64,000 nt of DNA from positions 62,001 to 126,000 of the forward strand of contig JAEPNQ010000002.1 of NCBI GenBank assembly GCA_017643305.1, read 5' to 3'. Source of the stretch: Marinibacterium sp. GTDB lineage: Bacteria; Pseudomonadota; Alphaproteobacteria; Rhodobacterales; Rhodobacteraceae. Below are positions 1-64,000 of this stretch, piece by piece; positions within the stretch are counted from its first letter, which is position 1; every line of letters starts with the position of its first letter. Both the position numbers and the translations under genes were made by a program. The notes under the pieces are model-generated. The model searched no databases. It was not told the origin of the DNA and saw nothing but the letters and a program-made list of their open reading frames with translations.

Positions 1-1092
1 ATGCAACTGCGTATCGGGGCGATCCAATCCCGGATCGGTTCGGAAGAACGCGCCGCCTTCGGCAAAGGGGGTGGCGAACGTCCCGGTGCCTGCCTTGCGC
101 CAGTCCAGCCCTTGCCGGGCCAGCCGTGCCAAACCCACAGGTGTCAGACTGATCACGTCGGGCCGTTTCGAACGATAGCTAATGATGTAATCCAGATGGT
201 CCTGCAGGTTCTGCCCGACACCCGGCAATTCATGTACGGGTTCGATCCCCTGTAAGACCAGTTCATCTCGTGGCCCGATACCAGACAGCATCAGCATCTG
301 CGGTGACCCAAATGCACCGCCGCACAAGATCACCTCCCGCCGCGCTTTTACATGTCGGTCGATCTTGTGCCGGCGCAGCTGCACACCAGTGGCTCGCTTG
401 CCATCGAACGTAACGCGATGGACCAGCGCGTTGGTCAAGATGGTCAGGTTCGGCCTGTCTGTGTTGGGTCGCAGATACGCCGCGGCGGCAGAGCATCTTT
501 CCCCCTTGTGAGGGCCATGACTGAACTGTGTGACCTGATATTTACCCGCACCTTCCTGCCGTGGCCCATTGAAATCTGGGTTCTCGCGGATTTGTTGCTG
601 GCCACAGGCGTCGACGAAGGCATCAGTAATCGGCAAAGGCGCCGATTGGTCTGACACCTGCAACGGGCCGTCTGCGCCGTGCAGGTCATCTGCCCCGCAC
701 ATGTTGCCTTCGGACTTGCGGAAATAGGGCAGGATACTGTTCCAATCCCAGCCATCACAGCCGGCATCGGCCCAGTCATTGTAATCCGACGGATGCCCTC
801 GGACATAAAGCATGGCGTTGATGGCTGACGACCCACCCAGCGTTTTGCCACGCGGCTGATAACCACGCCGACCGTTGAGGCCCTGCTGCGGTTCGGTTTC
901 GAAAGCCCAGTTGTTTATCTTTGGGCGACCCGGCAGCATTGCCGCCACCAGCGCAGGGGCGCGAACCAACAGGCCTTCACCCGACCCGCCCGCCTCGATC
1001 AGACAGACCTGAACGCCAGGATCTTCGCTGAGCCGGGCGGCCATTGTCGCCCCGGCAGACCCGCCGCCTGCAATGACATAATCGAACTCCAC
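1..1092 (-). CDS. GMC family FAD-dependent oxidoreductase, C-terminus outside window
   Basis: This gene enters the window from the left, so only the first 364 residues are present; the family is usually 530-560 residues. It opens with a GTG at 1090-1092, preceded by AGGAG six bases upstream, and no ATG fits better. Residues 3-30 form the FAD-binding Rossmann motif (YVIAGGGSAGATMAARL). Residues about 75-100 match the first GMC signature (RGKTLGGSSAINAMLY) and a second signature (GSPQMLMLSGIGP) follows near residue 270. Family members oxidise alcohols such as choline with FAD in the cytoplasm. The substrate cannot be read here because the catalytic His region lies off-window. BetA-like choline dehydrogenase is one possibility, but no bet genes adjoin it. 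Confidence 0.9.
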   Translation of the reverse strand, partial: MEFDYVIAGGGSAGATMAARLSEDPGVQVCLIEAGGSGEGLLVRAPALVAAMLPGRPKINNWAFETEPQQGLNGRRGYQPRGKTLGGSSAINAMLYVRGHPSDYNDWADAGCDGWDWNSILPYFRKSEGNMCGADDLHGADGPLQVSDQSAPLPITDAFVDACGQQQIRENPDFNGPRQEGAGKYQVTQFSHGPHKGERCSAAAAYLRPNTDRPNLTILTNALVHRVTFDGKRATGVQLRRHKIDRHVKARREVILCGGAFGSPQMLMLSGIGPRDELVLQGIEPVHELPGVGQNLQDHLDYIISYRSKRPDVISLTPVGLARLARQGLDWRKAGTGTFATPFAEGGAFFRTDPGLDRPDTQLH

Positions 1093-1177
1093 AACCTGCT
1101 CCTCGCAACATGTGCGGGCGAGAGTATGCCGCCTTCAGATCGGCGCAAGCATCACGTTGCGGATACTTGGCCTTTGA

Positions 1178-2053
1178 TCAGCTGTCGCCGTCGGCCGGCG
1201 CAATCTTGTCCCATGTCTGGGTTTTGAAATCCGACGCACCGTGACGTTCGCGCAATTGCGTTTCCGGCTTCCCAAAGGTGCGGTTCACCATCTTGCCGCG
1301 CTGCACCGCAGGCCGCACATCGATTTGGTCGGTCCAGCGCTGCACGTTCTTGTAGGACTGCACATCCAGGAATTCGCCTGCGTCATAAGCTCCGCCCTGC
1401 GCTAGCCGCCCATACCACGGCCAGATCGCCATATCCGCAATCGTGTAGTCATCGCCGACCATGTATTCGTTCTCGGCCAGGTGCCGATCCAGTACGTCCA
1501 ACTGACGCTTGACCTCCATTGCATAGCGATTGATCGGGTATTCCCATTTCTCGGGCGCGTAGGCGTAGAAATGGCCAAAACCGCCGCCCAGATAAGGCGC
1601 GCTGCCCATCTGCCAGAAGATCCAAGACAACAGTTCCGCCCGCTTGGCCGGATCACCAAGGAAGGCATCAAATTTCTCAGCCAGGTGCATCAGGATCGCG
1701 GCGCTTTCGAACACGCGCACCGGCTCTGGACCAGACCGATCCATCAGCGCAGGGATCTTGGAGTTCGGGTTGATCTCCACAAAGTCTGAGCCAAACTGGT
1801 GACCGTCACCAATATTGATCAGCCACGCGTCATATTCCGCGCCGCTGTGGCCTGCGGCCAACAGTTCTTCAAACATTACCGTGACCTTGACGCCGTTCGG
1901 CGTGGCCAGGGAATAAAGCTGGAAGGGGTGCTTGCCGACCGGTAGTTCCTTGTCATGGGTTGCTCCGGCGATGGGACGGTTGATGCTGGCAAACCGCCCG
2001 CCACTCTCCTGTTCCCATTTCCAGACCTTCGGGGGGACGTAGGTATCACTCAT
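1178..2053 (-). CDS. yghU: YghU-type glutathione-dependent disulfide-bond oxidoreductase
   Basis: The 291-residue product follows E. coli YghU almost motif for motif: VWKWEQESGG near the N-terminus, LPVGKHPFQLYSLATPNG, INPNSKIPAL (glutathione-binding loop with cis-Pro) and TIADMAIWPW in the C-terminal helical domain. YghU is a nu-class glutathione transferase fold that binds two glutathiones and reduces disulfides or organic hydroperoxides. An upstream in-frame ATG at 2104 is possible, but the ATG at 2051-2053 has an AGGAG eight bases upstream and matches the family N-terminus (MSDTYVPPKVW). It lies 62 bases downstream of a second GST gene on the same strand, so the two are probably co-transcribed. 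Confidence 0.93.
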   Translation of the reverse strand: MSDTYVPPKVWKWEQESGGRFASINRPIAGATHDKELPVGKHPFQLYSLATPNGVKVTVMFEELLAAGHSGAEYDAWLINIGDGHQFGSDFVEINPNSKIPALMDRSGPEPVRVFESAAILMHLAEKFDAFLGDPAKRAELLSWIFWQMGSAPYLGGGFGHFYAYAPEKWEYPINRYAMEVKRQLDVLDRHLAENEYMVGDDYTIADMAIWPWYGRLAQGGAYDAGEFLDVQSYKNVQRWTDQIDVRPAVQRGKMVNRTFGKPETQLRERHGASDFKTQTWDKIAPADGDS

Positions 2054-2115
2054 CACATGCTCCTGAATCTTGTTGGCGCCGAACGTATCGGCTGGGCCGC
2101 CCATGTCCAGCCTGG

Positions 2116-2745
2116 TCAGAGAGATGCACTGGGCCGCGATTTCATCCGTTGGAACCAGTTTTGCGTGGCTATGTTGGCGTCCGGGATGGATTTCTTGACC
2201 ACGCGGGTGAAGCTCACAAATACGTAAGCGGTGATATCAACCATCGAAAACCGGTCCAAGGCGACCCATTCGCTGTCTTGCAGACGCTTTTCCAGCAGAG
2301 TGTAGAAATCATCAATACGGGCCAGACCCCGTTCAGCCAGCGCCGGGATCTGTTCGATGTTCCGCTGCCCGGTCAGGGCGCGCCCGGCCATATGCGGGTT
2401 CCCGTTGCGTAAGGCTTCGGACACCGGCTGGCCCAGGTGGAATTCACAGATGGAGTTCCACATCCAAACCAGCCCGGTTTCTTCAGGCGTGGTGCCCAGC
2501 AGCGGCGGTTCCGGACAGGCCGCTTCGAGAAAGGCCGCGATGCCATTGTTTTCGGTCAAGACAGTTCCATCATCTGTGACCAGAACGGGGATCGTCGCGA
2601 ACGGGTTGATCGCCAGAAATTCGGGCTTGAGCTGATCGCCGGCCATGATGGAGATTTCACGCGTTTCGATCTCCAGCCCCTTTTCGGCAATGAACATGCG
2701 CGCTCGTTTCGGGCTGGGTGCGGTGGAACAGTCGTAGAAAATCAT
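2116..2745 (-). CDS. Glutathione S-transferase family protein
   Basis: The 209-residue product has the two-domain GST layout. An N-terminal thioredoxin fold carries a STAPSPKRARMF start-of-helix motif, the glutathione-binding cis-Pro loop (NPFATIPVL) and the acidic dipeptide region TENNGIAAFL. An all-helical C-terminal domain carries FSMVDITAYV, equivalent to the SxxD N-capping box. It probably conjugates glutathione to small electrophiles in the cytoplasm; the substrate is unknown. It starts the two-gene GST/yghU unit. The intergenic stretch before it (2746-2847) shows no other gene. Confidence 0.88.
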   Translation of the reverse strand: MIFYDCSTAPSPKRARMFIAEKGLEIETREISIMAGDQLKPEFLAINPFATIPVLVTDDGTVLTENNGIAAFLEAACPEPPLLGTTPEETGLVWMWNSICEFHLGQPVSEALRNGNPHMAGRALTGQRNIEQIPALAERGLARIDDFYTLLEKRLQDSEWVALDRFSMVDITAYVFVSFTRVVKKSIPDANIATQNWFQRMKSRPSASL

Positions 2746-2847
2746 GGCGGGAACCTCTCCTATTTCCGGGATGGTGCCGCGTCGGGCAGGCTACGCCAAG
2801 GGAATATCGGTGTGCACAATAAGTTACTTCAGGGAACTTTTGGGTCC

Positions 2848-3456
2848 TCAGCCTTCAAACACGGGCACATGCGGCCCGGCTTCGGGCGGCAGGGTTCCGG
2901 TAATGCGCGGGTCGTCGGTGATTTCGATCTGCTGGCGGATCGGGCGGAACCCACTGCGGATGTAGAAGGGCAGCGCGTCGGGGCTGTCGAGCGTGCAGGT
3001 ATGGACGTGAAACCGGGTGATCGGACGGTCCCATGCCAGGCGGATCGCCTGGTTCATCAAGTAGCGGCCTGCGCCGCGTCCGATCAGGGCGTGGGCGAGG
3101 CCAAAGAAGGCCAACTCACATTCACCCTCAACCCGAAAATCCAGTTCCAGTATCGCTTCGGGGCGCCCATCGACCTCCAGCGTGTAGAGCGGGCAATCGG
3201 GGTCGCTTATAATCGCTTCCAACGCCTCATCTGCCATCTGCAGCCGTGAAAACCAAAGCCACGCGATACCCCCCACGCGCGCATAGAGGTCGCGGTAGGT
3301 ATGCAGGTCGGGCTGGTCCATCTTGCGGAAGGTCAGCCCCTCGGGCCGGGGGCCGACGCGTTCGGGCACGCGAGCGCGCATTTCCAGATGGGTCACGACG
3401 GCCGCAACCTTACCGGCCGGCACATCGTAAAATCCGTTGGCCAAAGACCTGGTCAC
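2848..3456 (-). CDS. GNAT family N-acetyltransferase
   Basis: The 202-residue product carries the acetyl-CoA binding motif A of GNAT enzymes (LIGRGAGRYLMNQAI, close to R/QxxGxG/A) followed by the motif B region ending in ALPFYIRSGF. It presumably transfers an acetyl group to an amine; the acceptor is not evident. The ATG overlaps the stop of the upstream adenosine kinase gene by four bases (ATGA), so it is the last gene of an nth/adenosine kinase/GNAT operon. Confidence 0.82.
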   Translation of the reverse strand: MTRSLANGFYDVPAGKVAAVVTHLEMRARVPERVGPRPEGLTFRKMDQPDLHTYRDLYARVGGIAWLWFSRLQMADEALEAIISDPDCPLYTLEVDGRPEAILELDFRVEGECELAFFGLAHALIGRGAGRYLMNQAIRLAWDRPITRFHVHTCTLDSPDALPFYIRSGFRPIRQQIEITDDPRITGTLPPEAGPHVPVFEG

Positions 3457-4442
3457 AGCAGGCCTTCGCTTCGCAGCAGCGCCTGCATGTCCGCCTCCGG
3501 ACGCGGACCAATATGGCTGATCACCTCACGTGCGCAGGCATTGCCCATGCGAGCGCAGGTTGCCAGATCCTTGCCCATGGCCAGCCCGGACAGGAACCCG
3601 GCGGCAAACTGGTCACCCGCACCGGTTGCATCCACCGGCGTGACTTTTTCAACCGGCACGTCGATGCGGCTGGTGCCTTCCATTACGCTGACTCCATCGC
3701 CCGAGCGTGTGCAGACCACCAGCGGGCAAATACCGGCGGTCAGAACCAGTGCATCATCCAGATGATCGGTTTCGAAGAGCGACTGAATTTCCGTCTCATT
3801 CCCGATCACGTAATCCAGATCATGCTGGATCAGAGACACGAAATCCGCCCGGTGCCGATCCACGCAGAACGGGTCGGAAATGGCGATACCCGCCTTGCCA
3901 CCTGCAGCCCGTGTGGCACGGGCCGCTTCGCGGAACGCCGTTTTCCCAGCTTCATGGTCGAACAGATAGCCTTCGAGGAACATGATCTTGGCACTGCCTG
4001 TCACGTCCTGAGGCACGTCACTGGATGACAATCCGGTGGAAATGCCCAGATAGGTGTTCATCGACCGTTCCCCATCCGGCGATACAAAGATCATTGAGCG
4101 GGATGTGGGCACATCGCCATCCGCCACTGGCGGGTTTACGAAATCAACGCCATTGTCGTTCATCGCGTCGGCATAGAAATGGCCCAGCGCATCGTCGCGC
4201 ACCCGACCGATAAACGCTGTTTCCAGCCCAATGGCCCCGGCTCCGGCGATTGTATTGGCGACTGATCCGCCAGGTGTCTGGACGCGTTCGTTCATGGCCG
4301 CGTAGAGCACTTCGCCCCGTTCCTGATCGATCAGTTGCATAATGCCCTTCTCGATCCCCATGTGTTCGAGAAAGCTGTCTTCAGTTTGGGAAATGACATC
4401 GACAACTGCATTGCCAATACCGACGAGGTCGTAGGTTTTCAT
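3453..4442 (-). CDS. Adenosine kinase, PfkB family
   Basis: The 329-residue product is a ribokinase/PfkB-fold kinase. The N-terminal strand-turn GIGNAVVDV, the substrate loop TPGGSVANT and the C-terminal signature DATGAGDQFAAGFL with its catalytic Asp are all present. The length and the GGSVANTI segment fit adenosine kinase of alphaproteobacteria, which phosphorylates adenosine to AMP for purine salvage. Sugar kinase activity cannot be excluded from sequence alone. It overlaps both neighbours by four bases (ATGA), upstream nth and downstream GNAT, indicating translational coupling. Confidence 0.88.
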   Translation of the reverse strand: MKTYDLVGIGNAVVDVISQTEDSFLEHMGIEKGIMQLIDQERGEVLYAAMNERVQTPGGSVANTIAGAGAIGLETAFIGRVRDDALGHFYADAMNDNGVDFVNPPVADGDVPTSRSMIFVSPDGERSMNTYLGISTGLSSSDVPQDVTGSAKIMFLEGYLFDHEAGKTAFREAARATRAAGGKAGIAISDPFCVDRHRADFVSLIQHDLDYVIGNETEIQSLFETDHLDDALVLTAGICPLVVCTRSGDGVSVMEGTSRIDVPVEKVTPVDATGAGDQFAAGFLSGLAMGKDLATCARMGNACAREVISHIGPRPEADMQALLRSEGLL

Positions 4443-5083
4443 TGGGTCTTGTCCTCAAAATCACAAAGGTCTCGGATCAAACAGGTCGGGCACATCGGCT
4501 TGCGGGCTTTGCAATGGTAGCGGCCATGCAGGATCAGCCAGTGATGTGCGTGCTGTTGGAAATCGGCTGGGATGTTGTCTTCGATCGCGCGTTCGACCGC
4601 GTCCACGTCCTTGCCCGGCGCGATGCCGCTGCGATTGCCGACGCGAAAGATATGCGTATCGACCGCCTGTGTCGGCTGGTGCCACCACATGTTGAGCACC
4701 ACGTTAGCGGTCTTGCGGCCGACACCCGGCAGGCTTTGCAGCGCGGCTCGGGAATTAGGAACCTCGCCGCCATAGTCTTCTACCAGAATGCGGCTTAGCT
4801 TGATGACGTTTTTGGCCTTGTTGCGGTAAAGGCCAATCGTTTTGATATGATCGATCAGCTTTTCTTCGCCCAGATCCAGCATTTTTTGCGGGGTGTCAGC
4901 AATCTTGAACAGCTTCCGCGTTGCCTTGTTCACCCCTGCATCCGTAGCCTGCGCGCTGAGCGCAACGGCAACCACAAGTGTATATACGTTGACGTGTTCC
5001 AGTTCTCCTTTGGGTTCCGGTTCGCGTTCGCGGAAGCGGGTAAAGATCTCGCGGATCGAGTGATAATCGAGTTGCTTTGCCAT
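4439..5083 (-). CDS. nth: Endonuclease III, base-excision DNA glycosylase/AP lyase
   Basis: The 214-residue product contains the helix-hairpin-helix and GPD region (LPGVGRKTANVVLN with the catalytic Lys, then VDTHIFRVGNR with the catalytic Asp) and the C-terminal [4Fe-4S] ligand set C-x6-C-x2-C-x5-C in CKARKPMCPTCLIRDLC. It removes oxidised pyrimidines and cleaves abasic sites. The frame is open upstream to 5182, but the family N-terminus (MAKQLDYHSIREIF) begins at 5083. The GGAG immediately before that ATG is too close to be an ideal ribosome site, so the start carries slight doubt. It is the first gene of the operon with adenosine kinase and a GNAT protein, and faces the alkylation-repair gene at 5244. 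Confidence 0.94.
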   Translation of the reverse strand: MAKQLDYHSIREIFTRFREREPEPKGELEHVNVYTLVVAVALSAQATDAGVNKATRKLFKIADTPQKMLDLGEEKLIDHIKTIGLYRNKAKNVIKLSRILVEDYGGEVPNSRAALQSLPGVGRKTANVVLNMWWHQPTQAVDTHIFRVGNRSGIAPGKDVDAVERAIEDNIPADFQQHAHHWLILHGRYHCKARKPMCPTCLIRDLCDFEDKTQ

Positions 5084-5243
5084 CTCCGGGTTAATGCCTG
5101 CCTGCGGTCTGCGGGGCAAGGCTGTTCCACCTTCACAGCGCTCTGGACCACACCAACTCGGCCATATGCTCCGTTTTCGCAACTTCCGGGTCGCCTGGCC
5201 CCCGGTCCATGCCTATTGTCAGATCAGAACGGAGAGATACGCC

Positions 5244-6101
5244 ATGAACGTCCAGACCATCGAAAACGGATACCACTACAACGTCATGCGCCGCGCGATC
5301 GAGTTGATCGATCAAAGCAGTGAAACACTGACCCTGGATGATCTGGCCCGAAAGATGGATATGAGCCCGGCGCATTTCCAGCGCCTTTTCAGCGCCTGGG
5401 TAGGCGTCAGCCCCAAGCGATTTCAGCAATACCTGACACTGGGCCACGCCAAGGCCTTGCTGAAAAACCGGTTCACGACACTGGAGACCGCGCTGGCCAC
5501 GGGTCTCAGCGGGTCCGGGCGGTTGCATGATCTGTTCCTGCGGTGGGAAGCAATGAGCCCCGGCGATTATGCTCGTGATGGTAAGGGATTAACCATCTCA
5601 TGGGGCTGGTTCGAAAGCCCCTTTGGTCCAGCGTTGATGATGGGTACAGACAAGGGCATCTGTGGCATCGGCTTTGCCGCTGAAACGAGCGTCGAACACG
5701 CGATGGAGGACCTAACCAGCCGCTGGCCCGATGCCGATTTCGTGGAAGATCCGATGCGTTTGCGGCCCTGGGCCTTGGCCGCATTCGGGTCCGAAGGTGC
5801 GTTGGATGAGGCGCCGCTGTACCTGATTGGCGCCCCATTCCAGATCAAGGTGTGGGAAGCGCTCTTGAGCATCCCGTCAGGCCACGTCACCACCTATTCC
5901 GAGATTGCCAAAGCCATCGGGAACCCCCGGGCCGTGCGTGCGGTTGGCACCGCCGTAGGGCGTAATCCGATCAGCTGGCTGATCCCATGCCACCGTGCGC
6001 TGCGCAAATCTGGCGGGCTGGGCGGCTATCACTGGGGTCTGCCTGTAAAACGCGCGATGTTGGCTTACGAATCCGCACGACTGGACGATGCAGTGGCGTA
6101 A
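5244..6101 (+). CDS. AraC-type regulator fused to methylated-DNA-protein cysteine methyltransferase
   Basis: The 285-residue product has an N-terminal AraC helix-turn-helix pair (residues about 10-110, including LDDLARKMDMSPAHFQRLF) and a C-terminal O6-alkylguanine transferase domain with the active-site segment ISWLIPCHRALR; the Cys accepts the alkyl group. The zinc-binding N-terminal methylphosphotriester domain of E. coli Ada is absent, so any sensing must use the C-terminal Cys alone. The start at 5244 was chosen because the family sequence begins there and the upstream 50 codons look non-coding. It is divergent from nth, pairing two DNA-repair genes around a 160-base intergenic region. 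Confidence 0.92.
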   Translation: MNVQTIENGYHYNVMRRAIELIDQSSETLTLDDLARKMDMSPAHFQRLFSAWVGVSPKRFQQYLTLGHAKALLKNRFTTLETALATGLSGSGRLHDLFLRWEAMSPGDYARDGKGLTISWGWFESPFGPALMMGTDKGICGIGFAAETSVEHAMEDLTSRWPDADFVEDPMRLRPWALAAFGSEGALDEAPLYLIGAPFQIKVWEALLSIPSGHVTTYSEIAKAIGNPRAVRAVGTAVGRNPISWLIPCHRALRKSGGLGGYHWGLPVKRAMLAYESARLDDAVA

Positions 6102-6151
6102 AGCTGCCGATCATTGTTCAAATCCCGGTTGAGACATCACACCCCGGCTGT

Positions 6152-6194
6152 GATATACTCCCCGTGAGGGGTCCCCAAAAGTGGGGCTTGAGCA
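6152..6194 (+). promoter_or_regulatory. Possible promoter and short hairpin before the OmpA lipoprotein gene
   Basis: A TATACT box (near 6154) is followed by a G/C-rich inverted repeat, TCCCC and TGGGG separated by AAAAG (about 6173-6187), ahead of the lipoprotein start at 6209. This could be the promoter and a 5' leader stem. No -35 element is convincing, and the assignment is tentative. Confidence 0.25.
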
Positions 6195-6208
6195 AAAAAG
6201 GCGGGAAA

Positions 6209-6871
6209 ATGAAAACCACGAAACTATCGCTGGCGCTGGCCGCCAGCGCGGCCTTGGCCCTTTCGGCCTGTACCAATCCGGCAACCCTGGGCGATCCGGA
6301 AAATGCGAACACCAACACCGGTCTAGGCGTCGGTGCCGTTGTGGGCGCGATTGTCGGCTCTGCCGTAGCAGGCAGCGGCAGCCGTACCCAAGGCGCCATT
6401 CTTGGCGGTATCGTGGGGGCCGCAGCAGGTGGCATGGTCGGAAACCAGTTGGACAAGCAGGCGGCTGAACTAAACGCATCGCTGGATGACGACATACTTG
6501 TGGAAACTGCCGATGGCCGGTTGATCGTCACCCTGCCCGAAGACATCACATTCGATACCGACAGTACCGTTGTCCGGCCCAGCCTGCAGGCCGAACTGAA
6601 CAAGGTTGCCGCCAGCCTGGTAAAATACCCCGACAGCACCGTTCAGGTTATTGGCCACACAGACAATCAGGGCGATGCGGGCTATAACCAACGGCTGTCC
6701 GAACAGCGCGCCAGCTCTGTCTCTGCAATCCTGCAGGGGGGTGGAGTGACCTCAGGGCGGATCAGCACGCTGGGCAAGGGTGAAAACGAACCCAAGGCAT
6801 CCAACCTGACGCCTGAAGGCATGGCTCAGAATCGGCGGGTGGAGATTGTCGTCATCCCCACGTCGACCTGA
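6209..6871 (+). CDS. OmpA-family outer-membrane lipoprotein with glycine zipper
   Basis: The 220-residue product begins with a lipoprotein signal peptide whose lipobox is LSAC (Cys near residue 21). Residues about 38-75 form a glycine-zipper membrane segment (GVGAVVGAIVGSAVAG, then GGIVGAAAGGMVG). The C-terminal half is an OmpA/MotB peptidoglycan-binding domain (VIGHTDNQGDAGYNQRLSEQRA and NRRVEIVV). This layout resembles YiaD-type proteins that tie the outer membrane to peptidoglycan. The start at 6209 is the one that produces the signal peptide; longer versions run into the preceding gene. Confidence 0.9.
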   Translation: MKTTKLSLALAASAALALSACTNPATLGDPENANTNTGLGVGAVVGAIVGSAVAGSGSRTQGAILGGIVGAAAGGMVGNQLDKQAAELNASLDDDILVETADGRLIVTLPEDITFDTDSTVVRPSLQAELNKVAASLVKYPDSTVQVIGHTDNQGDAGYNQRLSEQRASSVSAILQGGGVTSGRISTLGKGENEPKASNLTPEGMAQNRRVEIVVIPTST

Positions 6872-6937
6872 TCCGGTCTGGCCGAGCCACCAAATCCACA
6901 CTATGTCCGCTTTGAACATTCCTGAGGGCTGACATAA

Positions 6938-7480
6938 ATGAACGATCCGATCCTGCTGGGCCTGTCTGGCTCTCTCCGGGCAAGCTCCGGCAACCGCAAG
7001 CTGCTGCGCGAAGCGGCGCGTCTGTTTGGGCCATGCACCTATCAAGAAGCGGACCTGCGCCTGCCTTTGTATGATGGTGACGACGAAGCCGTCGATGGTG
7101 TTCCACCCGCAGTCCAGACGTTGGCCGACCAGATCGCAGCAGCCGATGCGGTGATTATTTCCACGCCCGAATACAATAAGGCACCGTCCGGCGTTCTGAA
7201 AAACGCGCTGGACTGGATCAGCCGGACAAAGGGTGGACCGTGGCGGGACAAGCCACTAGCGGTGATGTCAGCCTCCTCCGGTCGGTCCGGTGGTGAACGG
7301 TCACAGATGATCCTACGCAGCTTCATGGTGCCGTTCCGCCCGCGCATCCTGCATGGCCCCGAAATGCATCTGGCCGCAGTCGGGTCGGCCTTTGACGAAG
7401 ACGGCAGACTGCAAGGCGACTTGTATATCAGCACGTTGCAGGACTTGATGCAGGCCCTGCGCGCCGAGGTGGAACGTTAG
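6938..7480 (+). CDS. NADPH-dependent FMN reductase-family flavoprotein
   Basis: The 180-residue product has the flavodoxin-like phosphate loop GLSGSLRASSGNRKLL at its N-terminus and the FMN-contacting segment STPEYNKAPSGVLKNALDWISR in the middle, both typical of ChrR/YieF/ArsH-like NAD(P)H:quinone or FMN reductases. It probably reduces quinones or flavin in the cytoplasm. Its stop overlaps the stop of the converging VOC gene by four bases. Confidence 0.9.
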   Translation: MNDPILLGLSGSLRASSGNRKLLREAARLFGPCTYQEADLRLPLYDGDDEAVDGVPPAVQTLADQIAAADAVIISTPEYNKAPSGVLKNALDWISRTKGGPWRDKPLAVMSASSGRSGGERSQMILRSFMVPFRPRILHGPEMHLAAVGSAFDEDGRLQGDLYISTLQDLMQALRAEVER

Positions 7481-7881
7481 GGCGCTTCCCGCACACTGAT
7501 TTCGATCAGGTTGCAGTCTGGATCCCTGACGTAAATCGACATGATCGGTGCGGTGGCACCGGTACGGCGCACAGGACCTTCCTCGACCGCGATGCCTTGT
7601 TGCGCCAAATGCTGTTGCCAGTCCGTCAGGTCCCCATCCGTCAAAAAACAAAGGTCGGCGGAGCCGGGCGTTGCGACATGCGCCTTGGGTTCAAATTCGC
7701 GCCCGGCCTGATGTAAGTTGATCTTCTGGCTGCCAAACGCAAGCGCTATCCGTGTGGTACCATCGGCCGGCGTAAATGATTGCGCCTCCATTCCCAGACC
7801 GTCCGTGTAAAACGCCACCGTGGACGCCATATCGCGCACGGTCAAAACAAGGTGGTCAAGCGCGCTTACCTTCATGGTCAT
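7477..7881 (-). CDS. VOC family protein (glyoxalase/dioxygenase fold)
   Basis: The 134-residue product is a single vicinal-oxygen-chelate unit made of two beta-alpha-beta-beta-beta modules. HLVLTVRDMASTVAFYTDGLGM opens the first module with a metal-ligand His. The last strand, IYVRDPDCNLIEISV, carries the metal-ligand Glu. Family members include glyoxalases, fosfomycin-resistance proteins and ring-cleavage enzymes; the substrate cannot be assigned. It converges tail-to-tail with the FMN reductase gene. Confidence 0.85.
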   Translation of the reverse strand: MTMKVSALDHLVLTVRDMASTVAFYTDGLGMEAQSFTPADGTTRIALAFGSQKINLHQAGREFEPKAHVATPGSADLCFLTDGDLTDWQQHLAQQGIAVEEGPVRRTGATAPIMSIYVRDPDCNLIEISVREAP

Positions 7882-7992
7882 GGATTGCCTTATCTTGCAT
7901 CAGCCCGGTTGATCCGGCCCTACATTGATGGACCATCCGACCGCCATGGTCTAACACTTTGCTGTCACCCTTACGCAAGGCAAGGAACCACC

Positions 7993-9684
7993 ATGACCAA
8001 CGAAATGAAGGGCGCCGAAGCGATGGTGCGATCCCTGCAAGCCCATGGCGTGAGTCATATTTTCGGCCTGTGTGGAGATACGACGCTGCCCTTCTACGAT
8101 GCCATGCGCAATCTAGACCACGGGATCACCCATGTGCTGACCCGCGATGAACGCAGTGCGGCTTATATGGCGGATGGTTATGCCCGCGTCACAGGTCGGG
8201 TTGGCGTGTGCGAAGGGCCATCAGGTGGCGGGGCGACATACATCCTGCCCGGTTTGATCGAGGCGAATGAAAGCTCTTATGCCGTGCTGGCGATCACCAC
8301 GGACATTTCGGTTGCGTCTTATGGCAAGTACCCGTTGACCGAGGTTGATCAAGACGCGCTGATGCGGCCGTTGACCAAGTTCAACACGGTTATCAAGCGC
8401 GCCGACCATATCCCCCGCATGGTGCGTCAGGCGTTTCGCGCGATGACCACCGGCCGCTCTGGTGCTGCGCATCTGGGGCTGCCCTACGACATTCAACACG
8501 ATCCGGTCCCGGCGGATGATATCTGGTCCGATCCCAAGCATCACAGCTTCCCCGCCTATCGCGCCGCGCCGGAACCCGGCAGCGTGGAAGCCGCGGTGGA
8601 GGCGATCCTGACGGCCAAGTCACCGCTTATCGTCTGTGGCGGGGGCGTTGTGATCGCGGGCGCGATGGAGGAGTTGGACCGCTTTGCCACGCGGCTGGAT
8701 CTGGCGGTGGCCACGTCGATTTCCGGCAAAGGCGCGCTGGCGGATACACATCCGCTGTCGCTTGGCGTCGTGGGCTCCAACGGCGGTACGGATGAAACAT
8801 GGGAAATGATGGCGAGCGCCGATTTGGTTGTCTTCATGGGTTGCCGCGCCGGGTCCACTACCACCGCCCGTTGGGAGGCCCCGAAACCCGGCCAGCGTAT
8901 CGTACATTTCGACAATGACCCGATGGTTATCGGCGCAAACTATCCAACCGAGGTGGGGGTTGTAGCCGATCTGAAGCTGTCGCTGGCGGCGGCGAACACC
9001 TGTCTCGACCAACGCAGCGGCCCTGTGCCCGGGTTTGACGGTGCGGCTCGTGTGGCTGACATCAAGACCCGGAAATTTGCCAAGTACGACGCCCTGGCCA
9101 GCAGCACCACCGACACGATCCTGCCAGAACATATCATCACAGCCGTCAACGCCGCGCTGCCCGATGACGCGGTGGTGGTGTCTGATCCTGGCACAAGCTG
9201 CCCCTATTACAACGCCTATTCGCAGCAGAAGAAACCGGGGCGGTATTACATAACCAACCGTGCGCATGGCGCGTTGGGCTATTCTCTCTCTGCCGCGCTG
9301 GGCGCCTGGTACGGACGGCCCGACAGCAAGGTAGTGGCGATGATGGGGGATGGGTCCTTTAACTTTGCCTGTGGTGAGCTAGAAACCGTTATCCGTTCTG
9401 CTGCGCCGATCACCTATGTCGTGCTGAGCAATTCCAGCTTTGGATGGATCAAGGCGAGCCAACGGGATGATTGCGACCGACGATATTACAACGTGGATTT
9501 CGGGCGCACCAACCACGCGGCGGTTGCAGCAGCGTTTGGCTTGAAAACGTGGCGCGTGGAACGTCCAGAGGAATTGCAGGACGCGGTGGATCAGGCATTT
9601 GCCCACGATGGCCCAACCCTGATCGACGTGGTGTGCCAGCCATTGGAGGAAGCAGCAGCACCAGTGCGACGGTGGATGGGCTGA
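7993..9684 (+). CDS. Thiamine pyrophosphate-dependent enzyme, acetolactate synthase-like
   Basis: The 563-residue product has the three-domain order of the POX/ALS family. The N-terminal pyrimidine domain contains the activating Glu in LTRDERSAAYMADGYARVTG, a central Rossmann-like domain follows, and the C-terminal pyrophosphate domain carries the GDG motif (MMGDGSFNFACGELE) followed by LSNSSFGW in place of the usual NN. Relatives include acetolactate synthase, sulfoacetaldehyde acetyltransferase and oxalyl-CoA decarboxylase. No small regulatory subunit or pathway partner adjoins it, so the reaction is unassigned. The start at 7993 fits the family N-terminus and removes 71 spurious upstream codons. 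Confidence 0.85.
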   Translation: MTNEMKGAEAMVRSLQAHGVSHIFGLCGDTTLPFYDAMRNLDHGITHVLTRDERSAAYMADGYARVTGRVGVCEGPSGGGATYILPGLIEANESSYAVLAITTDISVASYGKYPLTEVDQDALMRPLTKFNTVIKRADHIPRMVRQAFRAMTTGRSGAAHLGLPYDIQHDPVPADDIWSDPKHHSFPAYRAAPEPGSVEAAVEAILTAKSPLIVCGGGVVIAGAMEELDRFATRLDLAVATSISGKGALADTHPLSLGVVGSNGGTDETWEMMASADLVVFMGCRAGSTTTARWEAPKPGQRIVHFDNDPMVIGANYPTEVGVVADLKLSLAAANTCLDQRSGPVPGFDGAARVADIKTRKFAKYDALASSTTDTILPEHIITAVNAALPDDAVVVSDPGTSCPYYNAYSQQKKPGRYYITNRAHGALGYSLSAALGAWYGRPDSKVVAMMGDGSFNFACGELETVIRSAAPITYVVLSNSSFGWIKASQRDDCDRRYYNVDFGRTNHAAVAAAFGLKTWRVERPEELQDAVDQAFAHDGPTLIDVVCQPLEEAAAPVRRWMG

Positions 9685-9692
9685 ATTCAGGG

Positions 9693-10724
9693 TTAGAGTG
9701 ACACCTCGGGACGGAAGCCTTCTGGGATGTCATCCCGGTCGTTTAGCATGAGTTCAGCCATGACCTCCCCAACCTTCGGGGCCATACCGAACCCAATCTT
9801 GAATCCGCCATTGGCTATGAATTGACCGCTATGCAGCGGATGCACGCCCAGCATCGGCGCGCGGCTGCGGGTGCGTGGGCGCAAGCCCGCCCAGCGTTGT
9901 ACCACGGGTGCGTCGCTTAGGACCGGAACACTGTCGCGCGCCCTCACGATCAGGTCATTCACCTGCGCATCGGTCTCTGTTGGACTGATAAACTCCCGCT
10001 CTGTCGTTGAGCCGATGGCAACAGTACCGTCCGCATGCGGGATGATATGCAAGGCGTCGGCAAAGATCTGCGCTGAGCCACTGGCGTCATATTGAAAAAC
10101 GGCTGCCTGTCCTTTGATCGGTGCGCCAACCGTCTTGCCAAAGGCCGCGTTTAACTTCGCCAGATCAGCAACGCCTGTGGCATGCACTACGCGGCCTTCA
10201 TCCTCTGCCTCTCGCACCACCGGCGCGCCGAGTGTGGCCAGAGCCTGTGCCAGTGTCTGCACCGCTGTGCGGGGGTGCAGACGAGCCGTCAAGGTATCGC
10301 GCACAAGGTAACCGGACGGAGAGTGTGGCTCCCATTCCGATTGCCCCGAAGGGATCACCTCCCAAACCGCCGCATCCTCCCACAACTGTGCTGCGCCATC
10401 GGCCCGTTCACGGGCCTGCAGCAACTGGCGCTCATCGGCAATGGGTTGCAGGCGACCTTCGCGCGCATAGCTTGGATCCTGCCCGGACACTGCGCCGACC
10501 TCAGCCCAAAATGCTTCGGCCAGCAGCAGGCTTTCCAACTGGAACGCTTTCTTTTCATTCCAATTTTCTGGCACATGCGGAGCCAAGGCCCCCAGCACCC
10601 CGCCGCTGGCCCCGTCGCCCACACCGTTGGGGTCAACAATTTGAACCCGCGCGCCCCGGCGCACGCAGGACCACGCCACCGACAGCCCGAAAATGCCAGC
10701 GCCCCTTACCGTTACATCGACCAT
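9693..10724 (-). CDS. FAD-dependent oxidoreductase, DAO superfamily (possible MnmC2-like partner)
   Basis: The 343-residue product begins with a dinucleotide-binding motif (VRGAGIFGLSVAWSCVRRGARV) and a GASGGVLGALAPHV segment like that of glycine oxidase/MnmC oxidase domains. It ends with the FAD-contacting GGFKIGFGMAP. It is divergent from mnmD with about 60 bases between starts. In enterobacteria the MnmD methyltransferase and the MnmC oxidase are fused, so this may be the separate oxidase that converts cmnm5U34 to nm5U34. Glycine or D-amino-acid oxidase is the main alternative. The start at 10724 was preferred over 10772 because the Rossmann strand begins directly after it. Confidence 0.82.
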   Translation of the reverse strand: MVDVTVRGAGIFGLSVAWSCVRRGARVQIVDPNGVGDGASGGVLGALAPHVPENWNEKKAFQLESLLLAEAFWAEVGAVSGQDPSYAREGRLQPIADERQLLQARERADGAAQLWEDAAVWEVIPSGQSEWEPHSPSGYLVRDTLTARLHPRTAVQTLAQALATLGAPVVREAEDEGRVVHATGVADLAKLNAAFGKTVGAPIKGQAAVFQYDASGSAQIFADALHIIPHADGTVAIGSTTEREFISPTETDAQVNDLIVRARDSVPVLSDAPVVQRWAGLRPRTRSRAPMLGVHPLHSGQFIANGGFKIGFGMAPKVGEVMAELMLNDRDDIPEGFRPEVSL

Positions 10725-10786
10725 TGCCAATCCAATGTCCTTTGCCCAATGTCGCCGCGTCCAGCCGACCAATACGGGACCGGAAG

Positions 10787-11452
10787 ATGAAGAGCCAGCA
10801 GACAGAGCTGACCTGGCGGGAGGGGCGCGTGCCCGTCTCGACCCGTTTTGATGATCCGTATTTCAACCTGGACAACGGTCTGGCCGAAACCAGACATGTG
10901 TTTCTGAACGGGAATGGCCTACCTGACCGGTTTAAACCCGGCTTTCAGATTGCGGAGTTGGGGTTTGGCACCGGTCTGAATTTCCTGACGACGGTCCTGT
11001 GTTGGGATCAGAGCGGACAGGATGGCACCTTCACATTCACCAGTTTCGAAGCCTTCCCGATGAGAGCCGAGGACATGGCCCACGCACTGGCTGCGTTTCC
11101 GGAGTTGACGGAGCCGGCGCAAGAGTTGCTAGAGCAAACTGCGCAGCCGGAAATTCGAGTGGGCGGCGGCATCCTTCGGATCATAGAGGGTGATGCGCGT
11201 AGGACTTTGCCCGCATGGGCTGGGCGGGCGGATGCCTGGTTTCTCGACGGTTTTTCCCCCGCAAAGAATCCGGAGCTGTGGGAGCCGACCTTGCTCCAAG
11301 CGGTTGCCGACCACTCCAGCCCCGGCGCTACGGCGGCCACCTATTCCGCCGCTGGGCACGTCCGCCGCGCGTTAGAAGCGGCTGGATTTGCAGTGACTCG
11401 CAGCTCCGGTTTCGGGCGCAAGCGGCACATGGTGCAGGCGGTTTTGCCATGA
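10787..11452 (+). CDS. mnmD: tRNA 5-methylaminomethyl-2-thiouridine methyltransferase MnmD
   Basis: The 221-residue product matches the methyltransferase half of MnmC: LTWREGRVPVSTRFDDPYF at the N-terminus, the SAM-binding AELGFGTGLNFL, and WFLDGFSPAKNPELW with the conserved Asp of the active site. It transfers a methyl group from SAM to nm5(s2)U34 in the wobble position of tRNAs. It is stand-alone rather than fused to the oxidase. Its stop overlaps the downstream transporter start (ATGA at 11449-11452), and it faces the FAD oxidoreductase at 10724. Confidence 0.93.
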   Translation: MKSQQTELTWREGRVPVSTRFDDPYFNLDNGLAETRHVFLNGNGLPDRFKPGFQIAELGFGTGLNFLTTVLCWDQSGQDGTFTFTSFEAFPMRAEDMAHALAAFPELTEPAQELLEQTAQPEIRVGGGILRIIEGDARRTLPAWAGRADAWFLDGFSPAKNPELWEPTLLQAVADHSSPGATAATYSAAGHVRRALEAAGFAVTRSSGFGRKRHMVQAVLP

Positions 11453-12318
11453 CTCAACGCAACAACGTACCGCTGGGTGTCGCCCTAATGCTGGCAACCA
11501 CGCTGGTATTTGCCGCACAGGATGGCATTTCGCGCCACCTTGCCGGCACCTACAATACCTGGCTGGTGGTTATGATCCGCTATTGGTTCTTCGCCGCTTT
11601 TGTCGTGGTCATAGCCGGGCGGCAAGCAGGGGGTGTGCGCAACGCGGCCCGAACCGAACAACCGCTGCTACAGATCTTTCGCGGGCTGCTACTGGCGGCA
11701 GAAATCTGCATTGCTGTGTACGGCTTCACCCTGCTGGGACTTGTAGAAAGTCACGCCGTGTTTGCGTGTTACCCGCTGCTGATCGCCGCCTTGTCCGGCC
11801 CGGTGCTGGGCGAACGGGTAGGCTGGCGCCGCTGGCTGGCGATTGCACTGGGCTTCGTGGGCGTCCTCATCATCCTGCAGCCCGGCAGCGGCGTATTTGA
11901 CCCGGTTGCCGTGATTCCGCTGGTCTCTGCCCTGATGTTTGCACTTTACGGCCTGCTGACCCGTTTCGCCGCCCGCAAGGACCCGACGGCCACCAGCTTT
12001 TTCTACACCGGCACAGCGGGCGCTGTGGTGATGACAGCGGCAGGCGTCTGGTTTTGGGAACCGATGTCGGGTCCGGATTATGGCTGGATGCTGGCGCTGT
12101 GCCTGACCGGCGTGGGCGGCCACTGGTTGTTGATCAAATGCTATGAAGTGGCCGAGGCCAGCGCAGTACAACCCTTTGCCTATTTCCAGTTGGTCTTTGC
12201 CTCACTGGTGGGATTGGTGGTGTTTGATGAAGTCCTGCGCACCAACGTGATCCTCGGTGCCATGCTGATCGTCGGGGCGGGTGTTTTTACCCTATGGCGC
12301 GAACGCACGCAGAGTTGA
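11449..12318 (+). CDS. DMT superfamily (EamA) transporter
   Basis: The 289-residue product is an integral inner-membrane protein with about ten hydrophobic segments in two EamA repeats, beginning PLGVALMLATTLVFAAQDG and LVSALMFALYGLLTRFA. Family members export or import metabolites such as amino acids. It overlaps mnmD by four bases, so it is probably co-transcribed, although no functional link to tRNA modification is evident. Its 3' end overlaps the end of the converging lytic transglycosylase gene by 27 bases. Confidence 0.9.
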   Translation: MTQRNNVPLGVALMLATTLVFAAQDGISRHLAGTYNTWLVVMIRYWFFAAFVVVIAGRQAGGVRNAARTEQPLLQIFRGLLLAAEICIAVYGFTLLGLVESHAVFACYPLLIAALSGPVLGERVGWRRWLAIALGFVGVLIILQPGSGVFDPVAVIPLVSALMFALYGLLTRFAARKDPTATSFFYTGTAGAVVMTAAGVWFWEPMSGPDYGWMLALCLTGVGGHWLLIKCYEVAEASAVQPFAYFQLVFASLVGLVVFDEVLRTNVILGAMLIVGAGVFTLWRERTQS

Positions 12319-14250
12319 GCCGACCAGTTCCTGCGTGAACGGCACTGGCAACGCGGGTTGCCCTAAACGCGCTCGGTAGATCGGCAGACTTTCGGTGACC
12401 CGCATGACATAGTTCCGCGTTTCATTGAACGGGATATGTTCAATCCAGTCGATGATGTCCGGGTCGCCATCGCGCGGATCGCCATAAAGCTCCATCCACC
12501 GGATAGGGCGTCGCGGCCCAGCATTGTAGCCTGCAGCCATCATCACGACGTTGCCGTCAAACGTGCCCGCCAGACCCGCCAGGTAATTCGCCCCCAGTTT
12601 GGCGTTGTACCGCCATTCCGTCAGCAGCCGGTCGGTGCTGTGCTGGGACAGGATACCAAGGTCCTTAGCCACGAGTCGAGCGGTGGCAGGCATCACCTGC
12701 ATCAGGCCGCGCGCGCCAGCCCCGCTGACCACGATCGGATCGAACTCGCTCTCACGCCTGGCAATGGCCAAGTTCATCTCGGGCGCCATGGGCAATTGCA
12801 TGCGCCCCACCGGGTGCAGAGCATAGTAAGGCGCGGGCACAATCAAGCCCTGCTGCGCAGCACGCTTTCCGATCATGACGGCAAGATGCGGATGATTCAA
12901 CTCCATCGCCATCGCGCCAAGCTGGGCGATCTGCTCCGGCGTCAATGATTCAGCCAGATGGGTCAGGAACCTTTCAGCCAGCACCAGTTCCCCAGCCGCC
13001 AACAGCAACAGCCCGGCCTGGAACACAGACGATTTCAGAAAGGTTGCTGACCGCCACGGTGGGGGATCGTCCGGCTTGGCCAATGCGGGATCAAACGGTA
13101 ACCCCACCTTTTCTGCTGCCAGCAGGCCATAAAACGCGGTTTGGTATTTCGCTCCTTCAGCATAGGCGGCAGCGGCCTCTTTCTTCTGCCCAAGCGCTTC
13201 ATGTGCCCGGCCGGTCCAATAGCCAGACCGTCCCTTGGAGATCGGGGTAAACACCGCCCCGTCAAAACGCTGGAAGTGGCGCAGTGCCACCTCTGCATCT
13301 CCCGTGTATTGCAGCGCAAGATAGCCTGAAAGCCACTCCAGATCGGCAAAGTCGGACCCGTCTACCAGATAGTGGCGCGACGCAATCTCATATGCGCGGC
13401 GCGGATCGCCATTGCGCATTTCGTGGCGGGCCAAATCGCGGCGCTGACGGGCCCAAGCATCGGGTTCCCCAAGCAAGGCAGCATTTGCGCTGCGGTCCAG
13501 CAGCAGGGTCTTGGCGTCGTCCTGCCGCCGCTTGCGCATGCGCCATTGGAACCGGTCATGGGCCAGCCCAGCGGAGTTTTTCAGGGCATCCGGCACCTTG
13601 GCGATCTTCGCGTCAACCCAGGGTTCCTGCGCCTGCAAGGCCAGCCGCGCCTCGGCCAACGCCCTGTGCGATTCGTCCACCAGAGACAGCATGCGTGACC
13701 CACTGGTGCGGTGGCGGTCCCACAGCAAGCGGTCAAGCCGCGCGTTGTGATGGGGTTTCAGTAGCTTGGCATGCTGGTCCAGATAGGTCCGTTGCACCTG
13801 ACTGCCCATCGGCATGGTCCGCCAGGCAATCACAAGACTTGCCTCAGCTTCCCCCGTCTCACCGCGGGCCGTCAGCGCGCGTGCATAGGTCAGCACCCCT
13901 TCGGCGGTCTGTGGCGGCGAGTCAGCAAAAAACTGCATCACCTGATCGGTAGAAGCTGCGTCCAGCGTGTCTTCGTTCTTACGCCGCAGCCAGGCGATAC
14001 CGGGCCAGTCACCTCGCCGTTCCAGAAAATCAGCAACCTCGGTATAAGTGCCCAGCCCGGCGCGCAGGCGGTGCCATTCCACGATGTCCTGCGCGATCTG
14101 GCCATCGTCGCGTACAAGAGCGGCCGCTTCATCCCACGCGCTCCCACGCATTTTGAGCACGGCCTCGGCCATGCGCCCGGCGCGATCCGCTAGAGCGGGC
14201 GACACTGCCGCGCCGAACAGGAGGGTCATCAATACCAGAATGCGCGTCAT
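12292..14250 (-). CDS. slt: Soluble lytic murein transglycosylase, periplasmic
   Basis: The 652-residue product starts with a signal peptide (MTRILVLMTLLFGAAVSPALA), continues with a long alpha-superhelical region and ends with an SLT lysozyme-like domain. The catalytic Glu is in ARRESEFDP, followed by GARGLMQVMPATA and YNAKLGANYLAGL. It cleaves the MurNAc-GlcNAc bond of peptidoglycan with 1,6-anhydro ring formation. The start at 14250 gives a clean signal peptide; a start 12 codons earlier is possible. It is divergent from dapA, whose product feeds diaminopimelate to the same cell-wall polymer. Confidence 0.93.
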   Translation of the reverse strand: MTRILVLMTLLFGAAVSPALADRAGRMAEAVLKMRGSAWDEAAALVRDDGQIAQDIVEWHRLRAGLGTYTEVADFLERRGDWPGIAWLRRKNEDTLDAASTDQVMQFFADSPPQTAEGVLTYARALTARGETGEAEASLVIAWRTMPMGSQVQRTYLDQHAKLLKPHHNARLDRLLWDRHRTSGSRMLSLVDESHRALAEARLALQAQEPWVDAKIAKVPDALKNSAGLAHDRFQWRMRKRRQDDAKTLLLDRSANAALLGEPDAWARQRRDLARHEMRNGDPRRAYEIASRHYLVDGSDFADLEWLSGYLALQYTGDAEVALRHFQRFDGAVFTPISKGRSGYWTGRAHEALGQKKEAAAAYAEGAKYQTAFYGLLAAEKVGLPFDPALAKPDDPPPWRSATFLKSSVFQAGLLLLAAGELVLAERFLTHLAESLTPEQIAQLGAMAMELNHPHLAVMIGKRAAQQGLIVPAPYYALHPVGRMQLPMAPEMNLAIARRESEFDPIVVSGAGARGLMQVMPATARLVAKDLGILSQHSTDRLLTEWRYNAKLGANYLAGLAGTFDGNVVMMAAGYNAGPRRPIRWMELYGDPRDGDPDIIDWIEHIPFNETRNYVMRVTESLPIYRARLGQPALPVPFTQELVGSTLRAFAP

Positions 14251-14382
14251 GACTTGCAATTTCAGGGCAACCGAGGCTAGAGGCAAGACGTTAGCTCAGA
14301 CGCGGCAACGATCAATCCACTTTTCCGCGACCTGCCAAAACCGGCGGCCATTCGCGGAGCCCAAAAACAGAGGAGCGTGACA

Positions 14383-15255
14383 ATGTTCAGAGGTTCAATG
14401 CCTGCACTGGTGACGCCGTTCAAAAACGGCGAGCTGGATCTCGACACGCTCAAACACCTTGTTGAATGGCACATCGAACAGGGCTCCACGGGGCTGGTTC
14501 CGGTTGGCACAACAGGTGAAAGCCCGACGCTGACCCATGACGAACACGAAACCGTCATCGAAACTGTCGTTAAAACCGCAGCCGGGCGGGTCCCAGTCAT
14601 CGCGGGCGCCGGTTCCAACAACACGGTTGAAGCGATTCGATTTGTGCAGTTTGCCAAGAAGGTCGGGGCCGACGCCGCGCTGGCTGTGACCCCCTATTAC
14701 AACAAGCCCACCCAGAGGGGCCTGATCGCGCATTTTTCGGCTCTGAACGAGTGTGCAGACATCCCGATCATCATCTACAACATCCCGCCCCGGTCAGTCA
14801 TCGACATGACCCCGGAAACCATGGGTGAACTGGCCAAGCTGCCCAACATCGTTGGCGTCAAGGATGCCACTGCTGACATAACCCGCGTCAGCAAACAGCG
14901 TATCATCTGTGGTACGGATTTCGTCCAACTGTCTGGCGAAGATGCCTCGGCACTAGGCTTCAACGCACATGGCGGCGTTGGCTGTATTTCCGTCACCGCT
15001 AACGTTGCCCCGCGCCTGTGTGCGGAGTTCCAGCAAGCCACGCTGTCGGGAGACTATGCAAAGGCGCTGGACTATCAGGACAAGCTGATGCCCCTGCATG
15101 ACGCGATCTTTGTGGAACCGGGGTTGGTCGGAGCCAAATACGGCCTTTCCAAACTGGGTCTCTGTTCGCCAGAGGTACGTCTGCCATTGACCGAAGCGCT
15201 GGACAGCACCAAGTCGCAGATTGACTCTGCGATGGCGCATGCTGGCCTGATCTAA
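14383..15255 (+). CDS. dapA: 4-hydroxy-tetrahydrodipicolinate synthase
   Basis: The 290-residue product is a DHDPS/NAL-family (beta/alpha)8 barrel. The segment [17 protein letters not shown] contains the pyruvate-binding TTGE motif. The Tyr of [12 protein letters not shown], the Tyr of [10 protein letters not shown] and the Schiff-base Lys of VGVKDATAD are all in place. It condenses pyruvate with aspartate semialdehyde in lysine and diaminopimelate synthesis. AGGAG lies seven bases before the ATG at 14383, which is therefore preferred to the GTG at 14377. Stacked inverted repeats follow the gene. Confidence 0.96.
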
Positions 15256-15275
15256 GCCATCTGCCCTTCCTCTTG

Positions 15276-15345
15276 CCCCAAATATCCTGGGGAGCGCGAG
15301 GCGCAACGCCCCTCGCATGGGTCGGACCGCCCATGGGCGGTCCGA
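15276..15345. terminator. Stacked inverted repeats between convergent dapA and cyclase genes
   Basis: Three inverted repeats lie in 70 bases: CCCCA/TGGGG (15276-15292), GCGAGG/CCTCGC (15296-15316) and a perfect 24-base palindrome at 15322-15345 with core GGACCGCCCATGGGCGGTCC followed by AAAA. They sit exactly between two converging stop codons, so a two-way transcription terminator is the simplest reading. No long U-run follows on the plus strand. From memory, the CCCCAAATATCC-type stem recurs between genes in Rhodobacteraceae genomes, but I cannot confirm this here. Confidence 0.6.
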
Positions 15346-15351
15346 AAACCC

Positions 15352-16299
15352 TCAGTACAAAGCTACCGGATTGATGATCATCTGGACCGTGCCGCGGATA
15401 CGCGCCTGGCCCAAAACGAACATGAACTCATTGACGCCATCCTGCAGAACCGGACCGGTGTTCATGGTTTCCAGAATATAGATGCCATGCTGCTGCAGCA
15501 GGATAACATGTCCATAGAATGCGCCATCACCCGGTGCCGGCGGTACAGGTTCCACGCCCCATGTGTCCGCGCCTACGGCCATAACGTTCAGCGACGCCAG
15601 ATAGCGAGAGCCAGTGACGTTCAGGCCCGGTTCTCCAGAAACCCACGCGGTCGGATCGCTGTCCAGCATGTTTTCCGTCCAGCCAGTGTGGAACAGAACG
15701 ATGTCGCCTTCACCGATAGTCACACCCTGCGCTTCGACGGCGGCCTTGATCTCTGCCTCACCAAAGTGATCACCAGCAGCGAGGAAATCCTTACCCGCGT
15801 GCTTGGCCATATCCAGAATTACGGCGCGGCCCACCAGCGGCGGAACGTTGTGCACGCCCAGCTTTGTCAGTCCGGTGATCTGCGAAATTTCCGTATCGCT
15901 CAAGCAATTGTAGTACAGGCCCTTTTCACCCAAGTGGCCGAGACCGTCGATCTGGCTGCCAATACCAACCCAGGTTTGCAGCAGGTCATCATTGTAAATC
16001 GCGGGATAACCGAACTGCGTCAGCTGGTTCCCCCCAGCCTGCCCCGGCTGGACGACCTGAAGGCTCAACGAACGCGGTGGGAAGGCCGGCGTGTTGCTGT
16101 CAATTACGATGCCCAGAGGCATGGATTTGCCCTGCTTGATCAGCCCGGCGGCTGCCAGCGTGCTTTCCGGCGACACGAGGTTGGCCGACCCGATTTCATC
16201 ACCCGCGCCCCACTTGGAGGGAACACAGTCTTCCGCAAACGCGGCGCCTGCAGTCATCGCCAAGGCACAAATTGCCCCTGTTATGTTATAACATGTCAT
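15352..16299 (-). CDS. Periplasmic cyclase family protein (kynurenine formamidase-like fold)
   Basis: The 315-residue product has a Sec signal peptide (MTCYNITGAICALAMTAGAAFA) and a cyclase/amidohydrolase PF04199-type core. The metal-binding region, normally HxGTHxDxPxH, reads GIGSQIDGLGHLG, so the first His pair is replaced while Asp and the distal His remain. This variant occurs in the larger cyclases of the family as far as I recall. The substrate is unknown. The start at 16299 has GGGAGGA nine bases upstream; an ATG at 16314 would overlap that site. A short palindrome lies just inside the gene at 16283-16294. Confidence 0.85.
   Translation of the reverse strand: MTCYNITGAICALAMTAGAAFAEDCVPSKWGAGDEIGSANLVSPESTLAAAGLIKQGKSMPLGIVIDSNTPAFPPRSLSLQVVQPGQAGGNQLTQFGYPAIYNDDLLQTWVGIGSQIDGLGHLGEKGLYYNCLSDTEISQITGLTKLGVHNVPPLVGRAVILDMAKHAGKDFLAAGDHFGEAEIKAAVEAQGVTIGEGDIVLFHTGWTENMLDSDPTAWVSGEPGLNVTGSRYLASLNVMAVGADTWGVEPVPPAPGDGAFYGHVILLQQHGIYILETMNTGPVLQDGVNEFMFVLGQARIRGTVQMIINPVALY
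16283..16294. promoter_or_regulatory. 12-base palindrome at the start of the cyclase gene
   Basis: ATGTTATAACAT is a perfect palindrome within the first codons of the cyclase gene, and it runs into TAACATGT. The same eight bases, TAACATGT, recur in a 10-base palindrome (TAACATGTTA) in the divergent promoter region at 18545-18554. A shared operator is conceivable, but AT-rich palindromes of this size arise by chance. Confidence 0.2.
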
Positions 16300-16395
16300 T
16301 GATTTTCCTCCCATTTTCCACGTCGCATCTTACTTGGGGCCATGTACAACACAAGGCAGAAACTCGCGCGGGACCTAATTTCCTAGTTGAGGAAA
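16300..16395. other. Intergenic stretch upstream of the cyclase gene
   Basis: This 96-base stretch contains the cyclase ribosome-binding site (GGGAGGA on the minus strand, 16308-16314) and presumably its promoter. No gene or strong repeat is seen. Confidence 0.4.
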
Positions 16396-16554
16396 TCAAA
16401 AAAAACGCTCACATCTTGACGTTAGGCCGGGTCGCGTTTCTTCGAGGTATGGACAGATCCCAGATGCGACAGTCGGCCCCAGCAAATGGAATGCAAATAG
16501 AGTCACCAAGACGACCAGAACTATAGCGACGGGTTTCAGCACCAGGTCATACAT
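16396..16554 (-). CDS. Possible small single-span membrane protein
   Basis: A 52-codon frame encodes MYDLVLKPVAIVLVVLVTLF followed by AFHLLGPTVASGICPYLEE and a basic tail. It has one strongly hydrophobic segment (residues about 4-30). Only a weak GGG-type ribosome site precedes the ATG at 16554. It lies downstream of the solute-binding-protein terminator on the same strand. It is hypothetical; the hydrophobic run and its position in an otherwise empty gap are the only support. Confidence 0.35.
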   Translation of the reverse strand: MYDLVLKPVAIVLVVLVTLFAFHLLGPTVASGICPYLEETRPGLTSRCERFF

Positions 16555-16683
16555 CTTTGCCCTTTCAACGGGGATTGATCCGCGTGCTGGCAGTTTGGCG
16601 CAGGAATTGCGGCGAAACCGGGACTGTATGCCAAGGACGCTCACTTCGGCAAAGTTCTGCCGCGACGCACCTCTTCCAAACGC

Positions 16684-16715
16684 GCAGCGCCCGGGCATTT
16701 CTGTCCGGGCGCTGC
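16684..16715 (-). terminator. Strong hairpin terminator after the solute-binding-protein gene
   Basis: An 11-base perfect stem (GCAGCGCCCGG with CCGGGCGCTGC) encloses a 10-base loop 20 bases beyond the stop codon of the minus-strand gene at 16735. On the minus strand a T-rich GTTTGG stretch follows; on the plus strand GTTTTT follows. It probably ends transcription of the binding-protein gene. Confidence 0.7.
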
Positions 16716-16734
16716 AAGTTTTTCAACCCGTAGG

Positions 16735-18381
16735 TTACATCCCCAAGGATGCCTTATACAGCGCAATCTGGCTGTCACGCCCGATCTGGTCGGTGATCTT
16801 CTCCCACGCTGCCGCAATGGCGTCCGCGGTTTCCTGAGCGCTACCATACTGACCAGCAAAGCCCTTGGCCAACTCGTCTTCAGCAACCGAGTAATACTGG
16901 AAGATCCCCGGAATGCGCGGTTCGATGGCCGCGTTTGGGTGGTTGTAGCTGTCCGCGTTGGAGCCGAGGTAGTCTTCGACAAAGGCGCGATCATACCCGG
17001 CGGCTTCCCATTCGTCATACTGGAAGTGGGAATTCCGGTAGGGTTGGAAGCCCGACGGATAGGCAGAAGCCCAAAGCGACAGATCCTTGCCACCCAGATG
17101 GGCCGCTGCGCTCCACGCTGCCTTTTGGCGCTTGGAATCGCTGTCCACCGTGGCCATCACGTAAACACCCCAACCAATATACGCCATGTTCGGCGCTTCG
17201 TTGTACGTGTTCTCCCATGCGCCGGAGCCTGCGTTATAAACACGGTCCGAACCGGGGTTGATGCCAAAGCCAACCACATCGCCCACAACCGAGGTGTCGG
17301 AGGTTCGGGCATTCGACCCGATATCACCCCACCACATCAGCATGGAACCGGTGCCAGCTAGGAACTGCTGGAATCCGGTGGTGCCAGGGTCAGCGTTGAT
17401 CTGGTCGGCAGGGTAAGCGCCCGCTTCGATCAGATCCATCACATCCTGGATGGCCTGCACCCAGCCCGGGTTGTTGACGCGCGGCTTCATCGTATCGGGA
17501 TCAAACAGCCATGCCGGGTCGGACGGATGCTTGGTATAGGCTGCCGCCCGGTTTTCCAGGAAGTAGAAGCCAAAGCCGCCCCAGCCCTTCAGCGGGTCCA
17601 GATAGCCGTGTGCCGGAAGGCCTGTCAGCGGGTCTTCCTTGCCAACCAGGCCTTTGCTTATCGCGTTGATTTCCTGCCACGTCTTGGGCACCGGTTGACC
17701 GGTAACCGAGCCATCGCCGAAGTAATCACTGCGATAGGCGAAGGTGTGGCAGTCACCATCAATCGAGATGCGATATGTCTTGCCATCCCAAGTGCCCACC
17801 GGAGCCTTCAGATAGCTCACGTAATCGTCCATATCGATCACGTCCCTGACCCAGCCGGGCATTTCCGATGCCATGCCACGCCCCAGAACGTCGCCTTCGA
17901 ACGGTGCACCCATTTCGATCAAATCAAAATCAACGGTGCCCGTGGCAATGGATTGCTGCAGCCTTGCGTTATAGTCGGCCTGTGCCAGATCGATCCAGTT
18001 AATCTTGGCCCCGGTGTACGCCTCCCAGGGTTTCAGGAAGCCCCGGAAAAGGAAGTTGTGCAAGTTCTGGTTGTTGAGCCCCATGAACGTCAGTTCAACG
18101 CCGGCAAACTCGCCCTCCTGCACGACCTCCTTGGTCGGACCAAGGCACATCTCACCGACCTTCTGCCATTCAGCATCGCCGGGCGATCCCATGCCAACGC
18201 CCGGGATCTTAAGGATCGACGCACGCAGCGCCCCATGCGCATCCGCCCAGGCCGGTTTCACGCTGATACCCGTGCTGACACCGCTTAGTGCGGCGAGTGT
18301 GCCGGTTGCAGCTGCACCCTTCAGCATGTTGCGGCGGCTCATCTTTCCGCGCGTGAGATAGTCATAAATGTGTGGTTTCAC
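16735..18381 (-). CDS. Tat-exported ABC transporter solute-binding protein (probably sugar)
   Basis: The 548-residue product begins with a GTG at 18379-18381, preceded by GGGAGGA. A twin-arginine export signal, SRRNMLKGAAATGTLAALS, lies at residues about 14-32 before a mature domain of the extracellular solute-binding family 1 type (ITGT-like TGVDFDLIEM and GQPVPKTWQEINAISKG regions). At about 510 mature residues it is larger than usual. It is divergent from an ATPase gene of the carbohydrate class, so the two probably serve one importer. No permease genes are in the window. The ligand is inferred to be a sugar or polyol from the neighbouring kinase genes. Confidence 0.85.
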   Translation of the reverse strand: MKPHIYDYLTRGKMSRRNMLKGAAATGTLAALSGVSTGISVKPAWADAHGALRASILKIPGVGMGSPGDAEWQKVGEMCLGPTKEVVQEGEFAGVELTFMGLNNQNLHNFLFRGFLKPWEAYTGAKINWIDLAQADYNARLQQSIATGTVDFDLIEMGAPFEGDVLGRGMASEMPGWVRDVIDMDDYVSYLKAPVGTWDGKTYRISIDGDCHTFAYRSDYFGDGSVTGQPVPKTWQEINAISKGLVGKEDPLTGLPAHGYLDPLKGWGGFGFYFLENRAAAYTKHPSDPAWLFDPDTMKPRVNNPGWVQAIQDVMDLIEAGAYPADQINADPGTTGFQQFLAGTGSMLMWWGDIGSNARTSDTSVVGDVVGFGINPGSDRVYNAGSGAWENTYNEAPNMAYIGWGVYVMATVDSDSKRQKAAWSAAAHLGGKDLSLWASAYPSGFQPYRNSHFQYDEWEAAGYDRAFVEDYLGSNADSYNHPNAAIEPRIPGIFQYYSVAEDELAKGFAGQYGSAQETADAIAAAWEKITDQIGRDSQIALYKASLGM

Positions 18382-18591
18382 TGGTTGTCCTCCCAAACAC
18401 GTTAGGCGGCCCTCCGAGAGCCTGGAAACGGCGCTTGATCGTTGGTCTCGTTTGCGCAGCACACAGACTCGGAACGGCGAAATACCGCTTTGCCGACCCA
18501 ACTCGAAAGAAGCTTTCCAGTCTGGTGGTACGCTGTCAAGCTGCTAACATGTTATGAAACTGACACTAGCGCGCTTGAGACAGGGGGCGGA
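18382..18591. promoter_or_regulatory. Divergent promoter region of the sugar transport locus
   Basis: This 210-base region separates the start codons of the binding-protein gene and the ATPase gene and must hold both promoters. A perfect 10-base palindrome, TAACATGTTA (18545-18554), 37 bases before the ATPase start, is the only operator-like element I see. Its first eight bases recur upstream of the cyclase gene. No regulator gene is adjacent. Confidence 0.4.
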
Positions 18592-19659
18592 ATGGCTCAG
18601 GTCACGATACGGGACTTGAAAAAAAGTTACGGCAGCACCCGGGTGATCCATGGCGTCGACCTGGACATTGAGGACGGTCAATTTGTTGTGCTCGTCGGCC
18701 CATCTGGTTGTGGCAAGTCAACACTGTTGCGTATGATTGCAGGGCTGGAAGGTATATCGGACGGGACCATCGAAATTGGCGATCGCGTGGTCAACAGCCT
18801 TCCACCCAGCGAACGGGATATCGCCATGGTATTCCAGAATTACGCGCTGTATCCGCATAAAACTGTTTCCGCCAACATGGCATTTTCATTGAAAATGCGC
18901 CGGATGCCAAAGGAAGAGATACGCGAACGCGTTGACCGTGCCGCCGAGATTCTTGGCCTGACTGACTACCTCGACCGGTATCCACGTGCCCTGTCTGGCG
19001 GACAACGCCAGCGTGTAGCCATGGGTCGGGCCATCGTGCGCAACCCACAGGTCTTTCTTTTCGATGAACCGCTGTCGAATCTTGATGCAAAACTGCGAGT
19101 TCAAATGCGAACGGAAATCCGCGAACTGCACCAGCGGCTGGGTACGACCACGGTTTATGTGACCCACGACCAGATCGAAGCCATGACCATGGCAGACAAA
19201 ATCGTGGTATTGCAGGGGGGAGTCATCGAACAGATCGGTTCGCCACTGGAGCTGTATGACACGCCCGCCAACCAGTTTGTGGCGGGCTTCATCGGGTCGC
19301 CATCGATGAATTTCTTTAGCGGAACGGTCCGCGCGGGTGGTAAGGTTGGAGTTGCAGGGCTGGAATTGACGGTTGCCGCCGCAGCCGGGTTGGCGGACGG
19401 CACGGCCGTGATCTGCGGTGTGCGGCCCGAAGCATTGATGCTGGCCGAGGACGGTATTGAGATGGCCGTCGCCGTTGTCGAACCCACCGGATCGGAAACG
19501 CATGTTATCGCGCGGATGGGGGATCAGGAGGTTGTATCGGTGTTCCGCGACCGCGAAACATTCCGCCCAAACGAAACCATCCGCCTGAAACCTGCCGACG
19601 GCGCAGTGCATCTGTTCAGTGCCACCAGCGGCCAACGCATTTCGGAGACCGCCCAATGA
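18592..19659 (+). CDS. ABC transporter ATP-binding protein, carbohydrate (UgpC/MalK) class
   Basis: The 355-residue product has a complete nucleotide-binding domain: Walker A GPSGCGKSTLL, Q-loop VFQNYALYPH, signature LSGGQRQRVAMGRAI, Walker B VFLFDEPLSNLD and H-loop YVTHDQIEA. A C-terminal TOBE/OB regulatory domain (residues about 240-355) places it in the MalK/UgpC class, which powers sugar and polyol import. A GGGGGCGGA stretch precedes the ATG. Its stop overlaps the next start by four bases (ATGA). Permease genes are missing on both sides. Confidence 0.95.
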   Translation: MAQVTIRDLKKSYGSTRVIHGVDLDIEDGQFVVLVGPSGCGKSTLLRMIAGLEGISDGTIEIGDRVVNSLPPSERDIAMVFQNYALYPHKTVSANMAFSLKMRRMPKEEIRERVDRAAEILGLTDYLDRYPRALSGGQRQRVAMGRAIVRNPQVFLFDEPLSNLDAKLRVQMRTEIRELHQRLGTTTVYVTHDQIEAMTMADKIVVLQGGVIEQIGSPLELYDTPANQFVAGFIGSPSMNFFSGTVRAGGKVGVAGLELTVAAAAGLADGTAVICGVRPEALMLAEDGIEMAVAVVEPTGSETHVIARMGDQEVVSVFRDRETFRPNETIRLKPADGAVHLFSATSGQRISETAQ

Positions 19660-20303
19660 CAATGCGCAACGTTATGTGCTTTGGCGATTCCAACACGCAC
19701 GGGACCATCGCGCTGAGGTTCCCGATGGACATTCGCCGGTTTGACCCTGCCACTCGTTGGCCCGGCCAGATGGCCGCAGACCTCGGCGACAACTGGCACA
19801 TGATCGAAGAAGGGCTGCCCAGCCGAACCACGGTGCATGACGACCCGGTCGAAGGGGCGCACAAAAACGGTGTGCGCGTGCTGCCTGCCCTGTTGGACAG
19901 TCACAGGCCGCTGGATCTCGTGATCGTGATGCTGGGCACCAATGACCTGAAAATGCGATACAGCGCTCCAGCCATGGACATTGCCATATCGGTAGAACAA
20001 TTGCTCCGCATCATTGCGGGCTCCATCGCCGGACCAAACCTGCAACCGCCGAAAGCATTGCTGGTTGCGCCTGTTCCAATTCAGGAAACCGGCTTCCTTG
20101 GTGAAATGTTTGCTGGTGGGGCTGCCAAATCACAGGCTCTCGCCGCCTATTACCAGGCTATTGCCGCGCGCCATGGGGCCGGGTTTCTGGATGCGGGCAC
20201 GTTGACCAAGGTTGACCCGGTCGATGGCATTCACCTGACATCCGAAGGCCACGCCGCGATTGGGGCCGCAATGGCCGCCAAGGTGCGCGAGATGGTGGGC
20301 TGA
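19656..20303 (+). CDS. SGNH/GDSL hydrolase family protein
   Basis: The 215-residue product has the SGNH blocks: CFGDSNTHG with the nucleophile Ser (block I), VIVMLGTNDLKM with Asn (block III) and DGIHLTSEGH with the catalytic Asp-His pair (block V). Such enzymes are esterases or acetylhydrolases. No signal peptide is present, so it acts in the cytoplasm. Translational coupling to the ABC ATPase suggests it deacylates an imported sugar derivative, which is inference. Confidence 0.88.
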   Translation: MTMRNVMCFGDSNTHGTIALRFPMDIRRFDPATRWPGQMAADLGDNWHMIEEGLPSRTTVHDDPVEGAHKNGVRVLPALLDSHRPLDLVIVMLGTNDLKMRYSAPAMDIAISVEQLLRIIAGSIAGPNLQPPKALLVAPVPIQETGFLGEMFAGGAAKSQALAAYYQAIAARHGAGFLDAGTLTKVDPVDGIHLTSEGHAAIGAAMAAKVREMVG

Positions 20304-20346
20304 CATCCAATAGGGCGTGCTGCCCTGCATGTATGGGAGGAAACAC

Positions 20347-20799
20347 ATGCTCAAAGGCGTTGATCCGCGGCTGAACGCGGATGTTCTTTGTGCGCTGCGC
20401 GACATGGGGCACGGCGACGTTCTGATCCTTGCAGACACCAATTTTCCATCCGGCTCCATCGCGCGCGAAACTGTGCTGGGCGATCTGCTGCGCATGGAAA
20501 ACCTGACGTCGGCCGAGGCGGCAGAAGCAGTGTTATCAGTGCTGCCGCTGGATACGTTCGTGGACGATTTCGCCGGTCGAATGGAGATCGTCGATGCGCC
20601 CAACGAAATCCCGCCCGTACAGGCCGAAGTGCAAGCCGCTATTGATGCGGCAGAAGGCGCTCCGCGACCAATGGTCAGCATCGAACGCTTCGCATTCTAT
20701 GACATGGCGCGCGACGCTTATGCGGTAATCCAGACCGGCGAACGGCGATTCTATGGATGTTTCATGTTTCGCAAGGGCGTGATCCCGCCGGAGGCCTGA
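20347..20799 (+). CDS. RbsD/FucU family sugar mutarotase
   Basis: The 150-residue product begins MLKGVDPRLNADVLCALRDMG and contains GHGDVLILADTNFPS, in which the His and Asp are the conserved residues of the RbsD/FucU fold. FucU interconverts fucose anomers and RbsD interconverts ribose forms. The C-terminal segment FAFYDMARDAYAVIQTGERRFYGCFMFRKG is closer to FucU. GGGAGGAAACAC precedes the ATG at 20347. It is followed by a ribokinase gene one base after its stop. Confidence 0.88.
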   Translation: MLKGVDPRLNADVLCALRDMGHGDVLILADTNFPSGSIARETVLGDLLRMENLTSAEAAEAVLSVLPLDTFVDDFAGRMEIVDAPNEIPPVQAEVQAAIDAAEGAPRPMVSIERFAFYDMARDAYAVIQTGERRFYGCFMFRKGVIPPEA

Positions 20800-20800
20800 G

Positions 20801-21718
20801 ATGAGCAAACCTGTTGTCATTCTGGGCGTGTTTGTCGCCGACACCGCCTATCGTGCGGACCGTGCGCCACGTATGGGCGAAACGATCATGGGGAACAGCT
20901 TTGCGCTTGGGCCGGGCGGCAAAGGCTCCAACCAGGCTGTCGCGGCAGCCAAATCAGGCGGTGACGCGCATATGATCACGCGGCTGGGCAAGGACCCGTT
21001 TGCTGATATGGCGCTGGCCACATGGGCTGGTGCCGGGGTCAAACCCGCGATCACACAGCATAACGATGGGTATACTGGCGCGGCCTATATCTTTGTGGAG
21101 GAGGCATCGGGCGACAACGCTATTATCGTTTGTCCGGGTGTTGCGATGTCCATCTCCCCTGCGGATATAGACGCGCAGGCGGATTTGATCGCCTCGGCCG
21201 GCGTGTTTCTGACACAGCTGGAGCAACCACTGGACGCGGCCATGCGCGGGCTGAAACTGGCCCGCGATGCTGGCGCGGTGACGGTGTTGAACCCCGCCCC
21301 TGCAACGGATTTGCCCGATGGCATGCTGGCACTTTGCGATTACGCGACACCCAACGAAAGCGAAGCCGAGGGCCTGACAGGGATTGCTGTTAAAACAGTT
21401 GACGATGCCATCCGTGCCGCCGAGGCGCTGCGGGCGGAGGGCGTTGGCACCGCGATCATCACGCTTGGGGAAAACGGGGCACTGTTCCATGACGGCACGC
21501 CCGTTCACGTGCCTGCCTTCAACGCCGGTCCTGTAGTGGAAACCACCGGGGCTGGGGATGCGTTTAACGGTGGATTTGCCACAGCGCTAGCCCGTGGAGA
21601 TGCGCCGATTGATGCCGTCCGTTTCGGATGCGCCACTGCGGCGATTTCCGTTACGCGGCCCGGCACCGCGCCATCGATGCCAACTCTGGCGGAAGTGAAC
21701 ACGCTGCTAGCGGGTTAG
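20801..21718 (+). CDS. rbsK: Ribokinase, PfkB family
   Basis: The 305-residue product has GPGGKGSNQAVAAAKSGG, the ribokinase substrate loop near residue 40, and TTGAGDAFNGGFATAL with the catalytic Asp near residue 248. Ribokinase phosphorylates D-ribose at O5 for entry into the pentose phosphate pathway. With the FucU/RbsD gene and the ABC ATPase upstream it forms a four-gene sugar-use operon on the plus strand. Related PfkB kinases act on other pentoses or nucleosides, so the exact sugar is uncertain. Confidence 0.88.
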   Translation: MSKPVVILGVFVADTAYRADRAPRMGETIMGNSFALGPGGKGSNQAVAAAKSGGDAHMITRLGKDPFADMALATWAGAGVKPAITQHNDGYTGAAYIFVEEASGDNAIIVCPGVAMSISPADIDAQADLIASAGVFLTQLEQPLDAAMRGLKLARDAGAVTVLNPAPATDLPDGMLALCDYATPNESEAEGLTGIAVKTVDDAIRAAEALRAEGVGTAIITLGENGALFHDGTPVHVPAFNAGPVVETTGAGDAFNGGFATALARGDAPIDAVRFGCATAAISVTRPGTAPSMPTLAEVNTLLAG

Positions 21719-21823
21719 ATTACGTTCGGGTTTCTAGGCGCGGCTGTCCCGGCACCATTCCGGGCGGCCAGCACCAATTGGCGACTGCCACTGCCCCTCG
21801 CAAGACACGAAAGGACAAAAAGC

Positions 21824-23353
21824 ATGAGCCATATCTATGTGCAAGCCGCTGAACGACCCAAGAAAACCGCAATTTCGATGGACGGATCGGGCCAATCCTG
21901 GACCTTTGAAGAGCTTGAAAACTGGTCGAACCAGGCCGCGCAGGCGCTGCGCTCTCTAGGTCTCGGCAAAACCGACCATGTTGCGATTCTGATGGAAAAC
22001 CGGCCTGAGTTTTTCGAAATCCTGTTCGCAGCACAGCGGGCCGGGCTGTACCTTACTCCCATCAGCACCTACCTGACTGCCGGAGAGGTCGCCTATATCC
22101 TCGAAAACAGCACCGCCAAGGTTCTGATTACGACCCCAAGATTTGCCGAAACCGCCAGTCAAGCCTGCAAGGATCAAGATGATCGATTGGCCCGGTTCAT
22201 GCTGGACACACCCGCAAGCGGTTTCCGGGCTTGGCAGCCGTTCCGCGCGTCTTTTCCAACCGACCGCATTAAGGACGAGGTAAAAGGAAACCCGATGTTG
22301 TATTCTTCGGGCACGACCGGCCGTCCAAAAGGGATCAAGCGGGCCTTTAAAGAGGAACCGATTGAAGGCGGGCACCCGATCATGGAACTGATTTGCCTGA
22401 AGATGGGCAAAATGAACCATGACAGTGTCTACCTTTCGCCTGCCCCGCTTTACCATGCGGCACCTATGTCGGCATCGGCAACGGCCCTGATGTATGGGGC
22501 AACGTTGGTCATCATTGAAAAATTCTCACCTGACGCTTTCCTGGCCGCGATCGAAAAACACCGGGTGACGCATACGCAGGTCGTGCCAACCATGTTTCTG
22601 CGATTGCTGAAACTCGCACCCGAGACACGGGAACTCTATGATCTGTCGACCCTGAAATGCGCAATTCATGCTGCGGCGCCCTGCCCCGCGGAGGTCAAAC
22701 GCCAGATGATCGACTGGTGGGGCCCGATCCTGCTAGAATATTATGCAGCGACTGAAGGCAATGGTGTGACGATCTGCACGTCCGAAGAGGCCTTGGCCCA
22801 TCCCGGAACAGTCGGAAAATCATTGATCGGGCCAGTCCGAATTGTTGGCGAAGACGGACAAGAACTGCCCGCTGGGGAAGTCGGTGATGTATATTTTGAT
22901 TCCGGTTTGACGTTCTCCTACCATGACGATCTGGAAAAAACCGCCAAGGCGCACCATCCCAATGGTTGGTCTACGTTGGGCGACGTCGGCTACTTGAACC
23001 AGTACGGATACCTGTTCCTGACCGACAGGCGGGCCTACACCATCATTACCGGAGGGGTGAACGTCTACCCGCAGGAAACCGAGGACAAGTTGCTAATGCA
23101 TCCCGCCGTACGCGATGCGGCTGTGTTCGGAATCCCGGACCCGGATCTTGGGGAATCCGTCAAGGCAGTGGTGCAATTGCTGGATCAGGACCGGGCCAGT
23201 CCGGAGCTGGAGGTAGAGCTGATCGAGTGGTGCCGCAATTCTCTCAGCCACATCAAATGCCCGAAGTCGATTGATTTTTTGCAAGACATGCCCAGAACTG
23301 AAACCGGAAAGCTCATCAAACGTAAGCTAAAAGAAATGTACGCGGATCAGTGA
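21824..23353 (+). CDS. Acyl-CoA synthetase, AMP-binding (ANL) family
   Basis: The 509-residue product carries the ANL core motifs: LYSSGTTGRPKGI (P-loop-like A3), YYAATEGNG (A5), STLGDVGYLNQYGYLFLTDR (A7/A8 hinge) and a C-terminal TETGKLIKRKLKE with the catalytic Lys (A10). It activates a carboxylic acid through an acyl-adenylate and transfers it to CoA. The chain length is unknown. It starts about 105 bases after rbsK and may have its own promoter; the FadH-type gene at 24066 could act in the same fatty-acid breakdown route. Confidence 0.9.
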   Translation: MSHIYVQAAERPKKTAISMDGSGQSWTFEELENWSNQAAQALRSLGLGKTDHVAILMENRPEFFEILFAAQRAGLYLTPISTYLTAGEVAYILENSTAKVLITTPRFAETASQACKDQDDRLARFMLDTPASGFRAWQPFRASFPTDRIKDEVKGNPMLYSSGTTGRPKGIKRAFKEEPIEGGHPIMELICLKMGKMNHDSVYLSPAPLYHAAPMSASATALMYGATLVIIEKFSPDAFLAAIEKHRVTHTQVVPTMFLRLLKLAPETRELYDLSTLKCAIHAAAPCPAEVKRQMIDWWGPILLEYYAATEGNGVTICTSEEALAHPGTVGKSLIGPVRIVGEDGQELPAGEVGDVYFDSGLTFSYHDDLEKTAKAHHPNGWSTLGDVGYLNQYGYLFLTDRRAYTIITGGVNVYPQETEDKLLMHPAVRDAAVFGIPDPDLGESVKAVVQLLDQDRASPELEVELIEWCRNSLSHIKCPKSIDFLQDMPRTETGKLIKRKLKEMYADQ

Positions 23354-23441
23354 CACACGCCAGTGGTCGTCTGAACTAGTGTCTTAGCAGTGAAGTTTCT
23401 GGCACTTTTCTACCAGGCAAAGAACTGTTTGGTGCTTCCCG

Positions 23442-23936
23442 TCAGTTATCCGACCGCAAATGCAAGGCAAAAGCTTGCAGGACCCGAACGTAGACATCGC
23501 GTTTGAACGGCACAATGCAAGGCACCAAGTCTTCCACGCTCTGCCAGCGCCAGCAACTGAACTCGGGATGGTCAGTCTCTATATTCACCTGGTCGTCGGA
23601 GCCGAGAAACCGCATGAGGAACCATTTCTGTTCCTGCCCGCGAAACCGGCCTTTCCAGATATTTGGCACCAGATCATGCGGCAGGTCATAGGGCAGCCAA
23701 TCCTCGGTCTCGGCCACGATCTCCACCAGATCTGCCGTCACGCCGGTTTCTTCACACAGCTCCCGCAGCGCTGCATCGCGCGGGTCTTCACCTTTGTCGA
23801 CCCCGCCTTGCGGCATCTGCCAGGCGTCAGTGTACCGGTCCTTGCGTTGGCCAACAAACACGCGGCCCTGTGCGTTCATCAGCATCACGCCCACGCAGGG
23901 GCGATATGGCAGGCGGGCAATCTTTTCAGGCGTCAT
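23442..23936 (-). CDS. rppH: RNA pyrophosphohydrolase (Nudix)
   Basis: The 164-residue product begins in family style with [24 protein letters not shown] and contains the Nudix box [20 protein letters not shown] followed by TGV. The segment [12 protein letters not shown] is diagnostic of RppH/NudH. It removes pyrophosphate from 5'-triphosphorylated RNA, starting mRNA decay. It converges with the acyl-CoA synthetase gene. Confidence 0.95.
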
Positions 23937-24056
23937 CGGCGTTCTCCTTCACCCAGGCTTCCTGTCACAGGTCGCGGGACCGCTGCAAGCGCTTGACGCC
24001 GCGTTGTGGGTGACAGACCGTCCAATGCCCGGCAAACCTGCCCAAAGCTACCTTAG

Positions 24057-26093
<2,037 letters not shown>

Positions 26094-26352
26094 TCATACG
26101 GGAACCCCGGCGCGGTGCGGAAAGTACCGCGTCGAGGACAGGCAATCAGCCTTTTGTCCCGCTGCGCAGGGCGCAAGCTCCATCCGCGCATCGCCGATCT
26201 TCAATCCGGCGTTGCCATTGAACGCAAGCGGTTCCAGCAGGGACCGGACAACCACGCGTAGCAGGACCCGGCTGTCCCTTTGCTGGTAAGCCGTGCGAAG
26301 TGCAGTAGCCGAGTTTTGCGCGTCAGTTCGCGCGAAACCATCATGTTCAAGG
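26094..26352. other. Intergenic region after the FadH-type gene
   Basis: The 259-base gap has no convincing gene. A 6-base stem (CGCGGT/ACCGCG, 26111-26131) just past the stop may act as a weak terminator, but there is no T-run. Reading frames crossing it overlap the ABM gene in another frame and look non-coding. Confidence 0.35.
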
Positions 26353-26697
26353 CTAGTGATGGATTTCGCGGCTGTCTTTCGGGGCTTCTTCCCGGTCGAA
26401 CATGCCGTAGTCGCGCAGCACATGAGCCACCCGAAGCTGGTAATCCTTGAAGACACCTGCGCGTCCCTTGGACTGCGCGCTGCGATGGGCAGACAATTGT
26501 CGCCATCTTTCTACAGCGTTTTCGTCTTCGAAAAAGGAAATCGACAGCAGCTTGTCGGGGTTTGTCAGGCTTTGAAACCGTTCGACGGAAATGAACCCCT
26601 CCACCTGCTCGACCATCGGGCGCATTGTGGCGGCGATATCGAGGTATTCGTCTTTGCGCCCCTCGGCGGGGATGACTTCGAAAATGATGGCAATCAT
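26353..26697 (-). CDS. Antibiotic biosynthesis monooxygenase (ABM) domain protein
   Basis: The 114-residue product has the ferredoxin-like ABM fold signature: MIAIIFEVIPAEGRKDEYL, then VEGFISVERFQSL and LLSISFFEDENAVERWR with RSAQSKGRAGVFKDYQLRVA. ABM proteins include small monooxygenases and haem- or stress-related enzymes. The ATG at 26697 overlaps the stop of the upstream NIPSNAP remnant by four bases, and earlier in-frame starts run through that gene. Its function is unknown. Confidence 0.8.
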   Translation of the reverse strand: MIAIIFEVIPAEGRKDEYLDIAATMRPMVEQVEGFISVERFQSLTNPDKLLSISFFEDENAVERWRQLSAHRSAQSKGRAGVFKDYQLRVAHVLRDYGMFDREEAPKDSREIHH

Positions 26698-26870
26698 GCG
26701 CGTGCATCCTGCTGGCTGTAGGAGAGCTTGAGCCACCTCCGGTCTTCGCGCAAGATAAACTTCCGATCCTGAGCAAAGGCATAGTTTGCCTGCAACCAAT
26801 TGCGGGCATACTGTTGGAAGTCGTCATGTTTGGTCGGATCGATGTCATACTTGATGATGCAGGTCAGCAT
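26694..26870 (-). pseudogene. NIPSNAP family gene with internal deletion
   Basis: The 58-codon frame joins a NIPSNAP N-terminus (MLTCIIKYDIDPTKHDDFQQ and YARNW) directly to a NIPSNAP C-terminus (NYAFAQDRKFILREDRRWLKL). Members I recall are about 105-110 residues, so about 50 central residues seem to have been lost in frame at about 26795. The residual product would lack half of the alpha-beta core and is unlikely to fold normally. It is coupled to the ABM gene by a four-base overlap, and such pairing of dimeric alpha-beta-barrel proteins suggests an original joint role. Confidence 0.65.
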
Positions 26871-27266
26871 GCGAATGGTCCTGTGATTTATGTCCAGTGC
26901 ATGGCGCATCGCCTGGCGCGCATGCTTCGACTAGGGTTACAGCATGAAAGATGGTCCGGACACCGTCAGACTTGCCGCCCTGGTCGGGAACCTGGGCTGC
27001 GCTTTGCCAGCTGAGATGATTGAAACCGGTCGGACCTCGCGCGATGCGAACAGCCGCTCGGTGCATCTCAGGCCCATTGACCAGCGAGCGTTTGACCAGC
27101 TTTTCCTGCCTGATCCTGCTGTTTGGTAGCTTGAACCTGATCGTTTCCCTGTTTCCATGCCCAAAACGATCCATGGCAAATCCCCGATATTATCCCACTC
27201 ACGCCCAGATCTCGCCCTTTTTGGACCGGATAGGGGTTGCTAGCAAATAAATCAGAAGGATCGGGC
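26871..27266. other. Gene-poor gap with a possible ArsR-type regulator remnant
   Basis: This 396-base stretch lies between the NIPSNAP remnant and the LysR gene, which diverge. A plus-strand frame at 26944-27129 begins MKDGPDTVRLAALVGNLGCA, resembling the start of ArsR-family regulators (MKDGPDIAxIAALIGDPARA in members I remember), but the rest shows no helix-turn-helix. It may be a decayed regulator of the NIPSNAP/ABM pair, or chance. The LysR promoter should lie near 27180-27260. Confidence 0.25.
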
Positions 27267-28160
27267 ATGGACAGACTGACCGAAATGGAAGCCTTCGCCA
27301 CGGTCGTGGACCAAGGCGGATTCACGGATGCAGCCCGCAAGATGGGTATTTCAAAATCCGCTGTATCCAAGCACGTCTCTTCGCTGGAGGCACGACTGCT
27401 GAACCGCACAACGCGTCGGGTATCCCCGACCGAAATTGGGCTGGCATACTACGATAGGGCCCGCCGCGTTCTTAACGACGCAGGCGAGGCCGATGCACTG
27501 GTGACCTCCATGCAATCGGCCCCGTCAGGGCTGCTGCGGATCAGCGTGGCCATTGATTTCGGAGTGAACCACCTGTCACCCGTCCTGTCGGACTTCCTGG
27601 CCGAATTCCCGGACATCACGGTCAACATGGTGCTGAACAACCGGTATGTGGAGCTGATTTCCGAAGGCTTTGACATGGCCATCCGGGTCGGGGAGCTGGA
27701 GGACAGCACACTGCGGGCCCGTAAGCTGACAGAAACCACCAAGCGTATGATCGCCAGCCCTAACTATTTCCAGCAATATGGGCGGCCGCAGAAAATTGAT
27801 GATCTGAACGATCACAAGCTGCTGCACTATTCCAACCAGTCCAGCGGCAATGTCTGGAAGCTGACCGCGCCGTCTGGTGAAAAACGCCAAGTGCGCACCG
27901 CCGGCTGGCTGAGTGTGAATGACGGCCAATCGCTGCTGAACGCGGCCAGCTCAGGTCTCGGGATCGCGTATCTGCCCAGCTATCTCTATGCTGACGCAAT
28001 GGAGCAGGGGCTGGTCGAAGATGCGATGCCTAGCCTGCCTAACGAAGTGCAGGGCATCTATGCGGTCTACCCGCCAGGCCGGTTCACCCAACCCAAGGTC
28101 CGCGCCTTCATCGACTTCCTCGTGCATGCCTTTGCGGAAAAAGGCCCGAACGACTGGTAA
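27267..28160 (+). CDS. LysR family transcriptional regulator
   Basis: The 297-residue product has an N-terminal winged helix-turn-helix (MDRLTEMEAFATVVDQGGFT, then ARKMGISKSAVSKHVSSLEARL) and a C-terminal effector-binding domain (residues about 90-290). It resembles the DsdC/AaeR-type subgroup by its first residues. An AGAAGGA site precedes the ATG at 27267. The divergent ABM/NIPSNAP pair is a possible target, by the usual LysR habit of regulating the neighbouring divergent gene. Confidence 0.93.
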   Translation: MDRLTEMEAFATVVDQGGFTDAARKMGISKSAVSKHVSSLEARLLNRTTRRVSPTEIGLAYYDRARRVLNDAGEADALVTSMQSAPSGLLRISVAIDFGVNHLSPVLSDFLAEFPDITVNMVLNNRYVELISEGFDMAIRVGELEDSTLRARKLTETTKRMIASPNYFQQYGRPQKIDDLNDHKLLHYSNQSSGNVWKLTAPSGEKRQVRTAGWLSVNDGQSLLNAASSGLGIAYLPSYLYADAMEQGLVEDAMPSLPNEVQGIYAVYPPGRFTQPKVRAFIDFLVHAFAEKGPNDW

Positions 28161-28196
28161 ACCATTTCATGTTGCTACCCTTGGCAATCCGACTGA

Positions 28197-28223
28197 CCCC
28201 GTGTCCCTAACACGGGGTCTTTT
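28197..28223 (+). terminator. Rho-independent terminator after the LysR gene
   Basis: A perfect 8-base stem (CCCCGTGT/ACACGGGG) with a 5-base loop is followed by TCTTTT, 36 bases after the LysR stop codon. Confidence 0.85.
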
Positions 28224-28570
28224 CCCGTCTGGGTTCTATTTCTATACCACGATCCGCTAAAGCTAGAGCAGGGGTAAAGCCGCCGGACCACCGAACACTC
28301 AGCCGCGTTCGGCTGGTGAATTGTTGGGATGCAGCCACATGTTTGGCGGACACTCCAACAGACGAGGAAGGGCAATTTCCCCAAAAAATTTGGCGCGCGA
28401 CCTGCCATTTAAGGTTGGGTTTTACATTGACACCACCCGGGCCGCACGCAATCACCAGACCCGAATGTTCACCGGGCTGTGCAACACGATTGCCCAACTG
28501 GAACGCGGGGTGGCGGAATAGATCACGCTGCGCTCACTTTGGTCCAACCCGTTTCAGGCTGCACCAACCG
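28224..28570. other. Intergenic stretch with no supported gene
   Basis: About 350 bases between the LysR terminator and the end of the converging OmpA-like gene. A plus-strand frame ending at 28521 (IDTTRAARNHQTRMFTGLCN region) has no ribosome site or recognisable family. I see no reliable feature here. Confidence 0.4.
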
Positions 28571-29518
28571 TCACGGCTTCAGCATCACCTCAACCCGGCG
28601 GTTGGCCTCGCGGCCTTCTGGGGTCAGGTTGGAAGCAATTGGCGACAGATACCCATTGCCTTCCGCCTCGACGCGCTCAGGCGATACGTTGTGCATCCCG
28701 ATTAGGAGGGTGCGTACAGCTTCTGCACGGCGCTTGGATAAGCGAATGTTGGTGGCAAGATCACCGACTGTATCCGTATGCCCAACCAGAACCAGAGTGC
28801 CTTCAGCGTATTCCGCGAGAAACGCCGCCAATTCCTTCAGCGACGCATATGCGCGTTGTTCCAGGTTACTGCCGCCGGGCGCAAACGCGAGGTCGGACAG
28901 CACCGCATGACCGTTTTCCAACAACTGGCGAGCGATTGGTGTTGCCTCCGTAGGGACCACAACAACCGGTTTGGGTGCAGATTTTGCAGTGGCCGGCGCG
29001 GCCTCTTGCACGACCGGAGCCACGCCTGCGGGCGTCACAATGATGGCCTGGATGTAAGTCGCCCCTCGGCTGCGGCTGACCAGCAGGCTGGCGCCACGGC
29101 CATCGTTGGCGTCGGCGGACAGAAAGCGGAAATCCTGAATATCCACGTGCATGTCTGGCGCTGGCACAACTTCCGTTCCAAAGCGGAAATCAAACCCACC
29201 GCAGTCGCGCCCTTCGCATTCGAACAATACTGTGAAACCGGCAGCCAAAAGCTGGTCACGCAGCGGGGCGAGGGTTTGCAACGTGGTGGATGAACCGGAA
29301 TCAATCCGCCAAGTAAGGCGCTCTACGGCTCCTTCGAACGTGACAGATGGCACCTGCCCATCTGTAAATGGGCCTGTCGGCATGGCATAACCGTCAAACG
29401 CTGAAACCCGTTCCGCAGTCTGGCGCGCGACCGATGGAAGCTCCAACTGCAGTGCGTCCGCCAGATGCGGGCAGGTCAGAAGACCAAAGCAGAAACAGGC
29501 GCGCTGCAGCCAATTCAT
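28571..29518 (-). CDS. OmpA-family peptidoglycan-associated protein
   Basis: The 315-residue product starts with a probable signal peptide (MNWLQRACFCFGLLTCPHLADA), has a unique N-terminal region (residues about 25-180), a short Pro/Ala/Val-rich linker and a C-terminal OmpA/MotB domain with LVLVGHTDTVGDLATNIRLS and NRRVEVML. The C-terminal domain binds peptidoglycan from the periplasm; the N-terminal role is unknown. It is the last gene of a minus-strand run with coupled overlaps (its ATG overlaps the stop of the peroxidase-related gene). Confidence 0.88.
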   Translation of the reverse strand: MNWLQRACFCFGLLTCPHLADALQLELPSVARQTAERVSAFDGYAMPTGPFTDGQVPSVTFEGAVERLTWRIDSGSSTTLQTLAPLRDQLLAAGFTVLFECEGRDCGGFDFRFGTEVVPAPDMHVDIQDFRFLSADANDGRGASLLVSRSRGATYIQAIIVTPAGVAPVVQEAAPATAKSAPKPVVVVPTEATPIARQLLENGHAVLSDLAFAPGGSNLEQRAYASLKELAAFLAEYAEGTLVLVGHTDTVGDLATNIRLSKRRAEAVRTLLIGMHNVSPERVEAEGNGYLSPIASNLTPEGREANRRVEVMLKP

Positions 29519-30087
29519 CTGAACTGCGCGTGATACTCTTCATTCGGGCGCATGCTCAGCGCACTGGCGACCCGATTGGTCATGTTGAAGAATGCGGTGA
29601 CATTGGCGATATCCCAGATGTCGCGATCAGTGAAACCGACGTCACGCAGCGCCTGACGGTCAGGCTCTTCAACCGTGGCGCTGGCAGTTGTGACCTTGAC
29701 GGCAAAATCCAGCATAGCACGCTGACGCGCGTCCAATTCAGCCACGCGATAGTTCATCACCAGCATTTCGCCCAACATCGGATCATCAGACAGCTGCCGG
29801 ACCGCCGCACCATGGGCAACAAGGCAATAAAAGCACCGGTTGTGGGACGAAACGACAACTGCGATCATCTCCCGCTCCAGCTTGGACAAGCCACTGTCAG
29901 CCAGCATAAGGTCGTTGTACAGCGCGGTGAACGTATTCAGCTTGTCTATGTCAAACGCATGGGCCGTCAAAACGTTTGGGACCATGCCCAGTTTTTCCTG
30001 GCAGATATCGAAGTATTTCTGGGTCGCTTCCGGCAACGGATCGACCATTGGCAGATCAAGGGCGGTGGGCTGTTTGGGTTTGGTCAC
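29515..30087 (-). CDS. Peroxidase-related AhpD-like (carboxymuconolactone decarboxylase fold) protein
   Basis: The 190-residue product contains VVSSHNRCFYCLVAHGAAVR, the CxxC-with-His redox centre of AhpD-like proteins (Cys-Phe-Tyr-Cys and downstream His). The segment MVDPLPEATQKYFDICQEKLG matches the uncharacterised peroxidase-related subgroup. It may act as an alkylhydroperoxidase in the cytoplasm. It overlaps both neighbours by four bases. Confidence 0.88.
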   Translation of the reverse strand: MTKPKQPTALDLPMVDPLPEATQKYFDICQEKLGMVPNVLTAHAFDIDKLNTFTALYNDLMLADSGLSKLEREMIAVVVSSHNRCFYCLVAHGAAVRQLSDDPMLGEMLVMNYRVAELDARQRAMLDFAVKVTTASATVEEPDRQALRDVGFTDRDIWDIANVTAFFNMTNRVASALSMRPNEEYHAQFR

Positions 30088-30818
30088 GTCCTGTCTTTCT
30101 CATATGGCAGATAGCGGTAATGGTACCCTCCCACAGCCTGCATGCCGAGGGAAGTGTAGAGCGCGTTGGCGCCGTCGTTGGCCTTGGTGCAGATTACAGT
30201 CAGCACATCAGCGCCATTGTCTCGCGCCCAGATCGCTGCGACCCGCATGAACCATTGGCCCATACCCTGCCGCCGCTGGTGCGGCAGGATTTCCAGCGCG
30301 TGCAACATCGCGATGTTTTCATGGATACCAACATGCGCCACGCCAGCTGGTTTGTCCTTGTGACGGCCAAGCAGCGTAACTTTGGGGCCCTTAACCCGCT
30401 TCATCACCTCCACCCGGGCAGGGCCAATCCCGGCCTCAGCCCAAATTTCCCGCGCGATGGCCAATGGTTCCCAATGCGGCAGGATTGTCACGCGTGGCAC
30501 CGGCGTGTCCAACATGGCCTCTACCGGGGCAGCATAGGCATTGCATGGGTCGATCACCTCATAACCCAGCATGGCCAACTGGGCGTCCAGCGCGCTCTGA
30601 TCCGGCTTGACCATGAACAAAGGCGCTTGTCCAAATCCGGCGAGGCCCTCTACTGCAGTCTGGATGTCCTCCGGGGTCACCATGTCATCGGTGGAGGCCG
30701 CAGACACGCGTTTGCCGCCACCCTGCCCATCGCGCAATTTCCATGGACCAGTCGTCACGAACTGCGCGGCGGGCCAGGTGCCGTCGATGGCCGCGTAAAG
30801 TTGGTCTGGCGTGATCAT
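30084..30818 (-). CDS. GNAT family N-acetyltransferase
   Basis: The 244-residue product has a C-terminal GNAT domain with the acetyl-CoA loop LEILPHQRRQGMGQWFMRVAA (QxxGxG type) and the downstream ANDGANALYTSLGM helix. The N-terminal 110 residues are an extra domain of unknown role (QLYAAIDGTWPAAQFVTTG). It is coupled to the MoCF-domain gene upstream (TGATG overlap) and to the AhpD-like gene downstream. Confidence 0.85.
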   Translation of the reverse strand: MITPDQLYAAIDGTWPAAQFVTTGPWKLRDGQGGGKRVSAASTDDMVTPEDIQTAVEGLAGFGQAPLFMVKPDQSALDAQLAMLGYEVIDPCNAYAAPVEAMLDTPVPRVTILPHWEPLAIAREIWAEAGIGPARVEVMKRVKGPKVTLLGRHKDKPAGVAHVGIHENIAMLHALEILPHQRRQGMGQWFMRVAAIWARDNGADVLTVICTKANDGANALYTSLGMQAVGGYHYRYLPYEKDRT

Positions 30819-31540
30819 CAGAGGTCCAACGCCTTTCTGAGCCTGCCCAGCGCCGCAGCTACCTGCGTGGGATCGGTCCCCCGGAATACGATCTGAGCGC
30901 CAAACGCACCATCCTTCTGAAACGGATAGCTGCCGATGCTTAGGTCAGGAAAATCATCGGCAATGGCCCCCAGAGGGCCTGCAATCTGGCCTTCCCCTCG
31001 GAAAATCATCAGGGATTCTGACGTTAGCGGCGTGCCTCCGGTCAGCGTGGGCAGAACACTGTCTACCATGGCTTCGAAAATCGCCGGGACGCCTGCCATC
31101 ACGTGGACATTGCACAGTGTAAACCCAGGCGCACCAGATACAGGGTTTTCAATAAGCGCCGCACCATCCGGGATGCGGGCCATACGCAGGCGCGCTTCGT
31201 TCAGCTCCTGCCCCGTGCGCTTGGCCCGTTCCGCCAGGATGGCCCGCGCATCGTCACGCACGTCAATCGGCACGTCAAAGGCAGCGGCCACGTTATCGGC
31301 GGTGATGTCATCATGCGTTGGGCCAATGCCACCGCTGGTAAAGACATGATCGTACCCGCCCGCCAGCGTCCGAACCGCGCCCGAAATTGCGGCAGGGTCG
31401 TCGGAAACCACTCGGACCTCTTTCAGGTCAATGCCATGTTCGGTCAATCGACCAGCCAGATGGTACATGTTCGCGTCGCGGGTACGACCAGACAGAATCT
31501 CATCCCCGATCACCAGCATGGCAGCTGTCGGATTAGTCAT
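30818..31540 (-). CDS. MoaB/CinA-like molybdopterin-binding domain protein
   Basis: The 240-residue product has the MoCF-biosynthesis fold with AAMLVIGDEILSGRTRDANM and the signature FTSGGIGPTHDDITADNVA. Stand-alone proteins of this type resemble the N-terminal half of CinA, a pyrophosphatase for ADP-ribose-like compounds, without the C-terminal nicotinamide-nucleotide amidase domain. The start at 31540 has GGGAGAG upstream and is far shorter than the longest possible frame, whose extra part is antisense to sfsA. Confidence 0.85.
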   Translation of the reverse strand: MTNPTAAMLVIGDEILSGRTRDANMYHLAGRLTEHGIDLKEVRVVSDDPAAISGAVRTLAGGYDHVFTSGGIGPTHDDITADNVAAAFDVPIDVRDDARAILAERAKRTGQELNEARLRMARIPDGAALIENPVSGAPGFTLCNVHVMAGVPAIFEAMVDSVLPTLTGGTPLTSESLMIFRGEGQIAGPLGAIADDFPDLSIGSYPFQKDGAFGAQIVFRGTDPTQVAAALGRLRKALDL

Positions 31541-31588
31541 CGGTGCTCTCCCTTGTGTGACGGCCCGACGAGGTATAGGCCGCAGAAC

Positions 31589-32293
31589 ATGCGCTTTCCA
31601 ACCCCTCTTGTCCCGGCCCGGCTGATACGTCGCTACAAACGCTTTCTGGCGGATTGCACGCTGGAGGACGGGCGGGAGGTGACCGCCCATTGCGCTAACC
31701 CGGGCTCCATGATGGGACTGGCCGAACCGGGTATGAAAATATGGCTGGAACCCAATGACGACCCGAAGAAAAAGCTGAAATTCGGCTGGCGGCTGGTAGA
31801 CCATGAAAACGGTCATTTCACCGGGGTTGATACATCTATCCCTAACCGGGTCCTTCGTGCCGCGCTGGAGGCGGGGGAGATCCCGGCACTGGCGGACTAC
31901 GGAACCGTCCGCGCCGAAGTGAAATACGGCGACCGCAGCCGGATTGATTTCCTGCTGAGCGAACCGGGCCTGCCCGACGCTTATGTAGAGGTCAAAAGCG
32001 TGACCCTGTGCCGGACACCCGGGCTGGCGGAGTTTCCCGACAGCGTCACTGCCCGTGGTGCACGCCACATGGAGGAACTGGCCGCCATGGCGCGCGCCGG
32101 ACAAAAGGCGGTTGTTTTTTTCCTGGCGCAGCGAACCGATTGCACAGCAGTGGCCCCTGCCGGAGATATCGACCCCGGGTATCGCGCCGCGTTGCAGACC
32201 GCCTTGGAGGATGGTTTGGAGGTGCTGGCCGTAAGTTGCGAAATCTCTCCAGACGGGATCGTACCCGCCAAACAGTTGCCCTTTCAGGTCTGA
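31589..32293 (+). CDS. sfsA: DNA/RNA nuclease SfsA family protein
   Basis: The 234-residue product matches SfsA throughout: LVPARLIRRYKRFLADC, VTAHCANPGSMMGL, SRIDFLLSE and YVEVKSVTLCRTPGLAEFPD with the acidic PD-(D/E)xK-like residues, and TARGARHMEEL. SfsA was first described as a sugar-fermentation stimulation protein and is related to nucleases. The ATG at 31589 gives the family-standard N-terminus. It is divergent from the MoCF gene by 48 bases and is followed by map. Confidence 0.93.
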   Translation: MRFPTPLVPARLIRRYKRFLADCTLEDGREVTAHCANPGSMMGLAEPGMKIWLEPNDDPKKKLKFGWRLVDHENGHFTGVDTSIPNRVLRAALEAGEIPALADYGTVRAEVKYGDRSRIDFLLSEPGLPDAYVEVKSVTLCRTPGLAEFPDSVTARGARHMEELAAMARAGQKAVVFFLAQRTDCTAVAPAGDIDPGYRAALQTALEDGLEVLAVSCEISPDGIVPAKQLPFQV

Positions 32294-32482
32294 ACAGATG
32301 CGCAGTCGAATCATTTCTGGCGCGGCGAATTGGCACCATATTCACCGTTCTATTTGAATTTTTGCAGTAAAATCAAAGATTGACGCCGCTCACATAAGCG
32401 GAAGACAGCAGTGAGGATCTCCACCTCTGGCTCTTTCGCGTTGCGCATATTAAACAACGCCAGGGCGACGAAAACGAGGTCG

Positions 32483-33298
32483 ATGGTGAAAAACGAGTTG
32501 CGCGGTCGTGTGACCAAAGATGGGATCCGCATTTACGAAACCGATGACTTTGCCGGTATGCATGTTGCGGGTGCCCTTACGGCACGCATTCTGGACGACA
32601 TCGCAGACCATGTTTTTGTCGGCCAGACAACCGAAGCCATTGATGCTGAAATTGAGCGGATGGTGAACGAAGCGGGCGCGGCCTCAGCCACAATCGGCTA
32701 CAAAGGCTACAAGCACGCCAGCTGTATTTCCGTAAACCATGTTGTCTGCCATGGCATTCCCGGATCAAAATCGCTGAAAAACGGCGACATCTTGAACATC
32801 GATGTCACTGTGATTGTCGATGGCTGGTATGGCGACTCCAGCCGCATGTATGTGGCAGGCAAGCTGAGCCGCAAGGCTGAGCGACTGATTGAGGTCACGC
32901 ATGATTCCCTGATGCTGGGGATCGAACAGGTGCGCCCGGGTAATACGTTTGGCGATATTGGCAACGCGATCCAGGGCTATGTCGAAGCACAACGCATGAG
33001 CGTCGTGCGCGATTTCTGCGGTCACGGTCTGGGCCGTGTGTTCCACGCTCCGCCGAATGTCCTGCACTATGGGCGCCCAGGGACCGGCGCGGTGCTGGAA
33101 GAAGGTATGTTCTTTACCATCGAGCCGATGGTCAACCTGGGCCGCCCCGAAACCAAAACCCTGTCAGACGACTGGACCGCCGTGACGCGGGACAAATCCC
33201 TGTCGGCACAGTTTGAACATTCTGTTGGGGTTACGGCAGATGGCGTGGACATCTTCACTCTGTCGCCGGGCAATAAGTTTCACCCGACCTACGGCTGA
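32483..33298 (+). CDS. map: Type I methionine aminopeptidase
   Basis: The 271-residue product has the five metal ligands of MetAP: two Asp in DILNIDVTVIVDGWYGDSSR, His in CGHGLGRVFHAPPN, Glu in FFTIEPMVNLG and Glu in AQFEHSVGVT. It removes the initiator methionine from nascent proteins. An ATG at 32411 is in frame, but the family sequence starts near GRVTKDGIRIYE, and ACGAGG precedes the ATG at 32483. It is downstream of sfsA on the same strand with a 189-base gap. Confidence 0.96.
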   Translation: MVKNELRGRVTKDGIRIYETDDFAGMHVAGALTARILDDIADHVFVGQTTEAIDAEIERMVNEAGAASATIGYKGYKHASCISVNHVVCHGIPGSKSLKNGDILNIDVTVIVDGWYGDSSRMYVAGKLSRKAERLIEVTHDSLMLGIEQVRPGNTFGDIGNAIQGYVEAQRMSVVRDFCGHGLGRVFHAPPNVLHYGRPGTGAVLEEGMFFTIEPMVNLGRPETKTLSDDWTAVTRDKSLSAQFEHSVGVTADGVDIFTLSPGNKFHPTYG

Positions 33299-33486
33299 TC
33301 AGCTTCATTATCAGACAAGGCCTTCGGGCGCAGCAGCGTCAACAGAAGGGTTTCACCGTTGCAGGGTGTAACCGCATCATGAATGAAAACCGGTGGCCGC
33401 CGTTCAACAGGTGGCGCGGCGCGGGCTTGCGGAGCCGGTATCGCCGACCACGACAAGAACCAGGGGGCGTTCAAAACGTGAGCCAT
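33289..33486 (-). CDS. Small hypothetical protein
   Basis: A 65-codon frame (start MAHVLNAPWFLSWSAIPAPQ, end LLTLLRPKALSDNEADQP) lies in an otherwise empty gap and overlaps the end of map by ten bases, tail to tail. The sequence has balanced composition and a Pro-rich centre, but the ribosome site is weak and I recognise no family. It could be a genuine small gene or chance. Confidence 0.4.
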   Translation of the reverse strand: MAHVLNAPWFLSWSAIPAPQARAAPPVERRPPVFIHDAVTPCNGETLLLTLLRPKALSDNEADQP

Positions 33487-33525
33487 AACGGCAAGCTAAC
33501 CTAACCCGGCGCGCGTGCAAACGGT

Positions 33526-34167
33526 CTAAAGACCCAGCCGCTCGGGTATCTCGCTCATATGTCGGATGATCTCCGCTCCCTCATCGCTCAGCCGGACACC
33601 GTCACCCTGAGCCACATAAGCCAGGCAGCGCATGCCCGCTCTGATCGCAGCAGTAACCCCTGCCAAGCTGTCTTCGACCACAACGCAATGAGCCGGGTCG
33701 ACACCATGTCGTTCGGCGGCGATCAGATAAAGGTCGGGGTCAGGCTTGGCCACGCCCAGCGTGTGAGCAGAATAGATCGCCCCATCAAAACGGTCCCACA
33801 ATCCGGTCTGGCCCAGTGTGATCGTCATCTTTTCCTTACTGCCATTGGAGCAGACGCAGAAGGGGATACCAAGCGCTTCCAGTCGGTCCAGCACCTTGGG
33901 GATACCTTCGATCACATCAACCCCTTCAGTCAGCCGGGCGTAAATCTGGGCGTAAATCTCATCAATCCAGTTATCTGGCAGCTGCGCGCCCATCTCGCGG
34001 GCTTTTTCACCCACCATGGCCATGGTGCCGCCAATAAAATGAGCCTCGCAATCTTTCGCCGTCATCGGCAACCCGTAACCCGAAAGGTTTTTAGCCAACA
34101 CAATGTTGCTGGGACCTTCGCTGTCTACAAGAACACCGTCGCAATCAAATAGGATCAGGTCAGTCAT
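33526..34167 (-). CDS. HAD superfamily phosphatase
   Basis: The 213-residue product has all HAD motifs: motif I FDCDGVLVDSE with nucleophile and acid/base Asp, motif II CVCSNGSK, the motif III Lys in GVAKPDPDLY, and motif IV VVVEDSLAGVTAA. The helical cap between motifs I and II is of the beta-phosphoglucomutase/phosphoglycolate phosphatase (subfamily IA) type. The substrate is unknown. The start at 34167 overlaps the end of rsmD by eight bases. Confidence 0.92.
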   Translation of the reverse strand: MTDLILFDCDGVLVDSEGPSNIVLAKNLSGYGLPMTAKDCEAHFIGGTMAMVGEKAREMGAQLPDNWIDEIYAQIYARLTEGVDVIEGIPKVLDRLEALGIPFCVCSNGSKEKMTITLGQTGLWDRFDGAIYSAHTLGVAKPDPDLYLIAAERHGVDPAHCVVVEDSLAGVTAAIRAGMRCLAYVAQGDGVRLSDEGAEIIRHMSEIPERLGL

Positions 34168-34717
34168 CTGCGACCCGCTGGAAAATCGTGACATGTGTGT
34201 CCCCGTATTTACGGGTGTCTTGAACCACAAAATCCTCAAACGGCGGCTTTTCGCTGCTGTCCTCCCAAACAACCCACGCGTCCGGCGTGATCCAGCCCCC
34301 AGCCAGCACTGTAGCCATTGCCTTCTCACCCAGACCCTTGCCGTAAGGCGGGTCGAGGAAAACCAGATCACAGGCTGCATCGGGGTTCGGCCCCAGTCGG
34401 GTCGCATCCCGTCGGATCAGCCGGGTGGCGTCCGCCCCGGTCAGCGCGATGTTTTCGCCGATCAGCCCCTGAGCCTTACGCCCGTTTTCCACGAAGATCA
34501 CCGATACCGCGCCACGCGACAGCGCCTCCAACCCCAGCGCGCCGGTGCCCGCAAACAGGTCCAGCACCCGCGCGCCTTCCAGCACATCCATGCTGTTCAA
34601 AACGTTGAACAAGCTTTCACGCGCCCTGTCAGATGTTGGACGCAGATGCGCCGCAGGGTCGCCTTTGCCCAGCGCGGCGAGTCGCCTTCCGCGAAATCGG
34701 CCCGCGACGATCCTCAC
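34160..34717 (-). CDS. rsmD: 16S rRNA (guanine966-N2)-methyltransferase
   Basis: The 185-residue product begins MRIVAGRFRGRRL, a hallmark of RsmD, and has the SAM-binding LDLFAGTGALGLEALSRGA and the catalytic DPPY in LVFLDPPYGKG. It methylates G966 of 16S rRNA in the 30S subunit. It overlaps the ferredoxin reductase gene upstream (four bases) and the HAD gene downstream (eight bases), so the three form one operon. Confidence 0.94.
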   Translation of the reverse strand: MRIVAGRFRGRRLAALGKGDPAAHLRPTSDRARESLFNVLNSMDVLEGARVLDLFAGTGALGLEALSRGAVSVIFVENGRKAQGLIGENIALTGADATRLIRRDATRLGPNPDAACDLVFLDPPYGKGLGEKAMATVLAGGWITPDAWVVWEDSSEKPPFEDFVVQDTRKYGDTHVTIFQRVADD

Positions 34718-35919
34718 GCTTTAAGCAGCGGTTTCAGGTCGGCGGTAGGATCGGCCAGCACATCCTTGGGCGCGGTCTTGCCCGCCTCGATCAGCCGCTT
34801 GCCAATCATGTATCCACGCGGGTCGTTCATGGCGTCGACCGCCAGCAACGTATCGCCCTTGAAGTACCAGAAGCTGGCGCTGCGATCACTCACGCGAGAC
34901 ACGACGGAATCGTAGCCTGCATTCAGCCCGGCAATCTGCAGTTTCACATCGTACTGGTCCGACCAGAACCAAGGCTTCGCGGCATATGGTTTTTCCGCGC
35001 CCATCATGTTGTCCGCAACAATTTCGGCCTGGTCGATTGCGTTGGGCACGCTTTCCAAACGGATACGTTCGCCCTTGTACGGGAAAGACGCACAATCGCC
35101 CGCTGCCCAGATGCTCGGGTCCGAGGTGCGGCCGAACTCATCAACACGAATGCCATTGTCCAGTTCCAGCCCTGCCGCTTCGGCCAGATCGGTCGCGGGC
35201 GAAATCCCTATGCCAACGATCACCACATCCACTGGTAATTCGGTCCCATCCGCCAGGATCGCCGCCGTGACGTGATCGTCCCCTAGCAGCCGGTCCAGCC
35301 CAGTTGCTTCGCGGATTTCCACTCCTTGCCCCAGATGCAGCGCGCGGAAGTAATCAGAGGTTTCCGGCGCAGCGACCCGTTGCAGGATGCGATTCGCCAT
35401 TTCGACGACCGTGACAGACATGCCACGCTTGCAAGCCACCGCGGCAGCCTCCAACCCGATATAGCCACCGCCGACAATCAGTGCGCGCGCACCTTTGCGA
35501 AACGCGGGCTCCATCGCGTCAACATCCGCCAGCGTCCGAACCACATGCACACCGCCCAGCACCCCACCGATGGCCGGGGGCAATTGCCGGGGCACCGATC
35601 CGGTGGTTAATGCGAGCTGGTCATAGCCAAACTGCTTGCCACTTGCGATCAGCACCTTGTTGGATCGGTCGATAGACACAGCGGTTTCGCTGAGGTGCAA
35701 GTCAATCCCATTTTCAGCATAGAAACTTTCGGGGCGCAGATAGAGTCGTTCCAACGCCATGTCCCCCAGCAGATACGCCTTGGACAGTGGCGGGCGCTGA
35801 TAAGGGGGAGCGGATTCTTCACCAATGAGCGTGATGCCACCTTCATAGCCGTTTTTCCGCAACTTGGCGACCAACGATGATCCGGCCTGCCCTGCTCCAA
35901 CTACAATAATTTGGCTCAT
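34714..35919 (-). CDS. Rubredoxin/ferredoxin-NAD(P)+ reductase-type FAD oxidoreductase
   Basis: The 401-residue product has two Rossmann motifs, FAD-binding VVGAGQAGSSLVAKLRKNG at the N-terminus and NAD-binding LIVGGGYIGLEAAAVACKRG near residue 150. The FAD-closing VDEFGRTSDPSIWAAGDCAS comes next, and the C-terminal reductase-C dimer domain begins at PWFWSDQYDVKLQIAGL. It transfers electrons from NAD(P)H to a ferredoxin or rubredoxin, usually for P450 or Rieske systems; none is nearby. It is divergent from the peroxiredoxin gene. Confidence 0.92.
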   Translation of the reverse strand: MSQIIVVGAGQAGSSLVAKLRKNGYEGGITLIGEESAPPYQRPPLSKAYLLGDMALERLYLRPESFYAENGIDLHLSETAVSIDRSNKVLIASGKQFGYDQLALTTGSVPRQLPPAIGGVLGGVHVVRTLADVDAMEPAFRKGARALIVGGGYIGLEAAAVACKRGMSVTVVEMANRILQRVAAPETSDYFRALHLGQGVEIREATGLDRLLGDDHVTAAILADGTELPVDVVIVGIGISPATDLAEAAGLELDNGIRVDEFGRTSDPSIWAAGDCASFPYKGERIRLESVPNAIDQAEIVADNMMGAEKPYAAKPWFWSDQYDVKLQIAGLNAGYDSVVSRVSDRSASFWYFKGDTLLAVDAMNDPRGYMIGKRLIEAGKTAPKDVLADPTADLKPLLKA

Positions 35920-36012
35920 TGGACCTCTTCTCCAGAAATTTTGTATGGCCAGCGCTGCGCCAAACCCTATAAGCCGATGATTGCGAAACGCAATTGTTGA
36001 AAGGGAAATAGA

Positions 36013-36504
36013 ATGGCAATTTCAGTCGGGGACAAGCTTCCGGATGCGACACTTATTTATATGACGGATGAAGGTCCGGGCTCTGTTCAGCTCGCCGATA
36101 AGTTGGCAGGGCGCAAGGTGGTAATTCTTGCCGTTCCAGCCGCCTTTTCAAATACTTGCGACAAATTGCACATGCCCAGCTTCATCCGGACCAAGGCCCA
36201 ATTCGATGGAAAGGGTGTCGATGAGATCATCTGCCTGTCCGTCAATGACGTATTTGTAGTGCGGGCCTGGGGTGAAAGCACGGGCGCAACTGAGGCCGGT
36301 ATCACGATGCTGGCGGACGCAGACGGTTCCTTTACGAAAGCCATCGGCATGGCCTTTGATGCAGCCGTCATCGGTTTCTATGGCCGGTCCGTGCGCTACG
36401 CGATGCTGGTCGAAGACGGTGTGGCCAAGATCATCCAGACCGAAGAGAAAGCCGGTGTCTGTGAAATGACATCTGGTGAGGCATTGCTGGAAAAAATGGG
36501 CTGA
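36013..36504 (+). CDS. Peroxiredoxin, Prx5 type
   Basis: The 163-residue product has the Prx5 layout: MAISVGDKLPDATL start, the peroxidatic site ILAVPAAFSNTCDKLHMPSF (Cys near residue 49) and the active-site Arg in SVRYAMLVEDGVAKIIQ. The usual PxxxTxxC motif reads PxxxSxxC, a Thr-to-Ser change at a residue that hydrogen-bonds the peroxide. A second Cys in KAGVCEMTSGE is placed as in Prx5 proteins with a C-terminal resolving Cys. It reduces hydroperoxides in the cytoplasm. AAGGGAAAT precedes the ATG. Confidence 0.92.
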   Translation: MAISVGDKLPDATLIYMTDEGPGSVQLADKLAGRKVVILAVPAAFSNTCDKLHMPSFIRTKAQFDGKGVDEIICLSVNDVFVVRAWGESTGATEAGITMLADADGSFTKAIGMAFDAAVIGFYGRSVRYAMLVEDGVAKIIQTEEKAGVCEMTSGEALLEKMG

Positions 36505-36525
36505 TAGCCAATTAGGATAACGCGT

Positions 36526-36567
36526 CCGCCGAGTCCGCCTTAGAAAGGACCCGGCGGTTCGCATTTT
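36526..36567. terminator. Hairpin between the peroxiredoxin and convergent phhB genes
   Basis: An 11-base stem with one mismatch (CCGCCGAGTCC/GGACCCGGCGG, loop of 10) ends at 36557 and is followed by TTCGCATTTT. It lies 22 bases after the peroxiredoxin stop, between converging genes. Confidence 0.7.
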
Positions 36568-36595
36568 GGGGTCCGTTATTTCGAGGGCCTGTCGG

Positions 36596-36889
36596 TCAGG
36601 CCATTGCATCCATCCGCGTGGCCAACGCCACATCTAGCTCGCTCAGCCCGCCAATGTCATGGGTGGTCAGCACCACGTCCACCGTACGATAGACATTTGA
36701 CCATTCCGGGTGATGACCCAGTTTTTCGGCCTCGATTGCGACACCGGTCATCCACTGGAACGCCACAGTGAAATTTTCAAAGATAAACTGCTTTTGTATG
36801 GCATCCCGATTGTCACAAACCACCCAGCCGCTGGCAAGTAGAGTTGCCAGGGTTTCCTGTCGGTCGGTTTCGGTCAGTGGTTTTCTCAT
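36596..36889 (-). CDS. phhB: 4a-hydroxytetrahydrobiopterin (pterin-4a-carbinolamine) dehydratase
   Basis: The 97-residue product has the PCD/DCoH signature EKLGHHPEWSNVYRTVDVVLTTHD, with the catalytic His pair and downstream Trp and His. It dehydrates pterin-4a-carbinolamine in recycling of tetrahydropterin; no phenylalanine hydroxylase gene is nearby. The ATG at 36889 overlaps the stop of the DUF482 gene by four bases. Confidence 0.93.
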   Translation of the reverse strand: MRKPLTETDRQETLATLLASGWVVCDNRDAIQKQFIFENFTVAFQWMTGVAIEAEKLGHHPEWSNVYRTVDVVLTTHDIGGLSELDVALATRMDAMA

Positions 36890-38070
36890 TCCTGTTCCTC
36901 CACATGGATCTTTTTGAACGGGCCATAGGCGGTCAGGATCTCGATATCTTCTTCCACTGCGGCGCGTTCGGCTTTCAGAAAGCGTTCGACAGCCTCGGCA
37001 AAGCCGGGATGGCCAATCCAATGCAAGCTGTGGGTCTGAGTCGGTAGATAGCCACGCGCCAGCTTGTGTTCGCCTTGTGCACCCGCCTCGACGCGGGCCA
37101 AACCATGTTCGATGGCAAAATCGATGGCCAAATAGTAGCACAGTTCGAAATGCAGGCAGCTGTGGTGTTCGAGACAGCCCCAATAGCGGCCAAACAGCGT
37201 TTCCCGCCCAATAAAGTTCAACGCTCCAGCCACATAGCGGCCATTCCGTTCGGCCAGCACCAGCACAACGTCGTCGCGCATCGTATCCTGCACACAGTCG
37301 AAAAACGCGCGGGTCAGATAAGGCGTGCCCCATTTCCGCGCACCGGTGTCCTGGTAGAATTGCCAGAAGGCATCCCAGTGTTCGGGTTCCAGCGCATCGC
37401 CCGTCAGCACATGGATTTCACCACCAAAGGCATTTGCCTTTTGTCTTTCCTTGCGGATATTTTTGCGCTTACGCGAACTCAGGCTCGCCAGGAAGTCATC
37501 AAAATCACTGTACCCGTTGTTCAGCCAATGGAACTGCTGTGTAGCGCGGACCATAAGACCCATGGCTTCGCCTGCCTCCGCCTCTTCCTCTGTGCAGAAG
37601 GTGGCATGCAGCGAGGACAGTTCGCTATCAGCGGCGAGCTGCACCGCACCTTGCACCAGGGCGGACATGCCAATCTCACGATATCCCGGCCTGGTTAAGA
37701 ACCGGCGTCCAGTGGCCGGAGTGAACGGTACAGCTATTTGGAGCTTGGGGTAATATCGGCCCCCCGCGCTTTCTAGCGCATGGGCCCAGTTGTGGTCAAA
37801 GATGTATTCGCCCTGGGAATGGGTTTTGCCGTAGAGCGGTGCGCACGCCACCAGCTGCCCATCCAAATAGGACGTAAGGTATTTTGGCTGCCATCCCGTA
37901 CCGCGCCCAACCGAGCCGCTGTCTTCCAGTGCCAGCAGAAAACGGTGCGTGGTGAACGGATCCATCGCCGCGCCATCCTCAGCCTCGGGACAGGCGCACG
38001 CATCCCAATCGCGCGCATTGATCTGCGCGATGGAGCCGAGAACCTGAATTTCGATTTGTGCCTGATCCAT
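36886..38070 (-). CDS. GNAT family protein, DUF482 (peptidogalycan biosynthesis-type)
   Basis: The 394-residue product matches the DUF482 family of FemAB-like acetyltransferase folds: YIFDHNWAHALESAGGRYYPKLQIAVPFTPATG, YGDFLASLSSRKRKNIRKERQ-like FDDFLASLSSRKRKNIRKER, and GCLEHHSCLHFELCYYLAIDFAI. Its biochemical role is unproven; the family name refers to an aminoacyl or acyl transfer role in envelope polymers. It is coupled downstream to phhB and lies 42 bases below the phosphodiesterase gene. Confidence 0.88.
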   Translation of the reverse strand: MDQAQIEIQVLGSIAQINARDWDACACPEAEDGAAMDPFTTHRFLLALEDSGSVGRGTGWQPKYLTSYLDGQLVACAPLYGKTHSQGEYIFDHNWAHALESAGGRYYPKLQIAVPFTPATGRRFLTRPGYREIGMSALVQGAVQLAADSELSSLHATFCTEEEAEAGEAMGLMVRATQQFHWLNNGYSDFDDFLASLSSRKRKNIRKERQKANAFGGEIHVLTGDALEPEHWDAFWQFYQDTGARKWGTPYLTRAFFDCVQDTMRDDVVLVLAERNGRYVAGALNFIGRETLFGRYWGCLEHHSCLHFELCYYLAIDFAIEHGLARVEAGAQGEHKLARGYLPTQTHSLHWIGHPGFAEAVERFLKAERAAVEEDIEILTAYGPFKKIHVEEQE

Positions 38071-38112
38071 GCCGACCTCTGACTTTTTTATCTGTGCCCG
38101 TTCCGGTCAGGA

Positions 38113-38883
38113 TCAAGCGGGGATATCTGCTAGGTAGCCTTCGAAAGTCACGTTGTCGGCAACTGCGCGCGCCTGTGCCTCCATTTCGGGCGATTGCACG
38201 GTCCAGCAAAGAACGGGGACGCCGCGCTGGTGCAGTTGCAGAACGCGGGGGCGGCTCAGGTCGGACGCCTCGTGGGAGATAAAGCTGGCCTCGACCCGAT
38301 CAAAGTCGGGGATGGTTCGCAGCCGGTCGCAGGTTTCGGACGACAGCGGCCACTCGGACGGATCATAGCCGTCAGTCACCAGCCCACGGGGCAGATGCGG
38401 GCAAAGCCGAGACATTTCCGCCACGCTGTGGGGGTTGAAGGACATCAAAGCGACAGGTCCGACGTAGCGTGCCAGTGCCTGAGCTGTTGCTGCCTCAAGC
38501 AGGCCGATATTGTCGCCCATCGCGCCATCCTGATCCTTCAATTCAACCAATAACGGCACTTTTCCATCGACTAGCGAAAGAATTTCGGCAAAGGTCGGGA
38601 TATTTTCTCCGTCACCGTGCAAAAGCGCGATCTGCTGTAGGTCCGGCAAGGTCGTTTGCCGCACGGCCCCGGCCCGCCCGGTCAGGCGCGACAGGTCGTA
38701 GTCATGAAATACGACAGCGGCGCCATCGGCGGTGAGCTGCAGATCAATCTCAATGCCATAGCCTGCCTTCATCGCCGCGCGGATGGCCGCGCGGCTGTTT
38801 TCGGACCGCTGATCGGCCACGTCATGCAACGCGCGATGAGCAATCGGGGCCCGCAGAAACGCGTCAGGCAGAACCGGTTTCAT
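38113..38883 (-). CDS. Glycerophosphodiester phosphodiesterase
   Basis: The 256-residue product is a GDPD-type TIM barrel: APIAHRALHDVADQRSENS with catalytic His, then YGIEIDLQLTADGAAVVFHDYDLSRLTG with the metal-binding Glu-Asp pair and second catalytic His. It hydrolyses deacylated phospholipids to glycerol-3-phosphate and an alcohol. No signal peptide is present. Its start overlaps the ridA stop by four bases. Confidence 0.92.
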   Translation of the reverse strand: MKPVLPDAFLRAPIAHRALHDVADQRSENSRAAIRAAMKAGYGIEIDLQLTADGAAVVFHDYDLSRLTGRAGAVRQTTLPDLQQIALLHGDGENIPTFAEILSLVDGKVPLLVELKDQDGAMGDNIGLLEAATAQALARYVGPVALMSFNPHSVAEMSRLCPHLPRGLVTDGYDPSEWPLSSETCDRLRTIPDFDRVEASFISHEASDLSRPRVLQLHQRGVPVLCWTVQSPEMEAQARAVADNVTFEGYLADIPA

Positions 38884-39338
38884 CGAATCTGGAAGATCCC
38901 TTCGATTTCCACTGCGACGCCAAGCGGCAGCGCACCTGCAGAGACCGCAGACCGGGCATGACGCCCGACATCACCCAGTGCTTCGACCAAGAAATCGGAA
39001 CACCCGTTGATTACCTTAGGCTGTTCGGTAAAATCGGGGGTGGAGTTCACGAACCCGGTCAGCTTGACCACGCGCACCAGACGTGACAGGTCGCCCTCAC
39101 AGGCTGCCTTGACCTGGCTCAGCAGGCTGATACCACAGGTCCGCGCCGCCGCGGCGCCTGCTGCAACATCCAGATCCGCACCGACCTTGCCAGTGATCAA
39201 TCCATCTGCGTTCTGAGAGATCTGGCCAGAAACATAAAGCGTATCACCAACCTGCACGAAAGGCACATAATTGGCCGCAGGCGCGGGGGGTGTTTCTAGC
39301 GAAATGCCAAGTTCGGTCAGCCGGTTTTCGATGCTCAT
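38880..39338 (-). CDS. RidA/YjgF family protein
   Basis: The 152-residue product has the RidA fold signatures YVPFVQVGDTLYVSGQISQN and LLSQVKAACEGDLSRLVRVVKLTGFVNS. It belongs to the longer (about 150-residue) subgroup. The Arg that binds the substrate carboxylate in canonical RidA (in the NRV-type segment) has a counterpart in HARSAVSAGALPLGVAVEIEG. Canonical RidA deaminates reactive enamines/imines. It starts the ridA/GDPD overlap pair. Confidence 0.9.
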   Translation of the reverse strand: MSIENRLTELGISLETPPAPAANYVPFVQVGDTLYVSGQISQNADGLITGKVGADLDVAAGAAAARTCGISLLSQVKAACEGDLSRLVRVVKLTGFVNSTPDFTEQPKVINGCSDFLVEALGDVGRHARSAVSAGALPLGVAVEIEGIFQIR

Positions 39339-39404
39339 GACGTCTTCTCCATTTGTCAGTCAACTGGACGCTAGCCCGCCGCATCGCGATGCGAAAGACC
39401 CAAC

Positions 39405-40706
39405 TCAGCTTTCGCCGAACGCCTTGGTAAAGTAATCGCTCCGCGGCTTGACGAGATAGGCAATCGGCGATCTGCCCTGAGTGCGAATAAACGCCTCGAC
39501 CGGCATGCCGGGGATCAAAACCGTGCCTTCGGGCAGTCTTTTCGCTTCGCCATCATTCAAGGTGATTTCGGCCCGATAATATGAAACGGATCGGATTTCA
39601 TCCTCAAACGCATCGGCCGAAATCTGCAAAACCTTGCCAAACAGCTCGGGCGTTTGACGCTGGTCAAATGCGGAAAAGCGCAGGATCACGTCCTGGCCCA
39701 TATGCAGCTGGTCAATATGGCTCGGATCCACGCGGGCGGCGATGACCAACGGGCGGTCTTGCGGCACTAGGAACAATACCGGATCAGCCGAACAGATGAC
39801 GGAACGGGGCGTGTGCACCTGCAGGCCATAGACAACGCCGGACACCGGCGCAGTTATGTCCAGCCGCGCCATGCGTTCCTTGAGCGAGCCCCGCTGTTCA
39901 GCCAGCTCCAGCTCCCTATACCGCAGGTCGCGCAGGCGCGAGATGGCTGCTTCCCTGCGGACGGAGCTCATTTGGATGATCTCGATATCGATCTCGGTGA
40001 TCCGCGCCTCGGCCCGAGCCTCGCTAGCGGTCAGTTCGCCGATAGTCCCGTTCAGGTTGGCCTGTTCCCGACGCAGCTTCAGAACGCGTGAGGCTTGCGC
40101 CAGCCCCTTGTCCAGCAGGGATTGCTGGTTTTCCAGTTCGCTTTCGATCAAATTCAGTTGCTGGGCCAGCGATGCTTGCTGCGCCTCGATGCCTTCGATC
40201 TGCTTCTCCATCTGCTCACGCTGCTTTTGTAGTTGCTCAATCTCCCGCTCGGTCGATTCCGTACGCGCAGCAAACAACCGCACCTGACCGGCCACCAGAT
40301 CCGCGACCTCGGGTCGACTGGCGGCAACCTCCTGCAATTTCGGGTCAAAAGTGATGTCTGTCAGTTCGTCGCGCTCAGCCTCCAGACGCCCCCGGCGCGC
40401 CATCAGCTCATACAGCTGCCCCTCGACGATGATCATCTCGGATTTCAACAAGTCGGAATTGAGCCGGATTAACGTGTCGCCCAATGCAACCGTGTCACCT
40501 TCGTCGACAAGAATTTCACCCACAACACCGCCATCTGGGTGTTGAACCACCTGGCGGTTACGATCCACTTCAATCCGACCGTCGGACACAATGGCCCCAG
40601 CGATGGAAGTTCGAACCGCCCATGTGCCAAACCCGCCAACAAGAATAAGAACAGCCAGAGCACCGATCATCATTGGCCAGCGCGCGGACCATGCTGGTTT
40701 GTTCAT
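39405..40706 (-). CDS. prtE: HlyD-type periplasmic adaptor of a type I secretion system
   Basis: The 433-residue product has a short cytoplasmic N-terminus, one membrane span ([20 protein letters not shown]), a lipoyl-like segment ([22 protein letters not shown]), a long alpha-helical hairpin rich in Glu/Gln/Arg (residues about 90-270) and a second beta-barrel half ending in [26 protein letters not shown]. This is the HlyD/PrtE membrane-fusion protein that links the ABC exporter to an outer-membrane TolC. Its own frame is intact, but the ABC partner immediately upstream (four-base overlap) is broken. Confidence 0.92.
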
Positions 40707-42451
40707 CTCACACCTCCCATAGAGGCCGCTTGAAGGATGTTCTGGTGATTACGCACCGTTTCTCTCAGCGCGTCGTCCTTTGGACCGAACGCGGCCTTGG
40801 AGCCCTGGTCAAGCACCAGCAGCGTGTCACATTCCTGGATCGCTGCTGGTCGATGCGCCATGATGAGAACCGATTTGCCGGCAGTCTTCGTATCTTTGAT
40901 TGCCGTTTTCAATGCCTGCGACCCTTCGTTGTCGAGGTTTGAATTAGGCTCATCCAGAGTAACAATGACCGGGTCGTCGTACAGCGCCCGGGCTAGCCCA
41001 ATCCGCTGCATCTGGTCGACGGACAGACGCCCGCCGCCTGCGGTGATGCGCGTGTCATAGCCATCTGGCAGTTCAACAATAATCTGGTGCGCAGCCGCGG
41101 TCTTGGCGGCGGCAACGACCTTTTCTGCGTCTGGCTGGTCGGCCAGGCGGTCGATATTCTGGGCTATGGTCCCGTCGAATAGCTGCACCCGTTGCGGCAG
41201 ATAGCCAATATGGTGGCCAGCACGTCAGGGTCAAATTGTTCCAACGCAACGCCATCCAAGCGGACCGAGCCACCAGCGGGCCGCCATACACCCGTCAATG
41301 CGCGTGCCAGTGTGGATTTCCCTGCTGCCGAAGGACCTATCACACCAACCGCCTGACCCGGCTTCAGCTTAAAGCTCACGTTCTTCAGAGATGCGCGCTT
41401 TTCACCCGGCGGGATCACGGTCAGCGCCTGCACCGACAGTTTGGCCTGCGGTTTCGGCAGCGCCGTGCGCGGGGCCTCCGGCGGTACGGCTTCCAGCAGT
41501 TCCGCCAGGCTGGACCATCCGCGCATCGCACGTTGCACCATTGCCCATTGACCGATGGCCAGTTCAATCGGGGCCAATGCCCGGCCCAACAGGATCGACG
41601 CAGCGATCATGGCGCCCGGGGTCAACTCATTTTGCAGCACCAGATAAGCGCCGAGACCTAGCATCGCCGACTGCAGGAACAGCCGCAGCGTTTTGCTGAC
41701 TGTCAGGCAAGACCCAGACACATCGTTGGCGGTCACAGCCTCAGCCAGCGATTCGTCCCGCGCGCCGACCCAGCGTTTGAAAGCCGCGCTGCGCATACCC
41801 ATACTCTGGACCATTTCCGCTTCGTTGCGGATCTCATCGCTCATCTGAGACGCTTTATTCGCGTTGATATTGGCCTGCAGCATTGGACCACGCGAAAACA
41901 TCTTATTCAGCAGGGTGATCAGTACCAGTGTCGAGCCACCGACAATGGCCAGCAACCCCAGCAACGGGTGGTGCAACGCAATACCTGCGAGGAAAACCGG
42001 GGTCCAAGGGATATCGAATACCGCTATCAGTACTGGTGACCCAATCAGCCGCTGCACCGATTCCAGATCGGTTAGCCCAGTCTGCGCCTTGGGGTCATTG
42101 CTAACTGCAGACCGGCGCACCATTGCGTCGAACACCCGATGATCCAGCGCCGTTTGAAACAGCGCCCCGGCCCGGCCCGGCCCATTATGCGCCCACGCGC
42201 ATAGTCGAGAAGGCCCATCATGCCACAAAGAAACGCCACTAAAATCGACAATGCGATGAGGGTTTCTTCAGACCGGCTACCAAGCACACGATCATAGACC
42301 TGAAGCATGTAGAGCGGACCAGTCAGCATAGGGAGGTTGTCAAAGTAACTGAAACAGCCAACGGAACAGTACAGGCCCGGCTTTGCTGACGCGCGGAACG
42401 CAGCTCATCTATTCGGGGTTTTGGTGGACGAAGTGTCGTGCTTATATTAAC
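40703..42451 (-). pseudogene. prtD: Type I secretion ABC transporter (PrtD type), broken by three frameshifts
   Basis: Four reading frames together encode one PrtD-like exporter. They run IDELRSARQQSR (to about 42378), then GCFSYFDNLPMLTGPLYMLQ to MGRAG (to about 42170), then the remaining membrane domain plus Walker A GPSAAGKSTLARALTG (to about 41218), and finally GYLPQRVQLFDGT, Walker B VIVTLDEPNSNLD and H-loop IMAHRPAAIQECD. The first and last breaks fit loss of one G in a G-run; the middle break is a third tandem copy of GGGCC (42166-42183). The ABC signature LSGGQ is also degenerate (LSVDQ). No start codon is visible near the N-terminus. The gene overlaps prtE by four bases, as an intact exporter pair would. 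Confidence 0.88.
42166..42183. repeat. Five-base tandem repeat (GGCCC-type, three copies) inside prtD
   Basis: On the plus strand CCCGG occurs three times in a row followed by CCC. Two copies would restore the exporter frame (MGRAGALFQ), so the third copy looks like a slippage duplication. Confidence 0.7.
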
Positions 42452-42589
42452 AAATCTAGTGTGTGCGGGTCGTTTTAGACACTCTAGAGACCCGGCAAAA
42501 GCCAGGTGGTTTTGTATCAGCCACAATATGATTACGTAGCCACTATATAATTTAAGGTCGGCGTTTGCTGATTACTTGGAGTAGAGAAA

Positions 42590-43402
42590 GTGAACCTGTG
42601 GGGCGCTGTAACAGGCCAAACCAAGTCTCTGTTTTGGCGTTCGTCTTTGATCGTCGTAGCATTTTCCACGACTTTTTTGTTTGGCTGTGCCACTCAGAAA
42701 GGCGCCAATCTGGCCCCGGGTGAGGTGTTTGACCCTTACGAGGTCAACAACCGTGGTACGCACGCGTTCAACCTTGAGGTCGACAAACTGTTATTCCGTC
42801 CGGCGGCGGTTGGCTACACGAATGTTGTCCCTGACCCGATCGAAGACAGCTTCAACGCGTTCGCACGCAATCTTGGCGAACCCGGCGATTTCGTGAACTC
42901 GCTTTTACAGGGGCGGCCGGACGTGGCTGGCGTGTCGCTGTTCCGATTCGTGATCAACACCACGATTGGCTTTGGCGGGCTGGCGGACGCCGCGACTGAT
43001 TTCGGGATACCGGAAACCGATACGGATTTTGGCGAAACCCTGCATGTTTGGGGCTTTGGTGAGGGCGCTTATATCGAACTGCCCTTCTACGGCCCGTCTA
43101 CCACACGGGACGCTGTGGGTGTTGTTGCGGACCTGTTCACCAATCCGGTGTCCTTCACCTTCACCCGCGCCTTCGAAAATCCAGGCTTTTACGCCGAGAT
43201 CGTCGAACGGTTGAGCGATCGGGGCCGGTATTCCAGTACTGTTGATTCCATTTTGTATGAAAGTGCAGACAGTTACGCACAGGCCCGTCTGATCTACTTG
43301 CAAAATCGGCGCTTCGAACTGGAGGCGCTGGACGACAGTGCCTATATTGATCCTTACGACGATCCGTATCTAGACATTTACGAGGATCCCTATGCTGAGT
43401 AA
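42590..43402 (+). CDS. mlaA: MlaA/VacJ outer-membrane lipoprotein
   Basis: The 270-residue product starts with GTG and has a lipoprotein signal ending in FLFGC (Cys near residue 33). The MlaA core follows: FDPYEVNNRGTHAFN, LGEPGDFVNSLLQG, FVINTTIGFGGLADAATDFGI and ETLHVWGFGEGAYIELPFYGPS. It extracts mislocalised phospholipid from the outer leaflet of the outer membrane. The C-terminus is unusually acidic, with repeated DPY motifs (DPYDDPYLDIYEDPYAE). It overlaps mlaC by 11 bases. The transporter genes mlaFEDB are not in the window. Confidence 0.94.
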   Translation: MNLWGAVTGQTKSLFWRSSLIVVAFSTTFLFGCATQKGANLAPGEVFDPYEVNNRGTHAFNLEVDKLLFRPAAVGYTNVVPDPIEDSFNAFARNLGEPGDFVNSLLQGRPDVAGVSLFRFVINTTIGFGGLADAATDFGIPETDTDFGETLHVWGFGEGAYIELPFYGPSTTRDAVGVVADLFTNPVSFTFTRAFENPGFYAEIVERLSDRGRYSSTVDSILYESADSYAQARLIYLQNRRFELEALDDSAYIDPYDDPYLDIYEDPYAE

Positions 43403-44000
43403 CTTTTTGAAACGAAGAGATTTTCTGGGCTCCGCTACAGCCGGAGCATTGGTCGCCGCGGTACCGATGCCTGCGTTCGCCTTGTCCCAAGGTCAGGCCA
43501 AGGGGCTGGTGGAAGCGCTGATTACCGATATCAACAAGGTGATCGCTTCGGGCAAATCCGAAAGCGCGATGATCCTAGATTTTGAGCGTATTTTTATGAG
43601 ATACGCTGACGTAACAATAATGGCCCGCTATACATTGGGCGCTGATGCGCGGTCGGCCAGCTCTTCTCAGTTGAGGTCCTATACCAAGGCGTTTCAGGGA
43701 TATATCTCGCGCAAATATGGTCGCCGGTTCCGGGAATTCATCGGTGGGCGGTTGGAGTACAAGTCCTCCCGCCAGATCAAGAATGGATATGAGATACGCA
43801 ATATTGCTTATCTCAAAGGTGAATCGCCATTCGAGGTCACGTTCCTGGTGTCCGACAAGGCCGGCAAGAACCTATTTTACAACATGTTTATCGAAGGCGT
43901 GAATATGCTGCTGACGGAGCGCACCGAAATCGGAGCACTGCTGGATCAGCGTGGCGGGGACCTGAACCGGCTGATCAGCGACCTGCCCAAGATTGGCTGA
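43392..44000 (+). CDS. mlaC: MlaC-type periplasmic phospholipid shuttle
   Basis: The 202-residue product has a signal peptide with a twin-arginine motif (KRRDFLGSATAGALVAAVPM) and an MlaC/Ttg2 core (LDFERIFMRYADVTIMARYTLG, SSQLRSYTKAFQGYISRKYG). MlaC ferries phospholipids between the MlaA complex and the inner-membrane MlaFEDB. It is coupled to mlaA. A Tat-type signal is unusual because E. coli MlaC uses Sec. Confidence 0.92.
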   Translation: MLSNFLKRRDFLGSATAGALVAAVPMPAFALSQGQAKGLVEALITDINKVIASGKSESAMILDFERIFMRYADVTIMARYTLGADARSASSSQLRSYTKAFQGYISRKYGRRFREFIGGRLEYKSSRQIKNGYEIRNIAYLKGESPFEVTFLVSDKAGKNLFYNMFIEGVNMLLTERTEIGALLDQRGGDLNRLISDLPKIG

Positions 44001-44006
44001 TCAGAC

Positions 44007-46174
44007 CTAGCGGTTATTGCCGAAGATATCGCGTAATACGTCATCCACGGCCTTGCCGATCCCGCCACGAGGTTCCTTTTGTGCGGGCGTATTCTGGGTC
44101 GAGCGCGTGGGTTCGAGCAGTGGCAAAGGGCGCGGCTCCATACCTTCGGTCACACGGATCATGGTTTGGTGGAAAATCTCAGCGGGCAGGCCACCGCCGG
44201 TCACACCGGTCAGGGTGAATTGTCATCATACCCCATCCACACCCCGGCCACGTAATCTGCCGTGAACCCTATAAACCAGGCATCGCGCGCCTCCTGCGTT
44301 GTGCCCGTTTTGCCTGCCACCTGCCAACCCGGCAAAGCAGCACGCGCACCTGTGCCTTCGCTGACCACCTTTTCCATCATCCAGATCAGCTGTTCCGCCG
44401 CTTCGGGCCGGATTACACGTTCGCCGATCCCACCTGCCGCGCCAATCAGTGGCGCGTTGTCACCCTGCAGGCGCAGTTCGACCAAGCCAAAGGGTGTCAC
44501 CGATGACCCGCCATTCAGAATACCCGCATAGGCACCTGTCATTTCGATCAAAGTGCTTTCCGACGCGCCAAGCGCCAACGCAGGGCCCAGCGCCAGATCG
44601 CTGAAAATGCCAAAATGGTTAGCCACCGTGCGTACATTCTCCCGCCCTGCCCATTCCGAAACCTTGACCGCAGGTACATTCAGACTGTCTCGCAGAGCGC
44701 GTATCAGCGTGACGTTGCCATAGTATTTGTTGGTATAATTTTTCGGACACCACTCCCTCGAGCCCGGCACATTCATACAGAACGGCTCGTCGATGACGGT
44801 ATCCAACGGTGAATACCCAAGGTCCAGCGCAGTTGCATAGACAAACGGCTTGAATGCCGAACCGGTCTGCCGCCGCGCGTGGGTCGCACGGTTGAATACA
44901 CCCGAAACTTGTGTATCGCGCCCCCCAACCATGGCACGCACCGCGCCTTCGGCATCCATCACCACAATCGAAGCCTGCGCCTTGGACCCTTCACGCACCA
45001 TTTCTTCAAACACATAAGACAGCGCGTTTTCCGCCGCCGTCTGAATCCGGGGGTCCAGCGTAGTCCGGATAATGACGTCCTCGGTTGTGTTGCTGGAGAA
45101 ATAATCTGGCGCAACATCCATGATCCAGTCGGCAAAATAGCCACCTGCCTGGGCCTGCGCGGCATCCGACAAAGTGGCAGGGTGCGCCTGCCAATAGGCA
45201 GTATCTTCGTCCGAAAGGTACCTCTGGTCATTCATCAACCGCAGGATCGTGGCCGCCCGGTCCTGGGACCGTTTGAGGTTGTTTGTTGGCGCCAACGCCG
45301 ACGGTGCGGTCAGCAAGCCAGCCAACATCGCGCTTTCGGCGGGGGAAAGATGGGACGATGGTTTCCCAAAATAACGTTGTGCCGCCGCTTCGGCGCCATA
45401 GGCCCCGCCGCCCATATAAGCTCGGTTCAGGTAGATGGAGAGGATTTCATTCTTCGTATATTTGACCTCCATCGCCATCGCATAGATGGCTTCGGTCACC
45501 TTACGCCACATGGTGGTACGGCGGCAGTCCTGCACGTAATCGACTTCGGATTTCCAGACCTCAGGGTCATAGATAACCCCAAGGCATAGCAGCTTGGCCG
45601 TCTGCTGGGTGATAGTAGACCCGCCATGACCTTCCAGCGGGCCGCGCCCTTCGCTTATGTTGATGCGTACGGCGCTGGCCACGCCACGCGGGCTGACACC
45701 AAAATGGCGATAGAATCGCTTATCCTCAGTCGCCACCACAGCATTTTTCAGATGCGGTGAAACTGATTCCGCCGTGACCACACCGCCGAACTGATCGCCG
45801 CGCCATGCGAACACGTCACCGTGGCGATCCAGCATCGTCACGGACCCCCGCGCGCGCCCGTCCAGAAGCTGGGCCAGATCTGGCAAAGTGGACGTTCGAT
45901 AGAAGACCGCCGCTGCAACCAGCAAGCAAATAACCAGGCCCACACGCCATATCAGCGCCCACAACACTCTGAAAATAAAATTAAAGATCGCCAGCAGCGC
46001 TGAACGGATCGTGCCGCGTTCACCTTTCTTTCGGGCCTTGGAACGCGTTTTGCGTCGGGGTGCAGCGGGTTTAGATTTGGTCGCTGACTTGCGCGCAGGC
46101 TTGGGCTTGGCCGGCGACTTGCTGCCATACCGCTTGTCTGCAACCAATGGTTTGCGGCCCGTAGGTTTCGCCAT
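44007..46174 (-). pseudogene. Class A penicillin-binding protein (PBP1A type) with a late frameshift
   Basis: The first 654 codons (46174-44210) give a Lys/Arg-rich cytoplasmic tail (residues 1-53), one membrane span and a glycosyltransferase domain (VATEDKRFYRHFG, GHGGSTITQQTAK). A transpeptidase domain follows with all three motifs: SAFK in RQTGSAFKPFVYA, SLN in RDSLNVPAVK and KTG in VAGKTGTTQEARD. The frame then ends at YDDNSP-stop, while the expected continuation (LTGVTGGGLPAEIFHQTMIR and on to 44007) is intact in the next frame. Restoring one C to CACCC (plus strand GGG at 44213-44215) rejoins them. All catalytic motifs precede the break, so a product lacking about 70 C-terminal residues may still polymerise peptidoglycan. 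Confidence 0.85.
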
Positions 46175-46429
46175 ATTCAGCCCTGCTCGGCCTCTCTGTT
46201 TTTGAGGACAATACCCCGTCCTTAACCGTTTGTTGAGAGCAACCTAGCCAGATTTGGCGCTCACGATCTGCATATTTTTTAATCATTTCTTGATATGTGC
46301 GTAATTTTTTTGCGAAAAGGCGTGAATCTGTGTCTGAGTTTCGCTCAATCCGTTCCCCTATCCTGCCTGCCGGGTCTTTTCTGCTGGCGCGGACAAAAAA
46401 CAGCCACAGATGCGTGGAAAGGGGTATAA
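46175..46429. promoter_or_regulatory. Divergent promoter region of the PBP gene and glnK-amtB
   Basis: This AT-richer 255-base region must contain the glnK promoter and the promoter of the divergent PBP gene. I looked for a sigma-54 site (GG-N10-GC) and for paired TGCACC NtrC half-sites and found no convincing copy; the closest match has a 12-base spacer. Confidence 0.4.
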
Positions 46430-46768
46430 GTGAAACTCATCATCGCAACGATCAAGCCATTCAAGCTGGAAGAGGTGCGCGAAGCGCTCACCGAAATCGG
46501 TGTTGGCGGTATGATGGTCACCGAGATCAAAGGGTTCGGGTCACAGTCCGGACACACCGAAATCTATCGCGGCGCGGAATATGCCGTGAACTTTGTTCCC
46601 AAAATCAAACTGGAAATCGTGGTGGGCGCCGCGATGGCCGATCAGGTCATCGAAACCCTGTGCACCGCCGCCAAGACCGGCAAGATCGGGGACGGCAAAA
46701 TTTTTGTACTCGACGTTCAGCAGGCCGTGCGCGTGCGGACAGGCGAAACCAACGAAAACGCGCTGTGA
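46430..46768 (+). CDS. glnK: PII nitrogen regulatory protein (GlnK/GlnB)
   Basis: The 112-residue product starts with GTG, preceded by GGAAAGGGG, and reads MKLIIATIKPFKLEEVREAL. The T-loop carries the uridylylation Tyr at residue 51 in IYRGAEYAVNFVPKIK. The C-terminal signature GKIGDGKIFVLDVQQAVRVRTGE binds ATP/ADP. PII proteins sense 2-oxoglutarate and energy and gate ammonium uptake. The gene directly precedes amtB (20 bases), the classical glnK-amtB pair, which favours GlnK over GlnB. Confidence 0.95.
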   Translation: MKLIIATIKPFKLEEVREALTEIGVGGMMVTEIKGFGSQSGHTEIYRGAEYAVNFVPKIKLEIVVGAAMADQVIETLCTAAKTGKIGDGKIFVLDVQQAVRVRTGETNENAL

Positions 46769-46788
46769 TTGGCGCTGGGGAAAAAGAC

Positions 46789-48108
<1,320 letters not shown>

Positions 48109-48133
48109 TTTCCAAAATACCTAAGCCTCTAGG

Positions 48134-48163
48134 ACCCGGGCGCTCGCGCCTGGGTTCATTTTT
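48134..48163 (+). terminator. Rho-independent terminator after amtB
   Basis: A 10-base stem with one G-U pair (ACCCGGGCGC/GCGCCTGGGT) is followed by TCATTTTTTT, 26 bases after the amtB stop. The remaining gap to 48334 shows no gene. Confidence 0.85.
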
Positions 48164-48334
48164 TTGGCCTGTCGACACACAAACCGCGAGGCTATGCTTT
48201 GGCCACGAGACGCAGAGAGGTCGCATCGGGTCCGCCCAATTCAGACGACCAATGCGGGATCAGCAAAAACTCGGAAGGCTCAATTAGGCTGCGCTTTGGA
48301 ACACTCTGGCTGTCCAGACCGCCGCTTCTGTGCT

Positions 48335-49519
48335 TCAGACACCTACCTGCACGATCGCTTCAGCTAGGATCGGGACGGTTTCAGCATTCAGCCCGGCAAC
48401 GTTCATCCGACTGTCCCCAATGATGTAAATGCCATGTTCCACACGCAGGCGATCTATCAAATCGGGCGTGGTGCCAAGCCGCGAAAACATGCCGCGATGC
48501 TGCGCGAGGAACGCAAACCGGTCTGACCCGGACAGGCGCCGCAATTCTCCCACCAACTGTTCACGCAGGCCCAACATGGACAGGCGCACCTCTTCCAACT
48601 CGGCGGTCCAGTCGGCGCGTAGTGCGGCATCGTGCAACACAGTGGTCACAACCCGCGCGCCATGATCCGGCGGGAAGGAATAGTTCATACGGTTTAGGGC
48701 GGCCAACGTCTCCTGCACGCGGGCCACGCGAAACGGTTCTGCCGCCACGGCCAGCAACGCGCCAGTCCGCTCGCGATACACCCCAAAATTCTTGGAGCAG
48801 CTTGCCGCGATCAGGCATTCCGGTACCGAGGCCGCCAGCTTGCGGGTGGCAGCAGCGTCTTCCTCCAGCCCGTCACCGAACCCCTGATAGGCGATATCGA
48901 CCAGCGGGACCGCGCCGGTTGCGATGATATGGTCGATCACCATCTGCCATTCCACCGGGTTCAGGTTCGCCCCGGTCGGATTGTGGCAGCAGCCATGCAG
49001 CAACAACACATCGCCCGCTTTCAGCGCTTGCAGGTCTTCCATCATGCCGCTGAAATCGACCGCCCGTGTCGCATTATCGAAATAGCGGTAGCTGACCCGC
49101 TCCAGCCCAACATAGTCGATGATCGAGGGGTGGTTCGGCCAGGTCGGGTCAGAAATGAACACGCGCCGATCCTGCCCGGCCATCTTGATCATTTCCAAAC
49201 CGATGCGAATGGCACCGGTCCCGCCTGGTGTTCCTGCCCAGGCAACAGAGCTGTGCGGAACAGCGTCGCCCAGCACCAGACTGGTCATCGCCTCCATAAA
49301 GCTAGGATCACCGATCAGCCCGGTATACGCCTTGGTGGTCTGTTCTTCCCAAACCCGCTGCTCAGCGGCCTTGACCGCCCGCATGACCGGTGTGATGCCG
49401 TCGTCGTTCTTGTAAACACCCACACCCAGGTCGATCTTTTCTTCGCGCGGGTCATCGCGGAACTGCTGCATCAACGCAATGATCTTGTCCGGTTCCTGTG
49501 GCGGAAGCGTCTCGAACAT
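48335..49519 (-). CDS. Aromatic amino acid/aspartate aminotransferase (class I, TyrB-like)
   Basis: The 394-residue product has the class I fold typical of aspartate/tyrosine aminotransferases: MFETLPPQEPDKIIALMQQF start, IDLGVGVYKNDDG, LHGCCHNPTGANL with the cofactor-contacting Asn, VDIAYQGFGDGL with Asp and Tyr, the PLP Lys in SCSKNFGVYRERTGAL, and the substrate Arg in YIIGDSRMNVAGL. It transaminates aromatic amino acids or aspartate. Its start and the sseA stop share one base (TGATG), so the two genes are coupled. Confidence 0.92.
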   Translation of the reverse strand: MFETLPPQEPDKIIALMQQFRDDPREEKIDLGVGVYKNDDGITPVMRAVKAAEQRVWEEQTTKAYTGLIGDPSFMEAMTSLVLGDAVPHSSVAWAGTPGGTGAIRIGLEMIKMAGQDRRVFISDPTWPNHPSIIDYVGLERVSYRYFDNATRAVDFSGMMEDLQALKAGDVLLLHGCCHNPTGANLNPVEWQMVIDHIIATGAVPLVDIAYQGFGDGLEEDAAATRKLAASVPECLIAASCSKNFGVYRERTGALLAVAAEPFRVARVQETLAALNRMNYSFPPDHGARVVTTVLHDAALRADWTAELEEVRLSMLGLREQLVGELRRLSGSDRFAFLAQHRGMFSRLGTTPDLIDRLRVEHGIYIIGDSRMNVAGLNAETVPILAEAIVQVGV

Positions 49520-50379
49520 CAGTCATCTCCGATTGCAATCGGCAGAGTAGCGAACTGCCCCCATTCGGACCAGGACCCGTCATACAGCGACCAGTCGGAC
49601 TTGCCCATGCGCTCTAAGGCCAGGGCTAAAACTGCAGCCGTCACGCCAGACCCACAGGTGGTGATCGCAGGCTTGGACAGATCCACACCCGCTGTCTCGA
49701 AAATGACGCGGCAATCCTCCGGGGATTTCATTGTGCCATCGGGGTTCAAAACCTCGTTAAAGCACACATTGCGCGACCCCGGGATACGCCCCTGACGCAG
49801 ACCTTCGCGCGGTTCTGGCGCTTCGCCCCGGAACCGGCCGGGCGCACGGGCGTCGATGATCTCTTGATCGCCCAGCTTGGATGCGGCCGAAACCTGCGTA
49901 ACGTCCCGCACTAGATGGTTCTGGTACCGGGCGGTCATGTGGCGGTCTCGCACCATCGGCGGCAGGTCTTCGGTTTCGCGACCTTCGGCTGTCCATTTGG
50001 GGAACCCGCCATCCAGCACGGCAACATCCGTGTTTCCCATAAGCCGGAAAAGCCACCACACCCGTGCGGCCGAACTGAGCCCACTGCCATCATAGACCAC
50101 AACCTGGTGCCCGTCACCCACGCCCATCGCGCGCATGCGCGACATGAACTTTTCCACTGGGGGGGCCATATGCGGCAGATCACTGCGGCTGTCTGCGATA
50201 TCGTCAATGTCGAAGAACCTGGCGCCGGGGATATGGGCGGCATCATATTCAGCCCGCGCGTCCCGGTTCATGCCCGGTAAATACCACGATCCATCCAATA
50301 TCCGCAGGTCGGGGTCCTTGATGTGTTTTGCCAGCCAGTCCGTTGATACCAGCGTTTTCGGGTCATCCTGCACGGGCAC
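49519..50379 (-). CDS. sseA: 3-mercaptopyruvate sulfurtransferase
   Basis: The 286-residue product has two rhodanese domains. The first begins LVSTDWLAKHIKDPDLRILDGSWYLP and the second ends with the active-site loop TTCGSGVTAAVLALAL; CGSGVTA is the loop form of mercaptopyruvate sulfurtransferases rather than thiosulfate rhodaneses. It moves sulfur from 3-mercaptopyruvate, the transamination product of cysteine, to an acceptor. Coupling with an aminotransferase gene downstream makes a cysteine-degradation pairing plausible. Confidence 0.93.
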   Translation of the reverse strand: MPVQDDPKTLVSTDWLAKHIKDPDLRILDGSWYLPGMNRDARAEYDAAHIPGARFFDIDDIADSRSDLPHMAPPVEKFMSRMRAMGVGDGHQVVVYDGSGLSSAARVWWLFRLMGNTDVAVLDGGFPKWTAEGRETEDLPPMVRDRHMTARYQNHLVRDVTQVSAASKLGDQEIIDARAPGRFRGEAPEPREGLRQGRIPGSRNVCFNEVLNPDGTMKSPEDCRVIFETAGVDLSKPAITTCGSGVTAAVLALALERMGKSDWSLYDGSWSEWGQFATLPIAIGDD

Positions 50380-50585
50380 ATCCTCCGATTAAGCTGCAAA
50401 TGTGCCTACAGCCGCGCGCCCGGTGGCGCAAGGCACCAACGCATAAAGCGTGAATTCACCTGCGCAATAAACTTTTCAACAGGAATCAAAAATTTGAGCA
50501 GCTAAAGGCCCCTAAACCAGCAGAATGTGGCATGGGCAAAACGGTCCTGCCGATCGGCAATTTCCAATCGCAGCGGGCCAGCGGT

Positions 50586-51062
50586 TCAGCCGTGGTCTTT
50601 CAGAAGCCGCTGCTTCTGGCGGGACCAATCGCGCTTGGCCTGGGTTTCGCGTTTGTCGTGGATCTTTTTACCCTTGGCGATACCCAGCTTCATCTTCGCC
50701 AGACCCTTGTGGTTGAAATACAGCACAAGCGGAACCAACGTCATGCCCTTGCGCTGGGTCGCGTTCCACAGGTTGGCCAGTTCCTTTCGGCTGACCAGCA
50801 ACTTTCGACGACGGCGTTCTTCGTGGCCAAAGGTTTTGGCCTGTTCATAGGGGGCGATATAGCTGTTGATCAGCCACAGCTCCCCGTCTTCAACGGCCGC
50901 ATAGCTTTCCGCGACATTGGCACTGTTTTCCCGCAGAGACTTCACCTCCGACCCTTCTAGGATCAGGCCGCACTCAATGTCGTCTTCGATTGCATAATCG
51001 AAGCGCGCACGCCGGTTCTCAGCGATCACCTTGTAGTTTGGGTCTGTCTTCTTCTTGGCCAT
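50586..51062 (-). CDS. smpB: SsrA-binding protein SmpB
   Basis: The 158-residue product matches SmpB along its length: [57 protein letters not shown] and a basic C-terminal tail ([28 protein letters not shown]) that enters the ribosomal mRNA channel. It partners tmRNA to rescue stalled ribosomes. No tmRNA gene is in the window. The gap upstream of sseA (50380-50585) and the gap before smpB (51063-51215) hold no gene that I can see. Confidence 0.96.
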
Positions 51063-51219
51063 GGTGGTTGGATGTAAGATGCCACGCGGCGCGGCGCAAG
51101 ACGCAGTATCATTGCCCGTCCGGGTCCGTCCCTTCGATCAGCGCAAGCGCCCGCCCAGCATGGGCTCCGATGCGCAAGCCGTTATCGGGGCACTCAGCCG
51201 GACCCAGCAGACACTTTAA

Positions 51220-52383
51220 TTAAGTCTCTTTGCAATTTCGGATCCTACCGCGTGAGCAGAGGACCACGCCCACTGAAAATTGTACCCGCCGAGCCAACCA
51301 GTCACCCACAGCTTCACCGATGAAAAACAATCCCGGCACTGCGCGCATCTCCATGGTGCGGGATGACAGCGCATCGGTGTCGACGCCGCCTGCCGTCACC
51401 TCGGCCTTGGCATAGCCTTCGGTGCCTGTGGGGGTAAACCGCAGGTGAGTCAATGTATTCGCCGCTGCCGCCAGCGCGGCGTCTGGCACATTCGCCAGTT
51501 CCTTTTCGATGCCCAGTAGATCCTGCAATACTTCCACTAACCGGTTCGGCAGATGCTCGGCCAGTGCAGCCTTGATATGCGACCGCGGTGCGACTTTCTT
51601 AGCGGCCTTAAGGTGCTTCAATGCGTTGGGCAGGATGTTCAGCGAAATTTCCTGCCCCGGTGTCCAATATGACGAAATCTGCAGGATCGCAGGTCCGGAC
51701 AGACCGCGATGGGTGAACAGGCTGGCCTCTGGGAAGGACACGTTGCCAACCGTCGCCACACTGGACACCGATACCCCAGAAATCGCCGTAAAAGCCGTAT
51801 CCGACGGCCCAAGTGTGAAAGGCACCAATGCGGGTCGGGGCTGGATCACGTTCACGCCAAACTGCCCTGCAATGTCATAGGCAACACCTGTCGCCCCCAT
51901 CTTCGGTATCGATGGCCCGCCCGTGGCCACCACCAGATGCCGTGTCCGGGCCCCCGCGACGTGGAACTGCCCGTCCCGATGGGCAATCTCACCGATAGGC
52001 GTGTTCAGGCGCAGCTCCACCCCGCCCTTGGCACATTCATCCAACAGCATCGCCACCACCTGCCGCGCAGAACCGTCACAAAACAGCTGGCCCAGCGTCT
52101 TTTCGTGCCAGGCGATGTTGTGGCTTTCCAGAAGAGCGAGGAAATCCCATTGTGTGTAGCGGCTCAGTGCGGATTTCATGAAATGCGGGTTTTCGCAAAG
52201 AAAGCATTCTGCCGAAGCCCCCATGTTTGTGAAATTACACCGGCCGCCACCAGATATCAGGATTTTCTTTCCCGCCTTCTCAGCGTGATCCAGCAACAGC
52301 ACGCGTGCGCCCGCCTGCCCGGCCGTCGCCGCCGCCAGCAGGCCAGCACCGCCGGCCCCCAAGATGATCGCGTCAAAAACCAA
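51220..52383 (-). CDS. BaiN/YhiN (HI0933)-family flavoprotein with C-terminal frameshift
   Basis: The 387-codon frame starts with the FAD motif ILGAGGAGLLAAATAGQAGARV and the family hallmark KILISGGGRCNFTN. The expected C-terminal FAD-closing motif GEAVDVTGWLGGYNFQWAW is broken. In the annotated frame GEAV continues as GDWLARRVQF, whereas the neighbouring frame reads VTGWLGGYNFQWAWSSAHAVGSEIAKRLN and stops at 51216. Two bases (AT or AC after GTGG) appear to be missing near 51305. The family includes bile-acid-modifying BaiN and uncharacterised YhiN. Loss of the closing motif should weaken FAD binding, so the present product may be inactive. Confidence 0.82.
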   Translation of the reverse strand: MVFDAIILGAGGAGLLAAATAGQAGARVLLLDHAEKAGKKILISGGGRCNFTNMGASAECFLCENPHFMKSALSRYTQWDFLALLESHNIAWHEKTLGQLFCDGSARQVVAMLLDECAKGGVELRLNTPIGEIAHRDGQFHVAGARTRHLVVATGGPSIPKMGATGVAYDIAGQFGVNVIQPRPALVPFTLGPSDTAFTAISGVSVSSVATVGNVSFPEASLFTHRGLSGPAILQISSYWTPGQEISLNILPNALKHLKAAKKVAPRSHIKAALAEHLPNRLVEVLQDLLGIEKELANVPDAALAAAANTLTHLRFTPTGTEGYAKAEVTAGGVDTDALSSRTMEMRAVPGLFFIGEAVGDWLARRVQFSVGVVLCSRGRIRNCKET

Positions 52384-52427
52384 TATTCGCCCTTGCCCCG
52401 CCGGGGCACGAATCAGCCACGCATCGC

Positions 52428-53223
52428 TTACTCACCTAGCTTGGCGTGCACTTCGTCCAGGTCAATCTCACCAATTGGCATCTTGTTGGCCGGATTTTCG
52501 AAATCTTATTTGAACAGGTCATAATCGCTTTGTAGATTTCGTAAATTAGGTGCATCGACAGGTCGTCGAAATAGTCGTCGACCGGATGCTCCCACTTGGG
52601 TCCGTGGCCTTCGCTTTTGTTGAACCGAGGGATGCTATCCAGATTGGTGGAATGCGCCACCGGGATGGCGTCCAGTACCTTTTGCATCCCGTCATTGAAC
52701 GCTTCAGTCCAAAACATGATGTTGTATAGCCCACCTTTGGCGATAAACGTCGACACGTGACCCGACATCGCAGACCAGTGAATGTCCGGCTCCATAGACT
52801 TGCGCCAGCGGATGGTATCACGGGCAAACAGCAGAAAGCGGCGGAAACTGCGGATCTGGTAGAACACTTCCTTGCCGTCGTCGCCACCCACCTCACTCCC
52901 GTATTTCTGGATAAACAGCGGCACCAGATTCCCACGATAGCGTTTGCCGTTGCGCTGGATGCCACAGATCTTGTCGAAAACGAACTCAGGATCCCGGTAT
53001 AGGGGTTGCGCACACAGCTGAAGGCATAAGACGCTTGGTTTTTCACGTTCTGTTCGATCAGCGGTTGGCTGTTCTCCAGCGCCCGTTTGTGCAGACCTTT
53101 GGATGCATCGCGGATGCCCCCGTCAAAAAAACGCCCATGGTCATAACAATAGATGATCTGACCAGTGGACGAACAGGCGCATTTCGGCACCACCCGGTAC
53201 ACGACGCTTTCGGCTTCCGTCAT
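52428..53223 (-). pseudogene. Sulfotransferase family gene, multiply disrupted
   Basis: The N-terminal frame (from 53223) encodes VYRVVPKCACSSTGQIIYCYDHG, a PAPS 5'-phosphosulfate-binding loop of the P-K-C/A-A-S/C-T type, and FSCVRNPYTGILSSF, the 3'-phosphate-binding RNP motif. The frame breaks at a TTTT run (plus-strand AAAA 52977-52980, one base short) and continues as FDKICGIQRNGKRYRGNLVP to LIYEIYKA. A second one-base loss near 52526 and an in-frame TAA (52506-52508) interrupt the end (DYDLFK-stop-DFENPANKMPIGEIDLDE). With these repaired the gene would end at 52428. The family sulfates carbohydrates. It faces a glycosyltransferase gene that is also damaged. Confidence 0.8.
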
Positions 53224-53355
53224 CTAGGTTCCGGGAAAGCCCATATTACTTGCCTCCTTGGCCGACATACCCCAAATTAGAATATCAGGTAGTTTGAGGC
53301 AAAAAAGCAAATATGCCCGCTTTGTTCAACGGTCCCTCACATTTGGTGTTGGCTA

Positions 53356-54741
53356 ATGCCTACGGCAATCGTGCAGCAAGCGCGTCGTCTTACTGCGGCT
53401 GGCGATTACATGGCAATTCATTTCGACGCCCGGGTCAAGCCCGAACATTTCAAGGCGATCAGGGATGCGCTGGCCGATAATCCCAACGTGACCTTCGCTA
53501 AAAAGCGCATCAAATGCGGATGGGGGGAATGGTCGCTGGTGCAGGCGTCGCTCTACGCGGTTGAGGCAGCAGTGGTCGCTTTCCCGCGCGCCACGCATTT
53601 CTACATGCTTTCGGGCGACTGCATGGCGATCAAAACTGCCGAATACACACACCGGTTCCTCGACGACCATGATTGTGATTTCATCGAGAGTTTCGATTTC
53701 TTCGAAAGCGACTGGATCAAAACGGGGATCAAGGAAGAACGGCTCATCTACCGCCACTGGTTCAACGAACGCACGCAGAAGCAGCGATTCTATACGTCAA
53801 TGGAATGGCAGCAGCGCCTGGGCCTCAAACGCAACATCCCTGATGATATTCAGGTTATGATTGGCAGCCAGTGGTGGTGCCTGCGCCGCCGCACAATCGA
53901 ATGGATTCTGGATTTCACCAAGAAACGCAAAGACGTTATGCGGTTTTTCCGGACCACCTGGATCCCGGATGAAACCTTCTTCCAGACGTTGGTGAGCCAT
54001 CTGGTTCCGGAAAACGAAATCCAGAGGCGCACGCTGACCTTCCTGATGTTTTCCGACTATGGGATGCCGGTGACGTTTTATAACGATCACTACAATCTGC
54101 TGCTCAGCCAGGATTTCCTGTTTGCCCGCAAAATCAGCCCGGAAGCAACCGAACTGCGCGCGCGACTGGGCAAACTTTATGCCTCCACCGGGATCGACTT
54201 CCAAGTCTCCAACGAAGGCCGCAGTCTGCATAGGTTCCTGACTGGTCGGGGCCGAATTGGACGGCGGTTCGCCACGCGCTTTTGGGAAACCGAAAGCTCG
54301 CTGGGTCGCGAACGTGAACTGATGATCGTGGTGTGCAAAAAATGGCACGTGGCCAAGCGTTTCCTGGAAGAAGCCCGCAAAGCCACGAACGTGCCTGCTA
54401 TCGAATACCTGTTCAACGAAGAAAACACGCCACTGCCCGACCTGGGCGACATCCAGCGTACGCTGGAAAAACGCACGCGCCATCGGCGGGCCCTTATGCG
54501 GATGCTGTTTGACTACTACGACACCGATCGCCTGATCGTATGCATGGACCCGGCCAATCTGGACCTGATGCATGATTTCTTTTCCGACCGGTCCGTGACC
54601 CGGATGTTGGAAATCGTCTGTACCTTTACTGACAGCTACCTGTCAGGTCATGCCATGCGGGTGGGGCTGGCCGGGGAGCGCACCAGCAAATCCGCACTGG
54701 AGCGCCTTCTGCCGACCATCCGCAACGACATCCACTATTAA
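53356..54741 (+). CDS. Core-2/I-branching beta-1,6-GlcNAc transferase-like glycosyltransferase, truncated by nonsense codon
   Basis: The 461-residue product begins in mid-motif at PTAIVQQARRLTAAGDYMAIHFDAR. Relatives that I recall start about a dozen residues earlier (a strand ending LCHKD), and no such sequence is readable upstream. The core contains CGWGEWSLVQASLYAVEAAV, THFYMLSGDCMAIK, ESFDFFESDWIKTG and WIPDETFFQTLVSHLV, typical of the branching-enzyme family with an extra C-terminal domain. The frame ends at TAA (54739-54741, after NDIHY), but the same frame stays open for 51 more codons to TGA. The enzyme probably decorated a surface polysaccharide. Confidence 0.8.
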   Translation: MPTAIVQQARRLTAAGDYMAIHFDARVKPEHFKAIRDALADNPNVTFAKKRIKCGWGEWSLVQASLYAVEAAVVAFPRATHFYMLSGDCMAIKTAEYTHRFLDDHDCDFIESFDFFESDWIKTGIKEERLIYRHWFNERTQKQRFYTSMEWQQRLGLKRNIPDDIQVMIGSQWWCLRRRTIEWILDFTKKRKDVMRFFRTTWIPDETFFQTLVSHLVPENEIQRRTLTFLMFSDYGMPVTFYNDHYNLLLSQDFLFARKISPEATELRARLGKLYASTGIDFQVSNEGRSLHRFLTGRGRIGRRFATRFWETESSLGRERELMIVVCKKWHVAKRFLEEARKATNVPAIEYLFNEENTPLPDLGDIQRTLEKRTRHRRALMRMLFDYYDTDRLIVCMDPANLDLMHDFFSDRSVTRMLEIVCTFTDSYLSGHAMRVGLAGERTSKSALERLLPTIRNDIHY

Positions 54742-54897
54742 AGTGACCGCATCCGCGACGCCGGGTTTTTACGTCACACACGAATTAACGAGGCGGAATC
54801 AGCCGAAAGCAACGCGCCGCGCATTGCCGAATTTTTGACCATCTCAAACGAAAAAGCCCGCGAGATTGCCAATAAAGGCCACCTTTACGCCGACTGA
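54742..54897 (+). pseudogene. Separated 3' end of the glycosyltransferase gene
   Basis: Directly after the TAA, 51 codons continue in the same frame (SDRIRDAGFLRHTRINEAES, then RIAEFLTISNEKAREIANKG and a final Asp) to TGA at 54895-54897. SDRIRD and the closing helix match the C-terminal end of relatives, so a GAA-to-TAA change at 54739 is the likely cause. Confidence 0.6.
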
Positions 54898-54963
54898 TCA
54901 CATGCGGCAGCACCTCTGGTGAATCGATCATCCAGTTGAGGCGAGGCCCCTCTTAGCGGTGGT

Positions 54964-56394
54964 TTACCTCGGCAAAAGATTACCCATTGCCCCAATCGGC
55001 GGCTCAGTGCCTGCGGGCAACGGGCTGACATAGCCATTGGGCCCAGTGCGGGTGCGCAGGTCCTGCCAAGCACGGTCCCGCAAGTCCGCATCCAGCATCA
55101 CGTCGATCCCCGTGGCTGCCATGATCTTGGCCGCGTGCACCATACCTTTCAGCGCTGGGGCGCCTTTTCCCTGCGCCACCATCTGCCACGAATGGAATGG
55201 GGTGCCGATCGCATAGTTCGCGCCCCACATTTGCACGGTGGGGACAACCCAACTGACATCAGCCACATCCGTTGACCCACTCAGCCCCGCCGGAAACGCA
55301 TCCGCCGGCACAACGGTGTCGGCCAGAACCTCCCCTGCACGTGGGGCGATGCCAACACTGCGATAGGCATCCGTGATGTCATCGTCATCAAAGGTCGACT
55401 GGAAGCGCGCGGCGTAAGCCCGGTCCGTGTCACCAAAGGCAGGTGTCCCCAATTGCTCCAGATTGCGCTGCATTGCATCCACCAGCGGCGTGTTTTCAAT
55501 CACGTTGGAAACAGCGGCTAAAACTTCGTCCTGCACCTTGGTTTCGGTCATCATCGCCGCACCCTGCGCCACCTTGCGCACGCGCTCCAGCAGCCGCAGC
55601 ATCTCGGGCGCAGTTTCGGCCCGCACGACATAGCGAATCTTGGCCTGCCCCTGCACCACGTTTGGGGAAATTCCACCTGCATCGATATAGGCGTAGTGGA
55701 TGCGCGCGCTGTCCGGCATATGTTCGCGCAGGTAATTGACGCCCACGTTCATCAACTCCACCGCGTCCAACGCCGACCGGCCCAGATGCGGCGCACCAGC
55801 GGCATGAGCAGCGCGACCGGTGAAGGTGAAATCAACCCGAGCATTTGCCAGCGAACTGCCTCGTATCACGGCTGGCAGCGCATGCGGGTGCCAGGTAACG
55901 GCGATATCCACATCCTCGAACGCGCCTTCACGCACCATGAATGCCTTGGCCGCGCCGCCTTCTTCCGCCGGGCAGCCATAATACCGCACGCGCCCCGGCG
56001 TACCAGTGGCAGCCAGCCAATCCCGTACAGCCACAGCGGCCAACATCGCGGCGGACCCCAGCAGGTTGTGACCACAACCATGGCCGTTGCCGCCCTGCTC
56101 CATGGGGGTCTGTACGGCCACATCGGCCTCTTGGCTCAATCCTGCCAGCGCATCGAATTCACCAAGAAAGGCAATCACCGGCCCGCCTTCCCCCGCCTCG
56201 CCCATCATCGCAGTGGGAATGTCAGCAACTCCGTCCTGCACCCGAAAGCCCTGATGCGTCAGCTCTTCCAGATGGGCGGCAGCGGACTGGGTTTCCGCAT
56301 AACAGGTCTCAGGTGTGGCCCAGATCCTGTCGGACAGGGCGCGAAACCTGTCCTGGGCCGCTTCGACAAATGACCAGGCAACGTGTTCGTTCAT
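54964..56394 (-). CDS. M20 family amidohydrolase (AbgB-like)
   Basis: The 476-residue product has M20 metal-ligand segments: GNGHGCGHNLLGSAAMLAA, YYGCPAEEGGAAKAFMV with the catalytic Glu pair, and TWHPHALPAVIRG. The dimerisation-domain segment FTGRAAHAAGAPHLGRSALDAVELMNVGVNYLREHM closely follows AbgB, which hydrolyses p-aminobenzoyl-glutamate. The substrate may be another N-acyl amino acid. Its start overlaps the stop of the DUF1523 gene by four bases, so it is coupled to the AAA+ cluster. Confidence 0.9.
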   Translation of the reverse strand: MNEHVAWSFVEAAQDRFRALSDRIWATPETCYAETQSAAAHLEELTHQGFRVQDGVADIPTAMMGEAGEGGPVIAFLGEFDALAGLSQEADVAVQTPMEQGGNGHGCGHNLLGSAAMLAAVAVRDWLAATGTPGRVRYYGCPAEEGGAAKAFMVREGAFEDVDIAVTWHPHALPAVIRGSSLANARVDFTFTGRAAHAAGAPHLGRSALDAVELMNVGVNYLREHMPDSARIHYAYIDAGGISPNVVQGQAKIRYVVRAETAPEMLRLLERVRKVAQGAAMMTETKVQDEVLAAVSNVIENTPLVDAMQRNLEQLGTPAFGDTDRAYAARFQSTFDDDDITDAYRSVGIAPRAGEVLADTVVPADAFPAGLSGSTDVADVSWVVPTVQMWGANYAIGTPFHSWQMVAQGKGAPALKGMVHAAKIMAATGIDVMLDADLRDRAWQDLRTRTGPNGYVSPLPAGTEPPIGAMGNLLPR

Positions 56395-57044
56395 TTCGAT
56401 TTCCAGCTATCTAGCCAACGCCGGAACCGCCCACGGCGTTCGGCGACGGCATCCCCCGCCGCTTCCAGGTTATCTTCCACCCGCTCCATCACCGGATCAA
56501 TCCGCCGTTCCCGGAACCGCACCCAACGCACCCGGATGGCCCAGGCGATGGCCGCACAGATCGTCAGGAAGATGATATTAAACCAGTTGATCACCCGGTG
56601 ATCCGGGCCCTCCACCGGCTTTACATGCACCGCATTCGGGAAAATCGACAGGAATTCATTCCGCCAGCCATAATGGCGCAGCGATACCCATTGCGGGTTG
56701 TCTTTGGTCGACATCAGATCATTCGCCTCAGCCTGCAGGTTGGAACTGTCGAGCTTGAAGTAGGGCGGCCAGCCCCAGCCAGTGTCTTCGTTGCGATAGA
56801 CCATCACCTTGCCGTTCTTGGCGCGCACCGTATCGATAAAGCGAATATCGCGGTTGCGGGTCGTGGTGCCCTCCTGCCCCACATCCTGCTGCGCCCAGAA
56901 CAGGGAGTTTTCGCCAAAATCCACCCGCCGCACATCGGTATCTACAATGCGGACAATGTCGTTCTGCGGCAGGGTGTAATGCAGAATGGCCAGGACAAAC
57001 CCCCAGAAGGTGATCCAGAACGCCCATTTGAGATAGGTCAGCAT
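56391..57044 (-). CDS. DUF1523 family membrane protein
   Basis: The 217-residue product has an N-terminal membrane span (MLTYLKWAFWITFWGFVLAILHY), an extracytoplasmic domain with RIVDTDVRRVDFGENSLFWAQ and VMVYRNEDTGWGWPPYFKLDS, a second span (INWFNIIFLTICAAIAWAIRV) and a basic cytoplasmic tail. It matches the uncharacterised DUF1523 family. The folded part lies between the spans, outside the cytoplasm. It is the last unknown gene of the AAA+ cluster, nine bases after the small membrane gene and overlapping the M20 gene. Confidence 0.85.
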   Translation of the reverse strand: MLTYLKWAFWITFWGFVLAILHYTLPQNDIVRIVDTDVRRVDFGENSLFWAQQDVGQEGTTTRNRDIRFIDTVRAKNGKVMVYRNEDTGWGWPPYFKLDSSNLQAEANDLMSTKDNPQWVSLRHYGWRNEFLSIFPNAVHVKPVEGPDHRVINWFNIIFLTICAAIAWAIRVRWVRFRERRIDPVMERVEDNLEAAGDAVAERRGRFRRWLDSWKSK

Positions 57045-57053
57045 GATGATGCC

Positions 57054-57320
57054 TCACATGAAATTCATAACAAAAACCAGCACAGCGATCACCACCAGGG
57101 GCACGATATAGACCCCCAGCAACAACTTGCGCCGGATCGAGTTGTCGTATTGTTTCAGGCCACGCTTGACGAACGCCTCGCGATCCCCGGTCAGTCCCTT
57201 ACGGTCCCAGTAATCGTTCAACTTACGCCGACGCGTGCTGCGGGACCACAGGCTGAGCACGATGTAAATGACCGTCAGGACGATCAACAGCATGAAGATC
57301 AGGCGCAGCGGTGCAATCAT
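57054..57320 (-). CDS. Small two-span membrane protein, AAA+ cluster
   Basis: The 88-residue product has two hydrophobic segments (PLRLIFMLLIVLTVIYIVLSL, shown in part, and LLLGVYIVPLVVIAVLVFVM) separated by a basic cytoplasmic or periplasmic loop (STRRRKLNDYWDRKGLTGDR). No family is recognised. An upstream in-frame ATG exists at 57347, but it overlaps the DUF6638 gene. The start at 57320 lies two bases after the DUF6638 stop, consistent with coupling. Confidence 0.75.
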   Translation of the reverse strand: MIAPLRLIFMLLIVLTVIYIVLSLWSRSTRRRKLNDYWDRKGLTGDREAFVKRGLKQYDNSIRRKLLLGVYIVPLVVIAVLVFVMNFM

Positions 57321-57322
57321 GA

Positions 57323-58672
57323 TCAGCGTCTCCTGACGGCGCCCCAAGGGCCAACCCGTTCAATCAGGTCGGGCTGCCGTGGCGGCAGCACCTTGTTTTC
57401 CATATCCGGTTCATGCCCGAACAGCGCCTCGCGCGCTCCGGCCTTGTCCACCTGATACTCCCGTTCAAGAAAATCAGCCACGAAAGATTTCTTGGTTTCC
57501 GACCACGACATGTAGCGCCGATAGAACAACTCCTTGTGGCAAATGAAGGTCTGGCGGAAATCCAACGGGGTCAGTTCGGCCAGCAACATGTTGGTCAGCT
57601 CGGCATTCGGGGTGTTCGCCGCGCGCAGGGTATAGAAATAGGCTGGGTGCTCCGAACTGATGCGCGGCCAGGTCCCGCCACCCTCGGCCCAGCTCAGCAA
57701 GTCGTGCAGCCCGTGATATTCCGGCGGCAACCGGTCGGCATGAGCGCGGGCAAGGCGACGCATGTCGCTGCGGTTCAACCCGGTCAGGTCCAGTCCCGCA
57801 TCCGCCGCCGCGTCAATCACGATGAAATCCATTTTCTGGCGCAGGATCGCCGCGCTGTCGATGCCGCGCGCTTCGATGATGGTTTCAGTCAGACCGTTTA
57901 ATTCAAAGAACTTCGCAATTGGGTTCCGATCGTTCATACCAAACACATACTTTACCGGAAGAGGCCCCAAAGCGTCCTTGTCCCCCGCCGCAATCACAGC
58001 GGGGTACGCGGCCTGCGGAAACATGTAGATCCCACCGAAATGCGAGGTCCAGAAATTGTCCTGCTGAAACTCGGTTTCCTTCAACCGGATCGGGTTGCGA
58101 GTCAGGTCACCCGATTTCTTCGCCGTTTCGATCATCTGCGCGATCAGCACATCGTCAAACCACGCATCGTCTTCGGATTTGAACCGGTCCACCATCTGCG
58201 CCAGCTCATCCGCATATCGTAGCACGCCATCGGTCGTGTCACACTCCACCCTGATCTTTCGGATCTTGAACAGGTCCGCAGGGCTCGTCAGCACAAACAC
58301 GGAGTTTTCCAGCTCCCCCGCCACCGCATCCCGCGCGGTCAGGGCAAAGAGCTGGCTTTCATTGGCCGTGATGAACCTTTCCAGTATTTCGTGGTTGGTG
58401 GAGGATTTTGCATTCAACAGCGGGCTGCGCTTCTGCTCGGTCGTCAGCAAGATGAACTGCCGGTTCACCCCGTTGTGGTTAAGGTAGAGATGATCGTCCA
58501 GCTCATCTCCGATCTCAGGTGAGTAGCCCGCGATGTCGATATGAAAGTCGGAAAGCTGGGTCTGCTTGCCCGTCAGATGCTGCAGTGCGCGGTTATACCG
58601 GTCAACCAGCGTCGGAGAGGCGACATGAACAAGGTCGCCAAACATGAGACCGCGTTGGATGAGGCGTTTCAT
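57323..58672 (-). CDS. DUF6638 family protein, AAA+ cluster
   Basis: The 449-residue product has no signal peptide or membrane span and appears soluble. It begins MKRLIQRGLMFGDLVHVASP and ends in a Pro/Arg-rich tail. I assign DUF6638 from memory of Rhodobacteraceae annotation; no catalytic motif is evident. Acidic stretches (EIGDELDDHLYL) and a His/Trp-rich centre (WTSHFGGIYMFPQAAYP) stand out. Its ATG overlaps the stop of a 46-codon small gene (ATGA), and it is followed by the small membrane gene. Confidence 0.8.
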   Translation of the reverse strand: MKRLIQRGLMFGDLVHVASPTLVDRYNRALQHLTGKQTQLSDFHIDIAGYSPEIGDELDDHLYLNHNGVNRQFILLTTEQKRSPLLNAKSSTNHEILERFITANESQLFALTARDAVAGELENSVFVLTSPADLFKIRKIRVECDTTDGVLRYADELAQMVDRFKSEDDAWFDDVLIAQMIETAKKSGDLTRNPIRLKETEFQQDNFWTSHFGGIYMFPQAAYPAVIAAGDKDALGPLPVKYVFGMNDRNPIAKFFELNGLTETIIEARGIDSAAILRQKMDFIVIDAAADAGLDLTGLNRSDMRRLARAHADRLPPEYHGLHDLLSWAEGGGTWPRISSEHPAYFYTLRAANTPNAELTNMLLAELTPLDFRQTFICHKELFYRRYMSWSETKKSFVADFLEREYQVDKAGAREALFGHEPDMENKVLPPRQPDLIERVGPWGAVRRR

Positions 58673-58809
58673 TGGTCCACCTTTACTCTAAAATCCTCCA
58701 GCTTTTCTGGTCGGGCACGGCCCGGCAAGCCTCTGGTAGGAAAATCATCCTCATCAAAAAACCCTGCATTGTAACACACCTCATCCGGCGTCTTGCCCCA
58801 AGCGACCAT
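58669..58809 (-). CDS. Small 46-residue protein between the ATPase and DUF6638 genes
   Basis: A 46-codon frame runs from an ATG at 58809 (or a GTG three bases earlier) to a TGA that overlaps the next ATG by the ATGA pattern. The product reads MVAWGKTPDEVCYNAGFFDE, then DDFPTRGLPGRARPEKLEDF and RVKVDQ. It fills the whole 140-base space between the ATPase stop and the DUF6638 start. The coupling pattern, the lack of unused bases and the protein-like composition support a real gene. It is soluble and carries a single Cys; no family is known to me. Confidence 0.6.
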   Translation of the reverse strand: MVAWGKTPDEVCYNAGFFDEDDFPTRGLPGRARPEKLEDFRVKVDQ

Positions 58810-58812
58810 CAC

Positions 58813-60753
58813 TCATGCGCCCCCCTTCTCGGCCAGATACCGACGCTTGGCCTCCTCCGAGCGGCCGAAGTCCCGCACCATCGCCTCAATCGCCACCTCG
58901 TCAGACTTGTCGGCATAGCGGAATTCGCTGTCGGCGTAGCGGTTGATCTCCTGAAGCACCATTTCCGTCGTGATAGGCACGCGCAACTCTTCGATCATCG
59001 CCTTCTTCTCGTCGTAGGATTTGAACAGGAACAGCTCTGGCTGCTCCATCCATTCATCCGGCAACTCGAAATCCATCGCGCGGACCTTGACTGCGTCGGT
59101 TATGTTCTTGATCACCCGGCCGGTGAACCGGTCATCCGCCTCCTGAATGCCCTTCAGATAGGTGCCCATCTTGGCAATCGTATCCAACTTCCCAACCCGG
59201 TCTGAAACCTGATCAAACACGCGCGTCAGGCCATCCTCATGCGGGCGATTATGGCTCTCGAAACTGGCGGCCACAGCTTTCTTGATCTCCTGCGCGGCAT
59301 ACACCTCGTGTTCCCCCAGCGGGATGTCATGGTTCTTGCCCATCAGCAGATAGAGGATGTCGATGTAATCCTCCCGCGTTTGCGGCCCATCCACCAGAAA
59401 CCGGGCGCCTGCCCGCTGGCGCAGGGCGTCATCCACGTTCTCGGGGTAGTTCGAGAACATGCCAAAGGTGCAGTTGCCCCGCACCACCGTATTGGCGCCC
59501 GCAAAACTTTCCATCAGCACGGCAGTGATCTCCAGCTGCCCGGCGCTCGACTGCCGGTCACCGCGCTTGCCCGCCAACTGATCGATATCATCAATGGTGC
59601 CAAACCCGATCACGCCCGGGTCAATAACGTTGTTGATAAACGCCTTGGCATTCTGCGCGGACTTGCCCTGATAACTGTCGATGCTCTCCGTGCTCAAGTT
59701 CTGGTAACGGAACGGATAGCCCGCGTTCTGGCAGTATTCGTTAATCAGCCCCGCCATCATCTGGATCAGCGTGGTCTTGCCCGTTCCCGGCTTGCCATCG
59801 CCCATGAAGGTAAAGATGAACCCGCCCAGCTCCGCAAACGGGTTCAGCCGCCGGTCAAAGTCATAGGCCATCAGCATCTTGCTGAGCTTCAGCGCCTGGT
59901 ACTTTGCGATATGGTTGCCCACCACCTCATGCGGCTTCTTGAAGGTCATGGTCAGCTTGGTGGACTTCGCCTTGGACGCTGGCGTGAACCCGTTGATCGT
60001 CAGATCATCGGCCTCCACCCGCCAGCTGGCTGACTGGAACGGCGCCAAATGCGCGGCAGTCTGGGCACGCAATGCGACCTTTTCCATCAGCTGTTCTGCA
60101 TAGGCGCTGATCGTCGCGACCAGCCGCGCATCATCTCCGGCAAAGTCGGCAATGTCCTGATCCAGTTCCCACAATGCACCATGCAGGGCAAGCTGGCCGT
60201 TATCGGTCAGTACCTCTTCGACCTCACCTACCTCAACTGCGGTTTCCGTCGCTTGAGACGCCAGCAAATAAGCTATCGCATTGGCAAAAACATGCAGCCC
60301 TATCAGCGCCTCTGCTGTCAGCAGCGCAGCAAACTCGCCCTTGCGGTTCGCCGCCAGGCTGCCCTGCAGATTGTCCCGCTTCAGACCCGCCAAAGCGGTC
60401 TGTTCGCCATATATCTCCGTCACCGCCAGCGAGATTGCCAAGGCCCGCCGCAACGCATTCATCGCTACTGCCTGCGCGGGCGAGGTCAACGCATCGCCCT
60501 CATCCGACGCCTCGATGCGGTCCAGCAAATGCACCCCCTCGGGCCGCGCGGTCGACCGCGTCACCAACCCTGGCGTGGTCGACCGAAACCGCCGCCGCGT
60601 ACCAATCCCGGCAGAGCGTTCAGATTGCGCAGGCTCCTTGCCCTTGCCAATGCGCGGCGTGTGATCAAACCCCTCCAGCAGGGCCGTCGCGGCCGGGTAA
60701 TGCTTGCGAATATCTTCCTCGCGCAGCTCCATCTGGTCAGCGGTCAATGTCAT
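58813..60753 (-). CDS. AAA+ ATPase, central gene of an uncharacterised cluster
   Basis: The 646-residue product has an N-terminal region without a known domain (residues 1-250, with a basic Arg-rich patch near 52-70). An AAA+ core follows (about 300-520) with Walker A GKPGTGKTTL at 320-329, Walker B GFGTIDDID at 383-391, a sensor-1 Asn in GMFSNYPE (435) and arginines in DDALRQRAGARF suitable as finger residues. The C-terminal helical part ends EEAKRRYLAEKGGA. It lacks ClpB, MoxR or Lon hallmarks outside the core. It is cytoplasmic and presumably acts as an oligomeric remodelling motor with the flanking membrane and coiled-coil proteins. A 114-base gap with hairpins separates it from the next gene upstream. 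Confidence 0.85.
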   Translation of the reverse strand: MTLTADQMELREEDIRKHYPAATALLEGFDHTPRIGKGKEPAQSERSAGIGTRRRFRSTTPGLVTRSTARPEGVHLLDRIEASDEGDALTSPAQAVAMNALRRALAISLAVTEIYGEQTALAGLKRDNLQGSLAANRKGEFAALLTAEALIGLHVFANAIAYLLASQATETAVEVGEVEEVLTDNGQLALHGALWELDQDIADFAGDDARLVATISAYAEQLMEKVALRAQTAAHLAPFQSASWRVEADDLTINGFTPASKAKSTKLTMTFKKPHEVVGNHIAKYQALKLSKMLMAYDFDRRLNPFAELGGFIFTFMGDGKPGTGKTTLIQMMAGLINEYCQNAGYPFRYQNLSTESIDSYQGKSAQNAKAFINNVIDPGVIGFGTIDDIDQLAGKRGDRQSSAGQLEITAVLMESFAGANTVVRGNCTFGMFSNYPENVDDALRQRAGARFLVDGPQTREDYIDILYLLMGKNHDIPLGEHEVYAAQEIKKAVAASFESHNRPHEDGLTRVFDQVSDRVGKLDTIAKMGTYLKGIQEADDRFTGRVIKNITDAVKVRAMDFELPDEWMEQPELFLFKSYDEKKAMIEELRVPITTEMVLQEINRYADSEFRYADKSDEVAIEAMVRDFGRSEEAKRRYLAEKGGA

Positions 60754-60809
60754 CTCGAATCACTCCGCATCTTCATCTTTGGTAAAACACTTCCGTCCAA
60801 TGCCCGGCA

Positions 60810-60863
60810 GGCCTCATATGCGAGGCCAAGAGGGGAGACACAGATTTTTCCGAGAAAAATCTG
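60810..60863. repeat. Pair of inverted repeats inside the AAA+ cluster
   Basis: A 6-base stem (GGCCTC/GAGGCC, 60810-60827) is followed by a perfect 9-base stem CAGATTTTT/AAAAATCTG with a 5-base loop (60841-60863), immediately downstream of the 375-residue protein gene on the minus strand. The second could be a terminator or a processing/attenuation stem that sets different levels for the upstream and downstream halves of the cluster. From memory, the CAGATTTTT stem recurs in Rhodobacteraceae intergenic regions. Confidence 0.5.
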
Positions 60864-60867
60864 CACC

Positions 60868-61995
60868 CTAATATCGCAGCACCGATCCACTGTCGCTCAC
60901 CACAAACTTGCGCACATCTGCAAAACCCGGCGGGTTGCGTTCGGCCAGCACCTGGAACGGGCGTTGGGGCAGGATGATTGCCCGTTGCGTCATTGTCGCC
61001 CCGGTCTCTGCCCCACGGCCGGAAAACGGATCCAGTGCAAAAATCTGCCGCTCCACGGTCGAAAACCATCCCGCGCGCTCTTCCACCACACGTTCGCTTT
61101 CCAAGGTTTCCGTCGTCCAGGCCAACGCCCAATCCTGACCTTTGGGCGCCATTGCCTCCGCCAACACTTCGCGCAGCGGGCCGGTCTGTTCGGTGAACGC
61201 GCTGGAATACATCGGCCCAACGTGAATCCGACGCAGGCGCTTGGGGTGCAGATCATCAAAGTCCTGATCAAACCCTTTTGCGATTGTCAGCAGCTTCAAC
61301 GCGCCCAACGACTGCGCCATCAGATGCGCCTGCACCTCTGGCCAACGCCGCTGGTCCTTGGGCAAAGCGGTGCGGCCTGTATCCTCCACCTCCAGCAGGT
61401 AGATGACCGGCAAGTTGATTTGACTGTCATAGACAGCCCAATGCACCTGAAACAAACGCCGGTCTTCCGCAACCGTACCCAGCCACACACATTCGGGGTC
61501 GTTCTGCGCCCAGAACAGGTCCCCTTTCAAAATCTCTTCGTAGTACAGCCGTTGGGACAGCGCGAATTGCAGCTTGGTGGGTACCTTCTGGTCGCCAATA
61601 ATCGACCGCACCATTTCATTTTTCAGCTCTTCTTCCGATGGGATATTCGCCAGATGCGACCGCGCCTGCTGCGCGTCGTTGGCCATGGTCAGCAGTTCGG
61701 CCGCTACAGGAAAACCGCTGTCGCGTTTGTCCATCTGGAGAGATCCAAAAAACCGACCTGTATCGCGCCCCACCAGCAGGTACTTCATGCTCAGCGCCCT
61801 GAACGTGTAGGTCAGCGCCATCAGATACACCGACAGCGCCTTGACCTCGTGCTTGGCCACCTGTCCTTCGGCCTCCATCACTCCGGCGACGCGCAACAGG
61901 TGCTGGGTGATCGCCTCGAACTTGCCGAAATACCGGCGCGAGGCGAACATGTCGGTCAGGCCGACGTGGTCTTGGGAATGTGTCGTCTCGGTCAT
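60868..61995 (-). CDS. Hypothetical 375-residue soluble protein, AAA+ cluster
   Basis: The product starts MTETTHSQDHVGLTDMFASR and has no signal peptide or membrane span. The first half is predicted helical (YFGKFEAITQHLLRVAGVME, ARSHLANIPSEEELKNEMVR). The second half is richer in strands (LFQVHWAVYDSQINLPVIYLLEVED). I recognise no domain or catalytic motif. It overlaps the upstream small membrane gene by four bases, so its dosage is coupled to that gene and to the coiled-coil protein. Confidence 0.78.
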   Translation of the reverse strand: MTETTHSQDHVGLTDMFASRRYFGKFEAITQHLLRVAGVMEAEGQVAKHEVKALSVYLMALTYTFRALSMKYLLVGRDTGRFFGSLQMDKRDSGFPVAAELLTMANDAQQARSHLANIPSEEELKNEMVRSIIGDQKVPTKLQFALSQRLYYEEILKGDLFWAQNDPECVWLGTVAEDRRLFQVHWAVYDSQINLPVIYLLEVEDTGRTALPKDQRRWPEVQAHLMAQSLGALKLLTIAKGFDQDFDDLHPKRLRRIHVGPMYSSAFTEQTGPLREVLAEAMAPKGQDWALAWTTETLESERVVEERAGWFSTVERQIFALDPFSGRGAETGATMTQRAIILPQRPFQVLAERNPPGFADVRKFVVSDSGSVLRY

Positions 61996-62201
61996 CGCCG
62001 AGCACCTTTCTCCCGCAGCTCACGCTTCCGCTTATGTCGCAGGATAACCATCCGCGCGCCCAAAGGCAGCGACACAGCCACCAGCAGCCAGACCATCCAG
62101 TTCTTCACCAGCCCATCTTCGAACCCGAACAGAGGGGCCAGCCCATGCAGGCCAAAGAGTATGATCAACCCCAGGCCAAGGACACCAACAAAGAGCTTCA
62201 T
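61992..62201 (-). CDS. Small two-span membrane protein, AAA+ cluster
   Basis: The 69-residue product has two hydrophobic segments (MKLFVGVLGLGLIILFGLHG and WMVWLLVAVSLPLGARMVIL) and a strongly basic C-terminus (RHKRKRELREKGARR), which the positive-inside rule places in the cytoplasm. It overlaps the coiled-coil gene upstream and the 375-residue protein gene downstream, four bases each. No family is recognised. Confidence 0.75.
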   Translation of the reverse strand: MKLFVGVLGLGLIILFGLHGLAPLFGFEDGLVKNWMVWLLVAVSLPLGARMVILRHKRKRELREKGARR

Positions 62202-63274
62202 CCGCCGTAAAGGTTCTTGTCGTGCTTATCGACAATTGCTTGGAACCGGCGAGCAAAGCGTTCGTCCGCCTTGGCCTTGGCTTCCAGCACATCGCGGGCA
62301 AAGACCATATGGTCTTCATGCGCTTCCAGCATGTCGGCCATCTTCTGGTTCGTTGCGGTGCCGATTGCGGCCATGGCCGTCTGTGCCTCCTGGTCGGTTT
62401 TCACACCGATCTCGTTGATCCGGTGCGCAACATCCTGCTGCTGCGCCGTTTTCAGCGATTTGGACAATGCGTCATACAGCACGACCCGCTGTTTCGTATC
62501 CGTCTGCAGCTTGTTGATCAGAACCATCTGCGTCGCCGCCTGGTTCTGCAGGCTGTCGACCCAGGTTTTGCCCTTCTCGATGTACCGCTCCAGCGTCTGC
62601 GAACGGGCCAGTTTCACCTGCTCCTGCTGCACCATTTCGTTGTACTTCGAATTCAGCTCTGCCAGCTCGGTTTCCAGCTTGGTCCGCGCAGCGGCATCCT
62701 GTTCGACGCTGACCTTGTTCTCCAGCTCAACGATCTTGGGGTCCATTCCCAGAATATCGGTGCGGATCTGTTCCAGCTCACCCACCACCGCTTCGCGTTC
62801 GTCCAAGGTGCCGCTCAGGTTGGTTTCCACCTTGGTTTTCTGTTCCTCCAGCATGCTCAACTGGCCCTGCAACAATTGTACGATGATGTCGGACTTCGAA
62901 ATCAGGTCCTGCAGCTTGTCGTCGATATTGGCCGTGCGCATCCGTTCCTGGCGCATGGATTCCGACTTCCCCCGCGAAAAGACCCCTACGAAGCTTTCCC
63001 ACCCCGTCTTGTTGCGCATTTCGTCGAAATCCTTGGAAAAGGCGGCGGTGACATCGTCCAATCCCATGATCAACTCGGCGATGTTGGCATTCATCACATC
63101 GGTATGGGCATGCACGTCTTCCAACGTCGCATTTTCGATGTCGATATCGGCGCTTTCCCCGGCTTCGATCTTGGACCGGGCCGCCTCAATCCGGCTGGTG
63201 ACCGTTTCAATCTCGGACTGCGCCTTTGCCACCTGGGCCTGTGACTCGCGCACCAGCGCATCGAAATCCGCCAT
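62198..63274 (-). CDS. Coiled-coil protein, first gene of the AAA+ cluster
   Basis: The 358-residue product is almost entirely helical and rich in Glu, Gln, Lys and Ala with heptad character: residues about 8-40 (ESQAQVAKAQSEIETVTSRI), 125-245 (LQGQLSMLEEQKTKVETNLS through QDAAARTKLETELAELNSKY) and 255-330. It has no signal or membrane span. The layout, a short amphipathic lead followed by long helices, vaguely recalls TelA-like proteins of tellurite/stress loci, but I see no diagnostic motif. GAAGGGA precedes the ATG. As the first coupled gene it probably sets expression of the cluster. Confidence 0.8.
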   Translation of the reverse strand: MADFDALVRESQAQVAKAQSEIETVTSRIEAARSKIEAGESADIDIENATLEDVHAHTDVMNANIAELIMGLDDVTAAFSKDFDEMRNKTGWESFVGVFSRGKSESMRQERMRTANIDDKLQDLISKSDIIVQLLQGQLSMLEEQKTKVETNLSGTLDEREAVVGELEQIRTDILGMDPKIVELENKVSVEQDAAARTKLETELAELNSKYNEMVQQEQVKLARSQTLERYIEKGKTWVDSLQNQAATQMVLINKLQTDTKQRVVLYDALSKSLKTAQQQDVAHRINEIGVKTDQEAQTAMAAIGTATNQKMADMLEAHEDHMVFARDVLEAKAKADERFARRFQAIVDKHDKNLYGG

Positions 63275-63410
63275 ACTTGTTCCCTTCTTTTAAATGTTTG
63301 GCTTGTATATAGGTGATGTTAAGGGCGTTTACATCACCCATAATCCGGTTCCGCCCAAAGTCTTGCAAATGGGGCATGGAAAAGAAAGTCCGGAATAACG
63401 GGCGCGCAGC
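63275..63410. promoter_or_regulatory. Intergenic region upstream of the AAA+ cluster
   Basis: This 136-base gap between the end of the MetE-like gene and the coiled-coil gene is the likely promoter of the AAA+ cluster. It is AT-richer near 63290-63310 on the cluster side. No clear terminator for the MetE-like gene is seen. Confidence 0.4.
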
Positions 63411-64000
63411 TCACACAGATGCAGCCGCCTCGCAGAGGTTTTTCAGCTTCTTCATGGCCAGCTCGCGCCCGAGCATGGCCAGCCCGCAATCGGGTGCCGC
63501 AATCAGCCGGTCCCGATCAATATGGTGAAGGGCATTTGTCAGCCGCGCGGCAATCTCCTCCACCGATTCCAGCCGGCTTTGCGCTATGGCCACCGATCCG
63601 AAGATGACGGCGGAGTTCCGGAACTTTTCCAGCAGGGCCAGATCATTGTATCGGTGGGCATCCTCCAACGACACCTGATGCACTGACGACGAGTCCACCG
63701 CCTCGGCCAGCCGAAAATAGCAGCTGGGATCAGCCTTGTGATATTCTGCGTCGTCCAGATGGCCTGGATAGCCGCAGCACATGTGCATCACCCGCGTGAC
63801 CGTATCGGGCACCCCGTCGAAACAGATGTCCAGACACTCCACGCCATAGTCTAACGCCCGGTCGACATTGCGGGCAAACAGCGGCTCATCCACTTGGATG
63901 TAAGTGCATCCGGCTTCCGCCAACGCGCGGATTTCGAAGTTCAGCGCATAGGCCAGATCATGAGCCAGCTGCCTCGGATCGTCATAAAAAGCGTCCGCAC
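63411..64000 (-). CDS. MetE-like cobalamin-independent methionine synthase family protein, N-terminus outside window
   Basis: The frame is open from the right edge (first whole codon at 63998), so the N-terminal part is missing; about 195 residues are visible. ALAEAGCTYIQVDEPLF, HMCCGYPGH and LIAAPDCGLAML follow the C-terminal catalytic barrel of MetE, in which zinc is held by His, Cys, Glu and Cys. Relatives of this shorter type occur in many alphaproteobacteria and may transfer methyl groups to homocysteine from donors other than methyltetrahydrofolate. The full length and the substrate domain cannot be judged here. Confidence 0.85.
   Translation of the reverse strand, partial: ADAFYDDPRQLAHDLAYALNFEIRALAEAGCTYIQVDEPLFARNVDRALDYGVECLDICFDGVPDTVTRVMHMCCGYPGHLDDAEYHKADPSCYFRLAEAVDSSSVHQVSLEDAHRYNDLALLEKFRNSAVIFGSVAIAQSRLESVEEIAARLTNALHHIDRDRLIAAPDCGLAMLGRELAMKKLKNLCEAAASV

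Follow-up and report, generated by a model that had tools for sequence, protein, structure and literature searches.

CBASS, Avs, Lamassu and Zorya each combine a conserved ATP-using or sensory core with an effector that can be exchanged, for example Mrr, HNH or membrane proteins. Exchange on another scale occurs at cDHS1 and cDHS2 of Pseudomonas aeruginosa, where diverse defence genes are swapped between conserved flanking core genes, which the authors suggest happens by recombination in these flanks (PMC10250203). Both sites lie beside tRNA or tmRNA genes and take mobile elements, and cDHS1 spans 1-224 kb (PMC10250203). We analysed a 64,000-nucleotide stretch of contig JAEPNQ010000002.1 from a Marinibacterium sp. 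(hereafter the window) that contains an operon resembling both arrangements. Like the first group, it has a constant core with exchangeable candidate effectors, but there are two slots instead of one, and hallmark proteins were not found in the core: Pfam and PADLOC returned no cyclase, STAND protein, SMC-like LmuB or MotAB-like ZorAB beyond coiled-coil-level noise. As at cDHS1/2, variable genes, some with conflict domains, lie between conserved core genes and are horizontally exchanged. By contrast, each slot in the operon takes one or a few genes, inside one operon and translationally coupled on both sides; at 34-2382 bp (the range of slot 2 in Rhodobacteraceae relatives), the slots leave little room for mobile elements. 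The features are as follows, genes A to H being open reading frames (ORFs).

Gene A: 62198..63274, minus strand, 358 aa, all-helical coiled coil, core gene
Slot 1, between A and C: 61996..62197, exchangeable gene slot, 202 bp in the window
Gene B: 61992..62201, minus strand, 69 aa, two transmembrane (TM) segments, occupant of slot 1
Gene C: 60868..61995, minus strand, 375 aa, soluble, core gene without a Pfam family
Gene D: 58813..60753, minus strand, 646 aa, classic-clade AAA ATPase, core gene (PF00004, 4.5e-12)
Slot 2, between D and F: 58673..58812, hypervariable gene slot, 140 bp in the window
Gene E: 58669..58812, minus strand, 47 codons with a GTG start, in slot 2
Gene F: 57323..58672, minus strand, 449 aa, DUF6638, core gene (PF20343, 1e-228)
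Gene G: 57054..57347, minus strand, 97 aa, two TM segments
Gene H: 56391..57044, minus strand, 217 aa, single-span DUF1523 protein (PF07509, 5e-72)
Ninth gene: 56394-54964, same strand, M20 peptidase, overlapping H by 4 bp

An earlier note on this DNA had described genes A to H as one eight-gene run. The ORFs are indeed all on the same strand, and 4-bp overlaps join A to B and B to C, as they do E to F, but B and E fall outside the conserved unit. The statement that the later genes follow one another with overlaps or gaps of nine bases or fewer was contradicted by the 114-bp intergenic gap between C and D. F and G overlap by 25 bp, and G and H are 9 bp apart. The M20 peptidase gene adjoins H in just one other locus. 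The small ORF named E is present, but we found no homologue among 100 other loci. Its 3' end lies 4 bp into F, like that of cargo genes. In slot 2, the usual -4 position does hold an ATG (ATGAGTGATGG), but the frame that it opens has only 11 codons, so that E is doubtful as a real gene; it is probably a short or decayed slot occupant. Gene B is not conserved across loci, and in other genomes the small membrane proteins found in slot 1 are different ones. B and E are slot occupants, and they mark two exchange slots, one between A and C and the other between D and F.

The remaining genes form a core with a fixed order. In every sufficiently complete locus among 101 Rhodobacteraceae loci, the order A-C-D-F was kept, usually followed by G and H, and not one rearranged core was found among the 101, so the gene order is conserved far beyond chance. 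The order A-C-D-F also recurs in Rhizobiaceae and Vibrio, where identities are 26-54%, the operon being present in Sinorhizobium and Vibrio, and D was found in 83 of 198 sampled genera of Rhodobacteraceae. The idea of a single system thus stands for A, C, D, F, G and H, which stay linked in Rhodobacteraceae, but not for the two slot occupants, and profile searches assigned none of the proteins lacking a known function to a known pathway. We rejected the idea that the core moves with viruses or plasmids: phage records and viral contigs contained no match, and the ten records with the core in a plasmid collection were all very large replicons labelled non-mobilizable. The Sinorhizobium meliloti record in this set measures 3.7 Mb and is probably not a true plasmid. 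In S. meliloti, SMc02733 contains a ChvI-bound fragment (PMC3687685); going by gene order, SMc02733 may be a member of that species' copy of the operon.

We examined the core proteins one by one. D scored 47 bits against the AAA family PF00004 (curated cut-off, 21.2) and has the Walker A motif GDGKPGTGKTT and a Walker B-like GTIDDID, in which D replaces the usual catalytic E; the motifs were invariant in the alignments, and GxxGxGKT, DD.D and the RQRA region were conserved as far as Vibrio. D shares the classic AAA domain with Vps4, fidgetin and the FtsH/i-AAA clade, but differs in having DDID rather than DEID, in its N-terminal ~250 residues, which carry no known domain, and in that no protease domain was found in it. 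F matched DUF6638 over its full length (759.8 bits, 439/439 profile positions) and ends in a GPWG tail conserved in Rhodobacteraceae. G occurs in Rhodobacteraceae and one gammaproteobacterium. H gave a full-length match to the DUF1523 profile (241 bits), and in Rhizobiaceae its place is taken by a DUF2333 protein (6e-16 in locus L162, also in L193-L198). C is conserved as far as Vibrio at 27-29% identity. Foldseek returned nothing for its AF2 model (pLDDT 87) at E<=0.001, either from the PDB or from viral models; VIA-align repeatedly returned T-fold enzymes (urate oxidase, dihydroneopterin aldolase and GTP cyclohydrolase) on residues 175-339, with Z scores of 4-5 that are too weak to claim this identity. 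Profile searches of the PDB with A, C and F gave nothing above noise.

Gene A was found in every Rhodobacteraceae locus whose contig extends that far, and its product keeps 35-43% identity in the Rhizobiaceae and Vibrio copies and in the outlying locus L037. It is predicted to be helical, and a fold search with its AF2 model (pLDDT 63) gave middling, generic helical matches only (best Z, 13), also with regard to an ESCRT-III/PspA-like fold that would act together with D. Neither A nor C has a clear structural relative. Ter/TelA modules often include ATPases, and A is helical and of TelA-like length, so we considered whether the cluster might be a divergent tellurite/TelA-type stress module made of a coiled-coil TelA relative and an ATPase. 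We regard this as very improbable. A has no sequence or profile similarity to the TelA family (PF05816): there was no Pfam match, hhalign profile-profile probabilities were 3.6% and 0.7%, and the genuine TelA of this genome is a different gene located elsewhere. Against PADLOC-DB 2.0, A, C, D, F, G and H gave only noise from coiled coils and, for the AAA domain, a generic match to TRIP13 (8e-6), and the core matched no known system in PADLOC, Pfam, the PDB or the literature searched. That literature had no paper on DUF6638; DUF1523 and DUF2333 are named in a few papers which, by title and abstract, deal with other subjects, and keyword searches for similar architectures returned general defence and hotspot papers only.

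Slot 2 cargo is built into the operon. ORFs of at least 90 aa on the operon's strand were present in 81 slots; they started exactly 4 bp before the end of the D stop codon in 34 of these slots and ended exactly 4 bp into F in 42. ORFs of at least 150 aa ran with the operon in 53 cases versus 5 against it. Mean GC content was 0.54 in the slot versus 0.61 in D, the slot being lower in 68 of 84 cases. The 114 slot 2 ORFs fell into 66 unrelated clusters; most encode membrane proteins, mostly uncharacterised, and a TM segment was predicted in 76/99 cargo proteins versus 126/589 flank proteins. Cargo matched Mrr (1.7e-32), AbiJ_NTD4 (8e-9), putAbiC (3e-16), DUF2971/PDC-S31 (1e-23), DUF559 (1e-30) and PIN_10 (1e-15) together with DUF433, and further cargo was HNH or HEPN-like; locus L197 carries a Fic gene in the C-D gap. 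Named conflict domains were found in only ~8/94 slots, and PADLOC matches alone were few. The flank controls contained ordinary metabolic and regulatory domains and no conflict domains among the matches listed. The earlier view that a defence role is not specifically supported thus holds for the window alone, but not for its relatives, which carry Mrr, AbiJ, putAbiC, DUF559, DUF2971 and PIN genes in the slot of E. An 18-24-bp repeat is common to some slots, including that of the window, and is single-copy in the window genome (at up to two mismatches).

A membrane-associated remodelling machine is in itself possible. These data bear on the narrower proposal that such a machine is conserved and has nothing to do with conflict, the variable genes being fast-evolving small membrane subunits of it. 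The combination of a coiled coil, an AAA protein and membrane proteins, the frequency of small two-span proteins like B and G, and a TM segment in about three quarters of the cargo are all consistent with such a machine. We nevertheless consider it improbable, because the cargo of slot 2, spread over 66 clusters, comprises among others nucleases and Abi proteins that are clearly not homologous, and fast evolution of a single gene does not explain why one Ruegeria species carries Mrr and another AbiJ; moreover, the coiled-coil part of A matches generic helical bundles only.

The slots turn over rapidly at a fixed chromosomal site. Among pairs of species whose D is at least 85% identical, slot 2 DNA was common to 6/176 pairs and slot 1 DNA to 13/165, compared with 123/176 for the F-H interval (the G region), 174-176/176 for core genes and 132-134/152 for genes flanking the operon. 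Synonymous-site identity increased toward both slots in three of the four genera tested. Against distance to the nearest slot, rho was -0.83 in Ruegeria, stable when any one genome was left out; the gradient was weaker in Tateyamaria and Marivita and absent in Roseovarius. This pattern is recombination-like, as would be expected of exchange by homologous recombination.

Such turnover could also arise if the core served housekeeping or the response to envelope stress and had no connection with defence. Its highly conserved D and F ends, together with steady expression, would then make it a safe harbour for guest genes, some of them defence genes, which read-through would express and homologous recombination would exchange. 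We hold this to be possible, though on balance doubtful. Within genera, the operon does occupy a fixed site that is kept vertically, and slot 2 is empty in Vibrio and in loci L037, L045, L047, L128, L191 and L192, which means that the core there needs no cargo or finds it elsewhere. Mrr, AbiJ, DUF2971 and DUF559 are known as free-standing genes, and cargo of the type in L119 turned up as well in two genomes in which no D was found. Passive hosting accounts less readily for two separate slots in one operon, both with small membrane proteins, for the exact 4-bp coupling on both sides of the cargo, and for a D gene in just 83 sampled genera, which would be unusual for housekeeping. Cargo of the type in L064 was also confined to slot 2 (5/5 matches, none elsewhere in 198 genomes); the HEPN-like query from L201 had no match in these genomes and has no bearing on slot confinement.

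Our best explanation, to which we assign an even chance, is that the operon is a modular conflict system, probably directed against phages, in which the AAA machine works for interchangeable effectors, most of them membrane proteins. The fixed proteins A, C, D, F and G/H would form one ATP-driven, membrane-associated complex. The slots would supply interchangeable genes, mostly for small membrane proteins and sometimes for known nuclease, abortive-infection or toxin proteins, translated in line with the core genes and swapped between lineages when the core genes on either side undergo homologous recombination. The core may sense or transduce a threat and control the cargo, which would act as the effector, and phages are the presumed selective agent. 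The rarity of conflict-domain slots, the empty slots, the L119-type cargo without D, the Roseovarius result and the lack of a PADLOC match to the core above the generic AAA level count against this explanation. Somewhat short of even, we judge, is the probability of an undescribed class of immune machine, an AAA-driven membrane complex with an A-C-D-F core, found in Alpha- and Gammaproteobacteria, that would run exchangeable effectors from two slots within its own operon. Recombination would maintain these slots, and exchanging alleles would alter the immune output with no need for the machinery of mobile elements.

If the conflict reading is true, an operon of two fifths of the sampled Rhodobacteraceae genera, present also in Sinorhizobium and Vibrio and of a function undescribed in the literature searched, would be a defence or conflict system. 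The slots would then serve as a discovery device, their dozens of unknown cargo families becoming candidate effectors, and the core would become a testable sensor. It would also mean that ordinary homologous recombination can keep exchange going at two sites within a bacterial operon.

All eight same-strand open reading frames of the earlier note were found on the minus strand of the window at the coordinates it gave (63274-56391), and its account of tight gene spacing had overlooked a 114-bp gap between C and D. The genes are A (coiled coil), B (two-span membrane protein), C (375 aa), D (646-aa ATPase), E (47-codon open reading frame), F, G (two-span) and H. Convincing family matches in Pfam, NCBIfam and PADLOC were confined to D (AAA), F (DUF6638) and H (DUF1523), with none for A, B, C, E or G. 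A ninth same-strand gene follows:

56394-54964, minus strand, M20-family peptidase/amidohydrolase, its start overlapping the H stop by 4 bp

This gene adjoins H in just one other locus (L058) of 101. A further minus-strand open reading frame (52546-53223) is sulfotransferase-like at its start and diverges from that pattern after ~70 residues, possibly through a frameshift; the flanks of other loci also contain sulfotransferase genes.

D was found in 83 of 198 Rhodobacteraceae genomes, sampled at one genome per genus. In tblastn comparisons of 101 loci (20 divergent loci, 80 named loci and the window), the order was A-C-D-F-G-H, or the same without G, wherever the contig extended; no other core order was seen as far as the contigs reached, and B and E were not conserved. 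The A-C-D-F order also occurred in another alphaproteobacterial family (L037, L192), in Rhizobiaceae with a DUF2333 gene replacing H (L162, L193-L198) and on Vibrio large replicons (L163, L164), and Rhizobiaceae L165-L167 showed A-C-D-F. One gammaproteobacterium (L191) carries a core operon with an empty D-F interval and a D 73% identical to that of the window; because this copy is Rhodobacteraceae-like, it looks transferred, probably between classes. No phage records or viral contigs encoding D were found.

The positions of B (A-C interval, slot 1) and E (D-F interval, slot 2) varied in every lineage. Slot 2 measured 34-2382 bp in Rhodobacteraceae; at the outlying L037 it spanned 8 bp. Among 81 slots 2 with a same-strand open reading frame of at least 90 aa, the cargo, as we call the exchangeable genes, overlapped D by exactly 4 bp at its start (D stop codon included) in 34, ended exactly 4 bp into F in 42 and did both in 17. 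Frames of at least 150 aa were co-directional with the operon by 53:5 (p 3e-11), and the 114 frames of at least 90 aa on both strands formed 66 BLAST clusters. Mean GC was 0.537 in slot 2 versus 0.610 in D (84 slots, each 300 bp or longer). Slot 1 held chiefly small membrane proteins with 1-4 spans, and 4-bp overlaps were frequent there too. At the window, slot 1 is occupied by B and slot 2 is reduced to a 140-bp remnant; E is doubtful as a gene, because the usual ATGA start, which is kept, opens merely an 11-codon frame. The C-D gap is a possible third, rarer slot. It contains a Fic gene in one Rhizobiaceae genome (L197:5803-6630) and lipoprotein-like genes in Rhodobacteraceae L078, L113, L121 and L134.

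Slots also carry repeats. A GC-rich 18-24 bp sequence (GGCTTGCCGGGCCGTGCC) at 58700-58725, in the window's slot 2, recurs in slots of L117, L121, L122 and L098, frequently in inverted pairs 130-150 bp apart; it has one copy in the Marinibacterium genome at up to 2 mismatches and may be a small palindromic repeat element. In a rhizobial slot 2 (L162:11910-12110), paired GGGGAGAGGG-type repeats adjoin a DUF559 gene.

Among 176 close species pairs (D DNA identity at least 85%), slot 2 was common to 6, the F-H interval, which holds the fast-evolving gene G, to 123 and the core genes to 174-176; slot 1 was common to 13 of 165. Genes flanking the operon were common to 132-134 of 152 pairs with D 87.5-90% identical; the operon therefore keeps its place and the contents of its slots turn over. 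Across 17 Ruegeria genomes, fourfold-degenerate-site identity increased toward both slots from either side: it rose toward slot 1 in A (0.51 to about 0.8) and fell away from it in C (0.79 to 0.56), and rose toward slot 2 in D (0.49-0.62 to 0.85) and fell away in F (0.88 to 0.51). The slot-free junctions C/D and F/G/H were flat (0.39-0.62). Spearman's rho between identity and nearest-slot distance was -0.83 (leave-one-out -0.84 to -0.82) in Ruegeria and weaker in Tateyamaria (-0.53) and Marivita (-0.37), and the gradient was absent in six Roseovarius (-0.21); p-values overstate its significance, because neighbouring blocks are not independent, and the argument rests on symmetry about two slots and on the flat control junctions. 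Repeated homologous recombination at the slots, with selection for new cargo, would be expected to leave this trace. Codon-usage effects are a possible alternative cause.

Slot 2 cargo included:

L076: Mrr_cat and Mrr_N (1.7e-32)
L079: AbiJ_NTD4
L053: putAbiC
L081: DUF2971, which is PADLOC PDC-S31 (1e-23)
L105: HNH, with weak type IV similarity
L046 and several Rhizobiaceae: DUF559
L089: DUF433 and PIN_10 pair
L099: thioredoxin-like

The RX4-5H motif is typical of HEPN RNases. It was sighted, as a motif and not a profile match, in two more cargo families (L091/L201 with RNELYH, the L073 group with RNExxxH). In ninety neighbouring genes scanned likewise, the domains were of such kinds as flagellin, sulfotransferase, SnoaL and LysR, and all PADLOC matches were weak and generic. 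A transmembrane segment was predicted in 76 of 99 slot proteins versus 126 of 589 flank proteins, an excess that persisted within size classes. About 8 of 94 Rhodobacteraceae slots held a named conflict domain, and most cargo is uncharacterised.

In the main rival reading the operon serves simply as a suitable landing pad for guest genes; empty slots, and cargo known in part as free-standing genes, speak for it. One cargo family, a membrane module with a GDTLAG motif (L064-type), occurred five times in 198 genomes, always following D immediately and in the same orientation, with gaps of 10-580 bp; another (L119-type) occurred four times, two in slot 2 and two in genomes without detected D. At least one family thus looks dedicated to the core and another does not. 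This dedicated cargo, the two-slot layout and the coupling on both sides of cargo argue for function over a mere landing pad.

Among the core proteins, D belongs to the classic AAA type and has two invariant adjacent aspartates at the Walker B position (DDID). The model of A shows a helical protein but is poorly determined (pLDDT 63) and had generic structural matches only; profile comparison ruled out TelA. C is modelled confidently (pLDDT 87), yet Foldseek searches of PDB and viral models matched nothing at E<=0.001; one region resembles a T-fold weakly (Z about 5 or less), which is no evidence of relationship. The design of a fixed core paired with interchangeable effectors is already known. 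Hotspots of defence genes flanked by core genes have been described (PMC10250203). Neither this core family nor two translationally coupled exchange slots within one operon were described in the family libraries and literature searched, where absence is no proof.

In the most likely mechanism, a single ATP-driven complex would be assembled from A, C, D and F, with G and H keeping it at the membrane. The complex may respond to an insult, with phage entry our favoured guess because of the cargo identities, and would then license the cargo, usually a membrane protein, to act.
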